Shown here piece after piece: positions 1 through 64,000 of a stretch of 64,000 nt of DNA. The notes beneath the pieces were generated by a model, which was not told the origin of the DNA, ran no database searches, and worked only from the letters and a program-made list of their open reading frames with translations. Position 1 is the stretch's first letter, and each line of letters starts with the position of its first letter. The DNA comes from Roseovarius mucosus (GTDB lineage Bacteria > Pseudomonadota > Alphaproteobacteria > Rhodobacterales > Rhodobacteraceae): NCBI RefSeq assembly GCF_002080415.1, contig NZ_CP020474.1, forward strand, positions 1 through 64,000, in the 5' to 3' direction. The position numbers and the translations under genes were made by a program.

Positions 1-195
1 GGGTGCAAGCTTTTCTTGGCCTTTGTGCAGATGCAAAACGTTCCGCTGTTCGAGAAACTCAACTGGACATCGCTGGGTCAGCGGGACCTGCACGGGCATC
101 CGCATATGAAGATGCGCGCCGATCTGAGCAAATATCCCGCCATTGAGGACCCGGCTCGCGGGTGGATGGCCCTGACCCGAAAGACCACGGGATGA
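1..195 (+). CDS. nitE: Nit1C-type GNAT acetyltransferase NitE, C-terminal end only
   Basis: This is the last 64 codons of a gene that begins upstream of the window; the frame is open from base 1 to the TGA at 193-195. By itself the fragment is not diagnostic. It is assigned from context: in Nit1C clusters (Sll0783-Sll0787 / MSMEG_0567-0572 families) the gene directly before the AIR-synthase-like protein encodes a GNAT-family acetyltransferase. The stop overlaps the start of the next gene as ATGA, which implies translational coupling. The acetyl-CoA-binding part cannot be checked because it lies outside the window. Confidence 0.6.
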   Translation, partial: GCKLFLAFVQMQNVPLFEKLNWTSLGQRDLHGHPHMKMRADLSKYPAIEDPARGWMALTRKTTG

Positions 196-1166
196 CAGAC
201 ATCGCCGCTCTTGCCGCAAGTCTTGCCACGAACCCGAATGTAACGGGCAAGCGTGACATCGACGTGGCCTGTGCGGCCCTTGGATTGACCCAAGACAGCT
301 TTGGCCGCCCCGGTGACGATGCCGCAGCCATCGCGGATGGTGACGGCTGGCAGTTGATGGCGACAGAAGGGTTCATGAACGATTTCGTCGCAAGCGCCCC
401 TTGGTTTGCGGGATGGTGCGCGGTGATGGTCAACATGTCCGACATCCTCGCGATGGGCGGGCGGCCTATCGCGGTGACCAACGCGCTTTGGGCCCCCGAT
501 GCAGCAACAGCGGCTGAAATCTTGCGCGGGATGAAGGAGGCGTCGGGGGCCTATGGCATTCCGATTGTTGGCGGCCACACCAACCTGCGCACCGAGCAGC
601 CACAGCTTGCCGCTGCAATCTGGGGCCGGGCGCGCGCCTTGATCACCAGTTTTGACGCAGGCCCCGGCGACGTGGTGATCGCATGCGCCGACCGGCGCGG
701 TGGATATGCGGGGAAGACCAGCAATTTCCCCGCCTTTCTCGACGCGCCGCACGACCGTTTGCGCGGCGATATGGAAATTCTGCCGCTCCTGGCTGAGTCT
801 GGTCTTGTCACGGCTGGAAAGGACATCAGTCAGGGTGGGATTGCGGGCACGGCGCTGATGCTGGCGGAATGCTCGGGCGTCGGGATCAGCATCGACCCTG
901 CCAAGATCACGCCGCCCGATGGTGATCTGACCCGCTGGATGACCGCCTTTCCCAGCTTTGGCTTTCTGCTGACGGCCACGCCTGCAAATGTTGACGCGGT
1001 TCTGTCGCGCTTTCACGCGCGGGCCATTGGGGCCGAGGTTATCGGCGCTGTTACCGCAGGTTCAGTCCTGAGCCTGTCGGACGGCGTTGACGCGCATCCT
1101 ATCTGGGACCACGCCGCGCAGCCCTATCTTGGCCTGCCGCCTGTGAAGGAACCTGCCTATGCCTGA
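192..1166 (+). CDS. nitF: Nit1C AIR-synthase-like protein (Sll0787 family)
   Basis: This 324-residue protein has the fold of the PurM/SelD/ThiL/HypE superfamily. A GDD motif lies near residues 41-43, a VNMSDILAMGG stretch near 80-90 and a VGGHT motif near 126-130, the positions expected for ATP and metal binding. It is not PurM: a true purM occurs at 44646. The start at 192 is chosen because its ATG overlaps the upstream stop and begins an AIRS-like N-terminus. The family is found beside nitrilase-1, a radical SAM protein and a GNAT protein in clusters induced by nitrogen starvation and linked to cyanide use. The reaction is unknown. Confidence 0.85.
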   Translation: MTDIAALAASLATNPNVTGKRDIDVACAALGLTQDSFGRPGDDAAAIADGDGWQLMATEGFMNDFVASAPWFAGWCAVMVNMSDILAMGGRPIAVTNALWAPDAATAAEILRGMKEASGAYGIPIVGGHTNLRTEQPQLAAAIWGRARALITSFDAGPGDVVIACADRRGGYAGKTSNFPAFLDAPHDRLRGDMEILPLLAESGLVTAGKDISQGGIAGTALMLAECSGVGISIDPAKITPPDGDLTRWMTAFPSFGFLLTATPANVDAVLSRFHARAIGAEVIGAVTAGSVLSLSDGVDAHPIWDHAAQPYLGLPPVKEPAYA

Positions 1167-1437
1167 AGCCATTTTCCGCATCCGCTGGCCTGATGGGGTA
1201 GAGGAAGATTGCTATTCCCCGTCCACTGTCATCCACGACCATCTGACGGCGCGCGAAAGCTACAAGGTGGCCGAATTTCACGAGCGGAGCCGAGTGGCGC
1301 TTGAGCTTGCTGCGCAGCGGGTCGAAGCCAAGTTCGGGTTTCGCTGTTCATCCGCTGACGCGCAGGCCGCCAAAATCGCCGCTGCCGTGTCCCGCTTTGA
1401 TCCTCAGGAGATTGTCACATGCCTGTCCATACGCTGA
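1159..1437 (+). CDS. nitG: Nit1C small protein (MSMEG_0570 family)
   Basis: This 92-residue protein matches the small MSMEG_0570-type nitrogen-starvation family by size, position and N-terminus (a RIRWPDG motif near residues 6-12). It overlaps the 3' end of nitF by 8 bases and the 5' end of nitH by 19, so all three are likely co-translated. No catalytic motif or membrane segment is visible and its role in the cluster is not known. Confidence 0.75.
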   Translation: MPEAIFRIRWPDGVEEDCYSPSTVIHDHLTARESYKVAEFHERSRVALELAAQRVEAKFGFRCSSADAQAAKIAAAVSRFDPQEIVTCLSIR

Positions 1438-2702
1438 TACCGCACGCCCGCACCCATGTCGCTGTCTTGATCGTCGGGGCTGGCCAAGCGGGCATGTCGG
1501 CATCCTACTACCTGTGCCAGGCTGGGATCGATCACGTCGTTCTGGAGCGGTACAAACGCTTTCACGCATGGAAAGAGGACCGGTGGGACAGCTTTTGCCT
1601 TGTGACGCCCAACTGGCAATGCAAACTGCCTGATTTTCCGTATCAAGGCGACGATCCCGAGGGCTTTATGCTCAAGGATGAGATCGTTGAATATGTTGAA
1701 GGGTTCTGCAACAGCTTTGAGGCCCCGCTACGCGAAGGTGTGACGGTCGAGCGCGTGGAAAAAATTGACGACATCTTTGAAGTGGACACCGATCAGGGGC
1801 TGTGGACGGCGGATCATGTCATCATCGCATCCGGTGGGTATGATCTGCCCATAACGCCGCCCTTTGCGGACAGGCTCGATCCCTCGATCCGTCAAATCCA
1901 TTCAAAATTCTATCGACGCCCTTCGGACATTCCTGATGGCACCTGTCTTGTTGTTGGGACAGGGCAATCAGGTGTCCAGATGATGGAGGATATGATCATC
2001 GCGGGCCGCGACGTGCGCCTTGCGGTGGGGCCGGCGCCCCGCAGCCCGCGCTGGTATCGCGGCAAGGATGCGACGGACTGGTTGCATCAGATGGGCTATT
2101 ACGACATCACCATCGACCAGCAACCCGACCCGAAGGGCACCGAGGCGAAAACCAACCACTATATGTCCGGTCGCGATGGTGGTCACGAGATCGACCTGCG
2201 CCGCTTTGCGCTGGATGGGCTGCAGATGTACGGGTCGGTCGCGGATATGGACGAAGCGACCATTCGCTTTCTCCCCGATCTTGAAGATAATCTTGATGCT
2301 GCCGACAAAAGCTATGTCGGGATCCGAACCATGATCGACGACTTTATCGCGCGTGAGGGTATTGAGGCACCGGTAGAGCCGCCTTTTGAAAAGGTGTGGC
2401 GCCCCAAGGCCGAGATCACGCAGATCGACGCTGTGGCGGAGGGCATCACCTCGGTTCTTTGGTGCATCGGGTTCCGCCCGAATTATGATTGGTTGAAGGT
2501 CGATTGCCTCGACTCGCGCGGCCGACCCGTGCATCAGCGCGGCGTCTGCACTGAGAAAGGCGTTTATTTTCTGGGTCTTGGCTGGTTGCACACGTGGGGG
2601 TCCGGTCGGTTCCTCGGCGTGGCAGAGGACGCCGCCCATGTTGTGCAGGCAATCGTGCGACACTATCCCATGTCCCAACGACGCCGTCAGGTCGGAGGGT
2701 GA
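1419..2702 (+). CDS. nitH: Nit1C flavin-dependent oxidoreductase (MSMEG_0569 family)
   Basis: The protein has 427 residues and resembles flavin-containing monooxygenases. A GAGQAG dinucleotide-binding motif lies at residues 20-25, for FAD, and a second one, GTGQSG, at residues 180-185, for NAD(P)H. It is the last gene of the visible Nit1C cluster; no same-strand gene follows for 352 bases. In this family the enzyme probably hydroxylates or oxidises a nitrogenous intermediate, but the substrate is unestablished. The start overlaps nitG; an alternative internal start would remove the short N-terminal tail before the FAD motif. Confidence 0.85.
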   Translation: MPVHTLIPHARTHVAVLIVGAGQAGMSASYYLCQAGIDHVVLERYKRFHAWKEDRWDSFCLVTPNWQCKLPDFPYQGDDPEGFMLKDEIVEYVEGFCNSFEAPLREGVTVERVEKIDDIFEVDTDQGLWTADHVIIASGGYDLPITPPFADRLDPSIRQIHSKFYRRPSDIPDGTCLVVGTGQSGVQMMEDMIIAGRDVRLAVGPAPRSPRWYRGKDATDWLHQMGYYDITIDQQPDPKGTEAKTNHYMSGRDGGHEIDLRRFALDGLQMYGSVADMDEATIRFLPDLEDNLDAADKSYVGIRTMIDDFIAREGIEAPVEPPFEKVWRPKAEITQIDAVAEGITSVLWCIGFRPNYDWLKVDCLDSRGRPVHQRGVCTEKGVYFLGLGWLHTWGSGRFLGVAEDAAHVVQAIVRHYPMSQRRRQVGG

Positions 2703-3054
2703 ATACGCAATTGGGCCTGTCATCATTTCGGACAGGCACCGCGCAGAGGGCTTCGCGCCAGAGGCCTGCCAAGGGGCTGCGGCGCACCTTTGGGCGGCGG
2801 GTCAGCGCCAAAAATCGCACCCACGCCGCTTTGATCGCCCGGGATATGGGGCTGTCGTGTGGGGGGCGTGCAAGGTTTGTGAGGTTTGTGAGGGGAATTT
2901 GTAAGGTTTGGGGGCTGAGAGCGAGGGTTAGTGAAATTTGGGGTGGGTTTTGAGTTTAGGACGGGGATCGGACGGTCGCTTGACTTGCTCGGACGGACTG
3001 TTACGCCGGTACTCAACTTAGACGATTATATCTTGATCTATAGAGCAGGTTTTA
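2703..3054. other. Intergenic region before the anticodon nuclease gene
   Basis: There is no convincing gene in these 352 bases. The right half is unusually purine/T-rich on the plus strand, with short near-tandem units of the type AAGGTTTGTGAGG around 2872-2912. Composition changes sharply from GC-rich nitH to the AT-richer gene at 3055, consistent with an insertion boundary. No tRNA or integrase is visible to define an attachment site. Confidence 0.6.
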
Positions 3055-5382
3055 ATGAGTACTCCCGCCAACCCACCGTTCTCAATTGCAGCAGCATATC
3101 TCGGCCCCGTTTTTTCCCTTAACGGCGAATTGACCAAGAACGCTCAGAACCTAGTTTTCGCTCGTAATGGAACTGGGAAGTCGTTTCTAAGTCGAGCTTT
3201 CCGCTATCTAGACATCTATGGCCAGGGCGGTCCTATTCACAGTGCACCACTAAACCTTGTTTCTGATGAGTCCCCGGATGGGAAAGCTGAGTTTTTATTT
3301 GGGCGCGACACCAATGTTATGGGGTCACTGAAAGTCGACAAAACCTCGGACGAAGCCATAGCGCAGGTCAACAACACCATTTTTCACGTATTTTCGGAGG
3401 ACTTCGTTCAAGAAGAGTTGAGGGAGCAACAATACAGCCTCAACGGAGAAATAGAAAATCAGATTACAGTTGATAGTGGCAACATCCAACTCAAAGACGC
3501 AAAGGACGCGCTAACGAAAGCAGTCAGCGCAGAGAAAAGCGCTTTGGAAGCTCTACGAGTGGACTTCGATAAAGAAAAGCTCACGCAGCTAATTGATAAA
3601 GCAGGCGTCAGAAAGCAACTGAAAGAATATTCCTCGCTGAATTTCGACGGGTTGCTGACCACATATCTAGAAAAACCAGAGGCACCCGAAAAAACCTTTG
3701 CTGCCATCTTGAAAGATCTCGATGCCCTCAAGTCCATACCTGCCGAACCGCTCTATCCAGAAGCTTTAAATTCCATTGGACTTGAAGACCTGAATTTGGC
3801 TGCGCTCGCCAACAGCCTCTACAAGATCACATCGCCCTCAAGCGTTTCCGAGTCATTAAAACAGAAAATTGAGACGCATCGAGATTTCTACAAGACTGGT
3901 GTTGAAATCATTGATCACAAACACCTCAACTCCTGTCCGTTTTGCGAGCAAAGCATTGCCGCGCCTGACCCTAGAGCGATTATTGATGCTTATGTTGAAT
4001 ACTTTTCGGATGAGGAAGCGAAACACAAAACTGAGCTTCACTCGTTCTATCGAGCGCTGAGCTTCAAAGAAAAGCAACTGTCTGAGACTGAGACACAACT
4101 GACGCGCCAGAAGTCCCGCTACGATGCACTCAAAGTTTACCTTCCCTCTATGAAATATACATCGCTCGCCGACAGCGCGGATGTGATTAAACTTGCCGTG
4201 GAGACGATCTCTTCGATCAAGAGCGTAATAGATAGCAAGGCGAAGAATCTGGGTGTTGTAGCGTCCTTACCCAAAGACAAACTCGGTGCGCGGATTGATG
4301 CGCTCAATCAAGCAATCGAGGACAACAACACGAGTGTCGAAACACTCGCGCGGGCTGTGGCTAAGTCCGATGACGAGCGAAAAAAATCGCAGCGACAGGC
4401 ATGTAGCGTGTTCGCACAGGAGTTCGCAATCTCGCATTGGCCGGACATCGAAGCGTTCAGGAAGCTCGCAAACGACAAGAGGGACAAAGCAACTGCGTTA
4501 GTAGCTTTGGAGAAGTCTAGTCCGTCCACTGACGCGCGAGTGCGCGTTGCAGATACCTTCGAGCTTTTGTTGAAAGATTTCTTTGGCGAAAAATACATTT
4601 TTGACAAAGACTCTTTCGTGCTAAAGCGCGGCGCGCATGAGATGGTGCGTGGGCCACATCGGACACTGAGCGATGGCGAGAAAACCGCCATTGCGTTCTG
4701 TTACTTCGTGGCTTGTGTTCATCGGAAGGTTAAAGCCAATAGCGATTATCGCCGCCTGTTTCTGGTTTTCGATGACCCCGTGACGTCGATGTCTTATGAT
4801 TTTGTGTTTGGGATCGCCCAAACACTCAAAAACCTGAACATCTCCAACAGGGGAGAAGTATCTCTTAATTCCGGTCTCATTAACGGGAACTCGCACAGAC
4901 GGCCAGATCTTCTCGTTCTTACGCACAGTAGCTACTTCTTCAATATATCAGTGACGAACAAGGTCGTCGAAGAAAACGCTGCTTTTGCCCTTCATTCCGA
5001 AAAGGGAAACCATAAAATTTCACGGCTTAAGAAGTATGTGGCACCTTTCCAAGAGCAGCTGAAAGACATTTATGAGGTGGCCAATGGACGCGATCCAGAC
5101 CACACAACAGCTAATGCTATCCGCTCTGTACTGGAGGCGGTGGGAAGATTTTGCAGGCCAGACAAGTCTGAAAGCCTGACAGTTTTCGTTCAACATCTAG
5201 CCGCAGCGGATGGGATCACCGTGAAGAGCGTTTTGATCAACTCGCTTTGTCATGGAACCTACTATGACGAGAAACCATTACCAGATGATTTGAAGCTAGC
5301 CTGCACGGAAACACTTAAAGTCGTTAAAAAGTATGCAGAAGGGCAGCTTGAAGTGATCAAAGGTATAGCGCTTCAGAGCTAG
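3055..5382 (+). CDS. rloC: RloC/PrrC-like anticodon nuclease with ABC-type ATPase and zinc-hook coiled coil
   Basis: The protein has 775 residues. The N-terminal Walker A motif is ARNGTGKS (36-43), followed by a long charged, coiled-coil-rich centre interrupted by a CPFC zinc-hook motif (Cys294, Cys297). The ABC signature TLSDGEK lies at 537-543 and a Walker B-like LVFDD at 570-574. The C-terminal part carries Arg690-x3-Glu694 and His733, matching the R-x3-E...H catalytic set of the PrrC/RloC anticodon nucleases. RloC proteins are thought to sense DNA damage and cut a tRNA anticodon during phage infection. It is a single-gene insert, AT-richer than its neighbours, with no restriction-modification genes nearby, which suggests horizontal transfer. 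The nuclease assignment rests on motif spacing. Confidence 0.75.
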   Translation: MSTPANPPFSIAAAYLGPVFSLNGELTKNAQNLVFARNGTGKSFLSRAFRYLDIYGQGGPIHSAPLNLVSDESPDGKAEFLFGRDTNVMGSLKVDKTSDEAIAQVNNTIFHVFSEDFVQEELREQQYSLNGEIENQITVDSGNIQLKDAKDALTKAVSAEKSALEALRVDFDKEKLTQLIDKAGVRKQLKEYSSLNFDGLLTTYLEKPEAPEKTFAAILKDLDALKSIPAEPLYPEALNSIGLEDLNLAALANSLYKITSPSSVSESLKQKIETHRDFYKTGVEIIDHKHLNSCPFCEQSIAAPDPRAIIDAYVEYFSDEEAKHKTELHSFYRALSFKEKQLSETETQLTRQKSRYDALKVYLPSMKYTSLADSADVIKLAVETISSIKSVIDSKAKNLGVVASLPKDKLGARIDALNQAIEDNNTSVETLARAVAKSDDERKKSQRQACSVFAQEFAISHWPDIEAFRKLANDKRDKATALVALEKSSPSTDARVRVADTFELLLKDFFGEKYIFDKDSFVLKRGAHEMVRGPHRTLSDGEKTAIAFCYFVACVHRKVKANSDYRRLFLVFDDPVTSMSYDFVFGIAQTLKNLNISNRGEVSLNSGLINGNSHRRPDLLVLTHSSYFFNISVTNKVVEENAAFALHSEKGNHKISRLKKYVAPFQEQLKDIYEVANGRDPDHTTANAIRSVLEAVGRFCRPDKSESLTVFVQHLAAADGITVKSVLINSLCHGTYYDEKPLPDDLKLACTETLKVVKKYAEGQLEVIKGIALQS

Positions 5383-5556
5383 ATTTCTGGATGCGCCCGC
5401 CGACGAAGCGTCAAACGCCCTATCTTCACCTCGGTTAGGCTCCGCGCGGCGCCTGTCTGCCGGGGACGGGTGATGCCGGAGGCATGCCTTTGGCATGACC
5501 GCTGCGCGGCGGTGCTATGCGCCTTGAATGCGCGCTTTGGTGATTGGGGGGGGAGG

Positions 5557-5682
5557 GCCCCGGGTCAAGCCCGGGGCGGATGGTGTGGGAGGCCCCGGGT
5601 CGAGCCCGGGGCGGGGAGGTGTGTGAGGCCCCGGGGCGGGCCCGGGGCGTGTTGGGGGGAGGCCCCGGCTCGGGGCCGGGGC
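5557..5682. repeat. Array of four GC-rich palindromes
   Basis: Four near-identical palindromes of about 21 bp occur roughly every 35 bp at 5557-5577, 5592-5612, 5628-5648 and 5661-5681. The core is CCCGGGTC[A/G]AGCCCGGG in the first two copies and degenerate in the last two. Each can form a strong hairpin. They lie between the convergent ends of the rloC-like gene (plus) and the methyltransferase gene (minus). They may act as terminators or as REP/BIME-type repeats. A single related palindrome lies at 44019-44039. The rest of 5383-5687 shows no gene. Confidence 0.8.
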
Positions 5683-5687
5683 GGGGG

Positions 5688-6749
5688 TTAGCCGCGGCGG
5701 CGGCTGCGGCTTCCGGCGCGGCCACCGGCGCGGACTTCTTCGCCGGGTTTGGGGGGGGCTTTGTTGAACTTGATCCAGTTGCCGCCATGCGGATCGGCGT
5801 TCATCAGGAAGTTGGCGGCCATGATCGCCTCCATCTCCTTGCCCGGACGCGCCTTGGTGGAGCCGAGACCAAAGAGTTGGCAGAAGGTCTCGTCATCCAT
5901 GTCATCGGGCAGGATCAGGCCAGAGGCGGCGACTTCGGCCTTTTTCGCCTCGATCTCGGATTGTTTCACCGGCAGGGCAATCGGGTTCATGATCGCAGAG
6001 GTCATGCCCGACTGCATCGCCATGGGCAGAAAGGCGTTGTTGATGCCGTGACGGTTGGGCAGGCCAAAGGAGATGTTCGACGCGCCACAGGTGGTGTTGA
6101 CGCCCAATTCCTCTCGCAGGCGGCGCACAAGGGTAAAGACCTGACGGCCAGCGGTGGCCATTGCGCCCACGGGCATCACCAGCGGATCGACGACGATGTC
6201 ATAGGCGGGAATGCCGAAATCGGCGGCGCGTTCGACGATTTTCTTGGCGACGGCAAAGCGCACATCGGGGTCTTCGGAAATGCCGGTGTCGTCGTTCGAG
6301 ATGGCCACGACCGGCACATTGTATTTCTTGACCAGCGGCAGGACGTATTCGAGACGGTCTTCTTCGCCTGTCACCGAATTGAGGAGCGGCCGGCCATGGG
6401 CGGCCATAAGACCGGCCTCGAGGGCGGCGGGCACGGATGAGTCGATGCAGAGGGGCAGGTCAACGAGGCCCTGAACCAGCTCGATCATCTTGGTCATGAG
6501 GGGCGGTTCGGTCTCGTTGGGGTTGGGGTTGGAGTTGTAGACCACACCTGCGTTGATATCGAGCACGGTGGCCCCGGCTGCGGCCTGTGCCAGCGCATCG
6601 GATTCGACGGTGGAGAAATCGCCCGCCTCAAGTTCGGCGGCGAGTTTCTTGCGGCCCGTGGGGTTGATGCGTTCGCCAATGACGCAGAAGGGCTCGTCAA
6701 AGCCGATGACGGCGGTTTTGGTTTTGCTCTCGACGATGGTGCGGGTCAT
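5688..6749 (-). CDS. Methyltetrahydrofolate:corrinoid methyltransferase, pterin-binding part of split methionine synthase
   Basis: This 353-residue protein is a pterin-binding-domain protein like AcsE or the second MetH module. Early motifs are GERINPTG (about 25-32), DINAG and DSS, the usual folate-contacting positions of the TIM barrel. It lacks corrinoid, homocysteine and reactivation domains, so it must act with separate proteins. The corrinoid protein at 49402 and homocysteine methyltransferase at 51640 are the expected partners in the three-part cobalamin methionine synthase of Rhodobacterales. The C-terminus ends in a basic, glycine-rich SRSRRRG tail. It is immediately downstream of a methylene-THF reductase gene on the same strand, separated by 9 bases. 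Confidence 0.85.
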   Translation of the reverse strand: MTRTIVESKTKTAVIGFDEPFCVIGERINPTGRKKLAAELEAGDFSTVESDALAQAAAGATVLDINAGVVYNSNPNPNETEPPLMTKMIELVQGLVDLPLCIDSSVPAALEAGLMAAHGRPLLNSVTGEEDRLEYVLPLVKKYNVPVVAISNDDTGISEDPDVRFAVAKKIVERAADFGIPAYDIVVDPLVMPVGAMATAGRQVFTLVRRLREELGVNTTCGASNISFGLPNRHGINNAFLPMAMQSGMTSAIMNPIALPVKQSEIEAKKAEVAASGLILPDDMDDETFCQLFGLGSTKARPGKEMEAIMAANFLMNADPHGGNWIKFNKAPPKPGEEVRAGGRAGSRSRRRG

Positions 6750-6758
6750 GGTTTGGTC

Positions 6759-7685
6759 TTATCCTTGCTGGTTGGCGGGCGTGGCGGAGGCCCCGCCGTT
6801 GTCGATGGCCCATTCGGCATTGGCCTTGATCCCGCCAAGCGGGAAGAAATGCACATGCTCGATGTTGAAATCGGGGTTGGCGGCCTTGTGGGCGGCGAGT
6901 TCGGTCAAAACCTCGGTCGGCTCATAGGGCAGGAGCAGTTTCGAGACATCCATGGCGCGTTTCTGCAGAACCTTGAGCGAGGGGCCGACACCGCAGGCGA
7001 TGGCGAATTTGATCAGGGTTTGCAGCTTGGCGGGGCCAGCGATGCCAATATGGATGGGCAGGTCGATGCCCGCGGCCTTGAGGTTGTCGGCCCATGCGAT
7101 GATCGGCTTGGCCTCGAAGGCGAATTGGGTGGCGAGCGCCATTTTGGCGTCGGTGGTTTCCGAGAATTTCTGTTTCCAGCGAAGGGCATCCTCGACATTC
7201 TTCATGCTGCCGTCTGGGTCGATATCTTTGTTGCCTTCGGGGTGGCCAGCGACATGCAGGCGCTTGAAGCCTGCGCGGTCGAATTCACCGGATTCCATGA
7301 GCTGCATGGAGCTGTCGAAATCGCCATGCGGGGTGGTGACACCACCGGCGAGCAGCAGTGCTTGGTCGACGCCTGCCTCGCCCTGGTAGCGGGCGATCCA
7401 ATCGGCGAGGGTGGCGCGGTCCTTGATGATGCGGGCCGGGAAGTGCGGCATCACGGGATAGCCATCGGTGGCCAGACGCTTGGCGGTGGCGACCATATCC
7501 TCGATCGGGGTGCCTTCGATATGGGCGATGTAGACGCGGGTGCCTGCGGGCAGAAGGTCGCGGAAATTCTCGACCTTTTCGGCGGTGCGCGGCATCACCT
7601 CGATGGAATAGCCCTCAAGGAAAGCCTCGAGCTGACCATTGGCGGGGGTGAACTTCTCACGCTTCTTGAAATTGAACAGAGCCAT
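6759..7685 (-). CDS. metF: Methylenetetrahydrofolate reductase (MetF-like)
   Basis: The enzyme (308 residues) should reduce 5,10-methylene-THF to 5-methyl-THF, feeding the adjacent pterin methyltransferase and hence methionine synthesis. The protein reads as a TIM-barrel MTHFR family member, with early Glu in the YSIEVMPRT strand and the AHIEGT strand. The start at 7685 follows a clear GGGAGG ribosome-binding site; an in-frame upstream ATG at 7715 has none. The operon order on the minus strand is PF13769 protein, metF, methyltransferase. This supplies methyl groups from C1 units that the methylated-amine island can release as formaldehyde. Confidence 0.8.
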   Translation of the reverse strand: MALFNFKKREKFTPANGQLEAFLEGYSIEVMPRTAEKVENFRDLLPAGTRVYIAHIEGTPIEDMVATAKRLATDGYPVMPHFPARIIKDRATLADWIARYQGEAGVDQALLLAGGVTTPHGDFDSSMQLMESGEFDRAGFKRLHVAGHPEGNKDIDPDGSMKNVEDALRWKQKFSETTDAKMALATQFAFEAKPIIAWADNLKAAGIDLPIHIGIAGPAKLQTLIKFAIACGVGPSLKVLQKRAMDVSKLLLPYEPTEVLTELAAHKAANPDFNIEHVHFFPLGGIKANAEWAIDNGGASATPANQQG

Positions 7686-7715
7686 CGCGGCCTCCCATAG
7701 AGTTCCAGAGCGCAT

Positions 7716-8012
7716 TCACGCCCAGCCATCATTCGCGATCAGGGCCTTGATACGCTCCTGATCGAATTCTGCGTCGATCCGGGCCGCCTCGGATTGGGCG
7801 ACGGCGTCGGGTTCGCCTTCGATGGGATAGGGATCAGCCTTGCGCCATTCAGCGAGATAGGCATCGGTGCCTGCTGCGCCGCATTTCATCGCTGCACGGT
7901 CGATGGCCTGCTCAAACCGTTCGGGCAGCTGAACCTTGCTGCCGCGACGGCCTTTGCCGACGATGACCTGAGCGGGGATGTCCCGCCAGTAAACGATGGT
8001 GACGTCAACCAT
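7716..8012 (-). CDS. PF13769-type 'virulence factor' domain protein linked to MTHFR
   Basis: This 98-residue protein begins with a VTIVYWRDIPAQVIVGKGRRG segment typical of the small domain family labelled 'Virulence_fact'. No signal peptide or membrane segment is visible. It is the first gene of an operon with metF and the corrinoid methyltransferase, ending 30 bases before metF. The context suggests a role in folate or methionine C1 metabolism, and the virulence label should not be read literally. Biochemical function is unknown. Confidence 0.7.
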   Translation of the reverse strand: MVDVTIVYWRDIPAQVIVGKGRRGSKVQLPERFEQAIDRAAMKCGAAGTDAYLAEWRKADPYPIEGEPDAVAQSEAARIDAEFDQERIKALIANDGWA

Positions 8013-8248
8013 GGCTGATTCCTTTTTCCTTCGTGGTCCCTACGTAATGCAGGTGCGACGTTGCGCAGGGTCGGATTTCGACAGAACGAGCGCGTCATGC
8101 GACCTGCGCACAGTAGCGGCGCGTCGCCAGAGGGGCCATGGGGGCAATTGCGAAAAATACTCATCATCATCATGACCCCTCGCAACGCTTGCGTGCGCCT
8201 GCGCTTCGGACTAGTTTGGGGATAACTTGAAATGGAGGGCGTGTTGCG

Positions 8249-9361
8249 ATGACGCCCAAGCGTCCCGAAAGTGCGGGCGCGGTCCCGAACACGGTTGAGA
8301 GCCCCGCACTGACCCGTCCGGATCGGGGGCCGCTCTATGCGGCACTTGATCTGGGAACAAACAGTTGCCGCATGCTGATTGCCCAACCCGAGGGTCATCA
8401 GTTCAAAGTCGTGGACAGCTTTTCGAAATCGGTGCAGTTGGGCGCAGGGCTGGAAGGCTCTGGCCGCTTGTCGCGGGCGTCGATTTACCGGACGATTCAG
8501 GCGCTCCGGGTTTGCAAGCAAAAGTTGAAGCGCCACGGGGTGACGCGGATGCGGCTGGTTGCAACCGAAGCCTGCAGGCGCGCCAGCAACGGGGCCGATT
8601 TCATGCAGCGCGTGGAGCGCGAAACGGGGCTGAGGCTGGATATCATCGCGCCGCAAGAAGAGGCGCAATTGGCGGTCGTCTCTTGTGCGCCGCTGGTCAA
8701 TCAGCGCACCGATCAATTGCTGGTGGTGGATATTGGCGGCGGGTCCACGGAACTGGTGTGGATCGACCTGACGGCGGTGCCGCATTCCGAGCGGCGGCGC
8801 GCGATCATGCGGATGCATCTGGGGTTTCACGCAAGCCCCGTTGGCCTGCCAGCAGCGCGGGTCGTGGATTGGATCAGTGTTCCGCTAGGCGTGGCGACGT
8901 TGCGCGATCAGTTTCGCGATGTCGAGGATGACGCGGCGCGGTTTGCGTTGATGAGTTGGTTCTTTGAAGAGAACCTTGCCGAATTCGCCCCCTATAAGGA
9001 CGAGCAATCGCGGGACGGGTTTCAGATTGTTGGCACCTCTGGCACGGTGACGACCGTTGCAGCCAGTCATCTGGGCCTCAAGCGCTATGACCGGAACAAG
9101 GTGGATGGCTTGACCATGACCAGCGACGAGATTGATCGGGTGATCCGGTCCTATCTGGCGCTTGGGCCTGCGGGGCGGCGTCGTGATCCGCGTATCGGTC
9201 AGGACCGCCAAGCGCTGATCATGTCGGGGGCGGCAATCTTGCAGGCGCTGCTGCGGTGCTGGCCTACGGATCGGTTGAGCGTGGCAGACCGGGGCCTGCG
9301 CGAAGGCATGCTGTATGCCCAGATGGCGGCGGATGGCGTGTTGACGGAAAGGGACGGATAG
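8249..9361 (+). CDS. ppx: Ppx/GppA exopolyphosphatase family protein
   Basis: The protein has 370 residues with the ASKHA (actin-like) phosphatase fold. A DLGTNSCRM phosphate-1 motif lies at about 34-42 and a DIGGGSTEL phosphate-2 motif near 160. It probably hydrolyses polyphosphate or pppGpp. The AGGG upstream of the ATG supports the start. It is divergent from the metF operon across 236 bases. The next gene begins one base after its stop, so the orphan tail-tube-like gene and rlmE are likely transcribed with it. Confidence 0.85.
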   Translation: MTPKRPESAGAVPNTVESPALTRPDRGPLYAALDLGTNSCRMLIAQPEGHQFKVVDSFSKSVQLGAGLEGSGRLSRASIYRTIQALRVCKQKLKRHGVTRMRLVATEACRRASNGADFMQRVERETGLRLDIIAPQEEAQLAVVSCAPLVNQRTDQLLVVDIGGGSTELVWIDLTAVPHSERRRAIMRMHLGFHASPVGLPAARVVDWISVPLGVATLRDQFRDVEDDAARFALMSWFFEENLAEFAPYKDEQSRDGFQIVGTSGTVTTVAASHLGLKRYDRNKVDGLTMTSDEIDRVIRSYLALGPAGRRRDPRIGQDRQALIMSGAAILQALLRCWPTDRLSVADRGLREGMLYAQMAADGVLTERDG

Positions 9362-9820
9362 ATGGGGGATGACGGATCGGCGCAATCGCAAAACATCTGG
9401 CCTTTGCCAAAGTTTTATTTCCGGGTGACATGGGATACCGCGGAGCTGAATTTCCAAGAGGTCTCTGGGCTGGATCCGGACAATCAGACGATTGCCTATC
9501 GCGCGGGCAATTCGCCCGTGTTTTCGCAGGTGAAAATGCCGGGTATAGTAAAACCGAGCAATATCACCATGAAAAAGGGAATCTTTATCAAGGATAACTC
9601 GATCTTTGACTGGTTCGCCGAGATCAATATGAACGTGATCAAGCGCAAAGATATGACGATCGCCTTGCTGGATCAAAGCGGTGCGCCGACGATGATCTGG
9701 CGGGTCAAAAACGCTTTTCCGGTCAAGCTGATAGCCGCCGATCTGAAGGCCAAGGGCAATGAGGTGGCGATTGAATCGATTGAGATCGCCCATGAAGGAC
9801 TGACAATTGAAAATGTGTGA
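9362..9820 (+). CDS. Orphan phage-tail-tube / contractile-injection tube-like protein (T4 gp19 family)
   Basis: This 152-residue protein has the pattern of the gp19/Hvp tail-tube family used by phage tails and extracellular contractile injection systems. Features are an early EVSGLD segment, MPGIVKPSNITMKKG near residues 59-73, a DWFAEI motif, and the C-terminal sequence AKGNEVAIESIEIAHEGL. No sheath, baseplate, spike, AAA+ or other tail gene lies near it. It sits between ppx and rlmE with 1- and 10-base gaps, in a housekeeping operon. It may have been domesticated or may work in trans with a distant injection-system locus. Confidence 0.8.
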   Translation: MGDDGSAQSQNIWPLPKFYFRVTWDTAELNFQEVSGLDPDNQTIAYRAGNSPVFSQVKMPGIVKPSNITMKKGIFIKDNSIFDWFAEINMNVIKRKDMTIALLDQSGAPTMIWRVKNAFPVKLIAADLKAKGNEVAIESIEIAHEGLTIENV

Positions 9821-9830
9821 GGCAGGCTAG

Positions 9831-10547
9831 ATGGCCAAGACACCGGATGGGAAAAACACCTCGGGGCGGGGCCAGCGTGATCTGACGGTCAAGGTCAAGA
9901 CCGCGCGCGGGCGTACATCGTCGTCGACGCGTTGGTTGCAGCGGCAATTGAACGATCCCTATGTGAAGCGCGCGCAGGTTGAGGGCTATCGCGGACGCGC
10001 GGCGTTCAAAATCATGGAATTGGACGACAAGTTCCGGTTTCTTGTGCCGGGCGCGCGGGTGCTTGATCTGGGCTGTGCGCCGGGGGGCTGGTGTCAGGTG
10101 GCGGTGCCGCGTGTCAATGCGCTTGGCGAGAAACAGGGCAAGGCGATTGGGCGCATTGTCGGGGTTGACCTGCAAGAGGTCGAGCCGATCATGGGCTGCG
10201 AGATCCATCAGCTGGATTTCATGGCGGATGATGCCGATCAGCAGGTCAAGGACTGGCTGGGGGGCAAGGCCGATGTGGTGATGTCGGATATGGCGGCCTC
10301 AAGCTCTGGTCACAAGCAGACGGACCATTTGCGCATCATCGCGCTGTGTGAGGCGGCGGCCTATCTGGCCTTTGACGTGCTGGAGGTGGGTGGCACGTTT
10401 GTCTCCAAGGTGCTGGCAGGTGGGGCCGAGGGCGAGTTGCAGACGCTGCTGAAAAAGCGGTTTGACAAGGTGGCCAATGTCAAGCCGCCCGCGTCCCGTG
10501 CGGACAGTTCCGAGAAATTCGTGGTGGCCACAGGGTTTCGCGGCTGA
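9831..10547 (+). CDS. rlmE: 23S rRNA 2'-O-methyltransferase RlmE (RrmJ/FtsJ)
   Basis: The enzyme (238 residues) methylates U2552 (E. coli numbering) of 23S rRNA late in 50S assembly, using SAM. The [12 protein letters not shown]-binding motif lies at about 77-85. Later motifs around DMAASSSG and the C-terminal strand carry the K-D-K-E catalytic set expected of the family. An N-terminal extension rich in basic residues precedes the Rossmann domain, as in many alphaproteobacterial RlmE proteins. It is the last gene of the ppx/tail-tube/rlmE group. Confidence 0.9.
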
Positions 10548-10551
10548 GCGG

Positions 10552-10749
10552 TCAGTGGGTTTTCCCGTCTTCGGGGGCGATGGAGCGGCTGGCGGCCTGA
10601 ACAAAGAGGTGCAGGTCGGAGGGATCGGTTTCGGGCTGGCTGATGTGTCTGTGCGAGACAGAATGTGCCATGCCGCGTTGCCGGATCAATTCGAACAAAA
10701 GCGCATGGCGGGCGCGGTCGAGCTTGGGGCGCTTATCGGTGTCGGACAT
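10552..10749 (-). CDS. Small hypothetical protein, 65 residues
   Basis: No known family is recognised. The case for a real gene is a well-placed AGAGG ribosome-binding site about 7 bases before the ATG, an independent position convergent with rlmE (4 bases between stops), and a soluble charged composition rich in His, Arg and Asp. No membrane segment, metal-binding motif or helix-turn-helix is evident. Confidence 0.5.
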   Translation of the reverse strand: MSDTDKRPKLDRARHALLFELIRQRGMAHSVSHRHISQPETDPSDLHLFVQAASRSIAPEDGKTH

Positions 10750-10995
10750 GAATAACCTCTTGTGAATGCGTGTACTCTGTAACGGCGATAAGATTGCAAA
10801 AGGATTACGGCGATTTTAGCGCGGGAATTGTGCGCTGATAAGGCGCTTTTCGATCAAGGCCGATGTGGCGCGCGCCGGCGCTCAAAGGTCGGCAAGCGGT
10901 TTGCGTCTGGGCGCGAGTTGCGGGATAGTCGAGGCAAATGGGATCGAGTCAGGCCGAGGTCTGATTGGGATCAGATCAAGAGTGAACAGGAAAGG

Positions 10996-11864
10996 ATGGC
11001 CGAAATGCGTTATGAGGCACCTCAGGATGTCGAGGCCGCAGTGCAGCTGCTCGCGGCGGAGCAGGGGGCATATGTGCTGGCGGGGGGCACGGACCTGTTG
11101 GTCAAGCTGCGCTCTGAGATGGTCGAGCCGGAACTGGTGGTCGACATCAAGCGCATTGCGGGCATGAAGGCGATCACGGCTGAAGCGGGCGGCTGGCGCA
11201 TTGGCGCGGCTGTTTCAGGGGCCGAGATGGGCGAGCATGCGGGGCTGGTCGCGGATTGGCCCGGTGTGGTCGAGGCGGCGGGGCTTATCGGCTCGACCCA
11301 AGTGCAGGGGCGGGCCACATTGGCGGGCAATCTCTGCAACGCCTCGCCTGCGGCGGATTCCGTTCCGGCGATGGTGGCGGCGGGGGCCGTTGTGCGGGTT
11401 GTGGGCCCCAAGGGCCCGCGTGACGTGGCGGTGATTGATATTCCCAAGTCACCGGGCAAGACGACGCTGGCGGCGGGCGAATTCATCGCCTCGGTCTTTC
11501 TGCCTGCGTGCGGCGCGCGGTCGGGTGATGCCTATCTGCGGTTCATCCCGCGCACCGAGATGGATATCGCAGTGGTGGGCTGTGGCGTGTCGCTGCGTTT
11601 CGATGACGCGGGCAAAGTGTCTGCCGCGCGGGTGGCCTTGGGGGCGGTTGGCCCCAAGGTGATGCTGGTGGACGCGGCGGCAGAGGCCATCATGGGCCGG
11701 GCGCTTGATGAGGCGGCGCTGACAGATTTGGCGGCGGCCTGTTCCGAGGCGGCCACCCCGATAGAGGACAAGCGCGGCACGGTCGAGTTTCGCCGCCATG
11801 TGGCGGGGGTTCTGGCCCGTCGGGCGGCGGTGATCGCCGAGACGCGCGCGAAAGGAGACAAGGC

Positions 11865-11868
<4 letters not shown>
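10996..11868 (+). CDS. Molybdenum hydroxylase FAD-binding subunit (CoxM/CutM type)
   Basis: The subunit has 290 residues and binds FAD, passing electrons from the molybdenum site to an acceptor. The AGGTDLL motif near residue 30 and the GSTQVQGRATLAGNLCNASPAAD segment around 100-122 are classic FAD-contact motifs of this family. The start at 10996 follows an AGGAAAGG site; longer in-frame starts would add a sequence without family character. The order FAD subunit, iron-sulphur subunit, molybdopterin subunit is that of the xanthine dehydrogenase/CO dehydrogenase superfamily. Its stop overlaps the next start as ATGA. Confidence 0.88.
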
Positions 11869-12343
<475 letters not shown>

Positions 12344-12344
<1 letters not shown>

Positions 12345-14590
12345 TGGCTTTGGATGACACCAAGAAAACCAAGAATTTCAAGGTTGTGGGCACGCGGCCC
12401 AACCGGCCTGACGGGATCGACAAGGTCACCGGGCGGGCGCGCTTTGGCGCGGATATGGTGGCACCGGGGATGTTGACGGGGCGCGTTTTGCGCAGCCCGC
12501 ATGCCCATGCACGCATTCTGCGGATTGACACGAGCAAGGCCGAGGCGCTGCCGGGGGTCAAGGCGGTGGTGACGCGCGCCGATTTCGGTGATGTGCCAGA
12601 CCACGTGGCCGATGTGATCGACAATTGCATGGCGGGCGACAAGGCGCTTTATGATGGGCACGCGGTGGCCGCGATTGCCGCCAATTCGGCGGCGGTGGCG
12701 CGCAAGGCTCTCAAGCTTATCGAGGTGGAGTATGAGGTTCTTCCGCATGTGACGGATGTGGACGCAGCCATGAAGCCCGGCGCGCCGGTGCTGCATGAGG
12801 GCGCGCAGCAGGAAACGGTGCCCGAGGGATATTCGGGCAATGTCATCTCGCGGGTTGAGTTCGGACATGGCGATATCGAGGCCGGTTTGGCCAAGGCTGA
12901 CCGCGTCGTCGAGCGGACCTATCGCACCGGGGCCACGCATCAGGGCTATATTGAGCCGCACGCCTGTCTGGCGACGATGAGCGCGGATGGGCAGGCGGAT
13001 CTTTGGGTCTGCACCCAAGGGCATTACATGGTGCGCAATGTCTGTGCCGCGATCCTTGGGATGGAGCAGGGGCAATTGCGGGTGACGGCCAGCGAAATCG
13101 GCGGCGGTTTTGGTGGCAAGACGGTGGTGTTTCTGGAGCCGGTGGCGTTGATGCTGGCCAAGAAATCGGGCCGCCCGGTCAAGATGGTGATGAGCCGGTC
13201 TGAGGTGCTGCGTGCCACGGGGCCGACCTCGTCTACCTCGATTGATGTGCGCATCGGCATGAAGAAGGATGGCCGGATCACCGCCGGTTTTGCCGAATTG
13301 CGCTATCAGGGCGGGGCCTATCCGGGGTCGCCGGTCGATATGGGCTCGATGTCGGCCTTTGCGCCTTATGATCTGGAAAATGTCAAAACTGTCGGTTGGG
13401 ACGTGGTCACGAACCGGCCCAAGGCAGCGGCCTACCGTGCGCCCGGCGCGCCAATGGCGGCCTTTGCGGTGGAAAGCGCGATTGACGAATTGGCCAAGGG
13501 ATTTGACCTTGATCCGCTGGCGGTGCGGTTGATGAACGGGGCCAAGGAGGGCACGCGCGCCTCTTACGGCCCGACCTATCCGGCGATTGGCCTGATGGCG
13601 ACCTTGGAGGCGGCCCATACGCATCCGCATTGGACGGCCCCCTTGGGCGAAAACCAAGGGCGCGGTGTGGCTTGCGGGTTCTGGTTCAACTTTGGTGGCG
13701 ATACCTGTGTGAGCCTGAATGTGACGCCGGATGGGACGGTGACGGTGTCGGAGGGCAATCCCGACATTGGCGGCTCGCGCGCGTCGATGACGATGATGGC
13801 CGCCGAAGAACTGGGCATTCCCTATGATCAGGTGCGCACGGTGATTGCCGACACCGGATCGCTGGGCCAGAACGAGGTGACGGACGGCAGCCGCGTGACC
13901 TTTGCCGTGGGTCTGGCCACGATTGAGGCGGCGCGCGCCGCCAAGCGCGAGATGTGCAAACGTGCCGCGATGATCTGGGGTATCGACGAAGAGGCGGTCG
14001 AATGGGAAGACGGGGCTGCGCGCCCTGCTGGCCCCAATGCCGGGAAATTCCCCCCCATGACCATCAAGGAGATTGCCGCCGTGGCCAGCAACACCGGCGG
14101 GCCGATTGCCGGGCACCATGAGGTGACAGCCGAGGGCGCGGGCGTGAGTTTTGGCACGCATATGGTGGATGTCGAGGTTGATCCCGATACTGGTGCGACC
14201 AAAATTCTGCGCTACACGGTGTTTCAGGATGCGGGCCGCGCGGTGCATCCGGCCTATGTTGAAGGACAGTTTCAGGGCGGTGCCGTGCAGGGTATCGGCT
14301 GGGCGCTGAACGAGGAATATATCTATGGCGAGGATGGGATTCTGCAAAACGCAGGCTTCCTTGATTATCGCATTCCCGTGGCCTCTGACCTGCCGATGAT
14401 CGACACGGTGATTTTGGAAATCCCCAACCCCGGCCATCCCTACGGCGTGCGCGGTGTGGGCGAAACGCCGATTGTGCCGCCGCTTGCGGCGGTGGCCAAT
14501 GCGGTCTCGGCGGCGGCGGGGGTGCGGATGACGCAGCTGCCGATGTCGCCGCCGCGGGTGTTGGCGGCGATTCAGGCGGCAAAGGGTTGA
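12344..14590 (+). CDS. Molybdenum hydroxylase large, molybdopterin-binding subunit
   Basis: The protein has 748 residues and belongs to the CoxL/XdhB superfamily. The GGGFGGK motif near 250 and the C-terminal GVGETP segment (residues about 706-711), which holds the active-site glutamate, are present. The active-site loop reads AYRAPGAP. It is not the AYRCSFR loop of form I CO dehydrogenase, so CO oxidation is unlikely. The substrate is not predictable from sequence; purines, aldehydes and aromatic N-heterocycles are all possible. It is coupled to the 2Fe-2S gene upstream and to a MoaD-like gene downstream. Confidence 0.88.
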
Positions 14591-14835
14591 TGGTCAAGGT
14601 CGTGCTCTGGGGGTCTTTGGCCGAGAGCGCGGAAGGCCAACGCGAGGTGGCGGTAGAGGCCGCCACCTTGCGCGAACTGCTGGATGGGTTGGGCGAGACA
14701 TTCCCCGGCCTGCGCGCAGAGTTGGAGCGCGGCGTGTCGGTGTCGATCGACGGGCGCGTCTATAACGACAGTTGGTTCACGCCGATTAAGCCCGATAGCG
14801 AAGTTGTGTTGCTCAAGCGGCTTAAGGGCGGCTGA
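14590..14835 (+). CDS. MoaD/ThiS-family sulphur carrier
   Basis: This 81-82 residue ubiquitin-like protein ends in a Gly-Gly, the hallmark of MoaD and ThiS carriers, whose C-terminus is adenylated and thiocarboxylated. The ATG overlaps the large-subunit stop as TGATG. A dedicated carrier in a molybdenum-hydroxylase operon suggests a role in supplying or sulphurating the cofactor for that enzyme. No MoaE, MoeB or ThiF partner is adjacent. Confidence 0.8.
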   Translation: MVKVVLWGSLAESAEGQREVAVEAATLRELLDGLGETFPGLRAELERGVSVSIDGRVYNDSWFTPIKPDSEVVLLKRLKGG

Positions 14836-14908
14836 GGCGCGCGCATTCGCCGCTTTTCCTGTGCGGTGGCTTGGCCTATGCCGGTAGCCGAAAACCGGAG
14901 AATGTCCC

Positions 14909-17080
14909 ATGATGCCTGCCTCTGTTCCCCTGACCCGCGATCTGGTTCTGATCGGGGGGGGCCATGCACATGCGTTGGTGCTGCGAATGTGGGGGATGGA
15001 CCCGCTGCCGGGGGCGCGGCTGACGGTGATCGACCCCAATCCGGTGGCACCCTACACGGGCATGTTGCCGGGGCTGGTGGCGGGGCATTACCGGCGCGAG
15101 GAGTTGGAGATTGATCTGGTGCGGCTGGCGCGGTTTGCGGGCGCGCGGCTGATCGTGGGTGCGGTCACGGGGATTGATGCTGCTGCGGGCCGGGTGACGG
15201 TCGCGGGGCGGGGCGAGATCGGCTTTGACGTGGCCTCGGTCGATGTGGGCATTCATTCGGGCATGCCGCAGGTGCGGGGGTTCGCTGAGCATGGTGTCGC
15301 GGCCAAGCCGCTTGGCCCCTTTGCCGGGGCGTGGGAGGAGTTTTTGCGCCGGGTGGCCGATGGGGCCGCGCCGCAAGCGGCGGTGATTGGCGGCGGGATT
15401 GCCGGGATCGAATTGGCGATGGCGATGGCCTATCGGTTGCGGGGCATTGCCGGGCGCGCCGAGGTGACGCTGATCGAGCAGTCAGCAGAGATTGCGCCGG
15501 GGGCACCGGTTATTCGCCCGCGTCTGACGCGCGCCTGCGTAGCGGCGGGCGTGCGGATTGTAACGGGCGTTGACGTGGCGCAGGTTACGGGCGCGGGCGT
15601 GATCTTGGGCGATGGCACAGAGATTGCGGCGGGGTTTGTGGCCGGGGCGGCGGGGGCGCGGGCGCATGGCTGGCTGGCAAAGACCGGATTGCCGGTGACG
15701 GCGGATGGGTTTTTGCGCGTGGGGGCGGATTTGCGGGTTGAGGGGCAAGAGGCGATATTTGCCGCCGGGGATTGCGCGCATCTGACCCATGCGCCGCGCC
15801 CCAAGGCCGGGGTCTATGCCGTGCGCGCGGCCCCGGTGCTGCGCGACAATCTGCGCGCGGTGTTGAGCGGTGGGACAACGCGGGCGTTTCATCCGCAGCG
15901 CGATTACCTCAAGCTGATTTCCTTGGGTGAAAAATCGGCCTTGGCGGAAAAGATGGGGATGGCCTTTGGCGGGCGGTTGCTCTGGCGGTTGAAGGATCGG
16001 ATCGACCGCAAATTCATGGTGCAATTCGGCGATTTGCCTGCGATGGCGGCGGCGGAGGCACCACGCCTGCGGGCCTTGGGCGATCTGGGGCCAGAGCCGC
16101 TGTGTGGGGGATGCGGGGCCAAGGTGGCGCCGGGGGTGTTGTCCGAAGTCTTGGCGCAGGAACGGCCCCCGGCGCGGGCGGATATCGTGACCGGGCCGGG
16201 GGATGATGCGGCGGTGATTATGGTCGGCGGCGTGCGGCAAGTGTTGACCACGGATCATCTGCGGGGATTTACCGAGGATCTGGGGGTGATGGCGCGGATT
16301 GCGGCGCTGCATGCCTTGGGTGATGTCTGGGCGATGGGGGCAAAGCCGCAGGCGGCGCTGGTTTCTGTGACTGTGCCGCGCATGTCGGAAGGTTTGCAGG
16401 CGCGCACCATGGCCGAGATCATGGCGCAGGCGGGGGAGGCGCTTCGCGCAAGCGGTGCCGAGATCGTGGGCGGGCATTCCACCCTGGGGGCTGAGGCGAG
16501 CATTGGGTTTACGGTCACAGGGCTGCTCGAGCGCGACGCGATCACGGTGGCGGGGGCGCGGGTGGGCGATGCGCTGATCCTGACGCGGCCCATCGGGTCG
16601 GGCGTGCTGCTGGCGGCTGAGATGCGCGGGCTGGCGGATGGGCGCGATATTGCGGCGCTGCTCGCCGCGTTGCAGGTGCCGCAGGGGGTGGCGGCGGAGA
16701 TATTGTCGGGGGCACATGCGATGACGGATGTGACGGGCTTTGGTCTGGCAGGGCATTTGATGGCCATATGCCGGGCCTCGGGTGTTGCGGCCGAGGTCGA
16801 TCTGGCGGCGGTGCCGGTTTACGCCGGGGCCGAGGCGTTGGCGGCGGTGGGCGTGCGGTCGACCATCTGGGCGGCGAATGTGGCGGCGGCGCCGGTGACG
16901 GGCGGTGCGGGCGCGCGGGTGGCGTTGTTGCATGATCCGCAGACGGCGGGCGGGATGCTGGCGGCGGTTAAGGCTGAGGCGGGGGAAGGCTTGGTTCAGC
17001 AGTTGCAGGCGGCAGGGCATGCGGCGGCGGTGATCGGGCGGGTTGTGGCAGGGCCGGTGGGGATTGTGGTGAAGGGGTGA
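14909..17080 (+). CDS. selD: Fused FAD/NAD oxidoreductase - selenide, water dikinase (SelD)
   Basis: The fusion has 723 residues. The N-terminal half (about 1-385) is a pyridine-nucleotide-disulphide-type oxidoreductase with a GGGHAHALVL dinucleotide motif. The C-terminal half is SelD, which makes selenophosphate from selenide and ATP. The key SelD residues are visible as C-G-G-C-G-A-K: Cys402 and Lys405 align with essential Cys17 and Lys20 of E. coli SelD. GPGDDAAVI and VGGHST nucleotide motifs follow. The active residue is Cys, not selenocysteine. An oxidoreductase fusion is a known SelD architecture. The nearest selenium user is mnmH at 17334; no selA, selB or selC is in the window. Confidence 0.9.
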   Translation: MMPASVPLTRDLVLIGGGHAHALVLRMWGMDPLPGARLTVIDPNPVAPYTGMLPGLVAGHYRREELEIDLVRLARFAGARLIVGAVTGIDAAAGRVTVAGRGEIGFDVASVDVGIHSGMPQVRGFAEHGVAAKPLGPFAGAWEEFLRRVADGAAPQAAVIGGGIAGIELAMAMAYRLRGIAGRAEVTLIEQSAEIAPGAPVIRPRLTRACVAAGVRIVTGVDVAQVTGAGVILGDGTEIAAGFVAGAAGARAHGWLAKTGLPVTADGFLRVGADLRVEGQEAIFAAGDCAHLTHAPRPKAGVYAVRAAPVLRDNLRAVLSGGTTRAFHPQRDYLKLISLGEKSALAEKMGMAFGGRLLWRLKDRIDRKFMVQFGDLPAMAAAEAPRLRALGDLGPEPLCGGCGAKVAPGVLSEVLAQERPPARADIVTGPGDDAAVIMVGGVRQVLTTDHLRGFTEDLGVMARIAALHALGDVWAMGAKPQAALVSVTVPRMSEGLQARTMAEIMAQAGEALRASGAEIVGGHSTLGAEASIGFTVTGLLERDAITVAGARVGDALILTRPIGSGVLLAAEMRGLADGRDIAALLAALQVPQGVAAEILSGAHAMTDVTGFGLAGHLMAICRASGVAAEVDLAAVPVYAGAEALAAVGVRSTIWAANVAAAPVTGGAGARVALLHDPQTAGGMLAAVKAEAGEGLVQQLQAAGHAAAVIGRVVAGPVGIVVKG

Positions 17081-17122
17081 GGGTCGCGGGTTTCCCCCGC
17101 GCGGAATCAAGGGCGAAGCCCG

Positions 17123-17307
17123 CCGGGCGGATCGCTGGGCCGTCCGTCGCACCGAAGGTGCGCCGCTTTATCCCGGCACGCCTTTGGCGTGGCGGCCTAG
17201 CGATTTTAAGAGGGAGTGCCTCGCTGAGAGGTCACACGGACTTGGCACGCATAAAGTGGCAGCCACGGATGTTGCTTCGCTAGTCCCCGGCCCAGCGACC
17301 CGCCCGG
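17123..17307. repeat. Imperfect palindromic element, copy 1 (about 185 bp)
   Basis: The element is bounded by near-perfect inverted termini: 17123-17142 and the reverse complement of 17288-17307 match at 19 of 20 bases around TCGCTGGGCCG. Inner palindromic arms GGGCCGTCC...GGCCTAGCGA and TTCGCTAGTCCCCGGCCC are present. Copy 2, at 31582-31720, is inverted relative to it and shares both ends plus the interior CCTAGCGATTTT and GTTGCTTCGCTAGTCCCC blocks. It begins 43 bases after the selD stop. It could be a MITE-like relic or a transcribed structured element. Confidence 0.75.
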
Positions 17308-17333
17308 CTTAGTGGTCAACAGTAAACCCAAGC

Positions 17334-18368
17334 CTACCCGCTCTGGATCAAGCCCTTTGCTGCCGCTTGCAGCGTGGCCTCTGACAGATCGGGCAAGTCC
17401 AAGGGCGTGATGCCTTCAGGGCGGGGTTTGCGGATGTAGCGCGGGTCGTAATGGGTCTCGATCAGTTGCGCCACGAGGGTGGGAAAATCGCCCGATGCGG
17501 CAAGGGCGCGCCAGTGGTCCACTTGTGCATGGCCGTGATACTGGACGAGGCGCGAGAGGATCGCGTCAAGCCGGTCGGGATCGGCGATAAGGTCTGTGTA
17601 ATCGGTGCAGATATTGGACACGCGGGCGGCAAGCGGCACATTGATCCGGATCACGGGGGCGCTGCGCATGGCGCGGGCCAGCATGGGGGGCAGGGTGATG
17701 CGCCCGATGCGGCTGCTTTCGGCCTCGATATAGACCGGGCGGGTGGGATCAAGCCGGGCCATGCAGGCGGCAAGCGCGCTTTCGAATGACTTTTGCGAGG
17801 GTTGCCCGCCCGCGACGGGGCCAAAGACCGAGCCACGATGCGCGGCGAGATCCTCAAGGTCGATCACCTGCGCGCCAAGGGCAGCGAGATGGCTCAAGAG
17901 ATGGGTCTTGCCGGTGCCGGTGCCGCCGTCAATCAGGCGGACGGGGGCGGCAAACGGCTCTTCATAAAGGGCGCGGGCGACAAGGCGGCGGTAGGATTGA
18001 TAGCCGCCTTTTACGGTTTCGGCCTGCCAGCCGATCTGTTGCAGGATGACGGTGAAAGACCCAGAGCGCTGCCCGCCGCGCCAGCAATAGACCAGCGGAC
18101 GCCAGCCGCCCGAACGGTCCGCAAGCGGGCCTTCAAGATGGGCAGCGGCATTGCGGGAGACGAGGGCGGCACCGATTTTGCGGGCGAGAAAGCGATCCTG
18201 TTGCACATAGATGGTGCCCACGCGGGCGCGTTCCTCGTTCGAGAGCACCGGCAGGTTCAGCGCGCCGGGGATGTGATCCTCGGCATATTCGGCGGGGGAC
18301 CGGACATCGATCACCTCGTCAAAGGGCAGGGCGGCGAGCGCCGCGAGACTGTCGAGGGCAATCGGCAT
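17334..18368 (-). CDS. mnmH: tRNA 2-selenouridine synthase MnmH/SelU
   Basis: The protein has 344 residues. An N-terminal rhodanese domain carries the catalytic Cys95 in the YCWRGGQRS loop. A P-loop GGTGTGKT lies at 148-155 and serves the geranylation/selenation ATPase-like part. MnmH replaces sulphur in the wobble 2-thiouridine of Lys, Glu and Gln tRNAs with selenium from selenophosphate. It converges with the selD fusion across the repeat element, and the two form a complete selenophosphate-to-tRNA route. Confidence 0.92.
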   Translation of the reverse strand: MPIALDSLAALAALPFDEVIDVRSPAEYAEDHIPGALNLPVLSNEERARVGTIYVQQDRFLARKIGAALVSRNAAAHLEGPLADRSGGWRPLVYCWRGGQRSGSFTVILQQIGWQAETVKGGYQSYRRLVARALYEEPFAAPVRLIDGGTGTGKTHLLSHLAALGAQVIDLEDLAAHRGSVFGPVAGGQPSQKSFESALAACMARLDPTRPVYIEAESSRIGRITLPPMLARAMRSAPVIRINVPLAARVSNICTDYTDLIADPDRLDAILSRLVQYHGHAQVDHWRALAASGDFPTLVAQLIETHYDPRYIRKPRPEGITPLDLPDLSEATLQAAAKGLIQSG

Positions 18369-18502
18369 CAGGGAAAATCGGGATGAGGGCAGGGATGCAA
18401 CATAGCCCTGTGCATGCGCCGACGCGCGGCCAAGATCAAGCCCCCATGCAGAGGCAAAAAAAGGGTGGGCAGCGCAGGGCCGCCCACCTCAGGTAGGGAA
18501 AC

Positions 18503-19840
18503 TCAGTTCTGGAGGTAAACTTCGAGGCTGTCGTCGAGCGCGTCTTTCCACGGCGTGTGGTGCAGGGGGGCCATGGTGCCGGTGATGACCGATTTATAGG
18601 AATTGTTGCGGAAGCCCATGATGTCTTTCTTCTTGTGGCCCTTCCATTCCTTGAAGGCCTGACAGGCGCCTTCGACGTCAAAGCTGGGATAATCGGTTTC
18701 GTCGATCAGTTCCTTGACGTAATCGCCCTGATACCAGATCGCGTCATAGTCATCCTGTCCGGCGTCCTCGCGGGCGACACGGTCGGCAACATCCGCCTCC
18801 ATCGCCGCTTGGTCGGGAATGGCGATGCGGCCCATGATTGCGTCACGCACCCACCATGCCTGCGCGTCGAACATGTTGAAGGTGAACCACTGGTCCTGCA
18901 TGCCGAGGTAAAAGAGCGCGGGTTCGCGCACAAAGGCCACGCCCTTGTAAAGATCGGCGGTGGCAAGGCGGTTGGCGGTCTTGAGGCGCAGATCGTCGGG
19001 CAGGAAGGGGAAATGGTGTTTGTAGCCGGTGCACAGGATCACGGCATCCACATCCTTGGTGGTGCCATCCTTGAAATAGGCGGTGTTGCCCTCGACCTTT
19101 TGCAGGAGCGGCACCTCTTGCCAGTTGTCCGGCCATTTGAAGCCCATGGGGGCGGTGCGGTGGCTGACGGTCACGGATTTGCAGCCGTATTTCCAGCATT
19201 GCGAGCCGATGTCTTCGGCGGAATAGCTGGTGCCGACGATGAGAATGTCCTTGTCCTTGAATTCCAGCGCATCGCGGAAGTCGTGGGCGTGCAGGACGCG
19301 GCCTTTGAAATTCTCGAAGCCGGGGAAATAGGGCACGTTGGGCGTGCTGAAATGGCCCGAACAGACGATCACGTGATCGAAGGTTTCGGTATAGGTGCGA
19401 TCCTCGGGGAGATGGCAAACGGTGACGTTGAATTTCTCGCCGTCTTTCTCGACCCAGCGGACGGCGGTGGAAAAGCGGATGAGGTCGCGCACACCGGCCT
19501 TGAGCACGCGGCCTTCGATATAGTCGAAGAGCACGGCGCGGGGCGGGTAAGAGGCGATTTGCTTGCCGAAATGTTCCTCAAAGGAATAGTCAGCGAATTC
19601 AAGGCCTTCTTTGGGGCCGTTCGACCAAAGGTAGCGATACATCGAGCCATGAACCGGCTCGCCATATTGATCAAGGCCGGTGCGCCAGGTGTAGTTCCAG
19701 AGGCCGCCCCAGTTATCCTGCTTTTCAAAGCAGACGATTTCGGGGATCTCTGCGCCTTTGGCGGCGGCGGATTGGAAGGCCCGCAATTGGGCCAGGCCCG
19801 ATGGTCCTGCGCCGATGATTGCAATTCGTTTTTTGGTCAT
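18503..19840 (-). CDS. tmm: Trimethylamine monooxygenase
   Basis: The enzyme (445 residues) is a flavin-containing monooxygenase that oxidises trimethylamine to TMAO using NADPH and O2. The FAD motif GAGPSG is at 10-15, the FMO signature FxGxxxHxxxF at 178-188 and the NADPH motif GTSYSAE at 203-209. The sequence reads as the marine bacterial Tmm family throughout. The start at 19840 is set by a strong GGAGG site 5 bases upstream; a longer frame starts at 19867. It is divergent from an AmiC-like binding-protein gene, with candidate operator palindromes in the shared intergenic region. Confidence 0.95.
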
Positions 19841-19853
19841 GTTGCCCTCCAAG

Positions 19854-19882
19854 CTGGTATGGACCAATATTCAGGTATTGGT
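19854..19882. promoter_or_regulatory. Candidate GntR operators upstream of tmm
   Basis: Two overlapping symmetric sites lie 14-42 bases before the tmm start: CTGGT-N4-ACCAA (19854-19867) and ACCAATA-N6-TATTGGT (19863-19882). Related TTGGT-N5-ACCAA symmetry occurs before the binding-protein gene at 22448. FCD-type GntR regulators often use TGGT...ACCA half-sites, and such a regulator is encoded at 21326. A position this close to the start favours repression. This is inference from symmetry only. Confidence 0.45.
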
Positions 19883-20002
19883 GCCTTTGGTTCATGCCAG
19901 ATTGAAGTTGTGGGGGCGGGCTTGTCAATAATTTTTCTTTCCAAGAATAATATTTTCCCATGAACCGCTGGCGCAATGCCGGGAACCTGCTAGAAATTGC
20001 TC

Positions 20003-21304
20003 ATGTCAAATTCGAGTTTTGCACAACGTCTGGCCATTCAGAGCGCGTTGCCCCGGTTTTCGGTGGGCATGCGCAAGACGCTGACCATCGGCTTTCTGGC
20101 CCCTTTGAGTGGTCCGGTCGAATCGTGGGGCCTGCCGGGATTGCAGGGCTGTCGGTTGTGGGTGGATTGGCTCAACCGGGCGGGGGGCGTGCTGATGGGG
20201 GGGCGGCGATTCCCGGTGCGGCTCGAATCCTATGATTGCGGATATGACGGGGCAGATGCGCTGACCGGGGCGCGGCAGCTGGTGCAGGAACATGATGCGG
20301 CGCTGGTGATGATGCTGGGGGGCGATTCGTTCACGGAGGTGCGCGATTACCTGATGGGGCAGAAGGTGCTGACCTCGTCCTTGCTGACCAGTGATCTGTC
20401 GCCGGACACGCCCTATCTGATTGCGCCGGGCGAATCGCTGCCGATTTACACGGTGACGGCGGTGGAATGGATCGCCAAGAACCGACCCGAGATCAAGACC
20501 GTGGCGCTCTGTGCGCAGACCGATGCGCTTGGGCTGCCGGCGCTGGCCGCCTATCGCGCGGCGTTCAAGGCGGTGGGCATCGAGATCATCGAGGAAATTC
20601 GGTATGATCCGGGCACGGCATCGGCCCCTGCGGTGGTGGCCCCGATGCTGGCGGCGGCACCCGATATGCTGTGCTGGTGTACAAGCTATACGCCGATGGT
20701 GCATGCGATGACGGAATATGCCTATCATCAGGGCTATGCGGGCCAAATCCTGAGCTGTACGGCGGATTGCTATGAGCAGTTGATCGCGCTTACCTCGCCC
20801 GAGTTCATGGAAGGCTTCTTGTTCCAGTTTCCCGATTTCGACGATCCGGCGCTGGCGGAAAAGGCGTTTTTCTTTAACCAGCCGCAGGCGTTTTATGACG
20901 AATACAACGCGCGGTTTCCGGGCAGTTGGACGGCGGTGAGTTGGGAATATGCCGCGATCCTTGATATCTGGCAATCGGCGGTCGAGCGGGCGGGAACGGT
21001 CAATTCAGTCTCGGTTCTGGCGGCGATGCGGCAATTGGGCGAGGTCAACCACGCCTTTGGCCCGGCGCAATGGTGGGGGCAGGATATGTTTGGCCTTGAT
21101 CATACGCTGATTGGCGATTGGCCGGTGGTGCAAATCCAAGGCGGCAAGGCGCGGATCGTTGGTTTCGGGTCAATCCCCGATTGGCTGGCGCGGCATGAGC
21201 CGTTGTTGCGGGCGGAAATGGCGGCCCTTGGCCAGCTTTGGCATCAGCGGCACGGGCAGGGGGCGGGCAAGGCCTGTCTTGAGGCGCGGCTGGTGGTGAG
21301 CTGA
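20003..21304 (+). CDS. Amide/urea-type binding protein without export signal (AmiC-like)
   Basis: The protein has 433 residues and is a clear paralogue of the Tat-exported binding protein at 22448: both share IGFLAPL near the N-terminus, an EFMEGF[L/I]FQFPDFDDPAL block and a WW[G/T]x[D/E][M/L]FG block. The N-terminus lacks a twin-arginine motif, a hydrophobic h-region and a lipobox. The family-like part starts almost at an internal Met (20069), so the product is predicted to be cytoplasmic. Cytoplasmic members of this family, such as Pseudomonas AmiC, sense amides and control gene expression. It is divergent from tmm and convergent with the GntR gene, which makes a ligand-sensing role plausible. 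Confidence 0.75.
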   Translation: MSNSSFAQRLAIQSALPRFSVGMRKTLTIGFLAPLSGPVESWGLPGLQGCRLWVDWLNRAGGVLMGGRRFPVRLESYDCGYDGADALTGARQLVQEHDAALVMMLGGDSFTEVRDYLMGQKVLTSSLLTSDLSPDTPYLIAPGESLPIYTVTAVEWIAKNRPEIKTVALCAQTDALGLPALAAYRAAFKAVGIEIIEEIRYDPGTASAPAVVAPMLAAAPDMLCWCTSYTPMVHAMTEYAYHQGYAGQILSCTADCYEQLIALTSPEFMEGFLFQFPDFDDPALAEKAFFFNQPQAFYDEYNARFPGSWTAVSWEYAAILDIWQSAVERAGTVNSVSVLAAMRQLGEVNHAFGPAQWWGQDMFGLDHTLIGDWPVVQIQGGKARIVGFGSIPDWLARHEPLLRAEMAALGQLWHQRHGQGAGKACLEARLVVS

Positions 21305-21325
21305 GGCGGCTGCGCCGTCCTGCGC

Positions 21326-22048
21326 TTAGTCCTCTTGCAGCAGGGTCTTTTGTTCCTCGATCAGGTGCAGCTTGATATATTCTACGGCGGTTTCCACATC
21401 GCGCGAGGAAATCGCGTTGAAAAGCGCGTTATAGCGTTTCTGGTAATCCTCGATGCGTTTGGGCGTGAGATGCCGCCGCATCATGGTGGAGCGATGCGTT
21501 TGCAAACAGGCCTCGATCGCCAGATCATAGCAGGAGGCAAGCAGGGGATTGCCGGTGCCCGCCGCGATTTTGCGATAGAAATCCTCTTCGCAGGCGACGA
21601 ATTCGGCGGCGTCGGTGCTGATTGCCTCCATTCGGGTGAGGATGTCGTCGAGCTCCATGATGTCGCGCGGCGTCATGTTGATGACCGCAAGGCGGATCAT
21701 CTCGGGCTCTAGAATGCCGCGCACGACAAGGTGATCAAGCGGGCTGGTATTTTCGGCAAGCGCGCTGCGGCTGGGGGTGCGGGTGAGTTCGCTTTTGTAC
21801 GTGACAAAGCTGCCCGATCCGGCACGGCGGCGGATGATGTTGCGCGCCTCAAGCACATCGAGCGCATCGCGCACGGTGTTGCGGGCCACGCCCAATTCGG
21901 ACGAGAGCGTACGTTCTGACGGCAGGCGCGCGCCCTCGGGATACTCCTCGGATTTGATGCGGGCAAAGAGGCTGTCGATCACCACCTGCACGGTGGCCCC
22001 GACCGAATGGCTGGTGACAAGCTGGGCTGTGGTGCTCTGGTTGGCCAT
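21326..22048 (-). CDS. GntR-family (FadR/FCD-type) transcriptional regulator
   Basis: The protein has 240 residues. An N-terminal winged helix-turn-helix covers about 20-85, with the GARLPSERTLSSELGVARNTVR recognition region, and an all-helical FCD ligand-binding domain follows (about 95-225). It lies between the AmiC-like gene and the transporter operon. A perfect GGAACCGGTTCC palindrome sits 52-63 bases upstream of its start. The position suggests that it controls tmm, the transporter operon and itself in response to a small acid or amine-derived ligand; the effector is unknown. Confidence 0.88.
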   Translation of the reverse strand: MANQSTTAQLVTSHSVGATVQVVIDSLFARIKSEEYPEGARLPSERTLSSELGVARNTVRDALDVLEARNIIRRRAGSGSFVTYKSELTRTPSRSALAENTSPLDHLVVRGILEPEMIRLAVINMTPRDIMELDDILTRMEAISTDAAEFVACEEDFYRKIAAGTGNPLLASCYDLAIEACLQTHRSTMMRRHLTPKRIEDYQKRYNALFNAISSRDVETAVEYIKLHLIEEQKTLLQED

Positions 22049-22447
22049 CGTAGCGGGGTCCTTCGTGTGGCGCGGGGGCCGTTTGCAGCAAATCTAGGCG
22101 GAACCGGTTCCCTGCACAAGCCGCAGGTCGGGGGCATGGAACCAATTTCGATCCCCTTCCGGACCAGTTTTGCGGGCTGTGGGCGCAGATTGGTCGGATG
22201 CCTCTAAAACAACCCAGTTAAAATTCTGAGCAATATGAGAGATTTGGCGGGATAGGCGGGGTAAATTATAACTCTAAGAAACAAATTTTCTTGTGAGTTG
22301 CAAATCGCTTTGCTAGCCTTTGCTGGTGAGCCGAAACCAATTTCGGAAACTGGTATAGTCTCTGGGATTGGTAATGAACCAAAACAGGTCGTCCTTGGCT
22401 CCGCTCTGCTGCGCGATATCGCGCGGTGCCAACAGTTGGAGGAACGC
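22049..22447. promoter_or_regulatory. Intergenic control region between gntR and the transporter operon
   Basis: No gene is supported in this 399-base divergent region. Symmetric sites are GGAACCGGTTCC (22100-22111), CCGAAA-N4-TTTCGG (22331-22346) and TTGGT-N5-ACCAA (22368-22382). The last lies 66-80 bases before the binding-protein ATG, and a GGAGGA ribosome site immediately precedes that ATG. The left half also contains a GGAACCAATTTCG half-site near 22138. These are candidate binding sites for the adjacent GntR protein. Confidence 0.45.
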
Positions 22448-23737
22448 ATGCTTTCCAAATATATCTCTAAGGGGTTCACACGTCGGACCTTTCTGAAAAC
22501 CTCCGCAGCGGCGACTGCCGCGCTTGGCCTGCCGAAAGTGGCGCTGGCGGCGGGTGAACCGATCAAGATCGGGTTTCTGGCCCCTTTGACGGGGGCTGTG
22601 GCGGCCTGGGGCAAGCCGGGCCTTGATGGCTGTATGATCTGGGCCGAGCGGGTCAATGCCGCGGGCGGAATCACGCTGACGGATGGGGCGCATCCGGTTG
22701 AATTCGTGGCCTATGACGAGGAATACGATCCCGCCAAGGCGCGCACCGGGGCAACCAAGCTGATCCGTGAGGATGGCGTGAGCTTTATCATGATGCTGGG
22801 CGGCGATCCTTGGCCCGGTGTGCAGCCGGTGGCAGAGCGCACGGGGATGCTCTTTTCGACGTTGCTGCCGTCGGATCTCTCGCCCGATACCAAGACACTG
22901 TTGGCCCCGGCCGAGGTGCATCCCATCTATAATGTGACGGGTGTCGAGTGGCTGGCGCAGAACAAGCCGGAATTGAAGACGGCGGTGATGTGCGCGCAGG
23001 ATGACGCGCTTGGCCTGCCGTCGGTGGCCACCTATCTTGCGGCCTTTGAGGCGGCAGGGATCGAGATGCTGGATGAGCCGTTGCTGTTTGATCCGGCCAC
23101 CACGGATTTTGCACCGGTGGTGACGCGGTTGATGGCCAAGAACCCCGATATCATCTGTCTCGACACGTGCTATTCGGATTATGTGCATCCCATCGCAGAG
23201 CAACTGTTCCAGCAGAATTTCAAGGGTCAGATCATCAGCTGTACGGCTGATTTCTATGACCAGATGATCGCCAAGACATCCAAGGAATTCATGGAAGGGT
23301 TCATTTTCCAGTTCCCCGATTTTGACGATCCGGCGCTGAATGCCGAGAGCGTGAATTTCCAGGACCCCAACGGATTTTATGCCGAGTACAACAAGCGGCA
23401 TCCCGGTCAGTGGGGCGCGGTAAGCTGGGAATATGCCTCGATCATGGATCTGTGGAAGGTCGCGGCGGAAAAGGCAGGCTCTGCCGATCCCGAGGCGGTG
23501 CTGGCGGCAATGAAAGACGGCCCCGGCAACCACGCCTTTGGCGAGGCGGAATGGTGGGGCACCGAGCTTTTTGGTATCGACAATGCGCTGGTCGGCGATT
23601 GGCCGGTGGTGGCGATTGAAAACGGCAAGGCCGTGATCAAGGAATTCCGCTCGATCCCCGACTGGTATAGCCGCCATGGCGATCTTTTGATCAAGCATAT
23701 GCAGGCCTATGGCCAGATGTGGGATCAGCGCGGCTGA
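22448..23737 (+). CDS. Tat-exported ABC-transporter substrate-binding protein (amide/urea/branched-chain amino acid type)
   Basis: The protein has 429 residues. The N-terminus carries a Tat signal with RRTFLK at 12-17, a hydrophobic Ala-rich segment and a cleavage region near residues 33-36. The mature part begins with the IKIGFLAPLTG strand of type I periplasmic binding proteins. Start choice: GGAGGA precedes the ATG at 22448; a longer frame from 22298 lacks signal-peptide character. It heads an operon with two permease and two ATPase genes. The family includes AmiC, FmdD, UrtA and LivK, so the ligand may be an amide, urea-like or amino-acid-like compound. Its place beside tmm suggests a methylated nitrogen compound. 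Confidence 0.88.
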   Translation: MLSKYISKGFTRRTFLKTSAAATAALGLPKVALAAGEPIKIGFLAPLTGAVAAWGKPGLDGCMIWAERVNAAGGITLTDGAHPVEFVAYDEEYDPAKARTGATKLIREDGVSFIMMLGGDPWPGVQPVAERTGMLFSTLLPSDLSPDTKTLLAPAEVHPIYNVTGVEWLAQNKPELKTAVMCAQDDALGLPSVATYLAAFEAAGIEMLDEPLLFDPATTDFAPVVTRLMAKNPDIICLDTCYSDYVHPIAEQLFQQNFKGQIISCTADFYDQMIAKTSKEFMEGFIFQFPDFDDPALNAESVNFQDPNGFYAEYNKRHPGQWGAVSWEYASIMDLWKVAAEKAGSADPEAVLAAMKDGPGNHAFGEAEWWGTELFGIDNALVGDWPVVAIENGKAVIKEFRSIPDWYSRHGDLLIKHMQAYGQMWDQRG

Positions 23738-23805
23738 TGCACGTTCAGGACAGCGCCCGGCACGCGGGCGCTGTTATCCTTCCTCTCTAAAATTCGAGCA
23801 TTCCG

Positions 23806-24675
23806 ATGATGGAACTCCTGGCGCAGACCGGCCTGAACGCCGTCTATGCAGCAAGCTATATTTCTTTGGTGGCCGTTGGCCTTGTGCTGATTTTTGGCGT
23901 GATGGGCGTGATCAATTTCGCCCATGGCGAGTTGTTCATGGCCGGGGCCTATGCGGTGGTGGCGCTTTATGCCGATATGCATCTGCCGTTCTTTGTGGCT
24001 GTGCCCATTGGCATGATCTTTGTGGGCATGCTGGGGCTGGTGATGGAGCGCGGGCTGTTTCGACCGCTCAAGGGCAATCCGCTGGGCGGTCTGGTGGCCT
24101 CGATCGGGTTTCTGATGATCCTGCAATCGCTGGCGGTGATGGGGTTTGGCGTGCGGATGGAACATATTCCGCCCGTGACACAAGAGGTCTGGCGCATCTC
24201 TGACAAGGTGGGGCTGCCGGTGGCGCGCATCTATGTGATCGTGGCGGCGGTTGTTCTGTTGAGCGCGCTGTGGTATTTCCTCAAGCGGACGCGGTTTGGC
24301 TGGGCGCTGCGCGCCTCGGCACAAGACCCGGAGGCGGCGGCGTTGCAGGGGATTTCGATCACGCAAACCGCGCGGATCGCCATGTTCATTGGTGCGGCCT
24401 TGGCAGGGGTGGCGGGCGCGCTGACGGCTCCGCTGGTTTCGGTCAACCCGCATATGGGCCATTCGGTGATTGTCACGGCCTTTATCGTCATCATCGTGGG
24501 CGGGGTCGGGTCGCTGGAGGGGGCAATCATCGCCTCGGTGGTCTATGCCTTTGTGCATACGTTCGTCACCACATTCTCGGATGGGGTGGTGGCCGATATC
24601 GTGGGTCTGTCGCTTATGCTGGTGGTGCTGATCGTCAAGCCTACGGGCCTATTCGGGAGTGCGGATCGTGCTTAA
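23806..24675 (+). CDS. LivH-type ABC transporter permease
   Basis: This is a 289-residue polytopic inner-membrane protein with about eight hydrophobic segments and the GVMGVINFAHGELFMAGAY motif of LivH/UrtB permeases near residues 27-45. It forms the membrane channel with the LivM-like protein downstream, whose GTG start overlaps its 3' end. It follows the binding-protein gene by 68 bases, probably within one transcript. Confidence 0.88.
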   Translation: MMELLAQTGLNAVYAASYISLVAVGLVLIFGVMGVINFAHGELFMAGAYAVVALYADMHLPFFVAVPIGMIFVGMLGLVMERGLFRPLKGNPLGGLVASIGFLMILQSLAVMGFGVRMEHIPPVTQEVWRISDKVGLPVARIYVIVAAVVLLSALWYFLKRTRFGWALRASAQDPEAAALQGISITQTARIAMFIGAALAGVAGALTAPLVSVNPHMGHSVIVTAFIVIIVGGVGSLEGAIIASVVYAFVHTFVTTFSDGVVADIVGLSLMLVVLIVKPTGLFGSADRA

Positions 24676-25645
24676 GCCGCTGATGTTCCTTTTTGGTGCT
24701 GCCGCGCTGATCGCGCTGCCGCATGGCCTGAGTTTCTCGCAACAGGAAATTCTTGTCTTTCTGGTGATCAATATCCTCTTGGTCATGTCCTACCGGTTGC
24801 TCACGCTGACTGGCGAATGGTCGCTGGGGCATGTGGTGATCATGGGGGTGGGGGCCTATGCCTCGGCTCTCATGACCAAGAACCTTGGCGTGCCGGTGCC
24901 GGTGGGCATGATCCTTGGCGGGGTTACGGCGGCGCTTTTGGCGGTGCTCTTATCCTTTCCGCTGTTCCGGATGAAGGGGTTTTATTTCCTGATCGGGTCC
25001 TTCGCGGCGGGCGAGATCATCCGCCTGATCTGGAAGCGGTTTCGCGAACCCTTCGGCGGTGCCCGTGGCATTTCGGGGATTGATCCGATGCCGGATTTCT
25101 CGCTTGGGTTTTACAGTTTCGATTTCTTCGAGCCGGTGTCTTATTACTACTTTGCCGGGACGATTGTTGCTGTCTGCCTCTGGGTGCTGTGGCGGATCGA
25201 GAAATCACCCGTGGGCCTGACCTTTCACGCGGTGCATTGGCAGGACAAGCTGGCGCAGGCGTCGGGGGTGAACCTGCGGGCCTATCGCACGCTGGCCTTT
25301 GCCATCGCCTCGGGTTTTGCCGGGATCGCGGGGGCGCTTCAGGCGCATTACGTGGGCACGGTGAACCCCAATTCCTTTGACATCGAAGTGATGGTGTTTG
25401 TGCTGACCTGGGCCATCGTGGGGGGGACGACAACGTTTTACGGCCCCATTCTGGGCTGTGTCCTGCTGACGGTGATCAATGAGGTCGTGCTGCGGGGGAT
25501 GGGGTTCGAACAGGCGCGGCCGCTGTTTTACGGGGCGATCATGATCCTGTCGATCCTGTTTCTTCCCAATGGGTTGGAGAGCATTGTTCAGAAAATCCTG
25601 CCGCGCAAAGCCACGGCGAAACCCGATAGAAAGGCCGCAGCATGA
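24659..25645 (+). CDS. LivM-type ABC transporter permease
   Basis: This 328-residue permease has roughly ten membrane segments and the EWSLGHVVIMGVGAYASAL motif typical of LivM/UrtC proteins. The proposed GTG start at 24659 overlaps the LivH-like stop; a second GTG at 24668 is equally possible. The C-terminal cytoplasmic tail is basic. The gene overlaps the downstream ATPase gene by 4 bases. Confidence 0.87.
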   Translation: MRIVLKPLMFLFGAAALIALPHGLSFSQQEILVFLVINILLVMSYRLLTLTGEWSLGHVVIMGVGAYASALMTKNLGVPVPVGMILGGVTAALLAVLLSFPLFRMKGFYFLIGSFAAGEIIRLIWKRFREPFGGARGISGIDPMPDFSLGFYSFDFFEPVSYYYFAGTIVAVCLWVLWRIEKSPVGLTFHAVHWQDKLAQASGVNLRAYRTLAFAIASGFAGIAGALQAHYVGTVNPNSFDIEVMVFVLTWAIVGGTTTFYGPILGCVLLTVINEVVLRGMGFEQARPLFYGAIMILSILFLPNGLESIVQKILPRKATAKPDRKAAA

Positions 25646-26409
25646 CCGATTTTCTAGAAATGCGCGGCCTGACCATGCGCTTTGGCGGCTTGATGGCGGT
25701 GGATGGGCTGTCGTTCAAAGTGGCACATGGCAGTATCCATGGGCTGATCGGGCCGAATGGCGCGGGCAAAACCACCACGTTCAACATGATCTCGGGGTTC
25801 TATACGCCGACGTCTGGTCAAATCCTGCTCAGGGGCGAGGATATTTCCGGCCTTTCGATGCATGAGGTGGCGCGGCGCGGTGTTGTGCGGACATTCCAGC
25901 ACTCGACGCTTTTTGCCGAGTTGACGGTGTTGGAAAACGCGCTGGTGGGCACGCATATGCCGTTCCGGCCCAATATCTTTGCCGCGATCATCGGCTGGGA
26001 CCGCGAGGATCGGCGTGGGGCAGAGGCGCGGGCGCGCGAGGCGCTTGAGTTCTTTGGTTTGGGCGATCTGGCCGAGGAGCGGGCCGGGGATCTGTCGCAT
26101 GGGCATCAGCGCGCTTTGGGGCTGGCGGTGGCCTATGCCAGCCATCCCGATGTGATGCTGCTGGATGAGCCATTCACCGGCATGAACCCCGAGGAGACGC
26201 GGCAGATGATGGAGCTGATGCGCCGCCTCAAGGCGGATGGGATCACGATCCTTTTGGTGGAGCATGACATGCAGGCGATCATGGGGCTGTGTGATACCAT
26301 CACCTGCATGAGTTTCGGCAAGTTTCTGGCCGAAGGGGGGCCGGCGGATATCCGGCATCATCCGGCGGTGATCGAGGCCTATCTGGGAGGCGCGCGCCAT
26401 GTTGCTTGA
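25642..26409 (+). CDS. LivG-type ABC transporter ATPase
   Basis: The protein has 255 residues with Walker A GPNGAGKT at 37-44 and Walker B MLLDEP near 170. The C-terminal extension is characteristic of LivG. The signature motif reads LSHGHQRAL, whose SHGHQ core differs from the usual LSGGQ but is seen in LivG/UrtD-type ATPases. It pairs with the LivF-like ATPase whose gene overlaps by 11 bases. Confidence 0.9.
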   Translation: MTDFLEMRGLTMRFGGLMAVDGLSFKVAHGSIHGLIGPNGAGKTTTFNMISGFYTPTSGQILLRGEDISGLSMHEVARRGVVRTFQHSTLFAELTVLENALVGTHMPFRPNIFAAIIGWDREDRRGAEARAREALEFFGLGDLAEERAGDLSHGHQRALGLAVAYASHPDVMLLDEPFTGMNPEETRQMMELMRRLKADGITILLVEHDMQAIMGLCDTITCMSFGKFLAEGGPADIRHHPAVIEAYLGGARHVA

Positions 26410-27106
26410 GATGCGCAAGATCGCCGTCAACTATGGCAAGATCAACGCGATCCGCGATATTTCCATTGCCGTGCCCGAGGGCAAGATCGTGACCATCATC
26501 GGTGGCAATGGCGCGGGCAAGACCACGACGCTGCGCGCCATGTCGGGGATGATCCCGATTGTGGCGGGGGAAATCCTGTTTGAGGGGACGCGGATTGATC
26601 ATCTGCCCGCGCATAAGGTGGTGGCGCATGGCATCGCGCATGTGCCCGAAGGGCGGCGTATCTTCAAGGATATGACGGTTGAGGAAAATCTGCGTACCGG
26701 CGCGTTTCTGCGGCGCGACAAGCCCGAGATCGAGCGCGATTTGGAGCAGGTCTATGACCGTTTCCCGCGCCTGCGGGAACGGCGGGTGCAGCGGGCGCAG
26801 ACCATGTCGGGTGGCGAGCAGCAGATGTTGGCGATTGGCCGCGCGCTGATGTCAAAGCCGCGTTTGTTGCTGATGGATGAGCCGTCGATGGGGCTTGCCC
26901 CGGTGATCGTCGAGGAAATCGCGCGGATCATCGAAGAGATCAACGCGCAGGGGCTGTCGGTGGTGCTGGTGGAGCAGAATGCCGAACTGGCGTTGGAACT
27001 GGCGCATCATGCCTATGTGTTGGAAACCGGAAACACCGCAATGGAGGGGCCTGCCCATGAGCTTCGTGGAAATGAACATGTTCGCGCCGCGTACCTGGGG
27101 CTTTGA
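26399..27106 (+). CDS. LivF-type ABC transporter ATPase
   Basis: The protein has 235 residues with Walker A GGNGAGKT near 37-44, signature MSGGEQQML near 137-145, and a Walker B motif LLMDEPSMGLAP typical of LivF/UrtE. Together with the other three transporter proteins and the exported binding protein it completes a HAAT-family importer. Its 3' end overlaps the next gene by 50 bases. Confidence 0.9.
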   Translation: MLLEMRKIAVNYGKINAIRDISIAVPEGKIVTIIGGNGAGKTTTLRAMSGMIPIVAGEILFEGTRIDHLPAHKVVAHGIAHVPEGRRIFKDMTVEENLRTGAFLRRDKPEIERDLEQVYDRFPRLRERRVQRAQTMSGGEQQMLAIGRALMSKPRLLLMDEPSMGLAPVIVEEIARIIEEINAQGLSVVLVEQNAELALELAHHAYVLETGNTAMEGPAHELRGNEHVRAAYLGL

Positions 27107-27668
27107 GCGCGGCGACGCCGAAATGCAGGTGGCGCGGGCGGCGGGTTGGTCGCGGGCTGATCTGGTCTGGGAACGTCTGACCGAGGCGGGCTGTGCCTGT
27201 TATCAGGCGGGCGACCGTTTGGGGGCAGCCCGGATGCTGCGGCGGGCCGGATGGGTGGCGCGGCTGTTTTTCAGTGCGCGGGATTTGCGGCGGGCGACAA
27301 GCCTTGCCAATCTTGCGGTACTGGCGCGGGATGCCGGGCAGGGCGCGCGGGCGGAGCAGTTGCAAAAGCGGGCGCTGACCCTGTGGCGGACTGCGCCTGA
27401 GGTGGCGGGCGGACTGGTGTTCAAACCGCGCAGCCGCTCGTCCTTGTTTCATCTGCGGATGGAGGCGCTGCACCGCGATACCTTCCACGACAATATGCGC
27501 AAGCGCTATCGCGCGATTGCCGCGGACAGTGATCAGGCGTTGCGGCAGTTGCTGGCGGGCGCGCGGCCTGAGCGGCCCATCTCTGCGCGGTGGCGGGGGG
27601 AAAAGCCGCCGGTGTTCGATGACGGGCGCAAATTTCTGGCCGCCGCGTTGTTGATCGCCGAGGGCTGA
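27057..27668 (+). CDS. Unknown 203-residue protein coupled to the transporter operon
   Basis: No named family is recognised. The protein is rich in Ala, Arg and Leu with repeating helical pairs in its first 120 residues, including 'ARMLRRAGWVARLF' and 'RRATSLANLAVLAR', which resemble tetratricopeptide-like helices. There is no signal peptide or membrane span. The start at 27057 lies inside livF, with a GAGGGG site upstream, which suggests strict translational coupling. It could be a regulator or partner of the importer ATPases. Confidence 0.65.
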   Translation: MSFVEMNMFAPRTWGFERGDAEMQVARAAGWSRADLVWERLTEAGCACYQAGDRLGAARMLRRAGWVARLFFSARDLRRATSLANLAVLARDAGQGARAEQLQKRALTLWRTAPEVAGGLVFKPRSRSSLFHLRMEALHRDTFHDNMRKRYRAIAADSDQALRQLLAGARPERPISARWRGEKPPVFDDGRKFLAAALLIAEG

Positions 27669-27705
27669 GGTTTTTGCATCTGTGAAGACCGAGGAAAGCG
27701 GCGGG

Positions 27706-28557
27706 TCAGTGCCCGCCGCCAAGCACGCCAATGGCGGTAAAGACGCCCAGCACCGCCAGCCATTGCGAGCCGCGCAGGCGTTCGCGCAGGAAGATGGCCG
27801 CAAAGAGCACCGTGATCACGCCAAAGGTCGAGGCGCCGATGGCGGCGAATTCGGGCCGCGCGGTCTGACCTGCGCCAATCACGCAGCCGATGGCCAGCGC
27901 GTCGAGTGTGCCCATCAAGATAAGCAGCGGCGTGTGGCGGCGGGTGAGGGCGAGAGGCGCACGCAGCGCGAGCGCAAAGCCCAAAACCACCACAAGGGCG
28001 GCGGCGCGGGTCGGGGCCAAGAGCAGCAATTCGCCGCCCGTCGCCGTGGCCTTGTGCCCGATGGCGAAGGTCAGGGCAAAGCCCACGGCGGCCAGCAGCG
28101 ACCAGGCGATGGCGGGCAGGGGGCTTGGGGCCTCGGCATGGTCGTGACCGGCATCGCTCTGGGCAATATAGGCCACGCCGCAGATGATGAGGCCGACCAT
28201 GATCCATTCGAGCGCTGTCGTGGGCGCGCCATTGAGGCTGGCCCAGCCCACCGAGAGAATCGGATAGGCCCCGATCACCGGCGCCACCAGCCGCACCGGG
28301 CCGATAGAAAAGGCGCGGTAGAGTGCGGTGCCGCCCACGCCAAAGCAAAGACCAGCCAAAACCGCCAAGCCGATGTCGCCCCCCTCGGGCGCGTGCAGCC
28401 CCGCATAGGCGCTGATCGGTGTCACGATGATAAGGCCGAAGGCCAGAACCCAGACGAGCGGCGCGAAAATGCCATTGTTTTGGCTGACATAACGCACGCA
28501 AACATCATGGGTGCCCCAAGCGAGGGCTGCGACAAGCCCCAAGATCAACGCAGTCAT
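27706..28557 (-). CDS. EamA/DMT-superfamily membrane transporter
   Basis: The protein has 283 residues and about ten membrane helices arranged as two EamA repeats. The N-terminal repeat contains the ALAWGTHDVCVRYV segment and the second repeat the IGASTFGVITVLFAAIFLRER segment. Family members export or import amino acids, nucleosides and amine-like metabolites. It lies divergent from tdm, so it shares the tdm upstream region and may be co-regulated. The substrate is unknown. Confidence 0.85.
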   Translation of the reverse strand: MTALILGLVAALAWGTHDVCVRYVSQNNGIFAPLVWVLAFGLIIVTPISAYAGLHAPEGGDIGLAVLAGLCFGVGGTALYRAFSIGPVRLVAPVIGAYPILSVGWASLNGAPTTALEWIMVGLIICGVAYIAQSDAGHDHAEAPSPLPAIAWSLLAAVGFALTFAIGHKATATGGELLLLAPTRAAALVVVLGFALALRAPLALTRRHTPLLILMGTLDALAIGCVIGAGQTARPEFAAIGASTFGVITVLFAAIFLRERLRGSQWLAVLGVFTAIGVLGGGH

Positions 28558-28702
28558 TTTAGGTCTGGTCCTTTGTCGAGGGCTGACAATTCTGGCTCTG
28601 GTTCGGGTTTCATGTTGCTGGCAAGGCTGGCTTGCGATATTCTTATTGTTAAATAAATATTCCGCTTATGCAAATAGCTTGCAGGGAAAAAGGAGGTCCG
28701 AG

Positions 28703-31072
28703 GTGTTGGAAACGCGCTATCCCGAGGTTCAGGCGGGGCCGCCCCGGCCAAGTGTGATTGTCGAGCCGCGGGTGTTTGCGTTGCCTCCTGGGACGGAACG
28801 CTATGTGGTCGACGGCGCGGGTGCAATCCTAATCCGGATCGAAGCGGGGGATCGCCTGCGGGTGGTGAATACCGAAGGCGGGCAACGCTGTGAGATCGTG
28901 GCGGCGGGGCCGGATGGAACGGTGGATCCCGGTATTCTGGGCGAGGCGGGCACGGGCGATGCGGCTGGGCTGAAGGCCTTGCTTGCCGGGTCCGAGACAT
29001 CATTGCGCGGTTTGCGCATGGGCCTTGAGGCGCGCGGCATGGATCTGGCGCGGGTGCAGTCGGTGGATGTGTTTGACAGCATGAGCCCGGCCGGGGATGC
29101 GGCGGAATTCACCGTGCTGCGCGACGGGGTGGCGGTGATCGCGGCCCCCGGTGGGATCATGGATTTCGCAGCGCAGGATACCGCGACGCCGCTTACCGTT
29201 TGGGTAACGCGTGCCAAGCTGAAATCCGCGGCGCGCTTTGAATTGCCCGATCCGCTGGCCGATCCGGTGACGGATTTGCGGGTGCATTCGGCCACGGCTG
29301 AGGCCTATTTCGTAAAAGCCGGGGATTATATCCAGATCCTTGATGTGGACGGGCGGCAATGCACGGATTTTCAGTGTTTTGCCGCGCGCAAGCTGGACAA
29401 GGGCATCGAGCATGCGCTGGATGTCACCACGACCCGCACGCTGATGGGCCATGCCTATCCGATGCCGGGGCTGCATGCGAAATACTATGATCAGGATATG
29501 TTGCCGCTGGTCGAGGTGGTGCAGGACACGGTCGGGCGGCATGATGCCTTTGCGTTGGCCTGTGCAGCGAAATATTACGACGATATCGGCTATCCGGGGC
29601 ATGTGAATTGTTCGGATAATTTCAACGGCGCTTTGGCCCCGCATGGGGTGACGGGGCGCGCGGGCTGGATGGCGATCAATTTCTTCTTCAACACCGGCAT
29701 TGACGCGCATGGGGTGCTGTATACCGATGAGCCCTGGACGCGGCCGGGGGACTATGTGCTGCTTCGCGCCTTGACGGATCTTGTGTGTGTGAGTTCGGCC
29801 TGTCCGGATGACACCACCGCCGCAAATGGCTGGAATCCCACGGATATCCATGTGCGCACCTATAGCGGCAAGGAAACCTTTCAAAGATCGGTGGCCTATC
29901 GGCCCACCCCCGACGCGGAGCCAAAAATGACCAAACAGACAGGATTTCACCCGTGTTTCGCGCGGTTTACCGAAAATTTCATCGAGTATAACGGTTTCTG
30001 GCTGGCTAGTGCCATGTCGAGCGCCGGGCCGATCGAGGAATATCACGCCTGCCGCCAGAAATCCGTGGTGCTGGACCTGAGCGCGCTGCGCAAGTTCGAG
30101 ATCACCGGGCCGGATAGCGAGGCGCTGTGTCAGTATGTCTTTACCCGCGACATCAAGAAGCTGCCGGTGGGCGGCGTGGTCTATACCGCGATGTGCTATC
30201 CGCATGGCGGCATGATTGACGACGGCACCGTGTTCCGCCTTGGGCAGGACAATTTCCGCTGGATTGGCGGCAGTGATTATGGTGGCGAGTGGCTGCGCGA
30301 AAAGGCGCAGGAACTGGGGCTGAAGGTGCTGGTGCGCTCGTCCACCGATATGCAGCACAATATCGCCGTGCAGGGGCCGGAGAGCCGCGATCTTTTGAAA
30401 AAGGTGATCTGGACCGCGCCGCATCAGCCCAAGTTTGAAGAGCTGGGCTGGTTCCGCTTTGCGCCCGCGCGCATTGGCGATCACGACGGCGTGCCTGTGG
30501 TGGTGTCGCGCACCGGCTATACGGGCGAGTTGGGCTATGAGATTTTCTGTCACCCCAAACATGCGGTCGAGGTCTTTGATGCGGTCTGGGCGGCGGGCAA
30601 GGATCATGGGCTGACGCCCATGGGCCTGCAAGCGTTGGATATGGTGCGGATCGAGGCGGGGCTGATCTTTGCCGGCTATGATTTCAGCGATCAGACCGAT
30701 CCTTTTGAAGCGGGGATCGGGTTTACCGTGCCGTTGAAATCAAAACCGGATGATTTCATCGGGCGCGAGGCGCTTATCCGGCGCAAGGAACATCCGGCGC
30801 GGGTGCTGGTGGGCCTCGACATCGACAGCAATGTGGCGGTGGGCCATGGCGATTGTGTTCATATCGGTCGAGCGCAGATTGGTGAGGTGACATCCTCGAT
30901 GCGCTCGCCGCTTTTGGGCAAGAATATCGCCTTGGCGCGGCTCGATGTGGCGCATCATGCGGTGGGCACAGCCGTTGAGATCGGCAAGCTTGACGGGCAG
31001 CAAAAGCGGTTGCCCGCGCAGGTGGTGCCCTTTGCCCATTACGATCCGCAAAAGACGCGCCCGCGTTCTTGA
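28703..31072 (+). CDS. tdm: Trimethylamine N-oxide demethylase
   Basis: The enzyme (789 residues) splits TMAO into dimethylamine and formaldehyde. The N-terminal part (about 1-400) is a DUF1989-type metal-binding region with conserved Cys220, Cys225, Cys303 and Cys367. The C-terminal part (about 415-789) is a GcvT-like tetrahydrofolate-binding domain that can trap the formaldehyde as methylene-THF. The start is a GTG at 28703 preceded by a textbook AGGAGG six bases upstream; the open frame extends to 28511 but that stretch overlaps the divergent EamA gene. With tmm it converts trimethylamine to dimethylamine. Confidence 0.93.
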   Translation: MLETRYPEVQAGPPRPSVIVEPRVFALPPGTERYVVDGAGAILIRIEAGDRLRVVNTEGGQRCEIVAAGPDGTVDPGILGEAGTGDAAGLKALLAGSETSLRGLRMGLEARGMDLARVQSVDVFDSMSPAGDAAEFTVLRDGVAVIAAPGGIMDFAAQDTATPLTVWVTRAKLKSAARFELPDPLADPVTDLRVHSATAEAYFVKAGDYIQILDVDGRQCTDFQCFAARKLDKGIEHALDVTTTRTLMGHAYPMPGLHAKYYDQDMLPLVEVVQDTVGRHDAFALACAAKYYDDIGYPGHVNCSDNFNGALAPHGVTGRAGWMAINFFFNTGIDAHGVLYTDEPWTRPGDYVLLRALTDLVCVSSACPDDTTAANGWNPTDIHVRTYSGKETFQRSVAYRPTPDAEPKMTKQTGFHPCFARFTENFIEYNGFWLASAMSSAGPIEEYHACRQKSVVLDLSALRKFEITGPDSEALCQYVFTRDIKKLPVGGVVYTAMCYPHGGMIDDGTVFRLGQDNFRWIGGSDYGGEWLREKAQELGLKVLVRSSTDMQHNIAVQGPESRDLLKKVIWTAPHQPKFEELGWFRFAPARIGDHDGVPVVVSRTGYTGELGYEIFCHPKHAVEVFDAVWAAGKDHGLTPMGLQALDMVRIEAGLIFAGYDFSDQTDPFEAGIGFTVPLKSKPDDFIGREALIRRKEHPARVLVGLDIDSNVAVGHGDCVHIGRAQIGEVTSSMRSPLLGKNIALARLDVAHHAVGTAVEIGKLDGQQKRLPAQVVPFAHYDPQKTRPRS

Positions 31073-31117
31073 TTTCGGTCAAGGCAGGCGGGGAGTAGGG
31101 TTGCGACAGTGGGGACC

Positions 31118-31558
31118 ATGAGCACAGCCCTTGACGATATTGGCGGCGAAGAACGGCTGCGGGACTTGGTTCGGACGTTCTACGACCGGATGGAAGGGGA
31201 CCCCGCAGTCTATCCGCTGCACCGGCTGCATTTTCGCGGTCATGGTCTGGAGCATACGCGCCAGACGCAGTTTGAATTCCTGTCGGGGTTTCTCGGCGGG
31301 CGCGCCTATTATCGCGAGCGGTTCGGGCATATGGACCTGCGCGAAATTCACGCGCATGTGCCGATCCGCCAGGCGGATGTGACCATGTGGCTGGAGACAT
31401 TCGACGCGGCGTTGCGCGCAGAGGGGATGGAAGGGCCGGTGGTCGAGCGATTTCGCGCGGTGTTGCACCGGGCGGCGCATATGCTGATCAACGCGGTGCC
31501 GGATTGGCGGGAAGAGGCTGGTCACGTCGGGCAGGGGTGCCCGGTGTCGGGGGCGTGA
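31118..31558 (+). CDS. Group II truncated haemoglobin
   Basis: This 146-residue haem protein carries the group II marks: Tyr22 (B10), a LREIH motif with proximal His78 (F8), and Trp91 (G8). Such globins bind O2 or NO and often serve redox or detoxification roles. It starts 45 bases after tdm on the same strand and is probably co-transcribed with it. A link to Tdm, through iron redox or formaldehyde/NO protection, is inferred from position only. Confidence 0.87.
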   Translation: MSTALDDIGGEERLRDLVRTFYDRMEGDPAVYPLHRLHFRGHGLEHTRQTQFEFLSGFLGGRAYYRERFGHMDLREIHAHVPIRQADVTMWLETFDAALRAEGMEGPVVERFRAVLHRAAHMLINAVPDWREEAGHVGQGCPVSGA

Positions 31559-31581
31559 GGGGCTCGTGGCTAAGTTGTAAG

Positions 31582-31720
31582 CCGCGCGGTCGCTGGGCCG
31601 GGGACTAGCGAAGCAACGGCGTAAACTGGCACTTAATCCCAGCAACGTCTGTCTAACGTGACAGTATGGTGTTTCGTCTCAAAATCGCTAGGCCGCGGGA
31701 CGGCCCAGCGATCCGCGCGG
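31582..31720. repeat. Imperfect palindromic element, copy 2 (about 139 bp)
   Basis: The termini at 31582-31600 and 31701-31720 are inverted copies differing by one missing base, ending in TCGCTGGGCCG. It is inverted relative to copy 1 (17123-17307). Shared internal blocks are GGGGACTAGCGAAGCAACG and AAAATCGCTAGGCC. The centre (about 31620-31680) differs more and is less GC-rich. It lies 24 bases downstream of the globin stop, between the convergent globin and gmaS genes. Together with the terminator at 31813 it fills this 301-base gap; no gene is supported there. Confidence 0.75.
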
Positions 31721-31812
31721 CGGCGCGTTCCGCGCCTTGTTCCGCGCGGGAACACACACAGTACGTGTAAAACCCAATTGCGTAGTTCGCGCGCGCAACT
31801 CAAACAAGAATG

Positions 31813-31838
31813 GCCCGCGCAATCTCTTGCGCGGGCCT
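31813..31838 (-). terminator. Hairpin downstream of gmaS
   Basis: This is a perfect 11-bp stem (GGCCCGCGCAA paired with TTGCGCGGGCC) with a 4-base loop, lying 22 bases past the gmaS stop on the minus strand. A moderately T-rich stretch follows in that orientation. It probably ends the mgsABC-gmaS transcript. Confidence 0.6.
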
Positions 31839-31859
31839 GTTATCTGGTGTGTCACGCCC

Positions 31860-33188
31860 TCAGATATCAAGCGTGTTGTCGCGTTCCCATTTGGTGAAAT
31901 GGCTGACAAAGGAATTCCATTCCTGGCGCTTCAGCTTGAGATAGGCGGCAGAGAAATCTTCGCCCATGGTCGCCTTGAGCTCTTTGTCTTTGTCATATTC
32001 GCGCAGCGCGTCGAGCATGTTGAGCGGCAGCTTGGGCGCGCCGCGCACCTTGTGACCGTCGGCATACATATCAATATCGTGACGCTTGCCGGGATCAGCC
32101 TTGGAGCGGATGCCCGAGAGGCCCGCCGCGATGATCACGGCCTGCAGAAGATAGGGATTGACCGCGCCATCGGGCAGGCGCAGCTCGAACCGGCCGGGGC
32201 CGGGGACGCGCACCATATGGGTGCGGTTGTTGCCGGTCCATGTGACCGAGTTGGGGGCCCATGTGGCACCTGAAATGGTGCGGGGCGCGTTGATACGTTT
32301 GTAGCTGTTGACGGTCGGGTTGGTGATCGCCGCAAGCGCGCTGGCATGTTTCATGATGCCGCCCAAGAAATGCTTGCCGCGCTCTGACAGGCCGACTTCG
32401 CCGGTCTGGCCTTCGCCTTTGCCTGCAAAGACGTTGGTCTTGGCCTGTTTGCCGGGGCCATCCCAGACCGAGATATGGGCGTGACAGCCATTGCCGGTCA
32501 TGCCTTCGATGGGTTTGGGCATGAAGGTGGCGCGGAAGCCGTGCTTTTCCGCGACGGATTTGGTCATGAATTTGAAAAAGGAATGTTTGTCGGCTGTGTC
32601 CAGCGCGTCGTCATATTTCCAGTTCATCTCGAACTGGCCATTCGCATCTTCGTGGTCGTTCTGGTAGGGTTCCCAGCCCAGTTCAAGCATGTAATCGCAA
32701 ATCTCGCGCACCACGTCATAGCGCCGCATCACCGCCTGCTGGTCATAGCAGGGCTTGCCGCTGGTATCGAAGGGATCGCTGATCTGATCGCCCTCGGGGG
32801 TCAGGAGGAAGAATTCGGCCTCGATGCCGGTTTTGACATGCATGCCTTCGGCTGCGGCCTCGGCGATGAGGCGGCGCAGCACGTTGCGCGGCGCTTGGGG
32901 CAGGTCTTTGCCGTCCATGACGCAATTGGCGGCGACCCATGCCACATCGCGTTGCCATGGCAGTTGGATGACCGACGCGGGGTCTGGCACGGCCAGCATG
33001 TCGGGATGCGCGGGCGTCAGATCAAGCCAGGTGGCAAAGCCTGCGAAACCGGCACCGTCCTCTTGCATGTCGGCAATCGCCTCTGCCGGCACCAGCTTGG
33101 CGCGCTGTCCACCGAACAGATCGGTGTAGGAAATCATGAAGTATTTTACGCCCTTGTCCTTGGCAAATTTCGCCAGATCACTGGTCAT
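31860..33188 (-). CDS. gmaS: Gamma-glutamylmethylamide synthetase
   Basis: The enzyme (442 residues) belongs to the glutamine synthetase fold and ligates methylamine to glutamate with ATP. Visible GS features are the IEAEFF strand near 125, the NDHEDANGQFEMNW metal-site region near 170-184, and the HAHISVWD segment near 240. The GmaS assignment rests on overall resemblance to the roseobacter family and on adjacency to mgsABC. The start at 33188 has an AGGGA site; an upstream ATG at 33209 lacks one. It is the last gene of the minus-strand mgs operon. Confidence 0.93.
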   Translation of the reverse strand: MTSDLAKFAKDKGVKYFMISYTDLFGGQRAKLVPAEAIADMQEDGAGFAGFATWLDLTPAHPDMLAVPDPASVIQLPWQRDVAWVAANCVMDGKDLPQAPRNVLRRLIAEAAAEGMHVKTGIEAEFFLLTPEGDQISDPFDTSGKPCYDQQAVMRRYDVVREICDYMLELGWEPYQNDHEDANGQFEMNWKYDDALDTADKHSFFKFMTKSVAEKHGFRATFMPKPIEGMTGNGCHAHISVWDGPGKQAKTNVFAGKGEGQTGEVGLSERGKHFLGGIMKHASALAAITNPTVNSYKRINAPRTISGATWAPNSVTWTGNNRTHMVRVPGPGRFELRLPDGAVNPYLLQAVIIAAGLSGIRSKADPGKRHDIDMYADGHKVRGAPKLPLNMLDALREYDKDKELKATMGEDFSAAYLKLKRQEWNSFVSHFTKWERDNTLDI

Positions 33189-33261
33189 TTTTTCGGTCCC
33201 TGTTGTCATGTGTTATCGGATGTTGGCGGGCGTGGCCCGTGGGGCCACGCCTGGCGGAGGA

Positions 33262-34605
33262 TCAGAAGCTGGTGCCGGGTTTGCCGGGCCACCAATCGGT
33301 GCCGGCGAGCGGCACCTTTGCCATGGCGGCGGCCTCCATCGTCACGGCGCACAGATCCTCTGGTTCGAGATTGTGCAGGTGGCTTTTGCCGCAGGCGCGC
33401 GCGATGGTCTGCGCCTCGAGCGTCATCACCTTGAGATAGTTGTTGAGGCGGCGGCCCCCTTCGATGGGGTCGAAACGCTTCATCAACTCGGGGTCTTGGG
33501 TGGTGATGCCTGCGGGGTCTTTGCCTTCGTGCCAGTCGTCATAGGCGCCTGCGGTGGTGCCCAGCTTGTTATACTCGGCCTCCCACTTGGGGTCATTGTC
33601 GCCAAGCGCGATCAGGGCCGCCGTGCCGATGGCCACCGCATCCGCGCCAAGCGCCATGCATTTGGCCACATCGGCCCCGGTGCGGATGCCGCCAGAGACG
33701 ATCAACTGCACTTCGCGGTGCATGCCGAGGTCCTGGAGCGCGCGCACCGCCTCGCGGATGCAGGCGAGGATGGGCTGGCCCACATGTTCGATGAACACGT
33801 CCTGCGTGGCCGCTGTGCCGCCTTGCATCCCGTCGAGGACGACCACATCTGCCCCCGCCTTGACCGCGAGCGTGGTGTCGAAATAGGGGCGTGCGCCGCC
33901 GACCTTGATATAGATCGGCACCCGCCAGCCGGTGATTTCACGCAGTTCCAGCAGTTTGATTTCCAGATCGTCGGGGCCGGTCCAGTCGGGGTGACGGCAA
34001 GCCGAGCGCTGGTCGATCCCCTTGGGGAGGTTGCGCATCTGCGCGACGCGGTCCGAGATTTTCTGACCCAATAGCATGCCGCCGCCGCCGGGTTTGGCCC
34101 CTTGGCCCACCACCACTTCGATTGCATCGGCGCGGCGCAGGTCGTCAGGGTTCATGCCATAGCGCGAGGGCAGATATTGATAGACCAGTTTCTTGGAATG
34201 GCCGCGCTCTTCGGGTGTCATGCCGCCGTCGCCGGTGGTGGTCGAGGTGCCTGCCAGCGTCGCCCCACGCCCAAGCGCCTCTTTGGCGGGGCCAGAGAGC
34301 GCGCCAAAGCTCATGCCCGCGATGGTGACCGGGATGTCGAGATGAATGGGGTTTTTGGCAAAGCGGGTGCCCAGGGTCACCGAGGTATCGCAGCGCTCGC
34401 GGTAGCCCTCGAGCGGGTAGCGCGAGATGGACGCGCCCAAGAAGAGCAGGTCATCGAAATGCGGCACCTTGCGCTTGGCACCGCCGCCGCGAATGTCATA
34501 GATGCCGGTGGCCGCCGCACGCCGGATTTCGGCGTTGATCGACTGCGTGAAGGTTGCCGATTGGATCGGCTGGGTGCGCGGAGCGCCGTGGGTCTCGTCT
34601 TTCAT
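33262..34605 (-). CDS. mgsC: N-methylglutamate synthase FMN subunit
   Basis: The subunit has 447 residues and resembles the FMN-binding central domain of glutamate synthase. A GMSFGALSGPAKEALGRG segment near 97-114, a GQGAKPGGGGML loop and a GGIRTGADVAKCMALGADAV phosphate-binding region are visible. It transfers the methylamine group from gamma-glutamylmethylamide or methylamine to 2-oxoglutarate/glutamate to make N-methylglutamate. The gene lies 11 bases after mgsB and 73 bases before gmaS. Confidence 0.93.
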   Translation of the reverse strand: MKDETHGAPRTQPIQSATFTQSINAEIRRAAATGIYDIRGGGAKRKVPHFDDLLFLGASISRYPLEGYRERCDTSVTLGTRFAKNPIHLDIPVTIAGMSFGALSGPAKEALGRGATLAGTSTTTGDGGMTPEERGHSKKLVYQYLPSRYGMNPDDLRRADAIEVVVGQGAKPGGGGMLLGQKISDRVAQMRNLPKGIDQRSACRHPDWTGPDDLEIKLLELREITGWRVPIYIKVGGARPYFDTTLAVKAGADVVVLDGMQGGTAATQDVFIEHVGQPILACIREAVRALQDLGMHREVQLIVSGGIRTGADVAKCMALGADAVAIGTAALIALGDNDPKWEAEYNKLGTTAGAYDDWHEGKDPAGITTQDPELMKRFDPIEGGRRLNNYLKVMTLEAQTIARACGKSHLHNLEPEDLCAVTMEAAAMAKVPLAGTDWWPGKPGTSF

Positions 34606-34616
34606 GGTCTGAGCCC

Positions 34617-35294
34617 TCAGTATGCGTTGTCAGGTTTGAAGTTATAAAGCTGGCGAGCCGAGCCGTAGCGCTTGAACTCTTCTGGTTTGGCGTCACAGCC
34701 GCCACGTTCCAGCAACTCGGCAAGAAGTTCGAGATGTTCGGGGCGCATCTCTTTCTCGATACAGTCCGCACCAAGCGATTTCACGGAACCGCGCACGAAC
34801 AAGCGCGCCTCATAGAGGCTGTCGCCAAGCGCATCGCCCGCATCGCCGCAGACCACGAGATTGCCGGATTGCGCCATAAAGGCGGACATATGGCCGATGT
34901 TGCCATGCACGATGATGTCGATACCCTTCATCGAGATACCGCAGCGCGACGAGGCATTGCCCTTGATGACAAGCGTGCCGCCATTGCCGGTGGCCCCGGC
35001 ATATTGGCTGGCGTCGCCCTCGACGATCACGGTGCCGCTCATCATGTTTTCGGCAACACCCGGACCGGCAGAGCCATGCACATGCACGGTCGCCTGTTTG
35101 TTCATGCCGGCACAGTAGTAGCCGGTCGAGCCCATGACATGCACCTCGATAGGGGCGTCGAGCCCTACGGCGATGGCATGGCTGCCGCGCGGATTGATGA
35201 TATCCCAACCGGTTTGGTTGGTCTCATTGGCCTGGGCCTGAAGGGTGGCATTGAGGCTGCGCAGCCCATCGGCTGCTAGGTCGAATGTCTGCAT
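34617..35294 (-). CDS. mgsB: N-methylglutamate synthase beta-helix (GXGXG) subunit
   Basis: This 225-residue protein corresponds to the C-terminal glutamate-synthase beta-helix domain. Its repeated gly-rich turns (for example GSAGPGVAENMMSG and GATGNGGTLVIKGNASSRCG) form the right-handed helix. The start at 35294 is one base past the mgsA stop, which makes three independently encoded subunits instead of one large GltB. It holds the MgsA and MgsC active sites together. Confidence 0.9.
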   Translation of the reverse strand: MQTFDLAADGLRSLNATLQAQANETNQTGWDIINPRGSHAIAVGLDAPIEVHVMGSTGYYCAGMNKQATVHVHGSAGPGVAENMMSGTVIVEGDASQYAGATGNGGTLVIKGNASSRCGISMKGIDIIVHGNIGHMSAFMAQSGNLVVCGDAGDALGDSLYEARLFVRGSVKSLGADCIEKEMRPEHLELLAELLERGGCDAKPEEFKRYGSARQLYNFKPDNAY

Positions 35295-35295
35295 G

Positions 35296-36192
35296 TCAGT
35301 GCTTCCAGAAATAGACGGTTGCGGGCTCGGGTTCCCAGACGCGGGCCTGTTCGATGCCCGGCAGGTTGACGAGGGCGCGATATTCGCTGCCGAAGGCCAC
35401 GTATTGATCGGTCTCGGCCATGACGGCGGGCTTGCAGGCGATGGGATCGCGGACCACGCCAAACCCATCTTCGGTGCCGACCACGAAGGTGAAAAAGCCA
35501 TCGAGATCGACCAGCGAGCTTTCCAGCGCTTCGCCCAGCGTTGCGCCTTCGCGCATTTTCCATGTGAGATAGGCGGCGGCAACCTCGGTGTCGTTCTGGG
35601 TCTCGATCCGCACGCCTTCACGCAGCAGTTTGCGGCGCAGGGAGTTGTGGTTGGAGAGCGACCCGTTGTGCACAAGGCATTGATCAGCCCCGGTGTTGAA
35701 GGGATGCGCGCCCATCGTGGTCACAGCCGACTCGGTGGCCATGCGGGTATGGCCGATGCCATGGGTGCCGCTCATTGCGGAAATCTCAAAGCGGGCGGCC
35801 ACGTCTTTGGGCAGGCCCACCTCTTTGTAAATCTCGATGCTTTCGCCTGCGGACATGACGCGCACACCGGGCACGAGGCGCTCGAGCGCTGCACGGGTGT
35901 CGGCGGCCTTGTCGGCGGGGAAATCCAGCACCGCATGGGTATCCTTGCGGGTCAGGGTGACCGGTGCGCCCAATTCGGACGACAGGCGTTCTGCCAGACC
36001 GTCGAAATCGCGGGCAGCGGTATCCGACTGGATGGTCAGTTTGGCATGGCCCGCCTGAGGCGCACCATAGATGGCGATCCCGGCACTGTCGGGGCCACGG
36101 TCCGTCATGGTGATCAACATATCCGTCAGCATGCTGCCAAGCTGGGGTTCAAGTGCTTTGTCTTTCAGGAAAAGTCCGACAATCCCGCACAT
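35296..36192 (-). CDS. mgsA: N-methylglutamate synthase glutamine-amidotransferase-like subunit
   Basis: This 298-residue class II amidotransferase-type protein begins Met-Cys-Gly-Ile-Val. After Met removal the Cys becomes the Ntn nucleophile, and this sets the start at 36192 although the frame opens at 36207. Typical GATase-II segments such as GIGHTRMATES and FNTGADQCLVHNGSLSN are present. It would release or channel the amine of gamma-glutamylmethylamide to MgsC. It is the first of the tightly spaced mgsABC genes. Confidence 0.92.
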   Translation of the reverse strand: MCGIVGLFLKDKALEPQLGSMLTDMLITMTDRGPDSAGIAIYGAPQAGHAKLTIQSDTAARDFDGLAERLSSELGAPVTLTRKDTHAVLDFPADKAADTRAALERLVPGVRVMSAGESIEIYKEVGLPKDVAARFEISAMSGTHGIGHTRMATESAVTTMGAHPFNTGADQCLVHNGSLSNHNSLRRKLLREGVRIETQNDTEVAAAYLTWKMREGATLGEALESSLVDLDGFFTFVVGTEDGFGVVRDPIACKPAVMAETDQYVAFGSEYRALVNLPGIEQARVWEPEPATVYFWKH

Positions 36193-36299
36193 TCGCGTTT
36201 GCTCCACTTTAGTGATTCTGCCCCGTGGGGCCCTTCAGTCCGAGGCTAACATCGGGCTCCGGTGACTGCAACTCAAATGAATAAAAGTTTCCTGTAAGT

Positions 36300-36330
36300 A
36301 TTTGCGCGGGCGGCTGTCGCCCGCGCAAAT
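36300..36330 (-). terminator. Strong hairpin between the small membrane gene and mgsA
   Basis: This is a perfect 13-bp stem, ATTTGCGCGGGCG with its complement, and a 5-base loop. It lies 11 bases after the stop of the 71-residue gene (minus strand). There is no strong T-run, so it may attenuate transcription between amtB and the mgs genes without ending it completely. Confidence 0.55.
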
Positions 36331-36340
36331 CAGAGCAGAA

Positions 36341-36556
36341 TCAGTAGCGTTCGAGATGTTTGCGGATCTTTTCAGGATCGCCCATCTTGCGCGCTTGTTC
36401 CAGATGTTCGCCCTCGCGGACAAATTGAATGCGGTGCCATGCGAGCCAGAAGATCACACCCGCCACGACCATCGGGATTTCATACCCTTGGAAGGGGTAG
36501 ATGGGCCCAACTTCGGCAAGATCAACTGCCCAGGATTCGTATCCGATTGTAGACAT
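36341..36556 (-). CDS. Small single-span membrane protein next to amtB
   Basis: The protein has 71 residues. It has a soluble N-terminus, one hydrophobic span (about 29-43, with VVAGVIFWLAWHRI), then a highly charged C-terminal helix rich in Glu, Lys and Arg. It lies 11 bases downstream of amtB on the same strand. No known family is recognised. The size and linkage are compatible with a transporter accessory or modulatory subunit for the Amt protein. Confidence 0.7.
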   Translation of the reverse strand: MSTIGYESWAVDLAEVGPIYPFQGYEIPMVVAGVIFWLAWHRIQFVREGEHLEQARKMGDPEKIRKHLERY

Positions 36557-36567
36557 GTGCCTTATCC

Positions 36568-37941
36568 TTATTCTGCGGGGGTTGGTTTGGTGTTGAGATA
36601 GGCCTTGTCGGCCTCGATGACCTGAACAATGGCATCCTCATAGGCGTGGTGTTCTGCGTAATCGAGACCCTGCAATTCGACTTCGACCGGGATGCGCAGC
36701 ACGCCAGCGGCGGCCTGCATCTTGGCCACGATGAAGGCGGGCAGGAAGCCCAGACAGAAGAACATGATCACCGCACCAAGGGTCTGACCCAGCGGGTTGA
36801 TTGTCGCGTAGCCCTCAAACGGAGAGGAGGGTGCGCCCCAGAGCAGGAAGCCCGCGATGATCAAGCCGACCACACCGGAATACCCGTGCACGGCAACAGC
36901 GCCCACAGCATCGTCAAGCTTGAAGCGACGCTCGACCCAGAAATGCAGTTTGTAGACGATCACGACACCGACCGCGCCGACCAGCATGGCCTGAACCGGA
37001 TGATAGAGGTCATTACCTGCCGAGGCCGTAATGATTCCGGCAAGACCGCCCGAAAACGTCCAGAAGGCATCGCCCTTGGACACCACATAGGCCGCCATCA
37101 GACCGCCCGAGAGCGACATCAGGAAGTTGAAGGTGATGGCCGACAGCGAGGTGGGCGCGAGGTAGATATTTGTGGCTGTCCAGGTGGTGCCGGTGATCTG
37201 GCCGCCAATGACTTCGGGCGAGATGAGCGGCACGTTGCAGGCGGCATAAAAGCCCCAGAAGCCGGTATAGATCAGGAAAATCCCGATGGTCAGCATCCAA
37301 GGGTTATGCGGCGGGATATCCCGCGGGGTGCCGTCGGCTGCGAATTTGCCGATCCGTGGACCCAGCACCATGATCACACCCAGAGCATAGCCGCCCGCGA
37401 TGGCATGGATCACGCCAGACGCGTAGGCGTCATGGTAGCCCAGATATTTGACCATCCAGCCGTCATAGTGCCAGCCCCAGGCCGCGTCGATGATCCACCA
37501 GACCGAGCCGATCAGCACCGCATGCACCCAGAGCGCCGAGGAGCGAATCCGCTCGATCACCGAGCCGGACACGATCGAAGCGGCGGTCCAGGAAAACAGC
37601 AGGAAGGCCGCCCAGAACACACCGGTGATCCGGTCGTCAAGGTTGGTGGCCATGTTCGGTGACCATGGCAAATTGGCACTCGCCATTTCATGATTCAGGC
37701 CGCCAAAGAAGGGGAACATCGGGAAGGCCCAATAAATCCACCAGCCGAAAAAGAAGAAGGTCACGGTAACGAGGGGAATCACCATCACGTTTTTCATCAA
37801 CGTGTGCATGTGGTTGCGGCGGCGGCTGGCGCCCACCTCATACATGCAAAACCCAACGTGGATCAGAAACATGAAAACGACCGTCACCCAATAGTAAAAT
37901 TCGGTGAAGATGGTCGTCAACGCATCAAGGTTGCCGTTCAT
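36568..37941 (-). CDS. amtB: Amt-family ammonium/methylammonium transporter
   Basis: The protein has 457 residues and about eleven membrane spans. Both pore histidines are identifiable: one in SGVIHAIAGG and one in AVAVHGYSG, matching the AmtB twin-His. Segments WWIIDAAWGWH and YTGFWGF also fit the Amt channel. Unlike a housekeeping amtB it has no adjacent glnK. Its position in the mgs/dmm island suggests uptake of methylammonium or recapture of ammonium produced inside the cell. Confidence 0.9.
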   Translation of the reverse strand: MNGNLDALTTIFTEFYYWVTVVFMFLIHVGFCMYEVGASRRRNHMHTLMKNVMVIPLVTVTFFFFGWWIYWAFPMFPFFGGLNHEMASANLPWSPNMATNLDDRITGVFWAAFLLFSWTAASIVSGSVIERIRSSALWVHAVLIGSVWWIIDAAWGWHYDGWMVKYLGYHDAYASGVIHAIAGGYALGVIMVLGPRIGKFAADGTPRDIPPHNPWMLTIGIFLIYTGFWGFYAACNVPLISPEVIGGQITGTTWTATNIYLAPTSLSAITFNFLMSLSGGLMAAYVVSKGDAFWTFSGGLAGIITASAGNDLYHPVQAMLVGAVGVVIVYKLHFWVERRFKLDDAVGAVAVHGYSGVVGLIIAGFLLWGAPSSPFEGYATINPLGQTLGAVIMFFCLGFLPAFIVAKMQAAAGVLRIPVEVELQGLDYAEHHAYEDAIVQVIEADKAYLNTKPTPAE

Positions 37942-38189
37942 CGCACTCTCCCTGTTGTGCAGTTTGTTGTTTTATTGGTGGTGAAAACTTTTTCTTCTAA
38001 GGGAGACAAAGATTTCTCGCTCTGTCAACCAGTTTGAATCGAAGCCTCGCTCACTTGGCGTGACCACCGGTATTTGCGCATACAGCAAAAATATATTCCC
38101 GTCAGGAAAATAATCTGCATGAAAGTATTGATTTTTGCTGCGATCTGCGTCTGAATATCGCCAAACACAACACCGACAGGGAGGCTGAC
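37942..38189. promoter_or_regulatory. Divergent promoter region between amtB and dmmD
   Basis: No gene is supported here. A TTCC-N5-GGAA palindrome (38096-38108), flanked by AT-rich sequence, lies 82-94 bases before dmmD; the same symmetry and spacing occurs at 42925-42937, between the XRE-cupin and AraC genes. No good sigma-54 -24/-12 pair was found. The site is a candidate operator for one of those two regulators. Confidence 0.4.
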
Positions 38190-39335
38190 ATGGCCATTAT
38201 CTACAGAACATCTGCGCTCGCACCGCGTCATACTGAGATCGGTGGCGAGCTGACCGACTGGAATGGCATGGGCACCGCATGGTTCTATGACCACACGGAT
38301 GAGCGCGCCGAGGCGGATTATCTGGCAGTCCGCACCAAGGCGGGGCTTATGGATGTGTCGGGCCTCAAGAAAGTTCACATCGTCGGGCCGCATGCCGCCG
38401 CCGTGATCGACCGTGCCACCACGCGCAATGTCGACAAGATCATGCCGGGGCGTGCGGTTTATGCGTGCATGCTGAATGATGCGGGCAAGTTCATCGACGA
38501 CTGCGTGATTTACCGCCTGTCGGTCAATCACTGGATGGTGGTGCATGGCACCGGCACCGGCCACGAAACGCTGGCGATGGCCGCCTATGGCAAGAATGTC
38601 GCCATGCTGTTTGATGACGACCTGCACGATATGTCGCTGCAAGGGCCGGTTGCGGTGGATTTCCTTGAAAAGCACGTGCCGGGCATTCGCAATCTGGCCT
38701 ATTTCGGCATTCTGCAAACCAAGCTGTTTGATCTGCCGGTGATGATCTCGCGCACCGGATATACCGGCGAGCGCGGCTATGAGATTTTCTGTCAGGGCCG
38801 GCATGCGATCCAGATTTGGGATCGGATTCTGGAAGAGGGCAAGGACATGGGCATCGTGCCGGTGCAATTCTCGACCCTCGATCTCTTGCGCACGGAAAGC
38901 TACCTGCTGTTCTATCCGGGTGACAATTCCGAGACCTTCCCGTTCAAGGACGATCTGTGCGGCGATACTCTGTGGGAGCTGGGGCTTGATTTCACCGTCT
39001 CGCCGGGCAAGACCGGGTTCCGCGGCTCGGAAAATCACTATGCGCTGAAGGGAAAAGAGCGTTTCAAAATCTACGGCGTGCGGCTTGAGGGCAAGCGCGC
39101 GGCGGATATGGGCGCTCCGCTGCTCAAGGATGGCGAGGTTGTCGGTGTGGTGACCTTTGGTCTGAATTCCAACCTCAACGGGTATAACGTGGGGATCGCG
39201 CGGATGCCGGTTGACTGCGCTGTGCCGGGCACCAAGATGAGCGTGCGCTATGCGGATGGCACCGAGGTTGGTTGCGTGGCCGAGGAGATGCCGTTCTATG
39301 ACAAGGACAAGCTGATCCGCGCGGCCAAGGGGTAA
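38190..39335 (+). CDS. dmmD: GcvT-like tetrahydrofolate protein of the dimethylamine monooxygenase operon
   Basis: This 381-residue protein is of the aminomethyltransferase (GcvT) family. It has the GMGTAWFYDH-type N-terminal strand, an SRTGYTGERGYEIF folate-domain motif near 189-202 and a C-terminal barrel. It has no lipoyl protein or GcvP/H neighbour, so it is not the glycine cleavage enzyme. As first gene of dmmDABC it probably collects the formaldehyde released from dimethylamine as methylene-THF. It resembles the C-terminal half of Tdm at 28703. Confidence 0.85.
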   Translation: MAIIYRTSALAPRHTEIGGELTDWNGMGTAWFYDHTDERAEADYLAVRTKAGLMDVSGLKKVHIVGPHAAAVIDRATTRNVDKIMPGRAVYACMLNDAGKFIDDCVIYRLSVNHWMVVHGTGTGHETLAMAAYGKNVAMLFDDDLHDMSLQGPVAVDFLEKHVPGIRNLAYFGILQTKLFDLPVMISRTGYTGERGYEIFCQGRHAIQIWDRILEEGKDMGIVPVQFSTLDLLRTESYLLFYPGDNSETFPFKDDLCGDTLWELGLDFTVSPGKTGFRGSENHYALKGKERFKIYGVRLEGKRAADMGAPLLKDGEVVGVVTFGLNSNLNGYNVGIARMPVDCAVPGTKMSVRYADGTEVGCVAEEMPFYDKDKLIRAAKG

Positions 39336-39390
39336 CCCCTTGGCCCACGGGCCTTTGGCTCTAATGACGCGAAAGGGAGCAGACGCGAAG

Positions 39391-39999
39391 ATGTCGAAAT
39401 TCCAGTTTCCGGAGAGTATCGCCAGCCGCCCGGTCTATGGCACATTGGCCCCGCGACCGGGCAAGGCGCATCTGATGATCGCCGATGCCGAGGGGGCTGA
39501 GGCGCTGTTGGATCTGGTCGCGCAGGATGCGGGGCTGATGGCCAAGACGCATGTCCTTTATATCCCCAAGGGCACGGGCGAGACCTATGTGGAGAAGCTG
39601 CGCGCGGCCGGTCCGGCGCAGCTTTATGTCGGGCCAAGCTATGCCGCTTCGGTGCCGCGGCTGCGGCGGGTGTTGTCGGATGCGCATATGGGCTTGCAGG
39701 TCTATCTTGCGGGGACAGAAGGGCTGATGGGGCAGGCGATGAATGAGGCGGTGACAGCGGGTATTCCGCATAGCGCCATTCAGACCGAGCATCGCGGCTC
39801 CACCGCACGGCGCATGCAATGTGTGCATTGCAAGGGGATCACCGAGGATGTGACCACCGATCCCTTTGTGTGTTCGCATTGCGGCCTCAACCTCTTTGTC
39901 CGCGATCACTATTCGCGCCGGTTGGCAGCCTTTCAGGGCGTGTGCATCGATGCCGAAGACCCCGGCAATATCCCCCCTGCAAAGGAGATTTATTCATGA
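39391..39999 (+). CDS. dmmA: Dimethylamine monooxygenase subunit DmmA, zinc-ribbon-like
   Basis: The protein has 202 residues. The C-terminal region has two CxxC pairs (CVHC and CSHC, about 20 residues apart) forming a rubredoxin- or zinc-ribbon-like metal site. The N-terminal part is an alpha/beta fold with no recognised motif. An AAGGGAGC site precedes the ATG at 39391. It is coupled to dmmB by an ATGA overlap. The letter follows the operon order dmmDABC known from roseobacters; subunit letters in the literature may be assigned differently. Confidence 0.75.
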   Translation: MSKFQFPESIASRPVYGTLAPRPGKAHLMIADAEGAEALLDLVAQDAGLMAKTHVLYIPKGTGETYVEKLRAAGPAQLYVGPSYAASVPRLRRVLSDAHMGLQVYLAGTEGLMGQAMNEAVTAGIPHSAIQTEHRGSTARRMQCVHCKGITEDVTTDPFVCSHCGLNLFVRDHYSRRLAAFQGVCIDAEDPGNIPPAKEIYS

Positions 40000-40982
40000 G
40001 CGCCGCCCCCCAAAAGGCCCGCGCCGGGGCTGAAAAGATCGAGGTGGTTGTCGCCGCCGTGGTGCCGGTGAATGAGCTGGTGACGCGGTTTGAATTTCGC
40101 CGCCCGGACGGGGCAGAGTTTCCGCCATTTTCGGCGGGCGCCCATACGGTCGTGGAAATGCACGACGAGGGGCGCACGCGGCTTAACCCCTATTCGCTGA
40201 TGTCTGATCCCGGTGATCGTTCCCTTTATGCCATTTCGGTGCGGCGCGATGACGAGGGGCGGGGTGGCTCGCTCTATATGCATCGCCATGTCAAACCGGG
40301 TGATGCGATGACCATCACCTATCCGGTCAACCTTTTCCCGCTGGATTTGCGGGCGCGCAAGCATGTGTTCTTTGCTGGCGGCATCGGGATCACGCCATTC
40401 ATGGCGATGATCGCGCAGTTGGAGCAATCGAACGGCAATTGGGAATTGCATTATGCCTGCCGCAGCGCCGCACTTGGCACTTATGCCGATGAGTTGCGGG
40501 GAAAGTATCCCAACAAGGCGCATGTCTATTACGACGATCAGGAGCAGGCGATTCCGCTCGATGATCTCTTGAGCGGGCAACCTTTGGGCACGCATATCTA
40601 TGTCTGTGGTCCCAAGGGGATGATCACTTGGGTCAAGACCCGTGCCGCTGCCCTTGGCTGGCCCGAAGAGGCGGTGCATTCCGAGGAATTCCTTGCGCCG
40701 CAACCCGGTGCGCCGTTTGAAGTGCGGCTGTGCAAATCCGATCTGGTGATTCAGGTGGGCGAACACGAAAGCCTGCTTGAGGCGATCGAGCGGGCCGGGG
40801 TCGATGCGCCGTTCCTCTGTCGCGGCGGGGCCTGCGGCCAATGCGAGACCGATGTGGTCGAGGTGGACGGCGAAATCGTGCACCGCGATCACTGGCTGGA
40901 CGAGGCCGATCATGCCAGCGGCAAGAAAATCATGCCCTGCGTCAGCCGTTTCATCGGCAAGACGCTGGTTCTGGACCGATAA
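39996..40982 (+). CDS. dmmB: Dimethylamine monooxygenase reductase (flavin and 2Fe-2S)
   Basis: The protein has 328 residues and is arranged like phthalate-dioxygenase-type reductases. It has an N-terminal flavin domain with RLNPYSLMS near 65-73, a central NAD(P)H domain with GGIGITPF near 128-135, and a C-terminal plant-type [2Fe-2S] domain with CRGGACGQC near 275-283. It supplies electrons from NAD(P)H to the haem-dependent demethylase encoded next. The ATG at 39996 overlaps the dmmA stop. Confidence 0.9.
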   Translation: MSAAPQKARAGAEKIEVVVAAVVPVNELVTRFEFRRPDGAEFPPFSAGAHTVVEMHDEGRTRLNPYSLMSDPGDRSLYAISVRRDDEGRGGSLYMHRHVKPGDAMTITYPVNLFPLDLRARKHVFFAGGIGITPFMAMIAQLEQSNGNWELHYACRSAALGTYADELRGKYPNKAHVYYDDQEQAIPLDDLLSGQPLGTHIYVCGPKGMITWVKTRAAALGWPEEAVHSEEFLAPQPGAPFEVRLCKSDLVIQVGEHESLLEAIERAGVDAPFLCRGGACGQCETDVVEVDGEIVHRDHWLDEADHASGKKIMPCVSRFIGKTLVLDR

Positions 40983-40995
40983 GGAGCCACGCGAG

Positions 40996-42063
40996 ATGAC
41001 TATTCAGTTCAATAACGAGACCTTCCGCGACGATTATTCGTTCCGCAATTCGGCTTGGGCGATCAAGCGGTTCCCGTTCCCGTTCCACGAAGACAGCTAC
41101 ATGTATTCGGTCAATATGGAGCAGCATCGCGGCGGGCCTGCGGGCTCGGTCTATGAAAAACGGTTCGATGTTGACGAGCATTACCTGTCGGAGATGCGCG
41201 ACCGGGCGTTGGTGCTGGCCGATGATCCGCTGCGCTGTCAGTCTTTGCCGCATATGACGCTGGCCGGGTGGGACGTGCTCGAGCTTATCATGACCTGCAA
41301 GGCCGAGGATTACCCCGACCTCTTTGAACTGCACCGCGATGGCAACCGCTGGCGCTGGATCAACAAACCGATGGGGATTGACCACAGTTTCACCTTTCTT
41401 GACCCAACCACGCTGCCCTGCGGCCCATTGGAATATATCACCCGCCAGACGCAGGGCGATTTCGCGGTGCTCGATCAGCGCGACGAGATGCTGTGGATGG
41501 ATGCCGGGATGGTCACGACACAGGCGGATTGGTCGCTTGATTTCGATATCGGCATGAATTTCTTTGAATGGCACGCGCCCGTGCCCTTGGCGCATGAGAT
41601 GGGGATTTTCCAGCGCGCGCTGAAATTCCTGCTTAATGTGCAGCAAGGCGCGCCCGCGCGGCGGCTGAACTGGACGATGACGGTTAATCCGCTCTTGGAT
41701 ACCAGCCCCGAGAACTACCACAAATGGGGCGTGCAAAAGACCACGCTGACGCCTGAGAACATCGGCGCGAAACAGCATTTGCGGGTGGAGTTGCAGACGT
41801 TTTTCCGGCTGCCGCGGTCCAACGCGCTGCTGTTTCCGATCCGGTGCTATCTGATTGCGTTTCAGGATGTTGTCAGCGTGCCGAAATGGGGCCGCCGGTT
41901 GCACCGTGTGGTGCGCGATCTGCCCGAGGAACTGGCGACCTATAAGGGGTTCATCGCCAATCGCCCGATGATGATCGAGTATCTGAGCCAGTATGACGAT
42001 GGCCTGCCCACCAGCCCCGGTATCTGGCCAGATCTGGAGACAGAGCCGCCGTTACAAAAGTGA
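40996..42063 (+). CDS. dmmC: Haem-dependent oxidative N-demethylase (DUF3445)
   Basis: This 355-residue protein is of the DUF3445 family, recognised as the haem-containing oxidative demethylase component acting on dimethylamine. Visible family features are the FPFHEDSYMYSVN N-terminal region, LPCGPLEYITRQTQG near 145-160 and WGVQKTTLTPENIGAKQHLRVELQTFFRLP near the C-terminal third. No membrane segment is present. It ends the dmmDABC operon and is followed by a palindromic repeat. Confidence 0.87.
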   Translation: MTIQFNNETFRDDYSFRNSAWAIKRFPFPFHEDSYMYSVNMEQHRGGPAGSVYEKRFDVDEHYLSEMRDRALVLADDPLRCQSLPHMTLAGWDVLELIMTCKAEDYPDLFELHRDGNRWRWINKPMGIDHSFTFLDPTTLPCGPLEYITRQTQGDFAVLDQRDEMLWMDAGMVTTQADWSLDFDIGMNFFEWHAPVPLAHEMGIFQRALKFLLNVQQGAPARRLNWTMTVNPLLDTSPENYHKWGVQKTTLTPENIGAKQHLRVELQTFFRLPRSNALLFPIRCYLIAFQDVVSVPKWGRRLHRVVRDLPEELATYKGFIANRPMMIEYLSQYDDGLPTSPGIWPDLETEPPLQK

Positions 42064-42102
42064 GGGGGTGTGGTGGCTGTTGCCAAGGGTGCCCCAATTC
42101 CC

Positions 42103-42145
42103 TGCGCGGATCGCTGGGCCGTCCTGCGGCCTAGCGAACCGCGCA
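42103..42145. repeat. Palindromic element, short copy 3
   Basis: An 18-base arm (TGCGCGGATCGCTGGGCC) faces its near-complement across a 7-base loop, with two mismatches. The arm shares the GATCGCTGGGCCGTCC and GGCCTAGCGA blocks with copies 1 and 2 but lacks their long centre. It lies 40 bases past the dmmC stop and 44 bases past the stop of the convergent XRE gene, so it may also act as a bidirectional terminator. Confidence 0.75.
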
Positions 42146-42188
42146 CCTCATTGTTTGCGGTTAAAGCAAGCAACCGTTCCCTCAAGCC

Positions 42189-42836
42189 TTAGCTTTTCTG
42201 GGGATAGCTGATGATTGAAAGATACCGGATCGGGAAACGGATCAACTGGTCCGGCCCGTGCGGGGCGTCGGCATCAAAAAACAGGGTATCGCCGGGGGTA
42301 AGGTGATAGGTCTCGTTGCCATGGCGATAGCCGACTTCGCCGTCGAGCATGTAGATCATCTCGATCCCCTCATGCTGAAAGGTCTTGAACGTGTCGGATT
42401 CGGAGTTGAGTTCGATCAGATAGGGCTCGACCATAACGCCGCTGCTGTTCGATCCGATGTGACCCAAGAGATTGTATTGATGGCCCGCGCGGGTGCCGGC
42501 GCGCTCGATCTCGACGCCTTGGCCCGCCTTGGTATGCACCGCCTCGCGGCGTTCTTCGTATTCCTTGAAAAACGCGGTCAGCGGCACCGAAAGCGCATGG
42601 GCCAGTGTTTGCAGCGTGGTCAGCGAGGGCGAGGTGTTGCCGTTCTCGATCTTGGAGAGCATGCCGATGGAAAGTTCGGTCATGTTCGAAAGCTCGGCCA
42701 CGGTGATGTTCTGTTTCTTGCGATAGGCGCGCACCTCGCGGCCGATGGCAACCTCAAGCACTTTTTCACGCTCGTCGCGCAGCTTATGAGGGTCCTGAGT
42801 CAGTTTGACCAATTTCGCGGGTTCCATGATGCTCAT
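42189..42836 (-). CDS. XRE-family regulator with cupin sensor domain
   Basis: The protein has 215 residues. A helix-turn-helix (about 32-88, with ELSIGMLSKIENGNTSPSL) is followed by a cupin domain (about 130-205) with a G(X)5HXH-like region near YRHGNETYHLTPGD. Regulators of this architecture bind small nitrogen compounds and control amine and amino-acid catabolism. It is convergent with dmmC and divergent from the AraC-type gene. A TTCC-N5-GGAA palindrome in the divergent promoter is also present before dmmD, suggesting shared control. Confidence 0.88.
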   Translation of the reverse strand: MSIMEPAKLVKLTQDPHKLRDEREKVLEVAIGREVRAYRKKQNITVAELSNMTELSIGMLSKIENGNTSPSLTTLQTLAHALSVPLTAFFKEYEERREAVHTKAGQGVEIERAGTRAGHQYNLLGHIGSNSSGVMVEPYLIELNSESDTFKTFQHEGIEMIYMLDGEVGYRHGNETYHLTPGDTLFFDADAPHGPDQLIRFPIRYLSIISYPQKS

Positions 42837-42924
42837 TGTTTTCCTCTCAGATTTAGGCCGGGCGGATCGAAAATGCCAGAATGTCTATTTTACCTTATGC
42901 TCTTCACCATATTGCATAATTTTT

Positions 42925-42937
42925 TCCCAAGTGGAAA
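42925..42937. promoter_or_regulatory. Candidate operator TTCC-N5-GGAA
   Basis: The palindrome sits in an extended symmetric sequence TTTTCC-N5-GGAAAA (42923-42939) between the divergent XRE-cupin and AraC-type genes. It is 89 bases from the XRE start and 46 bases from the proposed AraC start. The same core is in the dmmD promoter at 38096-38108. Assignment to either regulator is inference. Confidence 0.4.
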
Positions 42938-42982
42938 ATGTTACGTAGAGGCAAAAGCGCTAAGGGCAAAAGGCCGACCGAG

Positions 42983-43981
42983 ATGACACAGCGCGTGATC
43001 CGAATAGGGTTCCTGATCTTTCCGGGGTTTCCGATGTCATGCCTGACCTCGGTGATCGAGCCGTTGCGCGCGGCCAATGAAATCTCGGGGCATCGCACAT
43101 TTGCCTGGGATTTGGTGGCCGAAGGCGCGGAGCGCGTCATGTCGAGCGCGGGCATCGGGTTTGAGCCCGGTCGGCGGCTGTCCGAGACCGACGATTGCGA
43201 TTATCTGCTGCTGCTGTCGGCCCCCACCAGCCGGTTTGCCGATGCACGCTCTGCGGCGCATCTGCGACGCTTGGCGCGGCATGGCACGGTGCTGGGGGCG
43301 ATCAGTGGGGGTGTCTTTCCGCTCTTGCGCAGCGGGGCGGTCGCGGATGTCGCGCTATCGGTGCATTGGTGCTACGAGGCGGCGTTTCTGGCGGAGTTTC
43401 CCGGCGTTCCGGCCTCGGATCAGGTGATCGAGATCACGCCACGCTGTGTCACCGCCTCAGGCGCGGCGGCGGCGTTTGATCTGGCGCTGCATATGGTCGA
43501 CACAGCGCTAGGGGCGGGCATTGCCACCGAAGTGGCCTGTTGGTTCCAGCATCCGATGATGCGCAAGGCGGGCGTGCAGCAAATGGTGCCGGTGCTGGGC
43601 GAGGGGGCGCGGGCCACCGATCTGCCGCCGATGGTGGCGCGGGCGATTGATCTGATGGCGCAGCATATGGCGGCCCCGCTGTCGATGGCGGAGGTGGCCG
43701 AAGATCTGGGCATCACCCCTCGGCATCTGGAGCGCAGTTTCAAGCGCGCGACAGGTCAGAACCCGACCAATTATTTCCGCGCCATGCGGATGAAGGCGGC
43801 GCGGCAGATCGTGATGTATTCCAACGACACCATGGCGCAGATCGCCGAGGCCGTGGGCTATGCCAGTTCCAAGGTGTTGGTGCGGCATTACCGGGATGCC
43901 TTTGGCATTTCACCGCGCGAGGATCGGCAGCGGATCAACCTGACGCGGGTCAAGGGCAATCTGCCGGTGCCCTCGGTCTGA
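42983..43981 (+). CDS. GlxA-type AraC-family regulator
   Basis: The protein has 332 residues. The N-terminal DJ-1/PfpI-like domain begins at the IGFLIFPGF strand and runs to about 170. The C-terminal AraC DNA-binding domain (about 215-315) has two helix-turn-helix motifs including ITPRHLERSFKRATGQNPTNYFR. Relatives control glycine betaine, carnitine and dimethylglycine catabolism. Its location at the end of the methylated-amine island makes dmm or amt genes likely targets. An alternative start at 42938 would add 15 residues. Confidence 0.85.
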   Translation: MTQRVIRIGFLIFPGFPMSCLTSVIEPLRAANEISGHRTFAWDLVAEGAERVMSSAGIGFEPGRRLSETDDCDYLLLLSAPTSRFADARSAAHLRRLARHGTVLGAISGGVFPLLRSGAVADVALSVHWCYEAAFLAEFPGVPASDQVIEITPRCVTASGAAAAFDLALHMVDTALGAGIATEVACWFQHPMMRKAGVQQMVPVLGEGARATDLPPMVARAIDLMAQHMAAPLSMAEVAEDLGITPRHLERSFKRATGQNPTNYFRAMRMKAARQIVMYSNDTMAQIAEAVGYASSKVLVRHYRDAFGISPREDRQRINLTRVKGNLPVPSV

Positions 43982-44018
43982 GGGCCAAGGCGCGGTTTAC
44001 CCCATCTCAACCACACCC

Positions 44019-44039
44019 GTCCCGGGCTTGGCCCGGGAC
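44019..44039. repeat. GC palindrome related to the 5557-5682 array
   Basis: This is a 21-base palindrome with CCCGGG arms around a CTTGG centre, matching the reverse complement of the array units at 5557-5612. It lies 38 bases after the AraC-type stop, between convergent genes, and probably works as a terminator or REP element. Confidence 0.6.
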
Positions 44040-44098
44040 CTCGCCGAGATGGGGAAGAGGCGCTGCGGCGATATGATCCCGAGCAGATGCAATGTGGC

Positions 44099-44437
44099 CT
44101 AGCGGCGCAATCCCGTGCCGATCTGGTTCAGAATCGCCTCGATGGCGCTGTCGGGCGCGTCACCGGCACCGGAAACCCGCGCCTTGATGGCGTCAAACCG
44201 TGCGCGCAGCGCGATTTTTTCGGACCCTTGGCAATCGTTCCACGGTCTGCCCTGCAGGCCCATCACAAGGGCATAGTAGCCGATGAAATGCGGGGACGTG
44301 CCGTTGCGCAAAAGCGCCTCATAGGCGGCATCGGCCCCCATGGCGCGCAGGCTGTCGGCGTCATGGATACCCGCGCGGGCATAGCCTGCGTCCGAGGCGG
44401 GGCCGAGATTGCGGATGGACGAGACAGGAGCGGGCAT
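44099..44437 (-). CDS. TfoX C-terminal-domain protein
   Basis: This protein of about 112 residues matches the TfoX/Sxy C-terminal domain: a SIRNLGPASDAGYARAGIH segment, a helix with DSLRAMGADAAYEALL, and HFIGYYALVMGLQGRPWND. The N-terminal TfoX domain of full-length competence regulators is absent, as in many alphaproteobacterial stand-alone versions. The start is uncertain between 44437 and 44446. Role in competence is not shown by context. Confidence 0.75.
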   Translation of the reverse strand: MPAPVSSIRNLGPASDAGYARAGIHDADSLRAMGADAAYEALLRNGTSPHFIGYYALVMGLQGRPWNDCQGSEKIALRARFDAIKARVSGAGDAPDSAIEAILNQIGTGLRR

Positions 44438-44456
44438 CGGTGGCAATCCGTTGAAC

Positions 44457-44533
44457 TGGTAGGCCCGGAGGGACTCGAACCCCCAACCAAAGCGTTATGA
44501 GCGCTCTGCTCTAACCAATTGAGCTACAGGCCC
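44457..44533 (-). tRNA. tRNA with CAT anticodon (Met or, more likely, Ile2)
   Basis: The minus strand folds as a standard 77-base cloverleaf with CCA encoded at 44457-44459. The anticodon loop reads CTCATAA, giving CAT, with a GTTCGAG T-loop. The 5'-GGGCCTG end pairs with CGGGCCT, leaving a G1-T72 wobble. The body resembles alphaproteobacterial tRNA-Ile2, whose C34 becomes lysidine to read AUA, more than the elongator tRNA-Met I know. Gene finders would report Met. Confidence 0.85.
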
Positions 44534-44645
44534 GACCTGAGGCAACTGGTAAGCTGGAGGCGCGGCAGGGTCAAGGCTTTGAGATTGCGCAGCGGCGGCC
44601 AATCGGCTAACGGGTGGCGCATTCTAGCGATGGGGACTTGAGGCC

Positions 44646-45692
44646 ATGACCGAGCGACAGAACGGGATCACCTATGCCGATGCGGGCGTCGATATCGACG
44701 CGGGCAATGCGCTTGTGGAACGGATCAAGCCTGCGGCCAAGCGGACCAACAGGGCGGGCGTCATGTCGGGGCTTGGTGGCTTTGGCGGGCTTTTTGATCT
44801 CAAGGCTGCCGGGTTCTCTGATCCGGTGCTGGTGGCCGCGACCGATGGGGTGGGCACCAAGCTTCGGATTGCGATTGACACGGGCCATGTCGATGGCGTG
44901 GGGGTCGATCTGGTGGCGATGTGCGTCAATGACCTGATTTGTCAGGGTGCCGAGCCGCTGTTTTTTCTTGATTATTTCGCCACCGGCAAGCTGGAGCTGG
45001 AGCAGGCGACGCGCATCATCGAGGGCATTGCGCGGGGCTGCGAAGGCTCTGGCTGTGCCTTGATCGGCGGCGAGACCGCAGAGATGCCGGGCATGTATCC
45101 CAAGGACGATTTCGATCTGGCGGGTTTTGCCGTGGGTGCGATGGAGCGGGGCACGGAACTTCCGGCGCATGTGGCGGAGGGTGATGTTCTTTTGGGTCTT
45201 GCCTCGGACGGGGTGCATTCCAACGGCTATTCGTTGGTGCGCCGGATTGTCGAGATGTCGGGGCTGGGCTGGACGGATGCCTGCCCGTGGGCCGAGGGCA
45301 GTCTGGGAGAGGTTCTGCTGACGCCCACGCGGCTTTATGTGCGCCCCGTTCTGGCGGCGCTGCAGGCGGGCGGGATCCACGGCCTTGCGCATATCACTGG
45401 CGGCGGGCTGACCGAGAATCTGCCGCGGGTGTTGCCAGAGGGGCTGGGAGCCGAAATTGACCTTGGCGCATGGCAGCTGCCGGGGGTGTTTCGCTGGCTG
45501 GCCGAGACCGGCAATATGGCCGAGGCGGAACTGCTCAAGACGTTCAATTCCGGCATTGGCATGATTGTCGTGGTTGCGGCGGACGAGGCCGAGGCGATTG
45601 AGGGGGCGCTGCGCGAGGCAGGCGAGACGGTTCACCGTTTGGGGCAGGTTGTGCCCGGCAAGGGTGTGACGTATCGGGGCCGTCTTTTGTGA
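44646..45692 (+). CDS. purM: Phosphoribosylformylglycinamidine cyclo-ligase (AIR synthetase)
   Basis: The enzyme (348 residues) performs step five of purine synthesis, closing the imidazole ring with ATP. Early residues [16 protein letters not shown] and the [27 protein letters not shown] and [11 protein letters not shown] motifs are those of PurM. It overlaps purN by 4 bases. Confidence 0.96.
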
Positions 45693-46282
45693 GCAAACGC
45701 GTCGCGATCTTGCTCTCGGGCGGCGGGTCGAACATGCGCGCCCTGGTCACGAGCATGACAGGCGAGCATCCGGCGCGGCCTGCGCTGGTGCTGTCGAACC
45801 GGGCGGATGCAGGCGGTATTGCCTGGGCTAAGGCGCAGGGCATCGCGACCGAGGTTGTGGATCACCGGCCCCATGGCAGCGACCGCGCCGCGTTTGAGGC
45901 GGAGATTGACGCGCGGCTGCGGCCCTATGCCATCGACATCATTTGTCTGGCAGGGTTCATGCGCGTGCTTACGGCGGGGTTCGTGACACCTTGGCAGGGG
46001 CGGATGATCAACATTCACCCATCGCTTTTGCCAAAGTACCGCGGGCTGCACACCCATGCCCGCGCGCTGGAGGCGGGCGACCAGGAGGCGGGTTGCACCG
46101 TGCATGAGGTGACAGCGGAATTGGACGAGGGGCCCATTCTGGGGCAGGCACGGGTGCCGGTGCTGGCAACGGATACGCCCGACACGTTGGCGGAAAGGGT
46201 GCTGGTGCAGGAACATATCCTTTACCCTGCGGTGCTGCGGCGCTTTGCCCAAGGCAATCGCGCGCCTCTCTATCTGCCCTGA
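45689..46282 (+). CDS. purN: Phosphoribosylglycinamide formyltransferase
   Basis: The enzyme (197 residues) transfers a formyl group from 10-formyl-THF to GAR in purine synthesis. The [13 protein letters not shown]-terminus, the LAGFMRVLT segment and the [24 protein letters not shown] region with the catalytic Asn-His are visible. The start overlaps the purM stop. Confidence 0.95.
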
Positions 46283-46373
46283 GCGCAGCGGTTGCATTTC
46301 TGGCGTTCTTCTCTATAGCTTGGGGCCGGGGGACAGAACCGGGCATTTAAGACAAGAGCAAAGATCACCCCAT

Positions 46374-47534
46374 ATGAAAACCATCACCACGACTGACGAT
46401 CTGGCGGCCTTTTGCGCCATGGCGCGCAAGCACCCCTATGTGACGCTCGATACCGAGTTTCTGCGTGAGCGCACGTATTATTCCAAGCTCTGCCTCTTGC
46501 AAATGGCTGTGCCGGGTGCGGATGACGACACTGCCGTTCTGGTTGATCCGATTGCCGGTGCCGAGATGTCGATGGAGCCGCTTTACGAGCTGTTTCGCGA
46601 CACATCGGTGGTCAAGGTGTTCCATGCCGCGCGGCAGGATCTGGAAATTTTCCACGTTGATGCCGGGGTGATTCCTGATCCGTTGTTTGACACGCAGGTG
46701 GCGGCCATGGTGTGCGGGTTTGGCGAGCAAGTGGGCTATGAAACGCTGGTCAAGCGGATTGCCAAGCAGACGGTCGACAAAAGCTCTCGGTTCACCGATT
46801 GGTCGCGCCGACCGCTGACCGAGGCGCAAAAGGTCTATGCTCTGGCGGATGTAACGCATCTGCGGGTCATTTACGAATACCTTGCGAAGAAGCTGGCAAG
46901 TTCCGGGCGCGACAAATGGGTGGCCGAAGAGCTGAGCGTGCTGACGGATCCCGCCACCTATCGCACCGACCCTGCCGATGCCTGGCAGCGGGTCAAGACG
47001 CGCAACACCTCGCCCAAGTTTCTGGCCATTCTGCGCGAATTGGCGCGGTTTCGTGAGGAATATGCGCAATCGCATGACGTGCCGCGCAGCCGGGTCTACA
47101 AGGATGATGCGTTGGTCGAACTGGCGTCAACCAAGCCTGTGACGCATCAGGATTTGGGGCGGTCGCGGCTTTTGCTGCGCGAGGCGCGCAAGGGCGACAT
47201 TGCCGATGGAATTCTTGCAGCGGTCAAGGCGGGGCTGGAATGCCCGGCAGAGCGGATGCCGCGCGCCGAGGCCTTGGAAGATCGCGCGCAGGTCAACCCG
47301 GCGCTGGCGGACCTGTTGCGGGTGCTGCTCAAGGCCAAGAGCGAGAGTTATGGCGTGGCGGCCAAGCTGATTGCCAGTGCCAGTGACCTTGACGCCATTG
47401 CGGCGGGGATGCGCGATCTGCCCGCGCTGCGTGGCTGGCGGCTGGATGTGTTTGGTGCCGACGCCCTGCGCCTGTGCAAGGGCGAGGTGGCCTTGGCGGT
47501 CAAGGGCAGTGGCGTAGAGACTGTGGATCTCTGA
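46374..47534 (+). CDS. rnd: Ribonuclease D
   Basis: This 386-residue 3'-5' exoribonuclease trims tRNA precursors. The DEDD family motifs are visible: TLDTEFLRERTYY near 22-34, the VFHAARQDLEIF region near 82-93, and YALADVTHLRVIYEYL near 155-170. An HRDC domain follows. The start at 46374 is at the conserved N-terminus; the open frame extends upstream but overlaps purN. Confidence 0.92.
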   Translation: MKTITTTDDLAAFCAMARKHPYVTLDTEFLRERTYYSKLCLLQMAVPGADDDTAVLVDPIAGAEMSMEPLYELFRDTSVVKVFHAARQDLEIFHVDAGVIPDPLFDTQVAAMVCGFGEQVGYETLVKRIAKQTVDKSSRFTDWSRRPLTEAQKVYALADVTHLRVIYEYLAKKLASSGRDKWVAEELSVLTDPATYRTDPADAWQRVKTRNTSPKFLAILRELARFREEYAQSHDVPRSRVYKDDALVELASTKPVTHQDLGRSRLLLREARKGDIADGILAAVKAGLECPAERMPRAEALEDRAQVNPALADLLRVLLKAKSESYGVAAKLIASASDLDAIAAGMRDLPALRGWRLDVFGADALRLCKGEVALAVKGSGVETVDL

Positions 47535-47575
47535 GCACTGCGGGGCGCGCGCGGCAGGGGCCGTGCCCTCTGCCC

Positions 47576-48112
47576 TCAGCGGCGGCTTACCTGCTCGTTG
47601 CGCGCGCCGATGACGCGAATCTCATTGGCGCGCTCGAGCGCCTGATTTGACAGGAACACCCCGGCCAGCACCGTGCGGGCACGTTCAGAGCCTTGCGGCT
47701 GATCCTCGGGTTGAATGGCCATGAGGCGCAATTCCAGCACGCCGTTCACGGGCTCGTTTTCGGTGTCGGACACGAGGCGCACGTCAAACGCACCTTGGCG
47801 CAGGGCCACGCCTTCGACCCGGACGATACCACCGTCGCTGGTGCGCTCGATCACCATACGTGTGACCTGATCCACCGGCGTGCCTTCATAGACTTTGTCG
47901 CGGCGGCGACGAAAGATCGTGTCTTCGCGCTCGGGGATGAGGGGATTGGTATTGGCGGGCGCGGGTTCGGCAGTGCGGCGGCGCGGCGTGCTGCGCCCGA
48001 ACCAATTGCGCGGATTTGCGCGAGAGCGGCGATATCCGCCACAGCCCGCCAAAGCCGACATTGCCACCAATGATAGAAAGACCCGCCGTTGCATGCCATG
48101 CGCCCCTGTCAT
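47576..48112 (-). CDS. Predicted lipoprotein of unknown function
   Basis: The protein has 178 residues. The N-terminus has basic residues, a hydrophobic segment and a lipobox ending at SALAGC near residue 24, so it should be lipid-anchored. The middle is Arg/Pro-rich and the C-terminal two thirds is a compact beta-rich domain. An AAGGA site precedes the ATG. It is convergent with rnd. Alphaproteobacterial proteins of this type are unnamed; no function is proposed. Confidence 0.75.
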   Translation of the reverse strand: MTGAHGMQRRVFLSLVAMSALAGCGGYRRSRANPRNWFGRSTPRRRTAEPAPANTNPLIPEREDTIFRRRRDKVYEGTPVDQVTRMVIERTSDGGIVRVEGVALRQGAFDVRLVSDTENEPVNGVLELRLMAIQPEDQPQGSERARTVLAGVFLSNQALERANEIRVIGARNEQVSRR

Positions 48113-48220
48113 CTTTTCCTTCCGACTATCCTATCCTCTCTGGCTTGAAAAGGTGCAAGCGGGGTCTGGACCTTTTTCCGGCCCGGCCCTAGGTCTGAGA
48201 TAGACTGCTAGGAGAGTGTC

Positions 48221-48631
48221 ATGGCCACTGCCGCCTTTGAAGAGATTGTTGAGGATTTCGAGTTTCTCGACGATTGGGAGGATCGCTATCGCTATGTGAT
48301 CGACCGTGGCCGGGCGATGGAACCGCTGGAGGCGGCGCTCAAGGTGCCTTCGACCAAGGTCGAGGGCTGTGCCAGTCAGGTTTGGTTGCATCCCAGAATC
48401 GAGACGGGCGTTTTCAGCTTTGATGGCGATAGCGATGCGATGATCGTGCGCGGCCTGATTGCGGTGCTGCGCACCCTTTATAACGGCGTGCCGGTGGCGG
48501 AGGTTGAGCGTGTCGATGCCCCGGCCGAATTGGCCCGGCTGGGGCTAGATGCACATCTGTCCGCCCAACGCTCAAACGGGGTGCGCGCGATGATCGAGCG
48601 GATCAGGCTGGTGGCGTCAGAGGCCGCGTGA
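48221..48631 (+). CDS. sufE: SufE-family cysteine desulphurase activator
   Basis: The protein has 136 residues and accepts sulphur from SufS for iron-sulphur cluster assembly. It has the FLDDWEDRYRYVIDRGR helix and the KVEGCASQVWL loop with the acceptor Cys near residue 49. It stands alone, away from other suf genes, and is divergent from the lipoprotein gene. Confidence 0.9.
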   Translation: MATAAFEEIVEDFEFLDDWEDRYRYVIDRGRAMEPLEAALKVPSTKVEGCASQVWLHPRIETGVFSFDGDSDAMIVRGLIAVLRTLYNGVPVAEVERVDAPAELARLGLDAHLSAQRSNGVRAMIERIRLVASEAA

Positions 48632-48640
48632 GAGGCGAGG

Positions 48641-48688
48641 TTTGGGGGCGCTGCCCCCAATCCCCCGAGGTATTTTTAGCCAGATGAA
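48641..48688. terminator. Rhodobacterales-type terminator/repeat
   Basis: A stem TTGGGGGC (48642-48649) pairs with GCCCCCAA (48653-48660) across a GCT loop, followed by CCCGAGGTATTTTTAGCCAG. This hairpin followed by a TATTTTT motif is a familiar dispersed intergenic sequence in Rhodobacteraceae. It lies between the convergent sufE and DUF1638 genes. Confidence 0.7.
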
Positions 48689-48695
48689 TTTTAAA

Positions 48696-49337
48696 TCAAT
48701 ACGTTGCGGCCTGTTTCTCAAGTGATGCTTTAAGATCGCCATAGCCGGTGAAACGGTATTCATAGGCAAGACCCAGGCGGTCGGCGCAGTCTTGTGCCTT
48801 GGCGCGCAGGGCGGGGTCATCGGTTTGTGCCTGATAGACCAGTTTGGCGTAATTGCCAAAAATCATGTCGCGCAGCTGCGGGTGACGGTCGAGGCCCATC
48901 GGTTTCCAGACGAATGCATCGAACTGCCGCACCAGAAAATCGGTGAGGTAAAAGGCGCTGATTTCATCCTCATGCGCGGCAAAGCGGTCCAACCCTTCGT
49001 AGAACGCATAGCAATGTGGGCCAGCCACCATTTCAACGCCAAGGTCGGCGCATTTCGCCTGCAAGAGCCCGCCCGTGCCGCAATCGGCATAGACCACGAA
49101 AATACGGTCATATTTGGCGCGTTGGGCGATCACGGCCTTTTCCACCTCTTCGGTGATCTTTTCCGGGTAGAGGTGCAGTTTGGCGGGAAGGCATTGTAAA
49201 TCCATGTGATCCCACCCGTTGTGACGTTTGAGGGCGAGAATTTCATGCGCGAGGGCCCCGCAGGCGATCAGGAGAAGGCGACCGCGACCTTCGGCCTCTA
49301 GCCCTTGGGTGGTGAGATGATCGTCGGTCAGATCCAT
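48696..49337 (-). CDS. DUF1638-family protein
   Basis: This 213-residue protein begins the family domain at LLLIACGALAHEILAL and contains YADCGTGG near 95-102. A start at 49337 is supported by a GAGGG site. It lies directly downstream of the corrinoid protein gene on the same strand. DUF1638 proteins commonly neighbour corrinoid methyltransferase genes, which suggests a role with the corrinoid protein, but no activity is known. The Cys residues could bind a metal or cofactor. Confidence 0.8.
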   Translation of the reverse strand: MDLTDDHLTTQGLEAEGRGRLLLIACGALAHEILALKRHNGWDHMDLQCLPAKLHLYPEKITEEVEKAVIAQRAKYDRIFVVYADCGTGGLLQAKCADLGVEMVAGPHCYAFYEGLDRFAAHEDEISAFYLTDFLVRQFDAFVWKPMGLDRHPQLRDMIFGNYAKLVYQAQTDDPALRAKAQDCADRLGLAYEYRFTGYGDLKASLEKQAATY

Positions 49338-49358
49338 GGCCGGTTCCCTCAAATGCAA

Positions 49359-49382
49359 ACGGCCCGCGCGGGGGCGGGCCGT
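49359..49382 (-). terminator. Hairpin after the corrinoid protein gene
   Basis: A 9-bp stem (ACGGCCCGC with its complement) lies 20 bases past the stop of the corrinoid protein gene and before the DUF1638 start. It may reduce read-through into DUF1638. No T-run follows. Confidence 0.5.
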
Positions 49383-49401
49383 GTTGGAGCGTTTTGGATG
49401 C

Positions 49402-50106
49402 TCAGCTCGCGGCCAGCCGGTTGTGTTTGCGCGCCATGAAATCCTTGGCGGTTTCCACGGCCACAGCGGCATCGCGGCAGTAGGCGTCAGCACCGATGGC
49501 CTTGCCGAATTCTTCGTTGAGCGGTGCGCCACCGACCAGCACGATATAGTCATCGCGTTTGCCCTGTTCGACCAGCGTGTCGATCACGACCTTCATATAG
49601 GGCATGGTGGTGGTCAGCAGAGCCGACATGCCGAGGATGTCCGGCTGTTCGGTTTCCAGCGCGTCGAGGTATTTTTCGACCGCGTTGTTGATGCCGAGAT
49701 CGACCACTTCGAAACCGGCCCCTTCCATCATCATGCCGACAAGGTTCTTGCCGATGTCGTGGATGTCGCCCTTGACGGTGCCGATCACCATTTTGCCCAC
49801 GCGCGGTGCGCCGGTTTCGGCCAGGAGCGGCTTGAGGATGGCCATGCCGCCCTTCATCGCATTGGCCGCGAGCAGCACTTCGGGGACAAAGAGGATACCA
49901 TCGCGGAAATCCTTGCCGACGATGGTCATGCCACCGACGAGTGCCTCGGTCAGCACGCGGTAGGGGGCCCAGCCGCGATCCAAGAGGATGTGCACGCTCT
50001 CTTCGATCTCTTCCTTGAGGCCGTCGTAGAGGTCGTCGAACATCTGTTGGACAAGCTCGTCATCGTCGAGGTCGGCGAGGATGATGTCGTCGTCTTGGTC
50101 GGACAT
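49402..50106 (-). CDS. Corrinoid (B12-binding) protein of split methionine synthase
   Basis: The protein has 234 residues. An N-terminal four-helix cap domain (about 15-100) precedes a Rossmann-like B12-binding domain with DIHDIG near 114-119, the DxHxxG base-off/His-on motif. It resembles MetH B12 modules and MtaC/MtbC proteins. It carries the methyl group between the methyl-THF methyltransferase (5688) and the homocysteine methyltransferase (51640). The start at 50106 is the first ATG consistent with the acidic cap N-terminus. Confidence 0.88.
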   Translation of the reverse strand: MSDQDDDIILADLDDDELVQQMFDDLYDGLKEEIEESVHILLDRGWAPYRVLTEALVGGMTIVGKDFRDGILFVPEVLLAANAMKGGMAILKPLLAETGAPRVGKMVIGTVKGDIHDIGKNLVGMMMEGAGFEVVDLGINNAVEKYLDALETEQPDILGMSALLTTTMPYMKVVIDTLVEQGKRDDYIVLVGGAPLNEEFGKAIGADAYCRDAAVAVETAKDFMARKHNRLAAS

Positions 50107-50297
50107 TGGGGGAATCCTTGAGTTCTCTGCGCGCGCGCATCTGGGTTGACTGGACGCAGCTTTCGTCAATTTGCGGCGCGGCCACTTTCCGAATTGCGAC
50201 GCTGCCCGCGCCGCAACCGACGTATAGCTTGGAATCGCGCGGGATGTGACTGAATTATCAGCATGATGATTATCGGTTTCTTGCAAGTGTTCGCGTT

Positions 50298-51395
50298 ATG
50301 TTCCATTTTGGGGGCATGAAACCAGAGCAAACCCTTCCCAATGATCTGCGCGTGCGGGCGCGGGGTGCGTTGAGCAACGCCGCGGGCCGGTTCGAGGCCT
50401 ATGGCGTTGCCTATGAGGCCGAGGACCCCGGGGAGGCGGCGCGTGTGTTGCGCACGCAGGTGACGACAGAGCGACCGCGCCGGGTGATCACCTATAATCG
50501 CTCGCCCGATCTGCCGTTTGATCGGTCGATCAATCCGTATCGTGGCTGTGAACATGGCTGCATTTATTGTTTTGCGCGCCCGAGCCATGCCTATCTGGGC
50601 CTGTCGCCAGGGCTTGATTTCGAGACACGGTTGATCGCGCGGCCTGAGGCCCCCGCACGGCTAGAGGCAGAGTTGCGGGCGCGCAGCTATAAGATCGCAC
50701 CGGTGGCGATTGGCACCAATACTGATCCCTATCAGCCGATTGAGGCAGAGTTTGGCATCACCCGCGCCTGTCTGGAAGTGTTGCAGCGCTTTAATCATCC
50801 GGTGGCGGTTATCACCAAAGGGGCGCTGATAGAGCGGGATCTGGATATTCTGGGGGATATGGCGGCGCGTGGGCTGGCGCGGGTGGGCATTTCTATCACC
50901 ACCCTTGATGAGGTGCTGGCACGGCGGTTGGAGCCGCGCGCGCCCACTCCGGCGCGGCGATTGGAGATCATCCGGCGGTTGTCCGAGGTGGGGGTTCCGG
51001 TGCGGTTGATGGTGTCGCCGGTTGTTCCGGGGCTGACCGATCCGGAGATCGAGGCGATTTTGGCGGCCGGGCGCGAGGCCGGGGCAGGGGCCGCAAGCTG
51101 GATCATGCTGCGGCTGCCGCGCGAGGTGTCGCCTCTGTTTCAGGAGTGGCTGGCGGCGCAGTATCCCGACCGGGCGCGCAAGGTGATGAACCGGCTGCGC
51201 GAGATGCATGGAGGGCAGGAGTATAGCGCCGATTGGCACCGGCGGATGCGGGGCGAGGGGGTGCATGCCCGCATGATCGCGCGCCGGTTTGATTTGGCGG
51301 CGCGTCGGCTGGGGCTGGATCAGGCGCAGGCGGTGTTGCGCACGGACCTGTTCGAGGTGCCGCTGGCGCGGGGGGATCAGTTATCGCTGTTTTGA
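50298..51395 (+). CDS. PA0069-family radical SAM protein
   Basis: This 365-residue protein carries the CEHGCIYC cluster motif (Cys-x3-Cys-x2-Cys near 82-89) for a [4Fe-4S] cluster and SAM. The surrounding NPYRGCEHGC...RPSHAYLG context is that of the PA0069/SplB-related family, whose reaction is unknown. It ends in QLSLF. It overlaps the convergent 51377 gene by 19 bases. A second possible start is at 50316. Confidence 0.85.
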   Translation: MFHFGGMKPEQTLPNDLRVRARGALSNAAGRFEAYGVAYEAEDPGEAARVLRTQVTTERPRRVITYNRSPDLPFDRSINPYRGCEHGCIYCFARPSHAYLGLSPGLDFETRLIARPEAPARLEAELRARSYKIAPVAIGTNTDPYQPIEAEFGITRACLEVLQRFNHPVAVITKGALIERDLDILGDMAARGLARVGISITTLDEVLARRLEPRAPTPARRLEIIRRLSEVGVPVRLMVSPVVPGLTDPEIEAILAAGREAGAGAASWIMLRLPREVSPLFQEWLAAQYPDRARKVMNRLREMHGGQEYSADWHRRMRGEGVHARMIARRFDLAARRLGLDQAQAVLRTDLFEVPLARGDQLSLF

Positions 51396-51622
51396 GAGCG
51401 GCGTCCACTGATCCGGGCAAGCACGAGCAGTGTTGCGACCAAGGCTGCGGGGAAAAGCACGAGGATCATCAGATCTTCGCCGCGCATATCCCAGGGCATT
51501 GGGAACGCACATCGGCCATTTGGGCTGCCAAATGCGCAGGCAAGGCCGGATATCCAGATATAGCCCGCGATCCATGCCACAAGGGCCAGCAGGGCGGCGG
51601 CAAGGAAGATGCGGCGCATCAT
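51377..51622 (-). CDS. Small membrane protein, two predicted helices
   Basis: The protein has about 81 residues. One N-terminal hydrophobic helix covers roughly 3-25. A Cys-containing loop (AFGSPNGRCAFPM) follows, then a second helix near 50-70 and a basic tail. The start at 51622 has an AGGGAAG site. It follows the homocysteine methyltransferase gene by 17 bases on the same strand. No family is recognised. Confidence 0.6.
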   Translation of the reverse strand: MMRRIFLAAALLALVAWIAGYIWISGLACAFGSPNGRCAFPMPWDMRGEDLMILVLFPAALVATLLVLARISGRRSQNSDN

Positions 51623-51639
51623 CTTCCCTGACATGCCGA

Positions 51640-52650
51640 TCAGCCGCGCCTGCGGCGCGGGCGGCGGGGTGCTGCGGTATCGTCCCCGGTGCCATCCCCG
51701 CCCGATGAGAAGCCGCCAAGCGCCTCGGTGATCTCTTCCAGCGTGGGGCGGGCACCGCGTGGGCGGTTCTCTAGCGCGGCGCGCATTTTCGAGAGATGTT
51801 CGGGCATGGTGCCGCAGCAGCCGCCAATGATCGTGGCGCCGGAGTCGCGGGCCAGCACGGCGTATTCGGCCATCAGTTCGGGCGTGCCATCGTAGTGGAT
51901 GTGACCGTCATGATATTTCGGGATGCCGGCATTGCCCTTGGCAATAATGGGCCGCTCAGATCCCTGGGCGACAAAGCCCAGAATGGTGCGCAGCAAATCC
52001 GAGGCACCGACACCGCAATTGGCCCCATAGGCCATCGGGGGGTTGCCCAGTTTTTCCACCATGGTGGCCATGTCAGACGAGGTGACGCCCATCATCGTGC
52101 GCCCGGCGGTGTCAAAGCTCATGGTGCCGCACCATGGCATATCGGCGAGTTTGAACGCCTCGGCGGCGGCCTTGTATTCTTCGGGGGCGGAAATGGTTTC
52201 GAGCCAGAGCACATCGGCCCCGCCTTCCTTGAGGCCTTCGGCCTGTTCGTGGAAAATCTCGACTGCCAGTTCATGGGTGAGCGCCCCCATCGGGGCCATG
52301 ATTTCGCCGGTGGGGCCGACAGAGCCCGCGACGATCACCGGGCGGTCGTATCGGTCGGCCACGTCGCGGCCAATCTCGGCAGAGATGCGCGACAGCTCGC
52401 GGGCACGGCCCTGCGCGCCATGCAGTTTCAGACGCGCCGCGTTGCCGCCAAAGGAATTGGTGAGAAACAGATCGCTGCCTGCATCCACGGCCTCGGTATA
52501 AAGGCGCTTGATCCGGTCGGGATGCTGGTCATTCCACATTTCGGGTGCATCGCCCGATTGCAGACCCATGTTGAAAAGATTGGTGCCGGTGGCCCCGTCA
52601 GCGAGAATCCAATCGCGAGTGGCGAGCATCTTGGTGAGGGCGTTTGTCAT
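51640..52650 (-). CDS. Homocysteine S-methyltransferase part of split methionine synthase (BHMT-like)
   Basis: This 336-residue protein has a TIM-barrel homocysteine-methyltransferase domain. DGATGTNLF near 18-26, a GANCG zinc-ligand motif and the C-terminal GGCCGT zinc pair identify it. It may take methyl groups from the corrinoid protein or from betaine. Its C-terminus ends in a PRRPRRRRG basic tail, like that of the methyl-THF methyltransferase at 5688. The start at 52650 is the first ATG with family similarity. Family members are often named bmt or mmuM. Confidence 0.85.
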   Translation of the reverse strand: MTNALTKMLATRDWILADGATGTNLFNMGLQSGDAPEMWNDQHPDRIKRLYTEAVDAGSDLFLTNSFGGNAARLKLHGAQGRARELSRISAEIGRDVADRYDRPVIVAGSVGPTGEIMAPMGALTHELAVEIFHEQAEGLKEGGADVLWLETISAPEEYKAAAEAFKLADMPWCGTMSFDTAGRTMMGVTSSDMATMVEKLGNPPMAYGANCGVGASDLLRTILGFVAQGSERPIIAKGNAGIPKYHDGHIHYDGTPELMAEYAVLARDSGATIIGGCCGTMPEHLSKMRAALENRPRGARPTLEEITEALGGFSSGGDGTGDDTAAPRRPRRRRG

Positions 52651-52816
52651 TTGGGCTGTCCCGTAATCCGTGAGCACGCAGATGTGCCATTAAATCAGGC
52701 AAGCGCGCAAATGCATAAATTTCATGTAAATGGTGAGGCGCATTTGTATTGCCTGACCAAGACGTAAAGGGCGCGCCATGATGTGACGCGCCCCTGATTT
52801 CACCGAATGAGCAGGC

Positions 52817-53131
52817 TCAGGCCTCTTTGGCCAGTTGGCCTTTGGCGATCTTGAGCAGCTCATCCATCTTGGCGCGGATGGTGTCGGCATCGGCGATGTC
52901 ACCAAGATCCGATGCGACCTTGCGCACCACATCTTCATGGCCGGCCTCTTCAAAGTCGGCCTTGACCACTTCGAGGGCGTAGGCGTTGGCGTCATCGCCG
53001 GTTTTGCCCATCAGTTCCGCAGCCCAGAGGCCGAGAAGCTTGTTGCGGCGGGCCACGGCGCGAAAGGCCATTTCCTCGTCATGGGCGAATTTGTTTTCGA
53101 ATGCGCTTTCGCGATCGTCAAAGGTGGTCAT
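52817..53131 (-). CDS. F1-ATPase inhibitory zeta subunit (DUF1476)
   Basis: The protein has 104 residues, mostly helical, with the FDDRESAFENKFAHDEEMAFRA N-terminal segment of DUF1476. In Paracoccus and related alphaproteobacteria the family is the zeta subunit that blocks ATP hydrolysis by F1. The gene is separate from the atp operon, as usual. The start is the conserved MTTFDDRE. Confidence 0.9.
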   Translation of the reverse strand: MTTFDDRESAFENKFAHDEEMAFRAVARRNKLLGLWAAELMGKTGDDANAYALEVVKADFEEAGHEDVVRKVASDLGDIADADTIRAKMDELLKIAKGQLAKEA

Positions 53132-53293
53132 TGGGCCGGTCCCCTTGCATGCGTTGCCGTTGCTTCCGATATGCAATCTGGCACGCAAAAGGGCAAGGGG
53201 CCAACGCCATCTTGCGACGTGTTGGCCCATGCACTATGAGAGCGCATCGGCATGAGGGGACTCACGCCCCCCACCCTCAACGATGGAGTTCCC

Positions 53294-54055
53294 ATGGCGC
53301 GGCGCAAGAAGATTTATGAAGGCAAGGCCAAGACCCTCTATGAGGGCCCAGAGCCGGGCACGATCATCCAGTATTTCAAGGATGACGCCACCGCCTTTAA
53401 CGCCGAAAAGAAGGCCGTGATCGAGGGCAAGGGCGTGCTGAACAACATGCTGTCCGAGTATTTCATGACCGGGCTCAACACCATCGGCGTGCCGACGCAT
53501 TTCATCAAGCGGCTGAATATGCGCGAACAACTGGTTCGTGCGGTCGAGATCATTCCTCTGGAAGTGATTGTTCGCAACTATGCGGCGGGAACCATGGCCA
53601 AGCGTCTGGGGATCGAAGAAGGCACACAATTGCCGCGCCCCATCGTGGAATATTGCCTCAAGGATGACAAGCTGGGCGATCCGCTGGTCACCGAGGAACA
53701 TATTGCCGCCTTTGGTTGGGCCAGCCAGCAGGATATGGACGATATCCTCAGCCTCGCGCTGCGCGTCAACGATTTCATGGCGGGCGTGATGTATGGCGTT
53801 GGCATCAAGCTGATTGATTTCAAGATCGAGATCGGCCGCGTCTATGATGGCGATTTCCAGCGGCTGATCGTGGCCGATGAAATCAGCCCCGACAGCTGCC
53901 GGTTGTGGGATATCGCGTCAGGCCGCAAGCTTGACAAGGATGTCTTCCGCCGCGATCTGGGCAGTCTGACGGATGCCTATACCGAGGTGGCGACCCGTCT
54001 GGGTGTCATGCCCAAGGGCAGCACGCCGATGGCGCGGCCAAAACTGATCAACTAA
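53294..54055 (+). CDS. purC: Phosphoribosylaminoimidazole-succinocarboxamide synthase
   Basis: The enzyme (253 residues) ligates aspartate to CAIR in purine synthesis. The [14 protein letters not shown]-binding strand, the [14 protein letters not shown] motif, the LIDFKIEIG motif and the [12 protein letters not shown] motif are present. It heads purC-purS-purQ, with 11 bases to purS. Confidence 0.95.
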
Positions 54056-54066
54056 AGAGGTATCCC

Positions 54067-54306
54067 ATGAAAGCGCGCGTGCATGTCATGCTGAAATCCG
54101 GCGTTCTTGATCCGCAGGGCGAGGCGGTGCGCCATGCCTTGGGGTCGATGGGCTTTGACGGTGTCGAAGCGGTGCGGCAAGGCAAGGTGATCGAGCTGGA
54201 TCTGGCAGAGACCGACGCGGCCAAGGCCAAGGCCACCGTCACCGAGATGTGCGAAAAGCTGCTCGCGAATACCGTGATCGAAAGCTATTCGGTGGAGTTG
54301 GCCTGA
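54067..54306 (+). CDS. purS: FGAM synthase subunit PurS
   Basis: This 79-residue protein joins PurQ and PurL in the FGAM synthase complex. It has the [21 protein letters not shown]-terminus and a [18 protein letters not shown] segment. Its stop overlaps the purQ start. Confidence 0.94.
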
Positions 54307-54974
54307 TGCATGCCGCCGTCATCGTCTTTCCCGGCTCTAACTGCGACCGCGATCTGGCCGTTGCATTCGAGCGCGCGGGCGCGCGGGTGTCGATGGTCTG
54401 GCACAAGGATACGGACCTGCCGCAGGGTGTCGATGTGGTGGGCGTGCCGGGCGGGTTTTCCTATGGCGATTACCTGCGCTGCGGTGCGATTGCCGCGAAT
54501 TCGCCGATCTGCCGGTCAGTTATCGCGCATGCGGACAAGGGCGGCTATGTGCTGGGTGTCTGCAACGGCTTTCAGATCCTGACCGAGACGGGGATTTTGC
54601 CGGGTGCCTTGCTGCGCAATGCGGGTCTGAAATATGTCTGCAAGCCGGTGGGCCTGCGGGTGGCGACGGCCGATAGCGTCTTTAGCCATGGCTATGAGGC
54701 GGGCCGCACCATCACCGTGCCGATTGCGCATCACGACGGCAATTATTTCGCTGATACCGCAACACTCGACCGGCTTGAGGGCGAAGACCGTGTGGCCTTT
54801 ACCTATACGGACAATCCCAATGGTTCCGCGCGCGATATTGCGGGCATCCTGTCCGAGAATCGCCGCGTTCTGGGGATGATGCCGCATCCCGAGCGGATGT
54901 CCGAACCGTTGCAGGGCGGCACCGATGGGGCCGCGCTCTTTAGCGGGCTAATGGGGGCGCTGGAACGCGCCTGA
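54306..54974 (+). CDS. purQ: FGAM synthase glutaminase subunit PurQ
   Basis: The subunit has 222 residues. It is a class I glutamine amidotransferase with FPGSNCDRD near the N-terminus, the nucleophile Cys in GVCNGFQIL near residue 84 and a C-terminal His/Glu pair in MPHPERM. It generates ammonia for the PurL subunit, whose gene is not in the window. Confidence 0.95.
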
Positions 54975-55019
54975 GCGCTTGCGCTTGAGAAGCGGCGCGG
55001 CGCGGCATAGTCTGATCGC

Positions 55020-56780
55020 ATGAGCAAAGCTGCCACTTCGACCGCACGGCACCGGATGCGCACCATTTCATGGCGCGCGCGTGCGGTGCTGTTTTGCCTT
55101 TTTGTGGTGGCGGTGGCGGTGGTTCTGACCACCAACCGCCTTTTGACGGATCGCTTTACCGAGAACACGCGCAACCGCGCAGAGCTGCGGCTGGTGCTGT
55201 ATTCGGGTAACCTGCTGTCGGAATTGCGCCAGAATGCGATTGTGCCGCAGCTCTTGGCGCGGGACCCGGCGCTGATTGCTGCGCTCAACACACAAGACTA
55301 TGCGCAATCTACACAGCGGCTGATTTCATTTCTGGAAGAAATCGGTGCGGCGAACTTGACGCTGCTCGACAGGGACGGGCGGGCGGTTGCGACGACAGAG
55401 CGGGCGCGCCTGGGCGAGAGTCACAAGGCCGCCGCCTATTTCGTGGATGCGATGCGCTCGCGCGATACGATTTTCCATGTTTTGCGGCAGGAAACGGGGC
55501 AATTCAACTTTTACTACTCGCGCCGGATCGAGACGCAGAACGGCACCTTGGGGGTGATCGTTGTCGAAGTGGATTTGCGCAAATACGAGCGCGCCTGGGC
55601 CGGGATTTCCGATGCGGTCATGGTCACGGATACCGAGGGGCGGATCATTCTGGCCACCGAACCGCGTTGGCGTGGCTTGACAGAGGCCGAGGCGCTGCGC
55701 CGCGAGCCGGTCAACAGCGCCATTCAGCGCGCCATTCAGGCGACCTCGGATTGGACGGCGCTGCCAGCGGATGCCTATGTGCGCGGCGAGGCGGTGATGC
55801 GGGTCGAGGGGCGCGTGGCCTTTCGCGGCTGGCGGATCGCCGGGTTCACCACTTACACGGCGGTGCGTGACAAGGTGAACGGCTATCTCGCGCTCGAGAT
55901 CATGGGATTCGCGATTCTTCTGGCGCTCGCGTTTTACTTTCTCAATCGCAAGGCGGCGCTTCGGATGGCGCTGTTTCAGCGGGAATCGGCAGAGCTTCGC
56001 GCATTGAATGCCCGCCTCCAGCGGGAAATCGCCGAGCGTAGACGCGCGCAAGAGAACCTCGCACAGGCCGAACAGACCATTCAGCAAAGCTCGAAATTGG
56101 CGGTTCTGGGCGAGATGTCGGCGGCGGTCAGTCACGAGTTGAACCAACCGCTTGCGGCGATGAAAACCTACCTTGCGGGGGCGCGGCTTTTGCTGTCGCG
56201 CAACCGGCCCGACGAGGCGATCTCGGCGTTTCAGAGGATCGACGATCTGATCGAGCGGATGGGGGCGATCACCAAGCAGCTCAAGTCCTATGCGCGCCAG
56301 TCAGGCACGCAGTTTTCCCCTGTAAACATGGCGGATGCGGTGGCCTCGGCGCTGTCGATGATGGAGCCGCAGTTGCGTCAGCGCAAGATCACCATCACCC
56401 GCACTTTGCCCGATCAGCCTGTGATGATCATGGGGGACCGGGTGCGTGTGGAACAGGTGATCGTCAACCTGTTGCGCAATGCCATTGATGCCACCAATAC
56501 CGTGCCCGATGCCATCATCGACATTCTCTTGGCGGCGGGGGAAACGGCGGTGCTGACGGTGCGTGACAACGGTGAGGGGATCGGGGATTTCAAGAACCTC
56601 TTTGAGCCCTTTTACACGACCAAACAGCCAGGCGACGGGGTGGGGCTGGGGCTTGCCATTTCCTCGGGGATCGTCAACGACCTTGGCGGACGTCTGGTGG
56701 CGCGCAACGCGCCCGACGGGGGGGCTGTATTCGAGATGCAGCTTCCCATATTGGCCGAAGAGACCCGTGCAGCGGAGTGA
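55020..56780 (+). CDS. dctB: DctB-type sensor histidine kinase
   Basis: This 586-residue membrane kinase has a helix near 20-40, a periplasmic Cache-type sensor region, a second helix near 290-312 and a coiled coil. The H-box is SHELNQPLAAM with His372, and a HATPase domain carries NLLRNAIDAT and GEGI motifs. DctB proteins sense C4-dicarboxylates, but no dctPQM transporter is near, so the signal is not defined here. The next gene encodes the partner regulator. Confidence 0.85.
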   Translation: MSKAATSTARHRMRTISWRARAVLFCLFVVAVAVVLTTNRLLTDRFTENTRNRAELRLVLYSGNLLSELRQNAIVPQLLARDPALIAALNTQDYAQSTQRLISFLEEIGAANLTLLDRDGRAVATTERARLGESHKAAAYFVDAMRSRDTIFHVLRQETGQFNFYYSRRIETQNGTLGVIVVEVDLRKYERAWAGISDAVMVTDTEGRIILATEPRWRGLTEAEALRREPVNSAIQRAIQATSDWTALPADAYVRGEAVMRVEGRVAFRGWRIAGFTTYTAVRDKVNGYLALEIMGFAILLALAFYFLNRKAALRMALFQRESAELRALNARLQREIAERRRAQENLAQAEQTIQQSSKLAVLGEMSAAVSHELNQPLAAMKTYLAGARLLLSRNRPDEAISAFQRIDDLIERMGAITKQLKSYARQSGTQFSPVNMADAVASALSMMEPQLRQRKITITRTLPDQPVMIMGDRVRVEQVIVNLLRNAIDATNTVPDAIIDILLAAGETAVLTVRDNGEGIGDFKNLFEPFYTTKQPGDGVGLGLAISSGIVNDLGGRLVARNAPDGGAVFEMQLPILAEETRAAE

Positions 56781-56786
56781 TGTAAA

Positions 56787-58121
56787 ATGCCAGCAGCCAT
56801 GAAAATCGCCATCGTCGATGATGAAAAAGACATGCGCCAGTCGATCAGTCAGTGGTTGGCCCTGTCGGGCTATGACACCGAGGCCTTTGCCTCGGCGGAG
56901 GATGCGCTGAAATCGCTGGGGCCGGATTATCCCGGTATCGTTGTGACCGACGTGCGGATGCCCGGTATGGACGGGATGCAGTTTCTCAAAAAGCTGATGG
57001 GGGCCGATAGTTCGCTTCCGGTGATCATGATCACGGGGCATGGCGATGTGCCGATGGCGGTCGAGGCGATGCGCATCGGGGCGTTTGATTTTCTGGAAAA
57101 GCCTTTCAATCCGGACCGCATGACCGAATTGGCGAAGAAGGCCACCAACGCCCGGCGCATGACGCTGGACGCCCGTGCGCTGCGCAAGGACCTGTCGGAT
57201 GGGGGCCAGCTGATGAAAAAGCTGATCGGCACCAGCGGCGCGATGGAGCGGTTGCGCGAGGATATTCTAGATCTGGGGCAGGCCGATGGCCATGTTCTGA
57301 TCGAGGGCGAGACCGGCACCGGCAAGACGCTGGTGGCGCATGCGCTGCATGCGGTGGGCGCGCGCGCGGGGCGCAAGTTTGTGTCGGTGGCCTGTGCTGC
57401 CTTTGATGACGAGGGGCTGATCAAGCGCCTGTTTGGCCCGGTGCAGCCCGAGGATGCGCGCCTGCCCGCCTTTGAAGAGGCACGCGGCGGCACGCTGGTG
57501 CTGGAGGATATCGAGGCGCTGAGCGAAGCGGCGCAGGCCAAATTGCTGACCCATATCAACGCCGAGGGCACGCCGCCCGAGACCCGTGTGGTGGCCATTT
57601 CGAACATGCAGGACGAGGGGCATACCTGTGAGGATGCGCTGCGCTCTGACCTGTTTTACCGTCTGGCCAGCCTGCGGATCACCGTGCCGCCGCTGCGTCA
57701 GCGGGGTGAGGATATTCTGACGCTCTTCACCCGCTTTGCCGAGCAGTTTTCAGAAGATTACGGCTGTGATGCGCCGCAGGTCAGCGCGCAGGAGGCCACA
57801 CAGCTTTTGCAGGCACCTTGGCCCGGCAATGTGCGTCAGCTCTTCAATGTGGCCGAGCGCGCGGTGTTGCAGGCACGGCGGGGGTCGGGCACGATCACAT
57901 CGTTGCTGATGTCGGACCATCAGGACATGCAACCGGTGATGACCACCGAGGGCAAGCCGCTCAAGGAATATGTCGAGGCGTTCGAGCGGATGCTGATCGA
58001 CAACACGATGCGCCGCCACAAAGGCAGCATCGCGGCGGTGATGGACGAACTTTGCCTTCCGCGTCGGACATTGAACGAGAAAATGGCCAAGTATAATTTG
58101 CAACGGTCCGACTATCTTTGA
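56787..58121 (+). CDS. dctD: DctD-like response regulator lacking the GAFTGA loop
   Basis: The protein has 444 residues. The receiver domain has phospho-acceptor Asp55 in VVTDVRMPG. The AAA+ domain has Walker A GETGTGKT at 174-181 and a Fis-type helix-turn-helix at the end (RRHKGSIAAVMDELCLPRRTLNEK). The sigma-54-contacting GAFTGA loop, expected just after LFG (215-217), is deleted: the sequence passes directly through PVQPEDARLPAF to the EEARGGTL strand. Walker B reads LVLEDI where LFLDEI is usual. It therefore probably does not act through sigma-54. Confidence 0.85.
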   Translation: MPAAMKIAIVDDEKDMRQSISQWLALSGYDTEAFASAEDALKSLGPDYPGIVVTDVRMPGMDGMQFLKKLMGADSSLPVIMITGHGDVPMAVEAMRIGAFDFLEKPFNPDRMTELAKKATNARRMTLDARALRKDLSDGGQLMKKLIGTSGAMERLREDILDLGQADGHVLIEGETGTGKTLVAHALHAVGARAGRKFVSVACAAFDDEGLIKRLFGPVQPEDARLPAFEEARGGTLVLEDIEALSEAAQAKLLTHINAEGTPPETRVVAISNMQDEGHTCEDALRSDLFYRLASLRITVPPLRQRGEDILTLFTRFAEQFSEDYGCDAPQVSAQEATQLLQAPWPGNVRQLFNVAERAVLQARRGSGTITSLLMSDHQDMQPVMTTEGKPLKEYVEAFERMLIDNTMRRHKGSIAAVMDELCLPRRTLNEKMAKYNLQRSDYL

Positions 58122-58524
58122 GGGCGGCACGCGCTGCTTTTCATTTTGTCCATTGTCATTGGCATAGGGGTCGCTTTACTGTGACACTATGGTGACGGGC
58201 GTAATCCGCCCCGAAACCTCGAGAGATTCGCTGTTTCAGTCCTCCGTCCGGATCAGTCCGACATGATTGAGCAGACCGATTGGGTCCCGTTCACGGGGGC
58301 CACATACAAGCCTGACCCTTGAAAACGGTGGACAGGCCCTGAATTGGCTCCGCGAGGGGCCGGAGAAGAAGAACCGCGATGAAGCGCGCGAGACATCACT
58401 TTGTCAGTGCAGGGGCCGATACCGGCACCCTTGGCTGCGCGTCCGCCATCGCCCTTATCAGACATCTGCCGCAACGCGCCGCCCTACCGGGGCAGGCGGC
58501 CGCGCCGCGATGCAAACGGAAAAC
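58122..58524 (+). promoter_or_regulatory. Long leader region of rne
   Basis: No gene is supported in these 403 bases, although the rne frame is open back to 58267. The translation of 58267-58524 has no RNase E character. Long 5' untranslated regions with hairpins that allow RNase E to cut its own mRNA are known in E. coli, and a similar arrangement is plausible here. A promoter is likely just after the dctD stop. Confidence 0.5.
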
Positions 58525-61236
58525 ATGGCTACGAAAATGCTCATTGATGCCACCCACGCCGAGGAAACTCGGGTTGTGGTGGTCGACGGAAACAAGGTCG
58601 AGGAATTCGACTTTGAGTCTGAAAATAAACGCCAGATAGCTGGCAATATCTATCTGGCCAAGGTGACGCGGGTTGAACCCTCGCTTCAGGCGGCCTTTGT
58701 AGATTACGGCGGAAACCGGCATGGGTTTCTGGCGTTCTCGGAGATACATCCCGATTACTATCAGATTCCGGTCGCCGACCGCGAGGCCCTGATGGCCGAG
58801 GAAGAGGCGCTGGCCAATGCGCAAAACGACGAGGACGAAGATCGTCCGCGTCGCAGCAGCGGTGGCGAGGGGCGCAGTGACGGACGCAGCGAGGGGCGCA
58901 ATAGCCGCTCGCGGTCACGGTCCCGCTCGCGCACACGCGCCGAAAAGACGCAAACTGACGATGCGGTGGCCACCTCTGAAATCTCGGGGATGGAAACCAT
59001 CGACCTTGAGGACGAGACCGCCGCAACCGCCGAAGTGCCCGAGGCCACATCGCCGATGGAGCGCGTGGCCGAGACCCCGGTGGAAGAGCCCGAGGATAAC
59101 GGTGCCGACGAGGCGGGCGAGGATGAGCCCGAGACCGACACCCGCGATCATGCCGCTCAGGATGACGAGATCGAATCCGTCGCCGAAGAGGATGACAGCG
59201 AAGATATCCGCCCGGTGCGCAAGCCCCGCGCGCGGCGCTACAAGATCCAAGAGGTCGTCAAGGTCCGCCAGATCATGCTGGTGCAGGTCGTCAAGGAAGA
59301 GCGCGGCAACAAGGGGGCGGCGCTGACCACCTATCTTAGCCTTGCGGGTCGCTACTGCGTGCTTATGCCCAACACCGCGCGTGGCGGTGGCATCAGCCGC
59401 AAGATCACCAATGCTGTAGACCGCAAGAAGCTCAAGGAAATCGCCACCGAGATCGACGTGCCGCGCGGCGCGGGTCTGATCGTGCGCACCGCCGGAGCGA
59501 AGCGCACCAAGGCCGAAATCAAGCGCGATTACGAATATCTGCAACGGCTCTGGGAACAGATCCGCGAGTTGACCCTGCGCTCTATGGCGCCGGCGAAAAT
59601 CTATGAAGAGGGCGATCTGATCAAGCGTTCGATCCGCGATCTTTATAACCGCGAGATCGACGAGGTGCTGGTCGAGGGCGAGCGCGGCTATCGTATCGCC
59701 AAGGACTTCATGAAGATGATCATGCCGTCCCATGCCAAGAACGTGAAGCATTACGTCGATCAGCAGCCGCTCTTTGCCCGCTTTCAGGTGGAAAGCTATC
59801 TGTCGGGCATGTTCAACCCCACGGTGCAGCTCAAATCCGGCGGCTATATCGTGATCGGTGTGACCGAGGCGTTGGTTGCTATCGACGTCAACTCTGGCCG
59901 TGCCACCAAAGAAGGCTCGATCGAGGAAACCGCGCTCAAGACCAACCTTGAGGCCGCCGAAGAGGTGGCGCGTCAATTGCGCCTGCGCGATCTGGCTGGT
60001 TTGATCGTGATCGATTTTATCGACATGGACGAGCGCCGCAACAACGCTTCGGTGGAAAAGCGGCTCAAGGACAAGCTCAAGACCGACCGGGCGCGTATTC
60101 AGGTTGGCCGCATTTCGGGCTTTGGCCTGTTGGAAATGTCGCGCCAGCGTCTGCGCCCCGGCATGATCGAGGCCACGACGCAGCCATGCCCGGCCTGCCA
60201 TGGCACCGGGCTTATCCGGTCGGATGACAGCCTTGCGCTGTCGATCCTGCGTCAGATCGAGGAAGAGGGCGTGCGCCGCCGCTCGCGTGAGGTGCTGGTG
60301 AAATGCCCGGTGGGCATCGCCAACTATCTGATGAACCAGAAACGCGATCACGTGGCGCAAATCGAAGGGCGCTATGGCCTGTCGGTGCGGATCGAGGGTG
60401 ATCCGCGTTTGGTCAGCCCCGATTTCACGATGGAAAAGTTCAAAACAGCGACCCGGAACGTGCCCGAAGTGCCGATGGCGCAATTCGTGTCCGGCACATC
60501 GGCGCTGATGGATGACATCGACGACGAGGTCGAGGACGAAATCGACGAGGAGGTCGAAGCCGAAGCGGGCGACGACGCCAAGAGCGCGCCGACCACCGGG
60601 GGCGATGGGGGCGACAAGCCCAAAAAGAGCCGTCGCCGCCGTAGCCGCCGCCGCAAGCCCAAGAATGGCAATGGTGCAGAGCGCAATGGCGAAGGCACCG
60701 ATGAGGATCGGGAGGACGATGACGCTGAGGCGTCCGAGGGGAGCGAGGAGCAAGACAGCGCAGTACCTGCGGTTGTTGCTGAGCCAGAGGCCCCGGCTGA
60801 GGTGACGGCAGAGGCCGAGGCGCCTGTGGTCGCTGAGGAGCAGCCGAAGCCCAAGCGCACCCGCGCACCGCGCAAGAAGAAAGAGCCCGCAAGCGCCGCG
60901 GAGGGAGTCTCTGACGAGGAGGCCCCCAAGGCCAAGGCGGCAGCGAAGCCCAAACGCACCCCAACGCCGCGCAAGAAGAAAGAGCCCGAGGCCACGGCGG
61001 CGGTTGCAGATGAGAGCAGCGTGACTGCAGCGCCAGAGGCGGCAGTGGTGCCAACAGAGGCACCACCAGCGCCGGTTGCGGAGGTGGCACCGGAGCCGGT
61101 TGCAGAGGTGACGCCAGAGCCGGTTGCTGAGGCAGAAGCGCCTGAGCCCGCGCAAGCGCCTGAACCTGTGGCCGAAACCCCGGCACCGCAGGAAGAGCCC
61201 AAGCCAAAGCGCCGCGGCTGGTGGTCTTTGGGCTGA
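58525..61236 (+). CDS. rne: Ribonuclease E
   Basis: This 903-residue endoribonuclease is central to mRNA decay and rRNA/tRNA processing. The S1 RNA-binding domain is split by an acidic, Arg/Ser-rich insert (about 95-240), as in other alphaproteobacteria. The catalytic aspartates lie in AIDVNSG and VIDFIDMD near 452-497, and the CPACHGTG zinc link near 554-561. The last 250 residues are a low-complexity Ala/Pro/Lys/Glu-rich scaffold with repeated KPKRT.APRKKKEP units for degradosome and RNA binding. The start at 58525 gives the conserved MATKMLIDATHAEE N-terminus. Confidence 0.92.
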   Translation: MATKMLIDATHAEETRVVVVDGNKVEEFDFESENKRQIAGNIYLAKVTRVEPSLQAAFVDYGGNRHGFLAFSEIHPDYYQIPVADREALMAEEEALANAQNDEDEDRPRRSSGGEGRSDGRSEGRNSRSRSRSRSRTRAEKTQTDDAVATSEISGMETIDLEDETAATAEVPEATSPMERVAETPVEEPEDNGADEAGEDEPETDTRDHAAQDDEIESVAEEDDSEDIRPVRKPRARRYKIQEVVKVRQIMLVQVVKEERGNKGAALTTYLSLAGRYCVLMPNTARGGGISRKITNAVDRKKLKEIATEIDVPRGAGLIVRTAGAKRTKAEIKRDYEYLQRLWEQIRELTLRSMAPAKIYEEGDLIKRSIRDLYNREIDEVLVEGERGYRIAKDFMKMIMPSHAKNVKHYVDQQPLFARFQVESYLSGMFNPTVQLKSGGYIVIGVTEALVAIDVNSGRATKEGSIEETALKTNLEAAEEVARQLRLRDLAGLIVIDFIDMDERRNNASVEKRLKDKLKTDRARIQVGRISGFGLLEMSRQRLRPGMIEATTQPCPACHGTGLIRSDDSLALSILRQIEEEGVRRRSREVLVKCPVGIANYLMNQKRDHVAQIEGRYGLSVRIEGDPRLVSPDFTMEKFKTATRNVPEVPMAQFVSGTSALMDDIDDEVEDEIDEEVEAEAGDDAKSAPTTGGDGGDKPKKSRRRRSRRRKPKNGNGAERNGEGTDEDREDDDAEASEGSEEQDSAVPAVVAEPEAPAEVTAEAEAPVVAEEQPKPKRTRAPRKKKEPASAAEGVSDEEAPKAKAAAKPKRTPTPRKKKEPEATAAVADESSVTAAPEAAVVPTEAPPAPVAEVAPEPVAEVTPEPVAEAEAPEPAQAPEPVAETPAPQEEPKPKRRGWWSLG

Positions 61237-61259
61237 GCGGAAGAAAACGAAAATCAAGG

Positions 61260-61289
61260 ATGCCGCGCCCTCGGGTGCGGCATTTTTTT
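61260..61289 (+). terminator. Rho-independent terminator of rne
   Basis: A 7-bp stem ATGCCGC paired with GCGGCAT over a 10-base loop is followed by seven T residues, 24 bases past the rne stop. This is a textbook intrinsic terminator. Confidence 0.88.
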
Positions 61290-61421
61290 GTTGTATGGGA
61301 GGAGCGCGTCGCGTCTGATCGGTTTCGCATCGCCCCGGCCCAGAGCCAGGGCCTCGACGCAGCTGCAGCGAGGTCACGGGTCAAGCCCGAGATGTCTGTG
61401 TTCCAGCGGTCGCAGAACGCC

Positions 61422-61652
61422 TTAGCGCGTCTTGCGGATCACGTAGGTCTGCACGCCATTCGCATCGGTCGCGGAAATCAGATCATGCCCGGATTCGGCG
61501 CAGAAATGCGGCACGTCGATCACGGCTGCGGGATCATCCGCCTGCATCGCGATCACCGCGCCAATACCCATGGATTTCAAGCGCTTGCGCAGCTTGAGGA
61601 CGGGCAGGGGGCACAATAGGCCGCAGGCGTCGAGCGTATCATCGGGTGTCAT
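61422..61652 (-). CDS. TusA-family sulphur carrier
   Basis: The protein has 76 residues with the conserved CPLP motif at Cys14-Pro17, after an LDACGLL segment. TusA-type proteins carry persulphide sulphur for tRNA thiolation, molybdenum cofactor and dissimilatory sulphur pathways. It is divergent from ccdA and convergent with rne. Confidence 0.88.
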   Translation of the reverse strand: MTPDDTLDACGLLCPLPVLKLRKRLKSMGIGAVIAMQADDPAAVIDVPHFCAESGHDLISATDANGVQTYVIRKTR

Positions 61653-61745
61653 GAGGCGTGAGATAGCGGGCTTGTTACAGCCTGTCCACAAGGTTGTGAC
61701 AGAATGTCGGGTGACGCGGGTCGCAGTGCGGGCTATGTCTGGCGC

Positions 61746-62498
61746 ATGTTCGGAATCGAAATCATAGACGCAGCGCTTTTGCCCGCAATGTTCGTGGCCT
61801 TGGCCGCTGGAATCATCTCGTTTCTCAGCCCCTGCGTTCTGCCGATCGTCCCGCCCTATCTGGCCTATATGAGCGGGGTCAGCCTGAATGATCTCTCTGA
61901 GAGCGGGCAGAGCCGGGCGCGGGCCGTTGTGCCGGCGCTCTTCTTTGTATTGGGCCTCTCGACGGTCTTTATCTTTTTGGGGTTCACGGCCTCTGCCATT
62001 GGCACGGTGTTTCTGCAATATCAGAGCTATTTCAATACGGTAGCTGGCATTCTTGTGATGATTTTCGGCGCGCATTTCGTGGGCGTCTATCGGATCAAAT
62101 TCCTTGACCGCGAGGCGCGGCTGGATGCGGGCGACCGAGGCGGATCGTCCTTTGGGGCCTATATTCTGGGGCTGGCCTTTGCCTTTGGCTGGACGCCCTG
62201 CATCGGTCCGCAACTGGGGGCGATCCTGTCTTTGGCGGCGTCAGAAGGGTCGGTTGCGCGGGGCACGATGCTCTTGGCGATTTATGCCATTGGCCTTGGT
62301 GTGCCGTTCCTGCTGGTTGCTGCCTTCTTGCCGCGTCTGCAGGGGCTGATGGGCTGGATGAAACGCCATATGGAGCAGATCGAGCGGGTGATGGGGCTTT
62401 TGCTTTGGACCATTGGCCTTTTGATGCTCACCGGCGGGTTTTCAGCGTTTTCCTTTTGGTTGCTCGAAACATTCCCCGCCCTAGCGGTGCTTGGATAA
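61746..62498 (+). CDS. ccdA: Cytochrome c biogenesis protein CcdA (DsbD membrane domain)
   Basis: This 250-residue protein has six hydrophobic helices. It carries electrons from cytoplasmic thioredoxin across the membrane. The redox Cys pair is visible in FLSPCVLPIVPPY (helix 1) and GWTPCIGPQ (helix 4). A start at 61746 gives a typical short N-terminus. Confidence 0.93.
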   Translation: MFGIEIIDAALLPAMFVALAAGIISFLSPCVLPIVPPYLAYMSGVSLNDLSESGQSRARAVVPALFFVLGLSTVFIFLGFTASAIGTVFLQYQSYFNTVAGILVMIFGAHFVGVYRIKFLDREARLDAGDRGGSSFGAYILGLAFAFGWTPCIGPQLGAILSLAASEGSVARGTMLLAIYAIGLGVPFLLVAAFLPRLQGLMGWMKRHMEQIERVMGLLLWTIGLLMLTGGFSAFSFWLLETFPALAVLG

Positions 62499-62552
62499 CG
62501 CCTTACGCTTGCCCGATTTCCGCGCTAGGTTTGCTGCAACATGAGGTTGGAC

Positions 62553-63755
62553 ATGAGCAGCGAGCCCCAAGTGCGCCGCAGGCGCGTGTTTTATATTCCG
62601 GGCTATGACCCGATTCCACCGCGCCGATACCGCGAGCTTTACCGCAAGGAAAGCGCTGCGCAGGCTGCTATTTCCGGATATGAAATCAATGTCTTGCAAG
62701 CCAAAGCTCAGGCGCGATTTGGCTGGAATGTATCTGCGCAGATTGAGGGGGCCGAGGTTGAGAGCGCGGTTGAAGTGCTGGTCTGGTCCGATATTGTCAA
62801 AGGCAGCATGGATCAGGGGATTTTGGCCACCTATGTGCAGCTGATCCGCACGGCGGCGATCTATATCGGCACGGGCGCGCTGTTCCGCCTTATGCGGTTG
62901 CGCAAGGGTCCGGTGATTGCGGCGCTTTATCCGGTTGGATTTCTGTTGGTGCAGCTTGGCATAGCGTTCATGGTGGCGTGGGGATTGGGCCGCGTGCTGG
63001 CGCTTTGGCATCCTTGGGCGGCGTGGGGCGGGCTTGGTGTTGTGCCGTTCATTCTTGAATGGTTCCGGCGTCTGGATGGCCGGTTTTTTGCCTATTACCT
63101 GATGCATGATTACGCCTATTCGGCGCGGTATCTGGGGGCCAATCCGCCTGAATTGGAGGCGCGGATGGCGGAATTTACCGCCGAGATCGCGCAGGCCTTG
63201 CAGGGAGATTGTGATGAGGTGCTGGTGGTTGGCCATTCCTCGGGCGCGCATCTTGGGGTGTCGATTCTGGCCGATCTGATCCGGGGTGGGCAGGTGCCCA
63301 AGCACGGCCCGGCGCTGTCGTTCCTGAGCCTTGGGCAGGTGGTGCCGATGGTGTCCTTTCTGCCGCGCGCGCACCGGCTACGGGCCGATTTGGCCTATCT
63401 GAGTGCGCGGGACGAGGTGACTTGGGTGGATGTCACGGCACCCGGCGATGGCTGCGCCTTTGCGCTTTGCGATCCGGTGGCGGTGTCGGGCGTGGCCCCA
63501 AAGGACAAACGCTGGCCGCTGGTGATTTCGGCGGCGTTCACCCAAACGCTGAGTGCCGAGCGGTGGCGCGCCTTGCGGTGGCGGTTTTTCCGGCTGCATT
63601 TTCAATATCTTTGCGCCTTTGATCGGCCCGGTGACTATGACTATTTCCGCGTCACGGCAGGGCCATTGACACTGGCCGCGCGGTTTCGTGACAGACCGCC
63701 TTCAAAAAGCCGGATCGAGCGTGCCACCTCGCGGTACACGAGCCTCGCCCCATGA
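62553..63755 (+). CDS. Membrane-associated alpha/beta-hydrolase-like protein
   Basis: The protein has 400 residues. An N-terminal RRRRVFYIPGYDPIPPRRYRELY strand is followed by two or three hydrophobic helices near 110-165. A serine-hydrolase elbow GHSSG near 227-231 lies in VLVVGHSSGAHL. The start at 62553 has a GAGG site; an upstream ATG at 62541 is in frame. It overlaps the P450 gene by 4 bases, so the two are coupled. A lipid or sterol-like substrate shared with the P450 is conceivable but not shown. Confidence 0.75.
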   Translation: MSSEPQVRRRRVFYIPGYDPIPPRRYRELYRKESAAQAAISGYEINVLQAKAQARFGWNVSAQIEGAEVESAVEVLVWSDIVKGSMDQGILATYVQLIRTAAIYIGTGALFRLMRLRKGPVIAALYPVGFLLVQLGIAFMVAWGLGRVLALWHPWAAWGGLGVVPFILEWFRRLDGRFFAYYLMHDYAYSARYLGANPPELEARMAEFTAEIAQALQGDCDEVLVVGHSSGAHLGVSILADLIRGGQVPKHGPALSFLSLGQVVPMVSFLPRAHRLRADLAYLSARDEVTWVDVTAPGDGCAFALCDPVAVSGVAPKDKRWPLVISAAFTQTLSAERWRALRWRFFRLHFQYLCAFDRPGDYDYFRVTAGPLTLAARFRDRPPSKSRIERATSRYTSLAP

Positions 63756-64000
63756 TCCCGCCCAAGCCGCCCGCGCGCCCGGACCATGTGTCGCTCTGGC
63801 GGTATCTGCGGCTCTTTCGGGCCGATATTCTGTCGGCACAGCCTGCGCGGCTCTATCGCGCGTGGATGGCTGAATTTCGCACGCCGTTCTTTCGCTCTTA
63901 CCTGTGCAATGACACAGGCCTGGTTGATCTGGTGCTGAAACAACGCCCCGATGATTTCCCGAAATCCGCCCGCGTGTCCGAAGGGTTGCGGCCTCTACTG
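63752..64000 (+). CDS. Cytochrome P450, N-terminal part (runs off the window)
   Basis: Only the first 83 residues are visible. The SLWRYLRLFRADILSAQPARLYRAWMAEFRTPFF start, the NDTGLVDLVLKQRPDDFPKS segment and the SEGLRPLLG-like end resemble N-termini of soluble bacterial P450s. The haem-Cys region lies outside the window, so the call rests on N-terminal pattern and context. Confidence 0.65.
   Translation, partial: MIPPKPPARPDHVSLWRYLRLFRADILSAQPARLYRAWMAEFRTPFFRSYLCNDTGLVDLVLKQRPDDFPKSARVSEGLRPLL

Follow-up and report, generated by a model that had tools for sequence, protein, structure and literature searches.

We analysed a window of 64,000 nucleotides from Roseovarius mucosus (contig NZ_CP020474.1, positions 1 to 64,000), which carries a methylamine island with the order tmm (minus strand), a divergent binding-protein gene that we call BP1 (plus strand), a convergent GntR/FCD regulator gene (minus strand), the gene of a second binding protein, BP2, with livHMGF (22448-27106, plus strand), and tdm. 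The features of the island are collected in Table 1. An ammonium transporter gene lies further along in the window.

Table 1. Features of the methylamine island in the window.
Feature	Position	Strand	Basis
BP1, signal-less HAAT/Peripla_BP_6 binding protein, 433 aa	20003..21304	+	domain, identity to BP2, upstream stop, 80 orthologues
BP1 conserved N-terminal tail, residues 1-23	20003..20071	+	conservation; low model confidence
GntR/FCD regulator, TmoR orthologue by sequence	21326..22048	-	domains; gene order and protein in R. pomeroyi L106; PMC13390433
tmm, trimethylamine monooxygenase, divergent from BP1	18503..19840	-	NF058570, 837 bits, cut-off 675
Divergent promoter region shared by tmm and BP1, with TTGGT/ACCAA half-sites	19841..20002	.	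half-site and repeat counts
Candidate TmoR operator CTGGTATGGACCAA, tmm/BP1 promoter	19854-19867	.	half-sites
Candidate TmoR operator TTGGTTCATGCCAG, tmm/BP1 promoter	19887-19900	.	half-sites
Candidate further TmoR operator TTGGTAATGAACCAA, upstream of BP2	22368..22382	.	sequence; half-site density upstream of BP2
BP2, Tat-exported BP1 paralogue, binding protein of a Liv-type ABC transporter	22448..23737	+	Peripla_BP_6 and TAT_signal
LivH, LivM, LivG and LivF-like subunits of the BP2 transporter, outside the proposed sensor	23806..27106	+	domains

The BP1 protein matches Peripla_BP_6 over residues 26-382 (E 2.5e-57); PF13458 is its sole Pfam domain in the window, and a number of signal-less relatives also match PF13433 in precomputed annotation. 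It shares 52% identity with BP2 over 402 aligned positions (BLASTP E 4e-155), including long identical blocks such as FQFPDFDDPAL. BP2 has a TAT_signal match in the window and BP1 has none. A twin-arginine motif before the domain was found in none of 80 BP1 orthologues and in 28/28 BP2 proteins of the BP1 loci, and the longest run free of R, K, D, E, H, N and Q ahead of the domain measures 4-11 residues in BP1 versus 12-22 in BP2. Hydropathy does not part the two types over the first 40 residues, and its values before the domain overlap (0.49-1.51 in BP1, 1.08-2.11 in BP2), so that BP1 and BP2 are told apart by the twin-arginine motif together with the length of the uncharged run. Upstream of the ATG at 20003 the only other in-frame start is a TTG at 19997, and a TAG at 19991 ends the frame. 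Since this stop stands 12 bases upstream of BP1, a signal cannot be gained from a longer start, and a frame or start error masking a signal in the window is ruled out. The aligned start is a methionine in 96% of the orthologues; in 61 of the 80 the frame is open for more than three residues upstream, so conservation is the basis of their start call. In the upstream open stretches of the 80 orthologues, no start codon followed by a twin-arginine signal was found, the single RR upstream of the aligned start (in L080) having no start codon ahead of it. An earlier note on this DNA had described both the blocks shared with the exported protein at 22448 and the missing export signal, and had named an alternative start as the way in which a signal might yet be gained; the shared blocks are borne out, no such start was found, and the absence of a recognisable export signal is real at the level of the sequence. 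Its statement that the family-like part starts almost at the first residue needs correcting, as the domain begins at residue 26, after a conserved tail.

In this tail, S5, F6 and P17 are kept in all 81 sequences (the window and 80 loci), and V21, G22 and M23 in 95-96% of them. A single AlphaFold2 job gave a model with a mean pLDDT of 85.5, in which residues 1-5 and 7-23 have pLDDT below 50 and residues 6-15 are drawn as a helix with low confidence. Similar tails occur in other signal-less relatives, and in two proteins with a complete Tat signal (P0212 and P0227) the final part of that signal, by eye, resembles the BP1 tail, which may be the remnant of such a signal. A comparison of 81 BP1 with 27 BP2 sequences yielded 24 type-specific positions, seven of them at 225-239, alongside many positions conserved in both; given the type-specific positions, the ligands or contacts of the two proteins may differ. 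BP1 has the domain and fold of the HAAT/LivK/UrtA-type ABC binding proteins (PF13458), BP2 included, but it differs from them by the missing signal peptide, by the conserved tail and by the fact that no linked BP2 transporter was found in 52/80 loci.

These loci come from a scan of genome contigs with BP1 that confirmed 94 relatives, from which the best 80 loci were kept, some of them cut by contig ends. A divergent tmm lies within 600 bp of BP1 in 77/80 loci and a convergent GntR gene within 600 bp in 73/80 (anywhere in the locus in 76/80), so the surroundings that the earlier note read in the window, divergent from tmm and next to a GntR regulator, recur widely. BP2 was present in 28 of the 80 and was not found in 52, some of which are short contigs. 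One locus (L054, 7929-12091) contains BP1, TmoR and the BP2-Liv genes with tmm missing from its place, the gene upstream of BP1 being presumably LepA-like. Other alphaproteobacterial loci (L112, L113, L131-L138) lack BP1 and TmoR; there the operon for a Tat-exported BP2 and LivHMGF stands directly next to tmm in divergent orientation, which suggests that the Liv-type transporter takes up some TMA-pathway compound.

Two protein searches yielded 1642 and 1804 relatives, and the top 120 from either search were listed. Among these 240 proteins, by reading, two have a true Tat signal and five more match the RR pattern elsewhere; some starts look truncated. In a tree of 95 rows, 62 form one group (support 100/99) made of 25 BP1 proteins from tmm-linked loci, window included, 6 close relatives whose context is unknown, the diverged BP1 proteins of L111 and L150, and 29 listed proteins. 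No twin-arginine signal was read in these 29, and some have uncharged stretches of up to 20 residues and might carry a signal of a non-Tat kind. P0212 and P0227, with their Tat signals, fall just outside the group, and 31 exported BP2 rows lie beyond, one of them (L113) with KR instead of RR. A single loss of the export signal is the simplest reading of this tree, which has no outgroup, though not a proof of it. The well-supported branch that separates BP1 from BP2 rules out a recent tandem duplication of BP2 at this locus as the origin of BP1.

The regulator that separates BP1 from BP2 contains GntR and FCD domains and lies one gene away from tmm, as TmoR does. In a Ruegeria pomeroyi strain (L106) the gene order is the same and the GntR protein is 61% identical to that of the window, which by sequence and gene order is a TmoR orthologue. 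TmoR is said to have been first described by Lidbury in 2016. In R. pomeroyi it represses tmm, its DNA-binding domain binds the tmm promoter, and its effectors, DMA as the main one and TMAO as a minor one, were inferred from mutants, the protein work having used the DNA-binding domain (PMC13390433). The same study gives TMA oxidation by Tmm as a main route of marine TMA use, finds transcripts of tdm and downstream genes comparable without TmoR, and assigns their control to the AraC-type regulator TmaR (PMC13390433). Control of the whole island, which the earlier note had envisaged, is thus not supported by the published work on TmoR, whose reported effect is on tmm. The window also encodes an AraC-type regulator (42938-43981) that is GbdR-like, below the cut-off, and may be the TmaR orthologue that serves the remainder of the island.

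The arrangement itself, which the earlier note had not recognised from described tmm loci, is common and in print: where tmoR adjoins tmm, one gene "of unknown function" usually lies in between, and the locus of R. pomeroyi DSS-3 (SPO1551, SPO1553; PMC13390433) is of the same type as ours. SPO1552 would then be the BP1 orthologue, judged by its number and by strain L106. What differs from the DSS-3 account is that the in-between gene here encodes a non-exported binding protein that follows TmoR. One figure legend mentions an uncharacterised HAAT periplasmic binding protein beside tmm and tmoR (PMC4744692) and another a binding protein among recurring neighbours (PMC7574528); the proteins in these legends are likely BP1. 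In the accessible parts of the literature searched, which included PMC4744692, PMC7574528, PMC5520151, PMC4543880 and PMC4334477, a BP1-type protein is nowhere called cytoplasmic. The tmm/tmoR locus is already known; the BP1 protein is uncharacterised.

We then compared the distribution of BP1 with that of TmoR. In a family set of 149 genomes, tmm was found in 34, BP1 in 11 and TmoR in the same 11, leaving 23 tmm genomes with neither and none with one alone, a match with p about 3.5e-9 if genomes were independent, which they are not. BP1 was called here by an alignment starting at query residue 1 or 2 and a position beside tmm, which left out G123 (a diverged pair, no tmm match) and G063, G073 and G118 (matches with Tat-like signals). 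In a set of 60 genomes of relatives, where the alignment had to start at residue 1-3, all calls had tmm in the fetched locus and G051 was dropped as exported, tmm was found in 26, BP1 in 24 and TmoR in the same 24. Over both sets, 34 of 59 tmm genomes have BP1 and TmoR, 25 have neither and none has one alone. In a class set of 385 genomes, the two with BP1 (G000 and G341) were also the two with TmoR; the other 16 genomes matching the BP1 query contain, by reading, exported BP2, except G345 (L141), whose start is unreadable, and a class search with P0193 matched the same 18/385 genomes. Scoring was limited to 18 GntR candidates per genome in the family search and to 4 and 7 in the class searches, so these absences are not exhaustive.

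The two genes also occur together when they are apart. They are separated by 35 kb in G014 and by 11 kb in G098; in G027 they occupy separate contigs, with BP1 located 65 kb into its own. In G197, BP1 ends 1.8 kb from a contig end and TmoR starts at base 454 of another; this split may be a contig break and was left out of the separated cases. TmoR is absent from the locus in L042, L048, L074 and L087 and present elsewhere in all four genomes, L042 and L048 resembling G014 and G027 by their coordinates; the TmoR search covered six genomes and was positive in all, the hit being the locus copy for L054 and L106, and the L054 genome has a second TmoR-like gene. Distance correlations over 71 loci were 0.83 for BP1-TmoR, 0.37 for BP1-Tmm and 0.40 for TmoR-Tmm, and the partial correlation was 0.80 (bootstrap 0.76-0.84) for BP1-TmoR versus 0.08 for BP1-Tmm. 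When BP2 was added (21 loci), BP1-TmoR remained the strongest of six pairs at 0.88, with BP1-BP2 at 0.73, so part of the BP1-TmoR signal is shared locus history. Neighbouring genes are inherited together, which speaks against reading the link as functional. BP1 accompanies TmoR in the genomes searched, even when unlinked, and this observation is new here.

The region between tmm and BP1 is rich in TTGGT/ACCAA half-sites, with 24.4 per kb (78 regions, window included) versus 1.3-1.4 per kb in coding regions. After removal of near-copies, TGG-N6-CCA, a pattern compatible with TTGGT-N4-ACCAA, is present in 52/65 of these regions versus 3.6 in shuffles, and TTGG-N6-CCAA in 33/65. tmm promoters without BP1 and TmoR contain TGG-N6-CCA in 1/14 cases and have 10.9 half-sites per kb, so density by itself is not specific. 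The half-sites amount to 9.2 per kb upstream of BP2 (26 regions) and to 4.8 per kb, a weak enrichment, upstream of tmoR. TmoR is the putative binder of the TTGGT sites. Among six plasmid promoters at loci that have both BP1 and an FCD gene, just 2 have TGG-N6-CCA, which counts against BP1 as a sensor, as do the frequency of the repeat elsewhere and the case of G031 below. The repeat also lies inside coding regions (39/81 BP1, 17/79 tmm), which are about eight times longer. In the window, near-matches to it number 31 versus 15.8 expected, a count that 0/100 shuffles attained, and the majority of these near-matches lie away from the tmm-BP1 locus, at a great distance; genome-wide the repeat has 84 sites per strand versus 38 for the reversed pattern. 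A genome-wide scan for TGGTNNNNACCA as a regulon marker was dropped because its sites are too frequent. In G031 (L147, tmm at 5713-7053), the tmm promoter has four TTGGT/ACCAA half-sites and the genome has no BP1 or TmoR match, possibly owing to a recent loss or to an assembly gap, as the contig ends 1.4 kb on.

AmiC is cytoplasmic, and its partner AmiR is an ANTAR antiterminator. The AmiC/AmiR pair of Pseudomonas aeruginosa (AmiC PDB 1pea, 1qnl, 1qo0) puts a type-I binding-protein fold to regulatory use; BP1 has the same fold, as the earlier note had recognised in assigning both to one superfamily, and by its sequence appears to share the missing export signal. BP1 is about 15% identical to AmiC, and its partner would be a GntR/FCD repressor instead of an ANTAR antiterminator. 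In the structure comparison AmiC came 19th of 50 rows, in the company of exported binding proteins; the likeness therefore shows the fold only, and AmiC is absent from the 10 PDB phmmer matches of BP1 at E 0.001. According to structure titles, small ligands occur in this fold, namely acetamide in AmiC and urea in UrtA.

We consider it probable that BP1 acts in the cytoplasm, in the manner of AmiC, as the ligand-sensing partner of the repressor TmoR, and the core idea of the earlier note, a non-exported sensor beside the GntR regulator, has good support as a hypothesis. TmoR would bind TTGGT-N4-ACCAA-like palindromes between tmm and BP1 and repress both genes, the repression of BP1 being predicted. 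During the oxidation of methylated amine, BP1 would close around a small compound of the pathway, most likely dimethylamine or TMAO, and the ligand-bound protein would engage or release TmoR, possibly via its conserved N-terminal tail; repression would then be lifted and tmm and BP1 would rise together. Ligand binding, the contact with TmoR and the role of the tail are all predicted here, and BP1 may be either an anti-repressor or a co-repressor.

The effector domain of TmoR bears both on this model and on a different explanation. FCD domains normally bind a metal via an Asp and three His residues. In 77 TmoR rows the D,H,H,H tetrad occurs in none; the four places read E,Y,Y,H in 60 and E,Y,F,H in 15, and of the other two rows one reads E,M,Y,I and one is gapped at the first two places. 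TmoR thus has the GntR and FCD domains of NanR and LldR but with the metal-site D and two H replaced. The controls are few: two same-locus regulators without a BP1 partner have D,H,H,H and N,H,H,H, and five PDB relatives shown of 18 keep, by eye, the D and the first two H. Such a degenerate site would suit a repressor whose sensing is done by a partner; the acid and the two aromatics could instead form a direct amine site, able to take up a small ammonium ion with no help from BP1. TmoR alone would in that case sense DMA or TMAO in a remodelled pocket, and BP1 would be a cytoplasmic, coregulated protein with another job, for example as a buffer or carrier of TMA, TMAO or DMA around Tmm. We regard this as rather unlikely, though it has the conserved E,Y,Y/F of 75/77 rows, the intergenic region common to BP1 and tmm, and genetics that name DMA and TMAO as effectors and invoke no further protein (PMC13390433). 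The pocket is not uniform in the further FCD proteins of L111 and L150-L156 (eight), where E comes first, the full metal set is absent and the other places, aromatics included, vary. BP1 also tracks TmoR instead of Tmm: 23/34 tmm genomes of the family set have neither BP1 nor TmoR, the partial BP1-Tmm correlation is 0.08, and diverged BP1-FCD pairs exist with no tmm nearby.

BP1 might otherwise be a cytoplasmic sensor that acts on another partner, such as TmaR, a nitrogen regulator or an ABC transporter approached from inside, with TmoR as just a coregulated neighbour. The AraC-type regulator and the ammonium transporter further along in the window would offer such partners, and the BP1-TmoR contact is itself a prediction; still, we judge this improbable, as the link to TmoR holds with the genes apart (G014, G027, G098) and in diverged pairs, and BP2 was not found in 52/80 BP1 loci, some on short contigs. 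That BP1 is still exported through an unrecognised signal and serves the Liv-type transporter, as its 52% identity to BP2 with many common positions, its possible Tat remnant (by eye) and the overlapping hydropathy might suggest, is highly improbable given the twin-arginine motif in 0/80 orthologues, the short uncharged runs (4-11 versus 12-22) and the 52/80 loci in which BP2 was not found.

If BP1 is a sensor, as we favour, a gene annotated in many genomes as 'ABC transporter substrate-binding protein' is a regulator, and transport inferred from BP1-type genes would need correction. A repressor split into a DNA-binding part and a recycled transport protein would, if true, be a design worth seeking elsewhere.

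Diverged BP1-FCD pairs were also found beyond tmm. In G123 (L111), whose genome has no tmm match, a signal-less relative 51% identical to BP1 adjoins a GntR/FCD gene (37% identical to TmoR) and a BP2-Liv set. With P0193 and P0190 as queries, searches of plasmids gave an identical set of 17 records, 8 of which were examined. On plasmid IV of Paracoccus aminovorans (L150, 9001-11033), a signal-less binding protein and an FCD regulator are encoded by convergent genes whose 3' ends overlap; their cluster also encodes an NCS1 symporter, a racemase and a hydantoinase, and tmm is absent over 19 kb. The order tmm, BP1, FCD gene is found on five plasmids (L151-L154, L156); in L155 the FCD gene is not adjacent to BP1 and lies beyond tdm, and the Rhizobium match (L157) is exported and accompanied by Liv genes. 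A wider reading, which we put forward tentatively and hold to be somewhat doubtful, is that a large binding-protein family lost its Tat signal once, kept the remnant as a docking tail and now provides detachable sensors for FCD-GntR repressors with decayed effector sites, TmoR-BP1 being one instance and other pairs serving other substrates. In Paracoccus alcaliphilus (L153, 1-1583), a binding protein also lies next to an ANTAR-domain protein, about 6 kb from the tmm-BP1-FCD set, and these two genes form an AmiC/AmiR-like pair by annotation.
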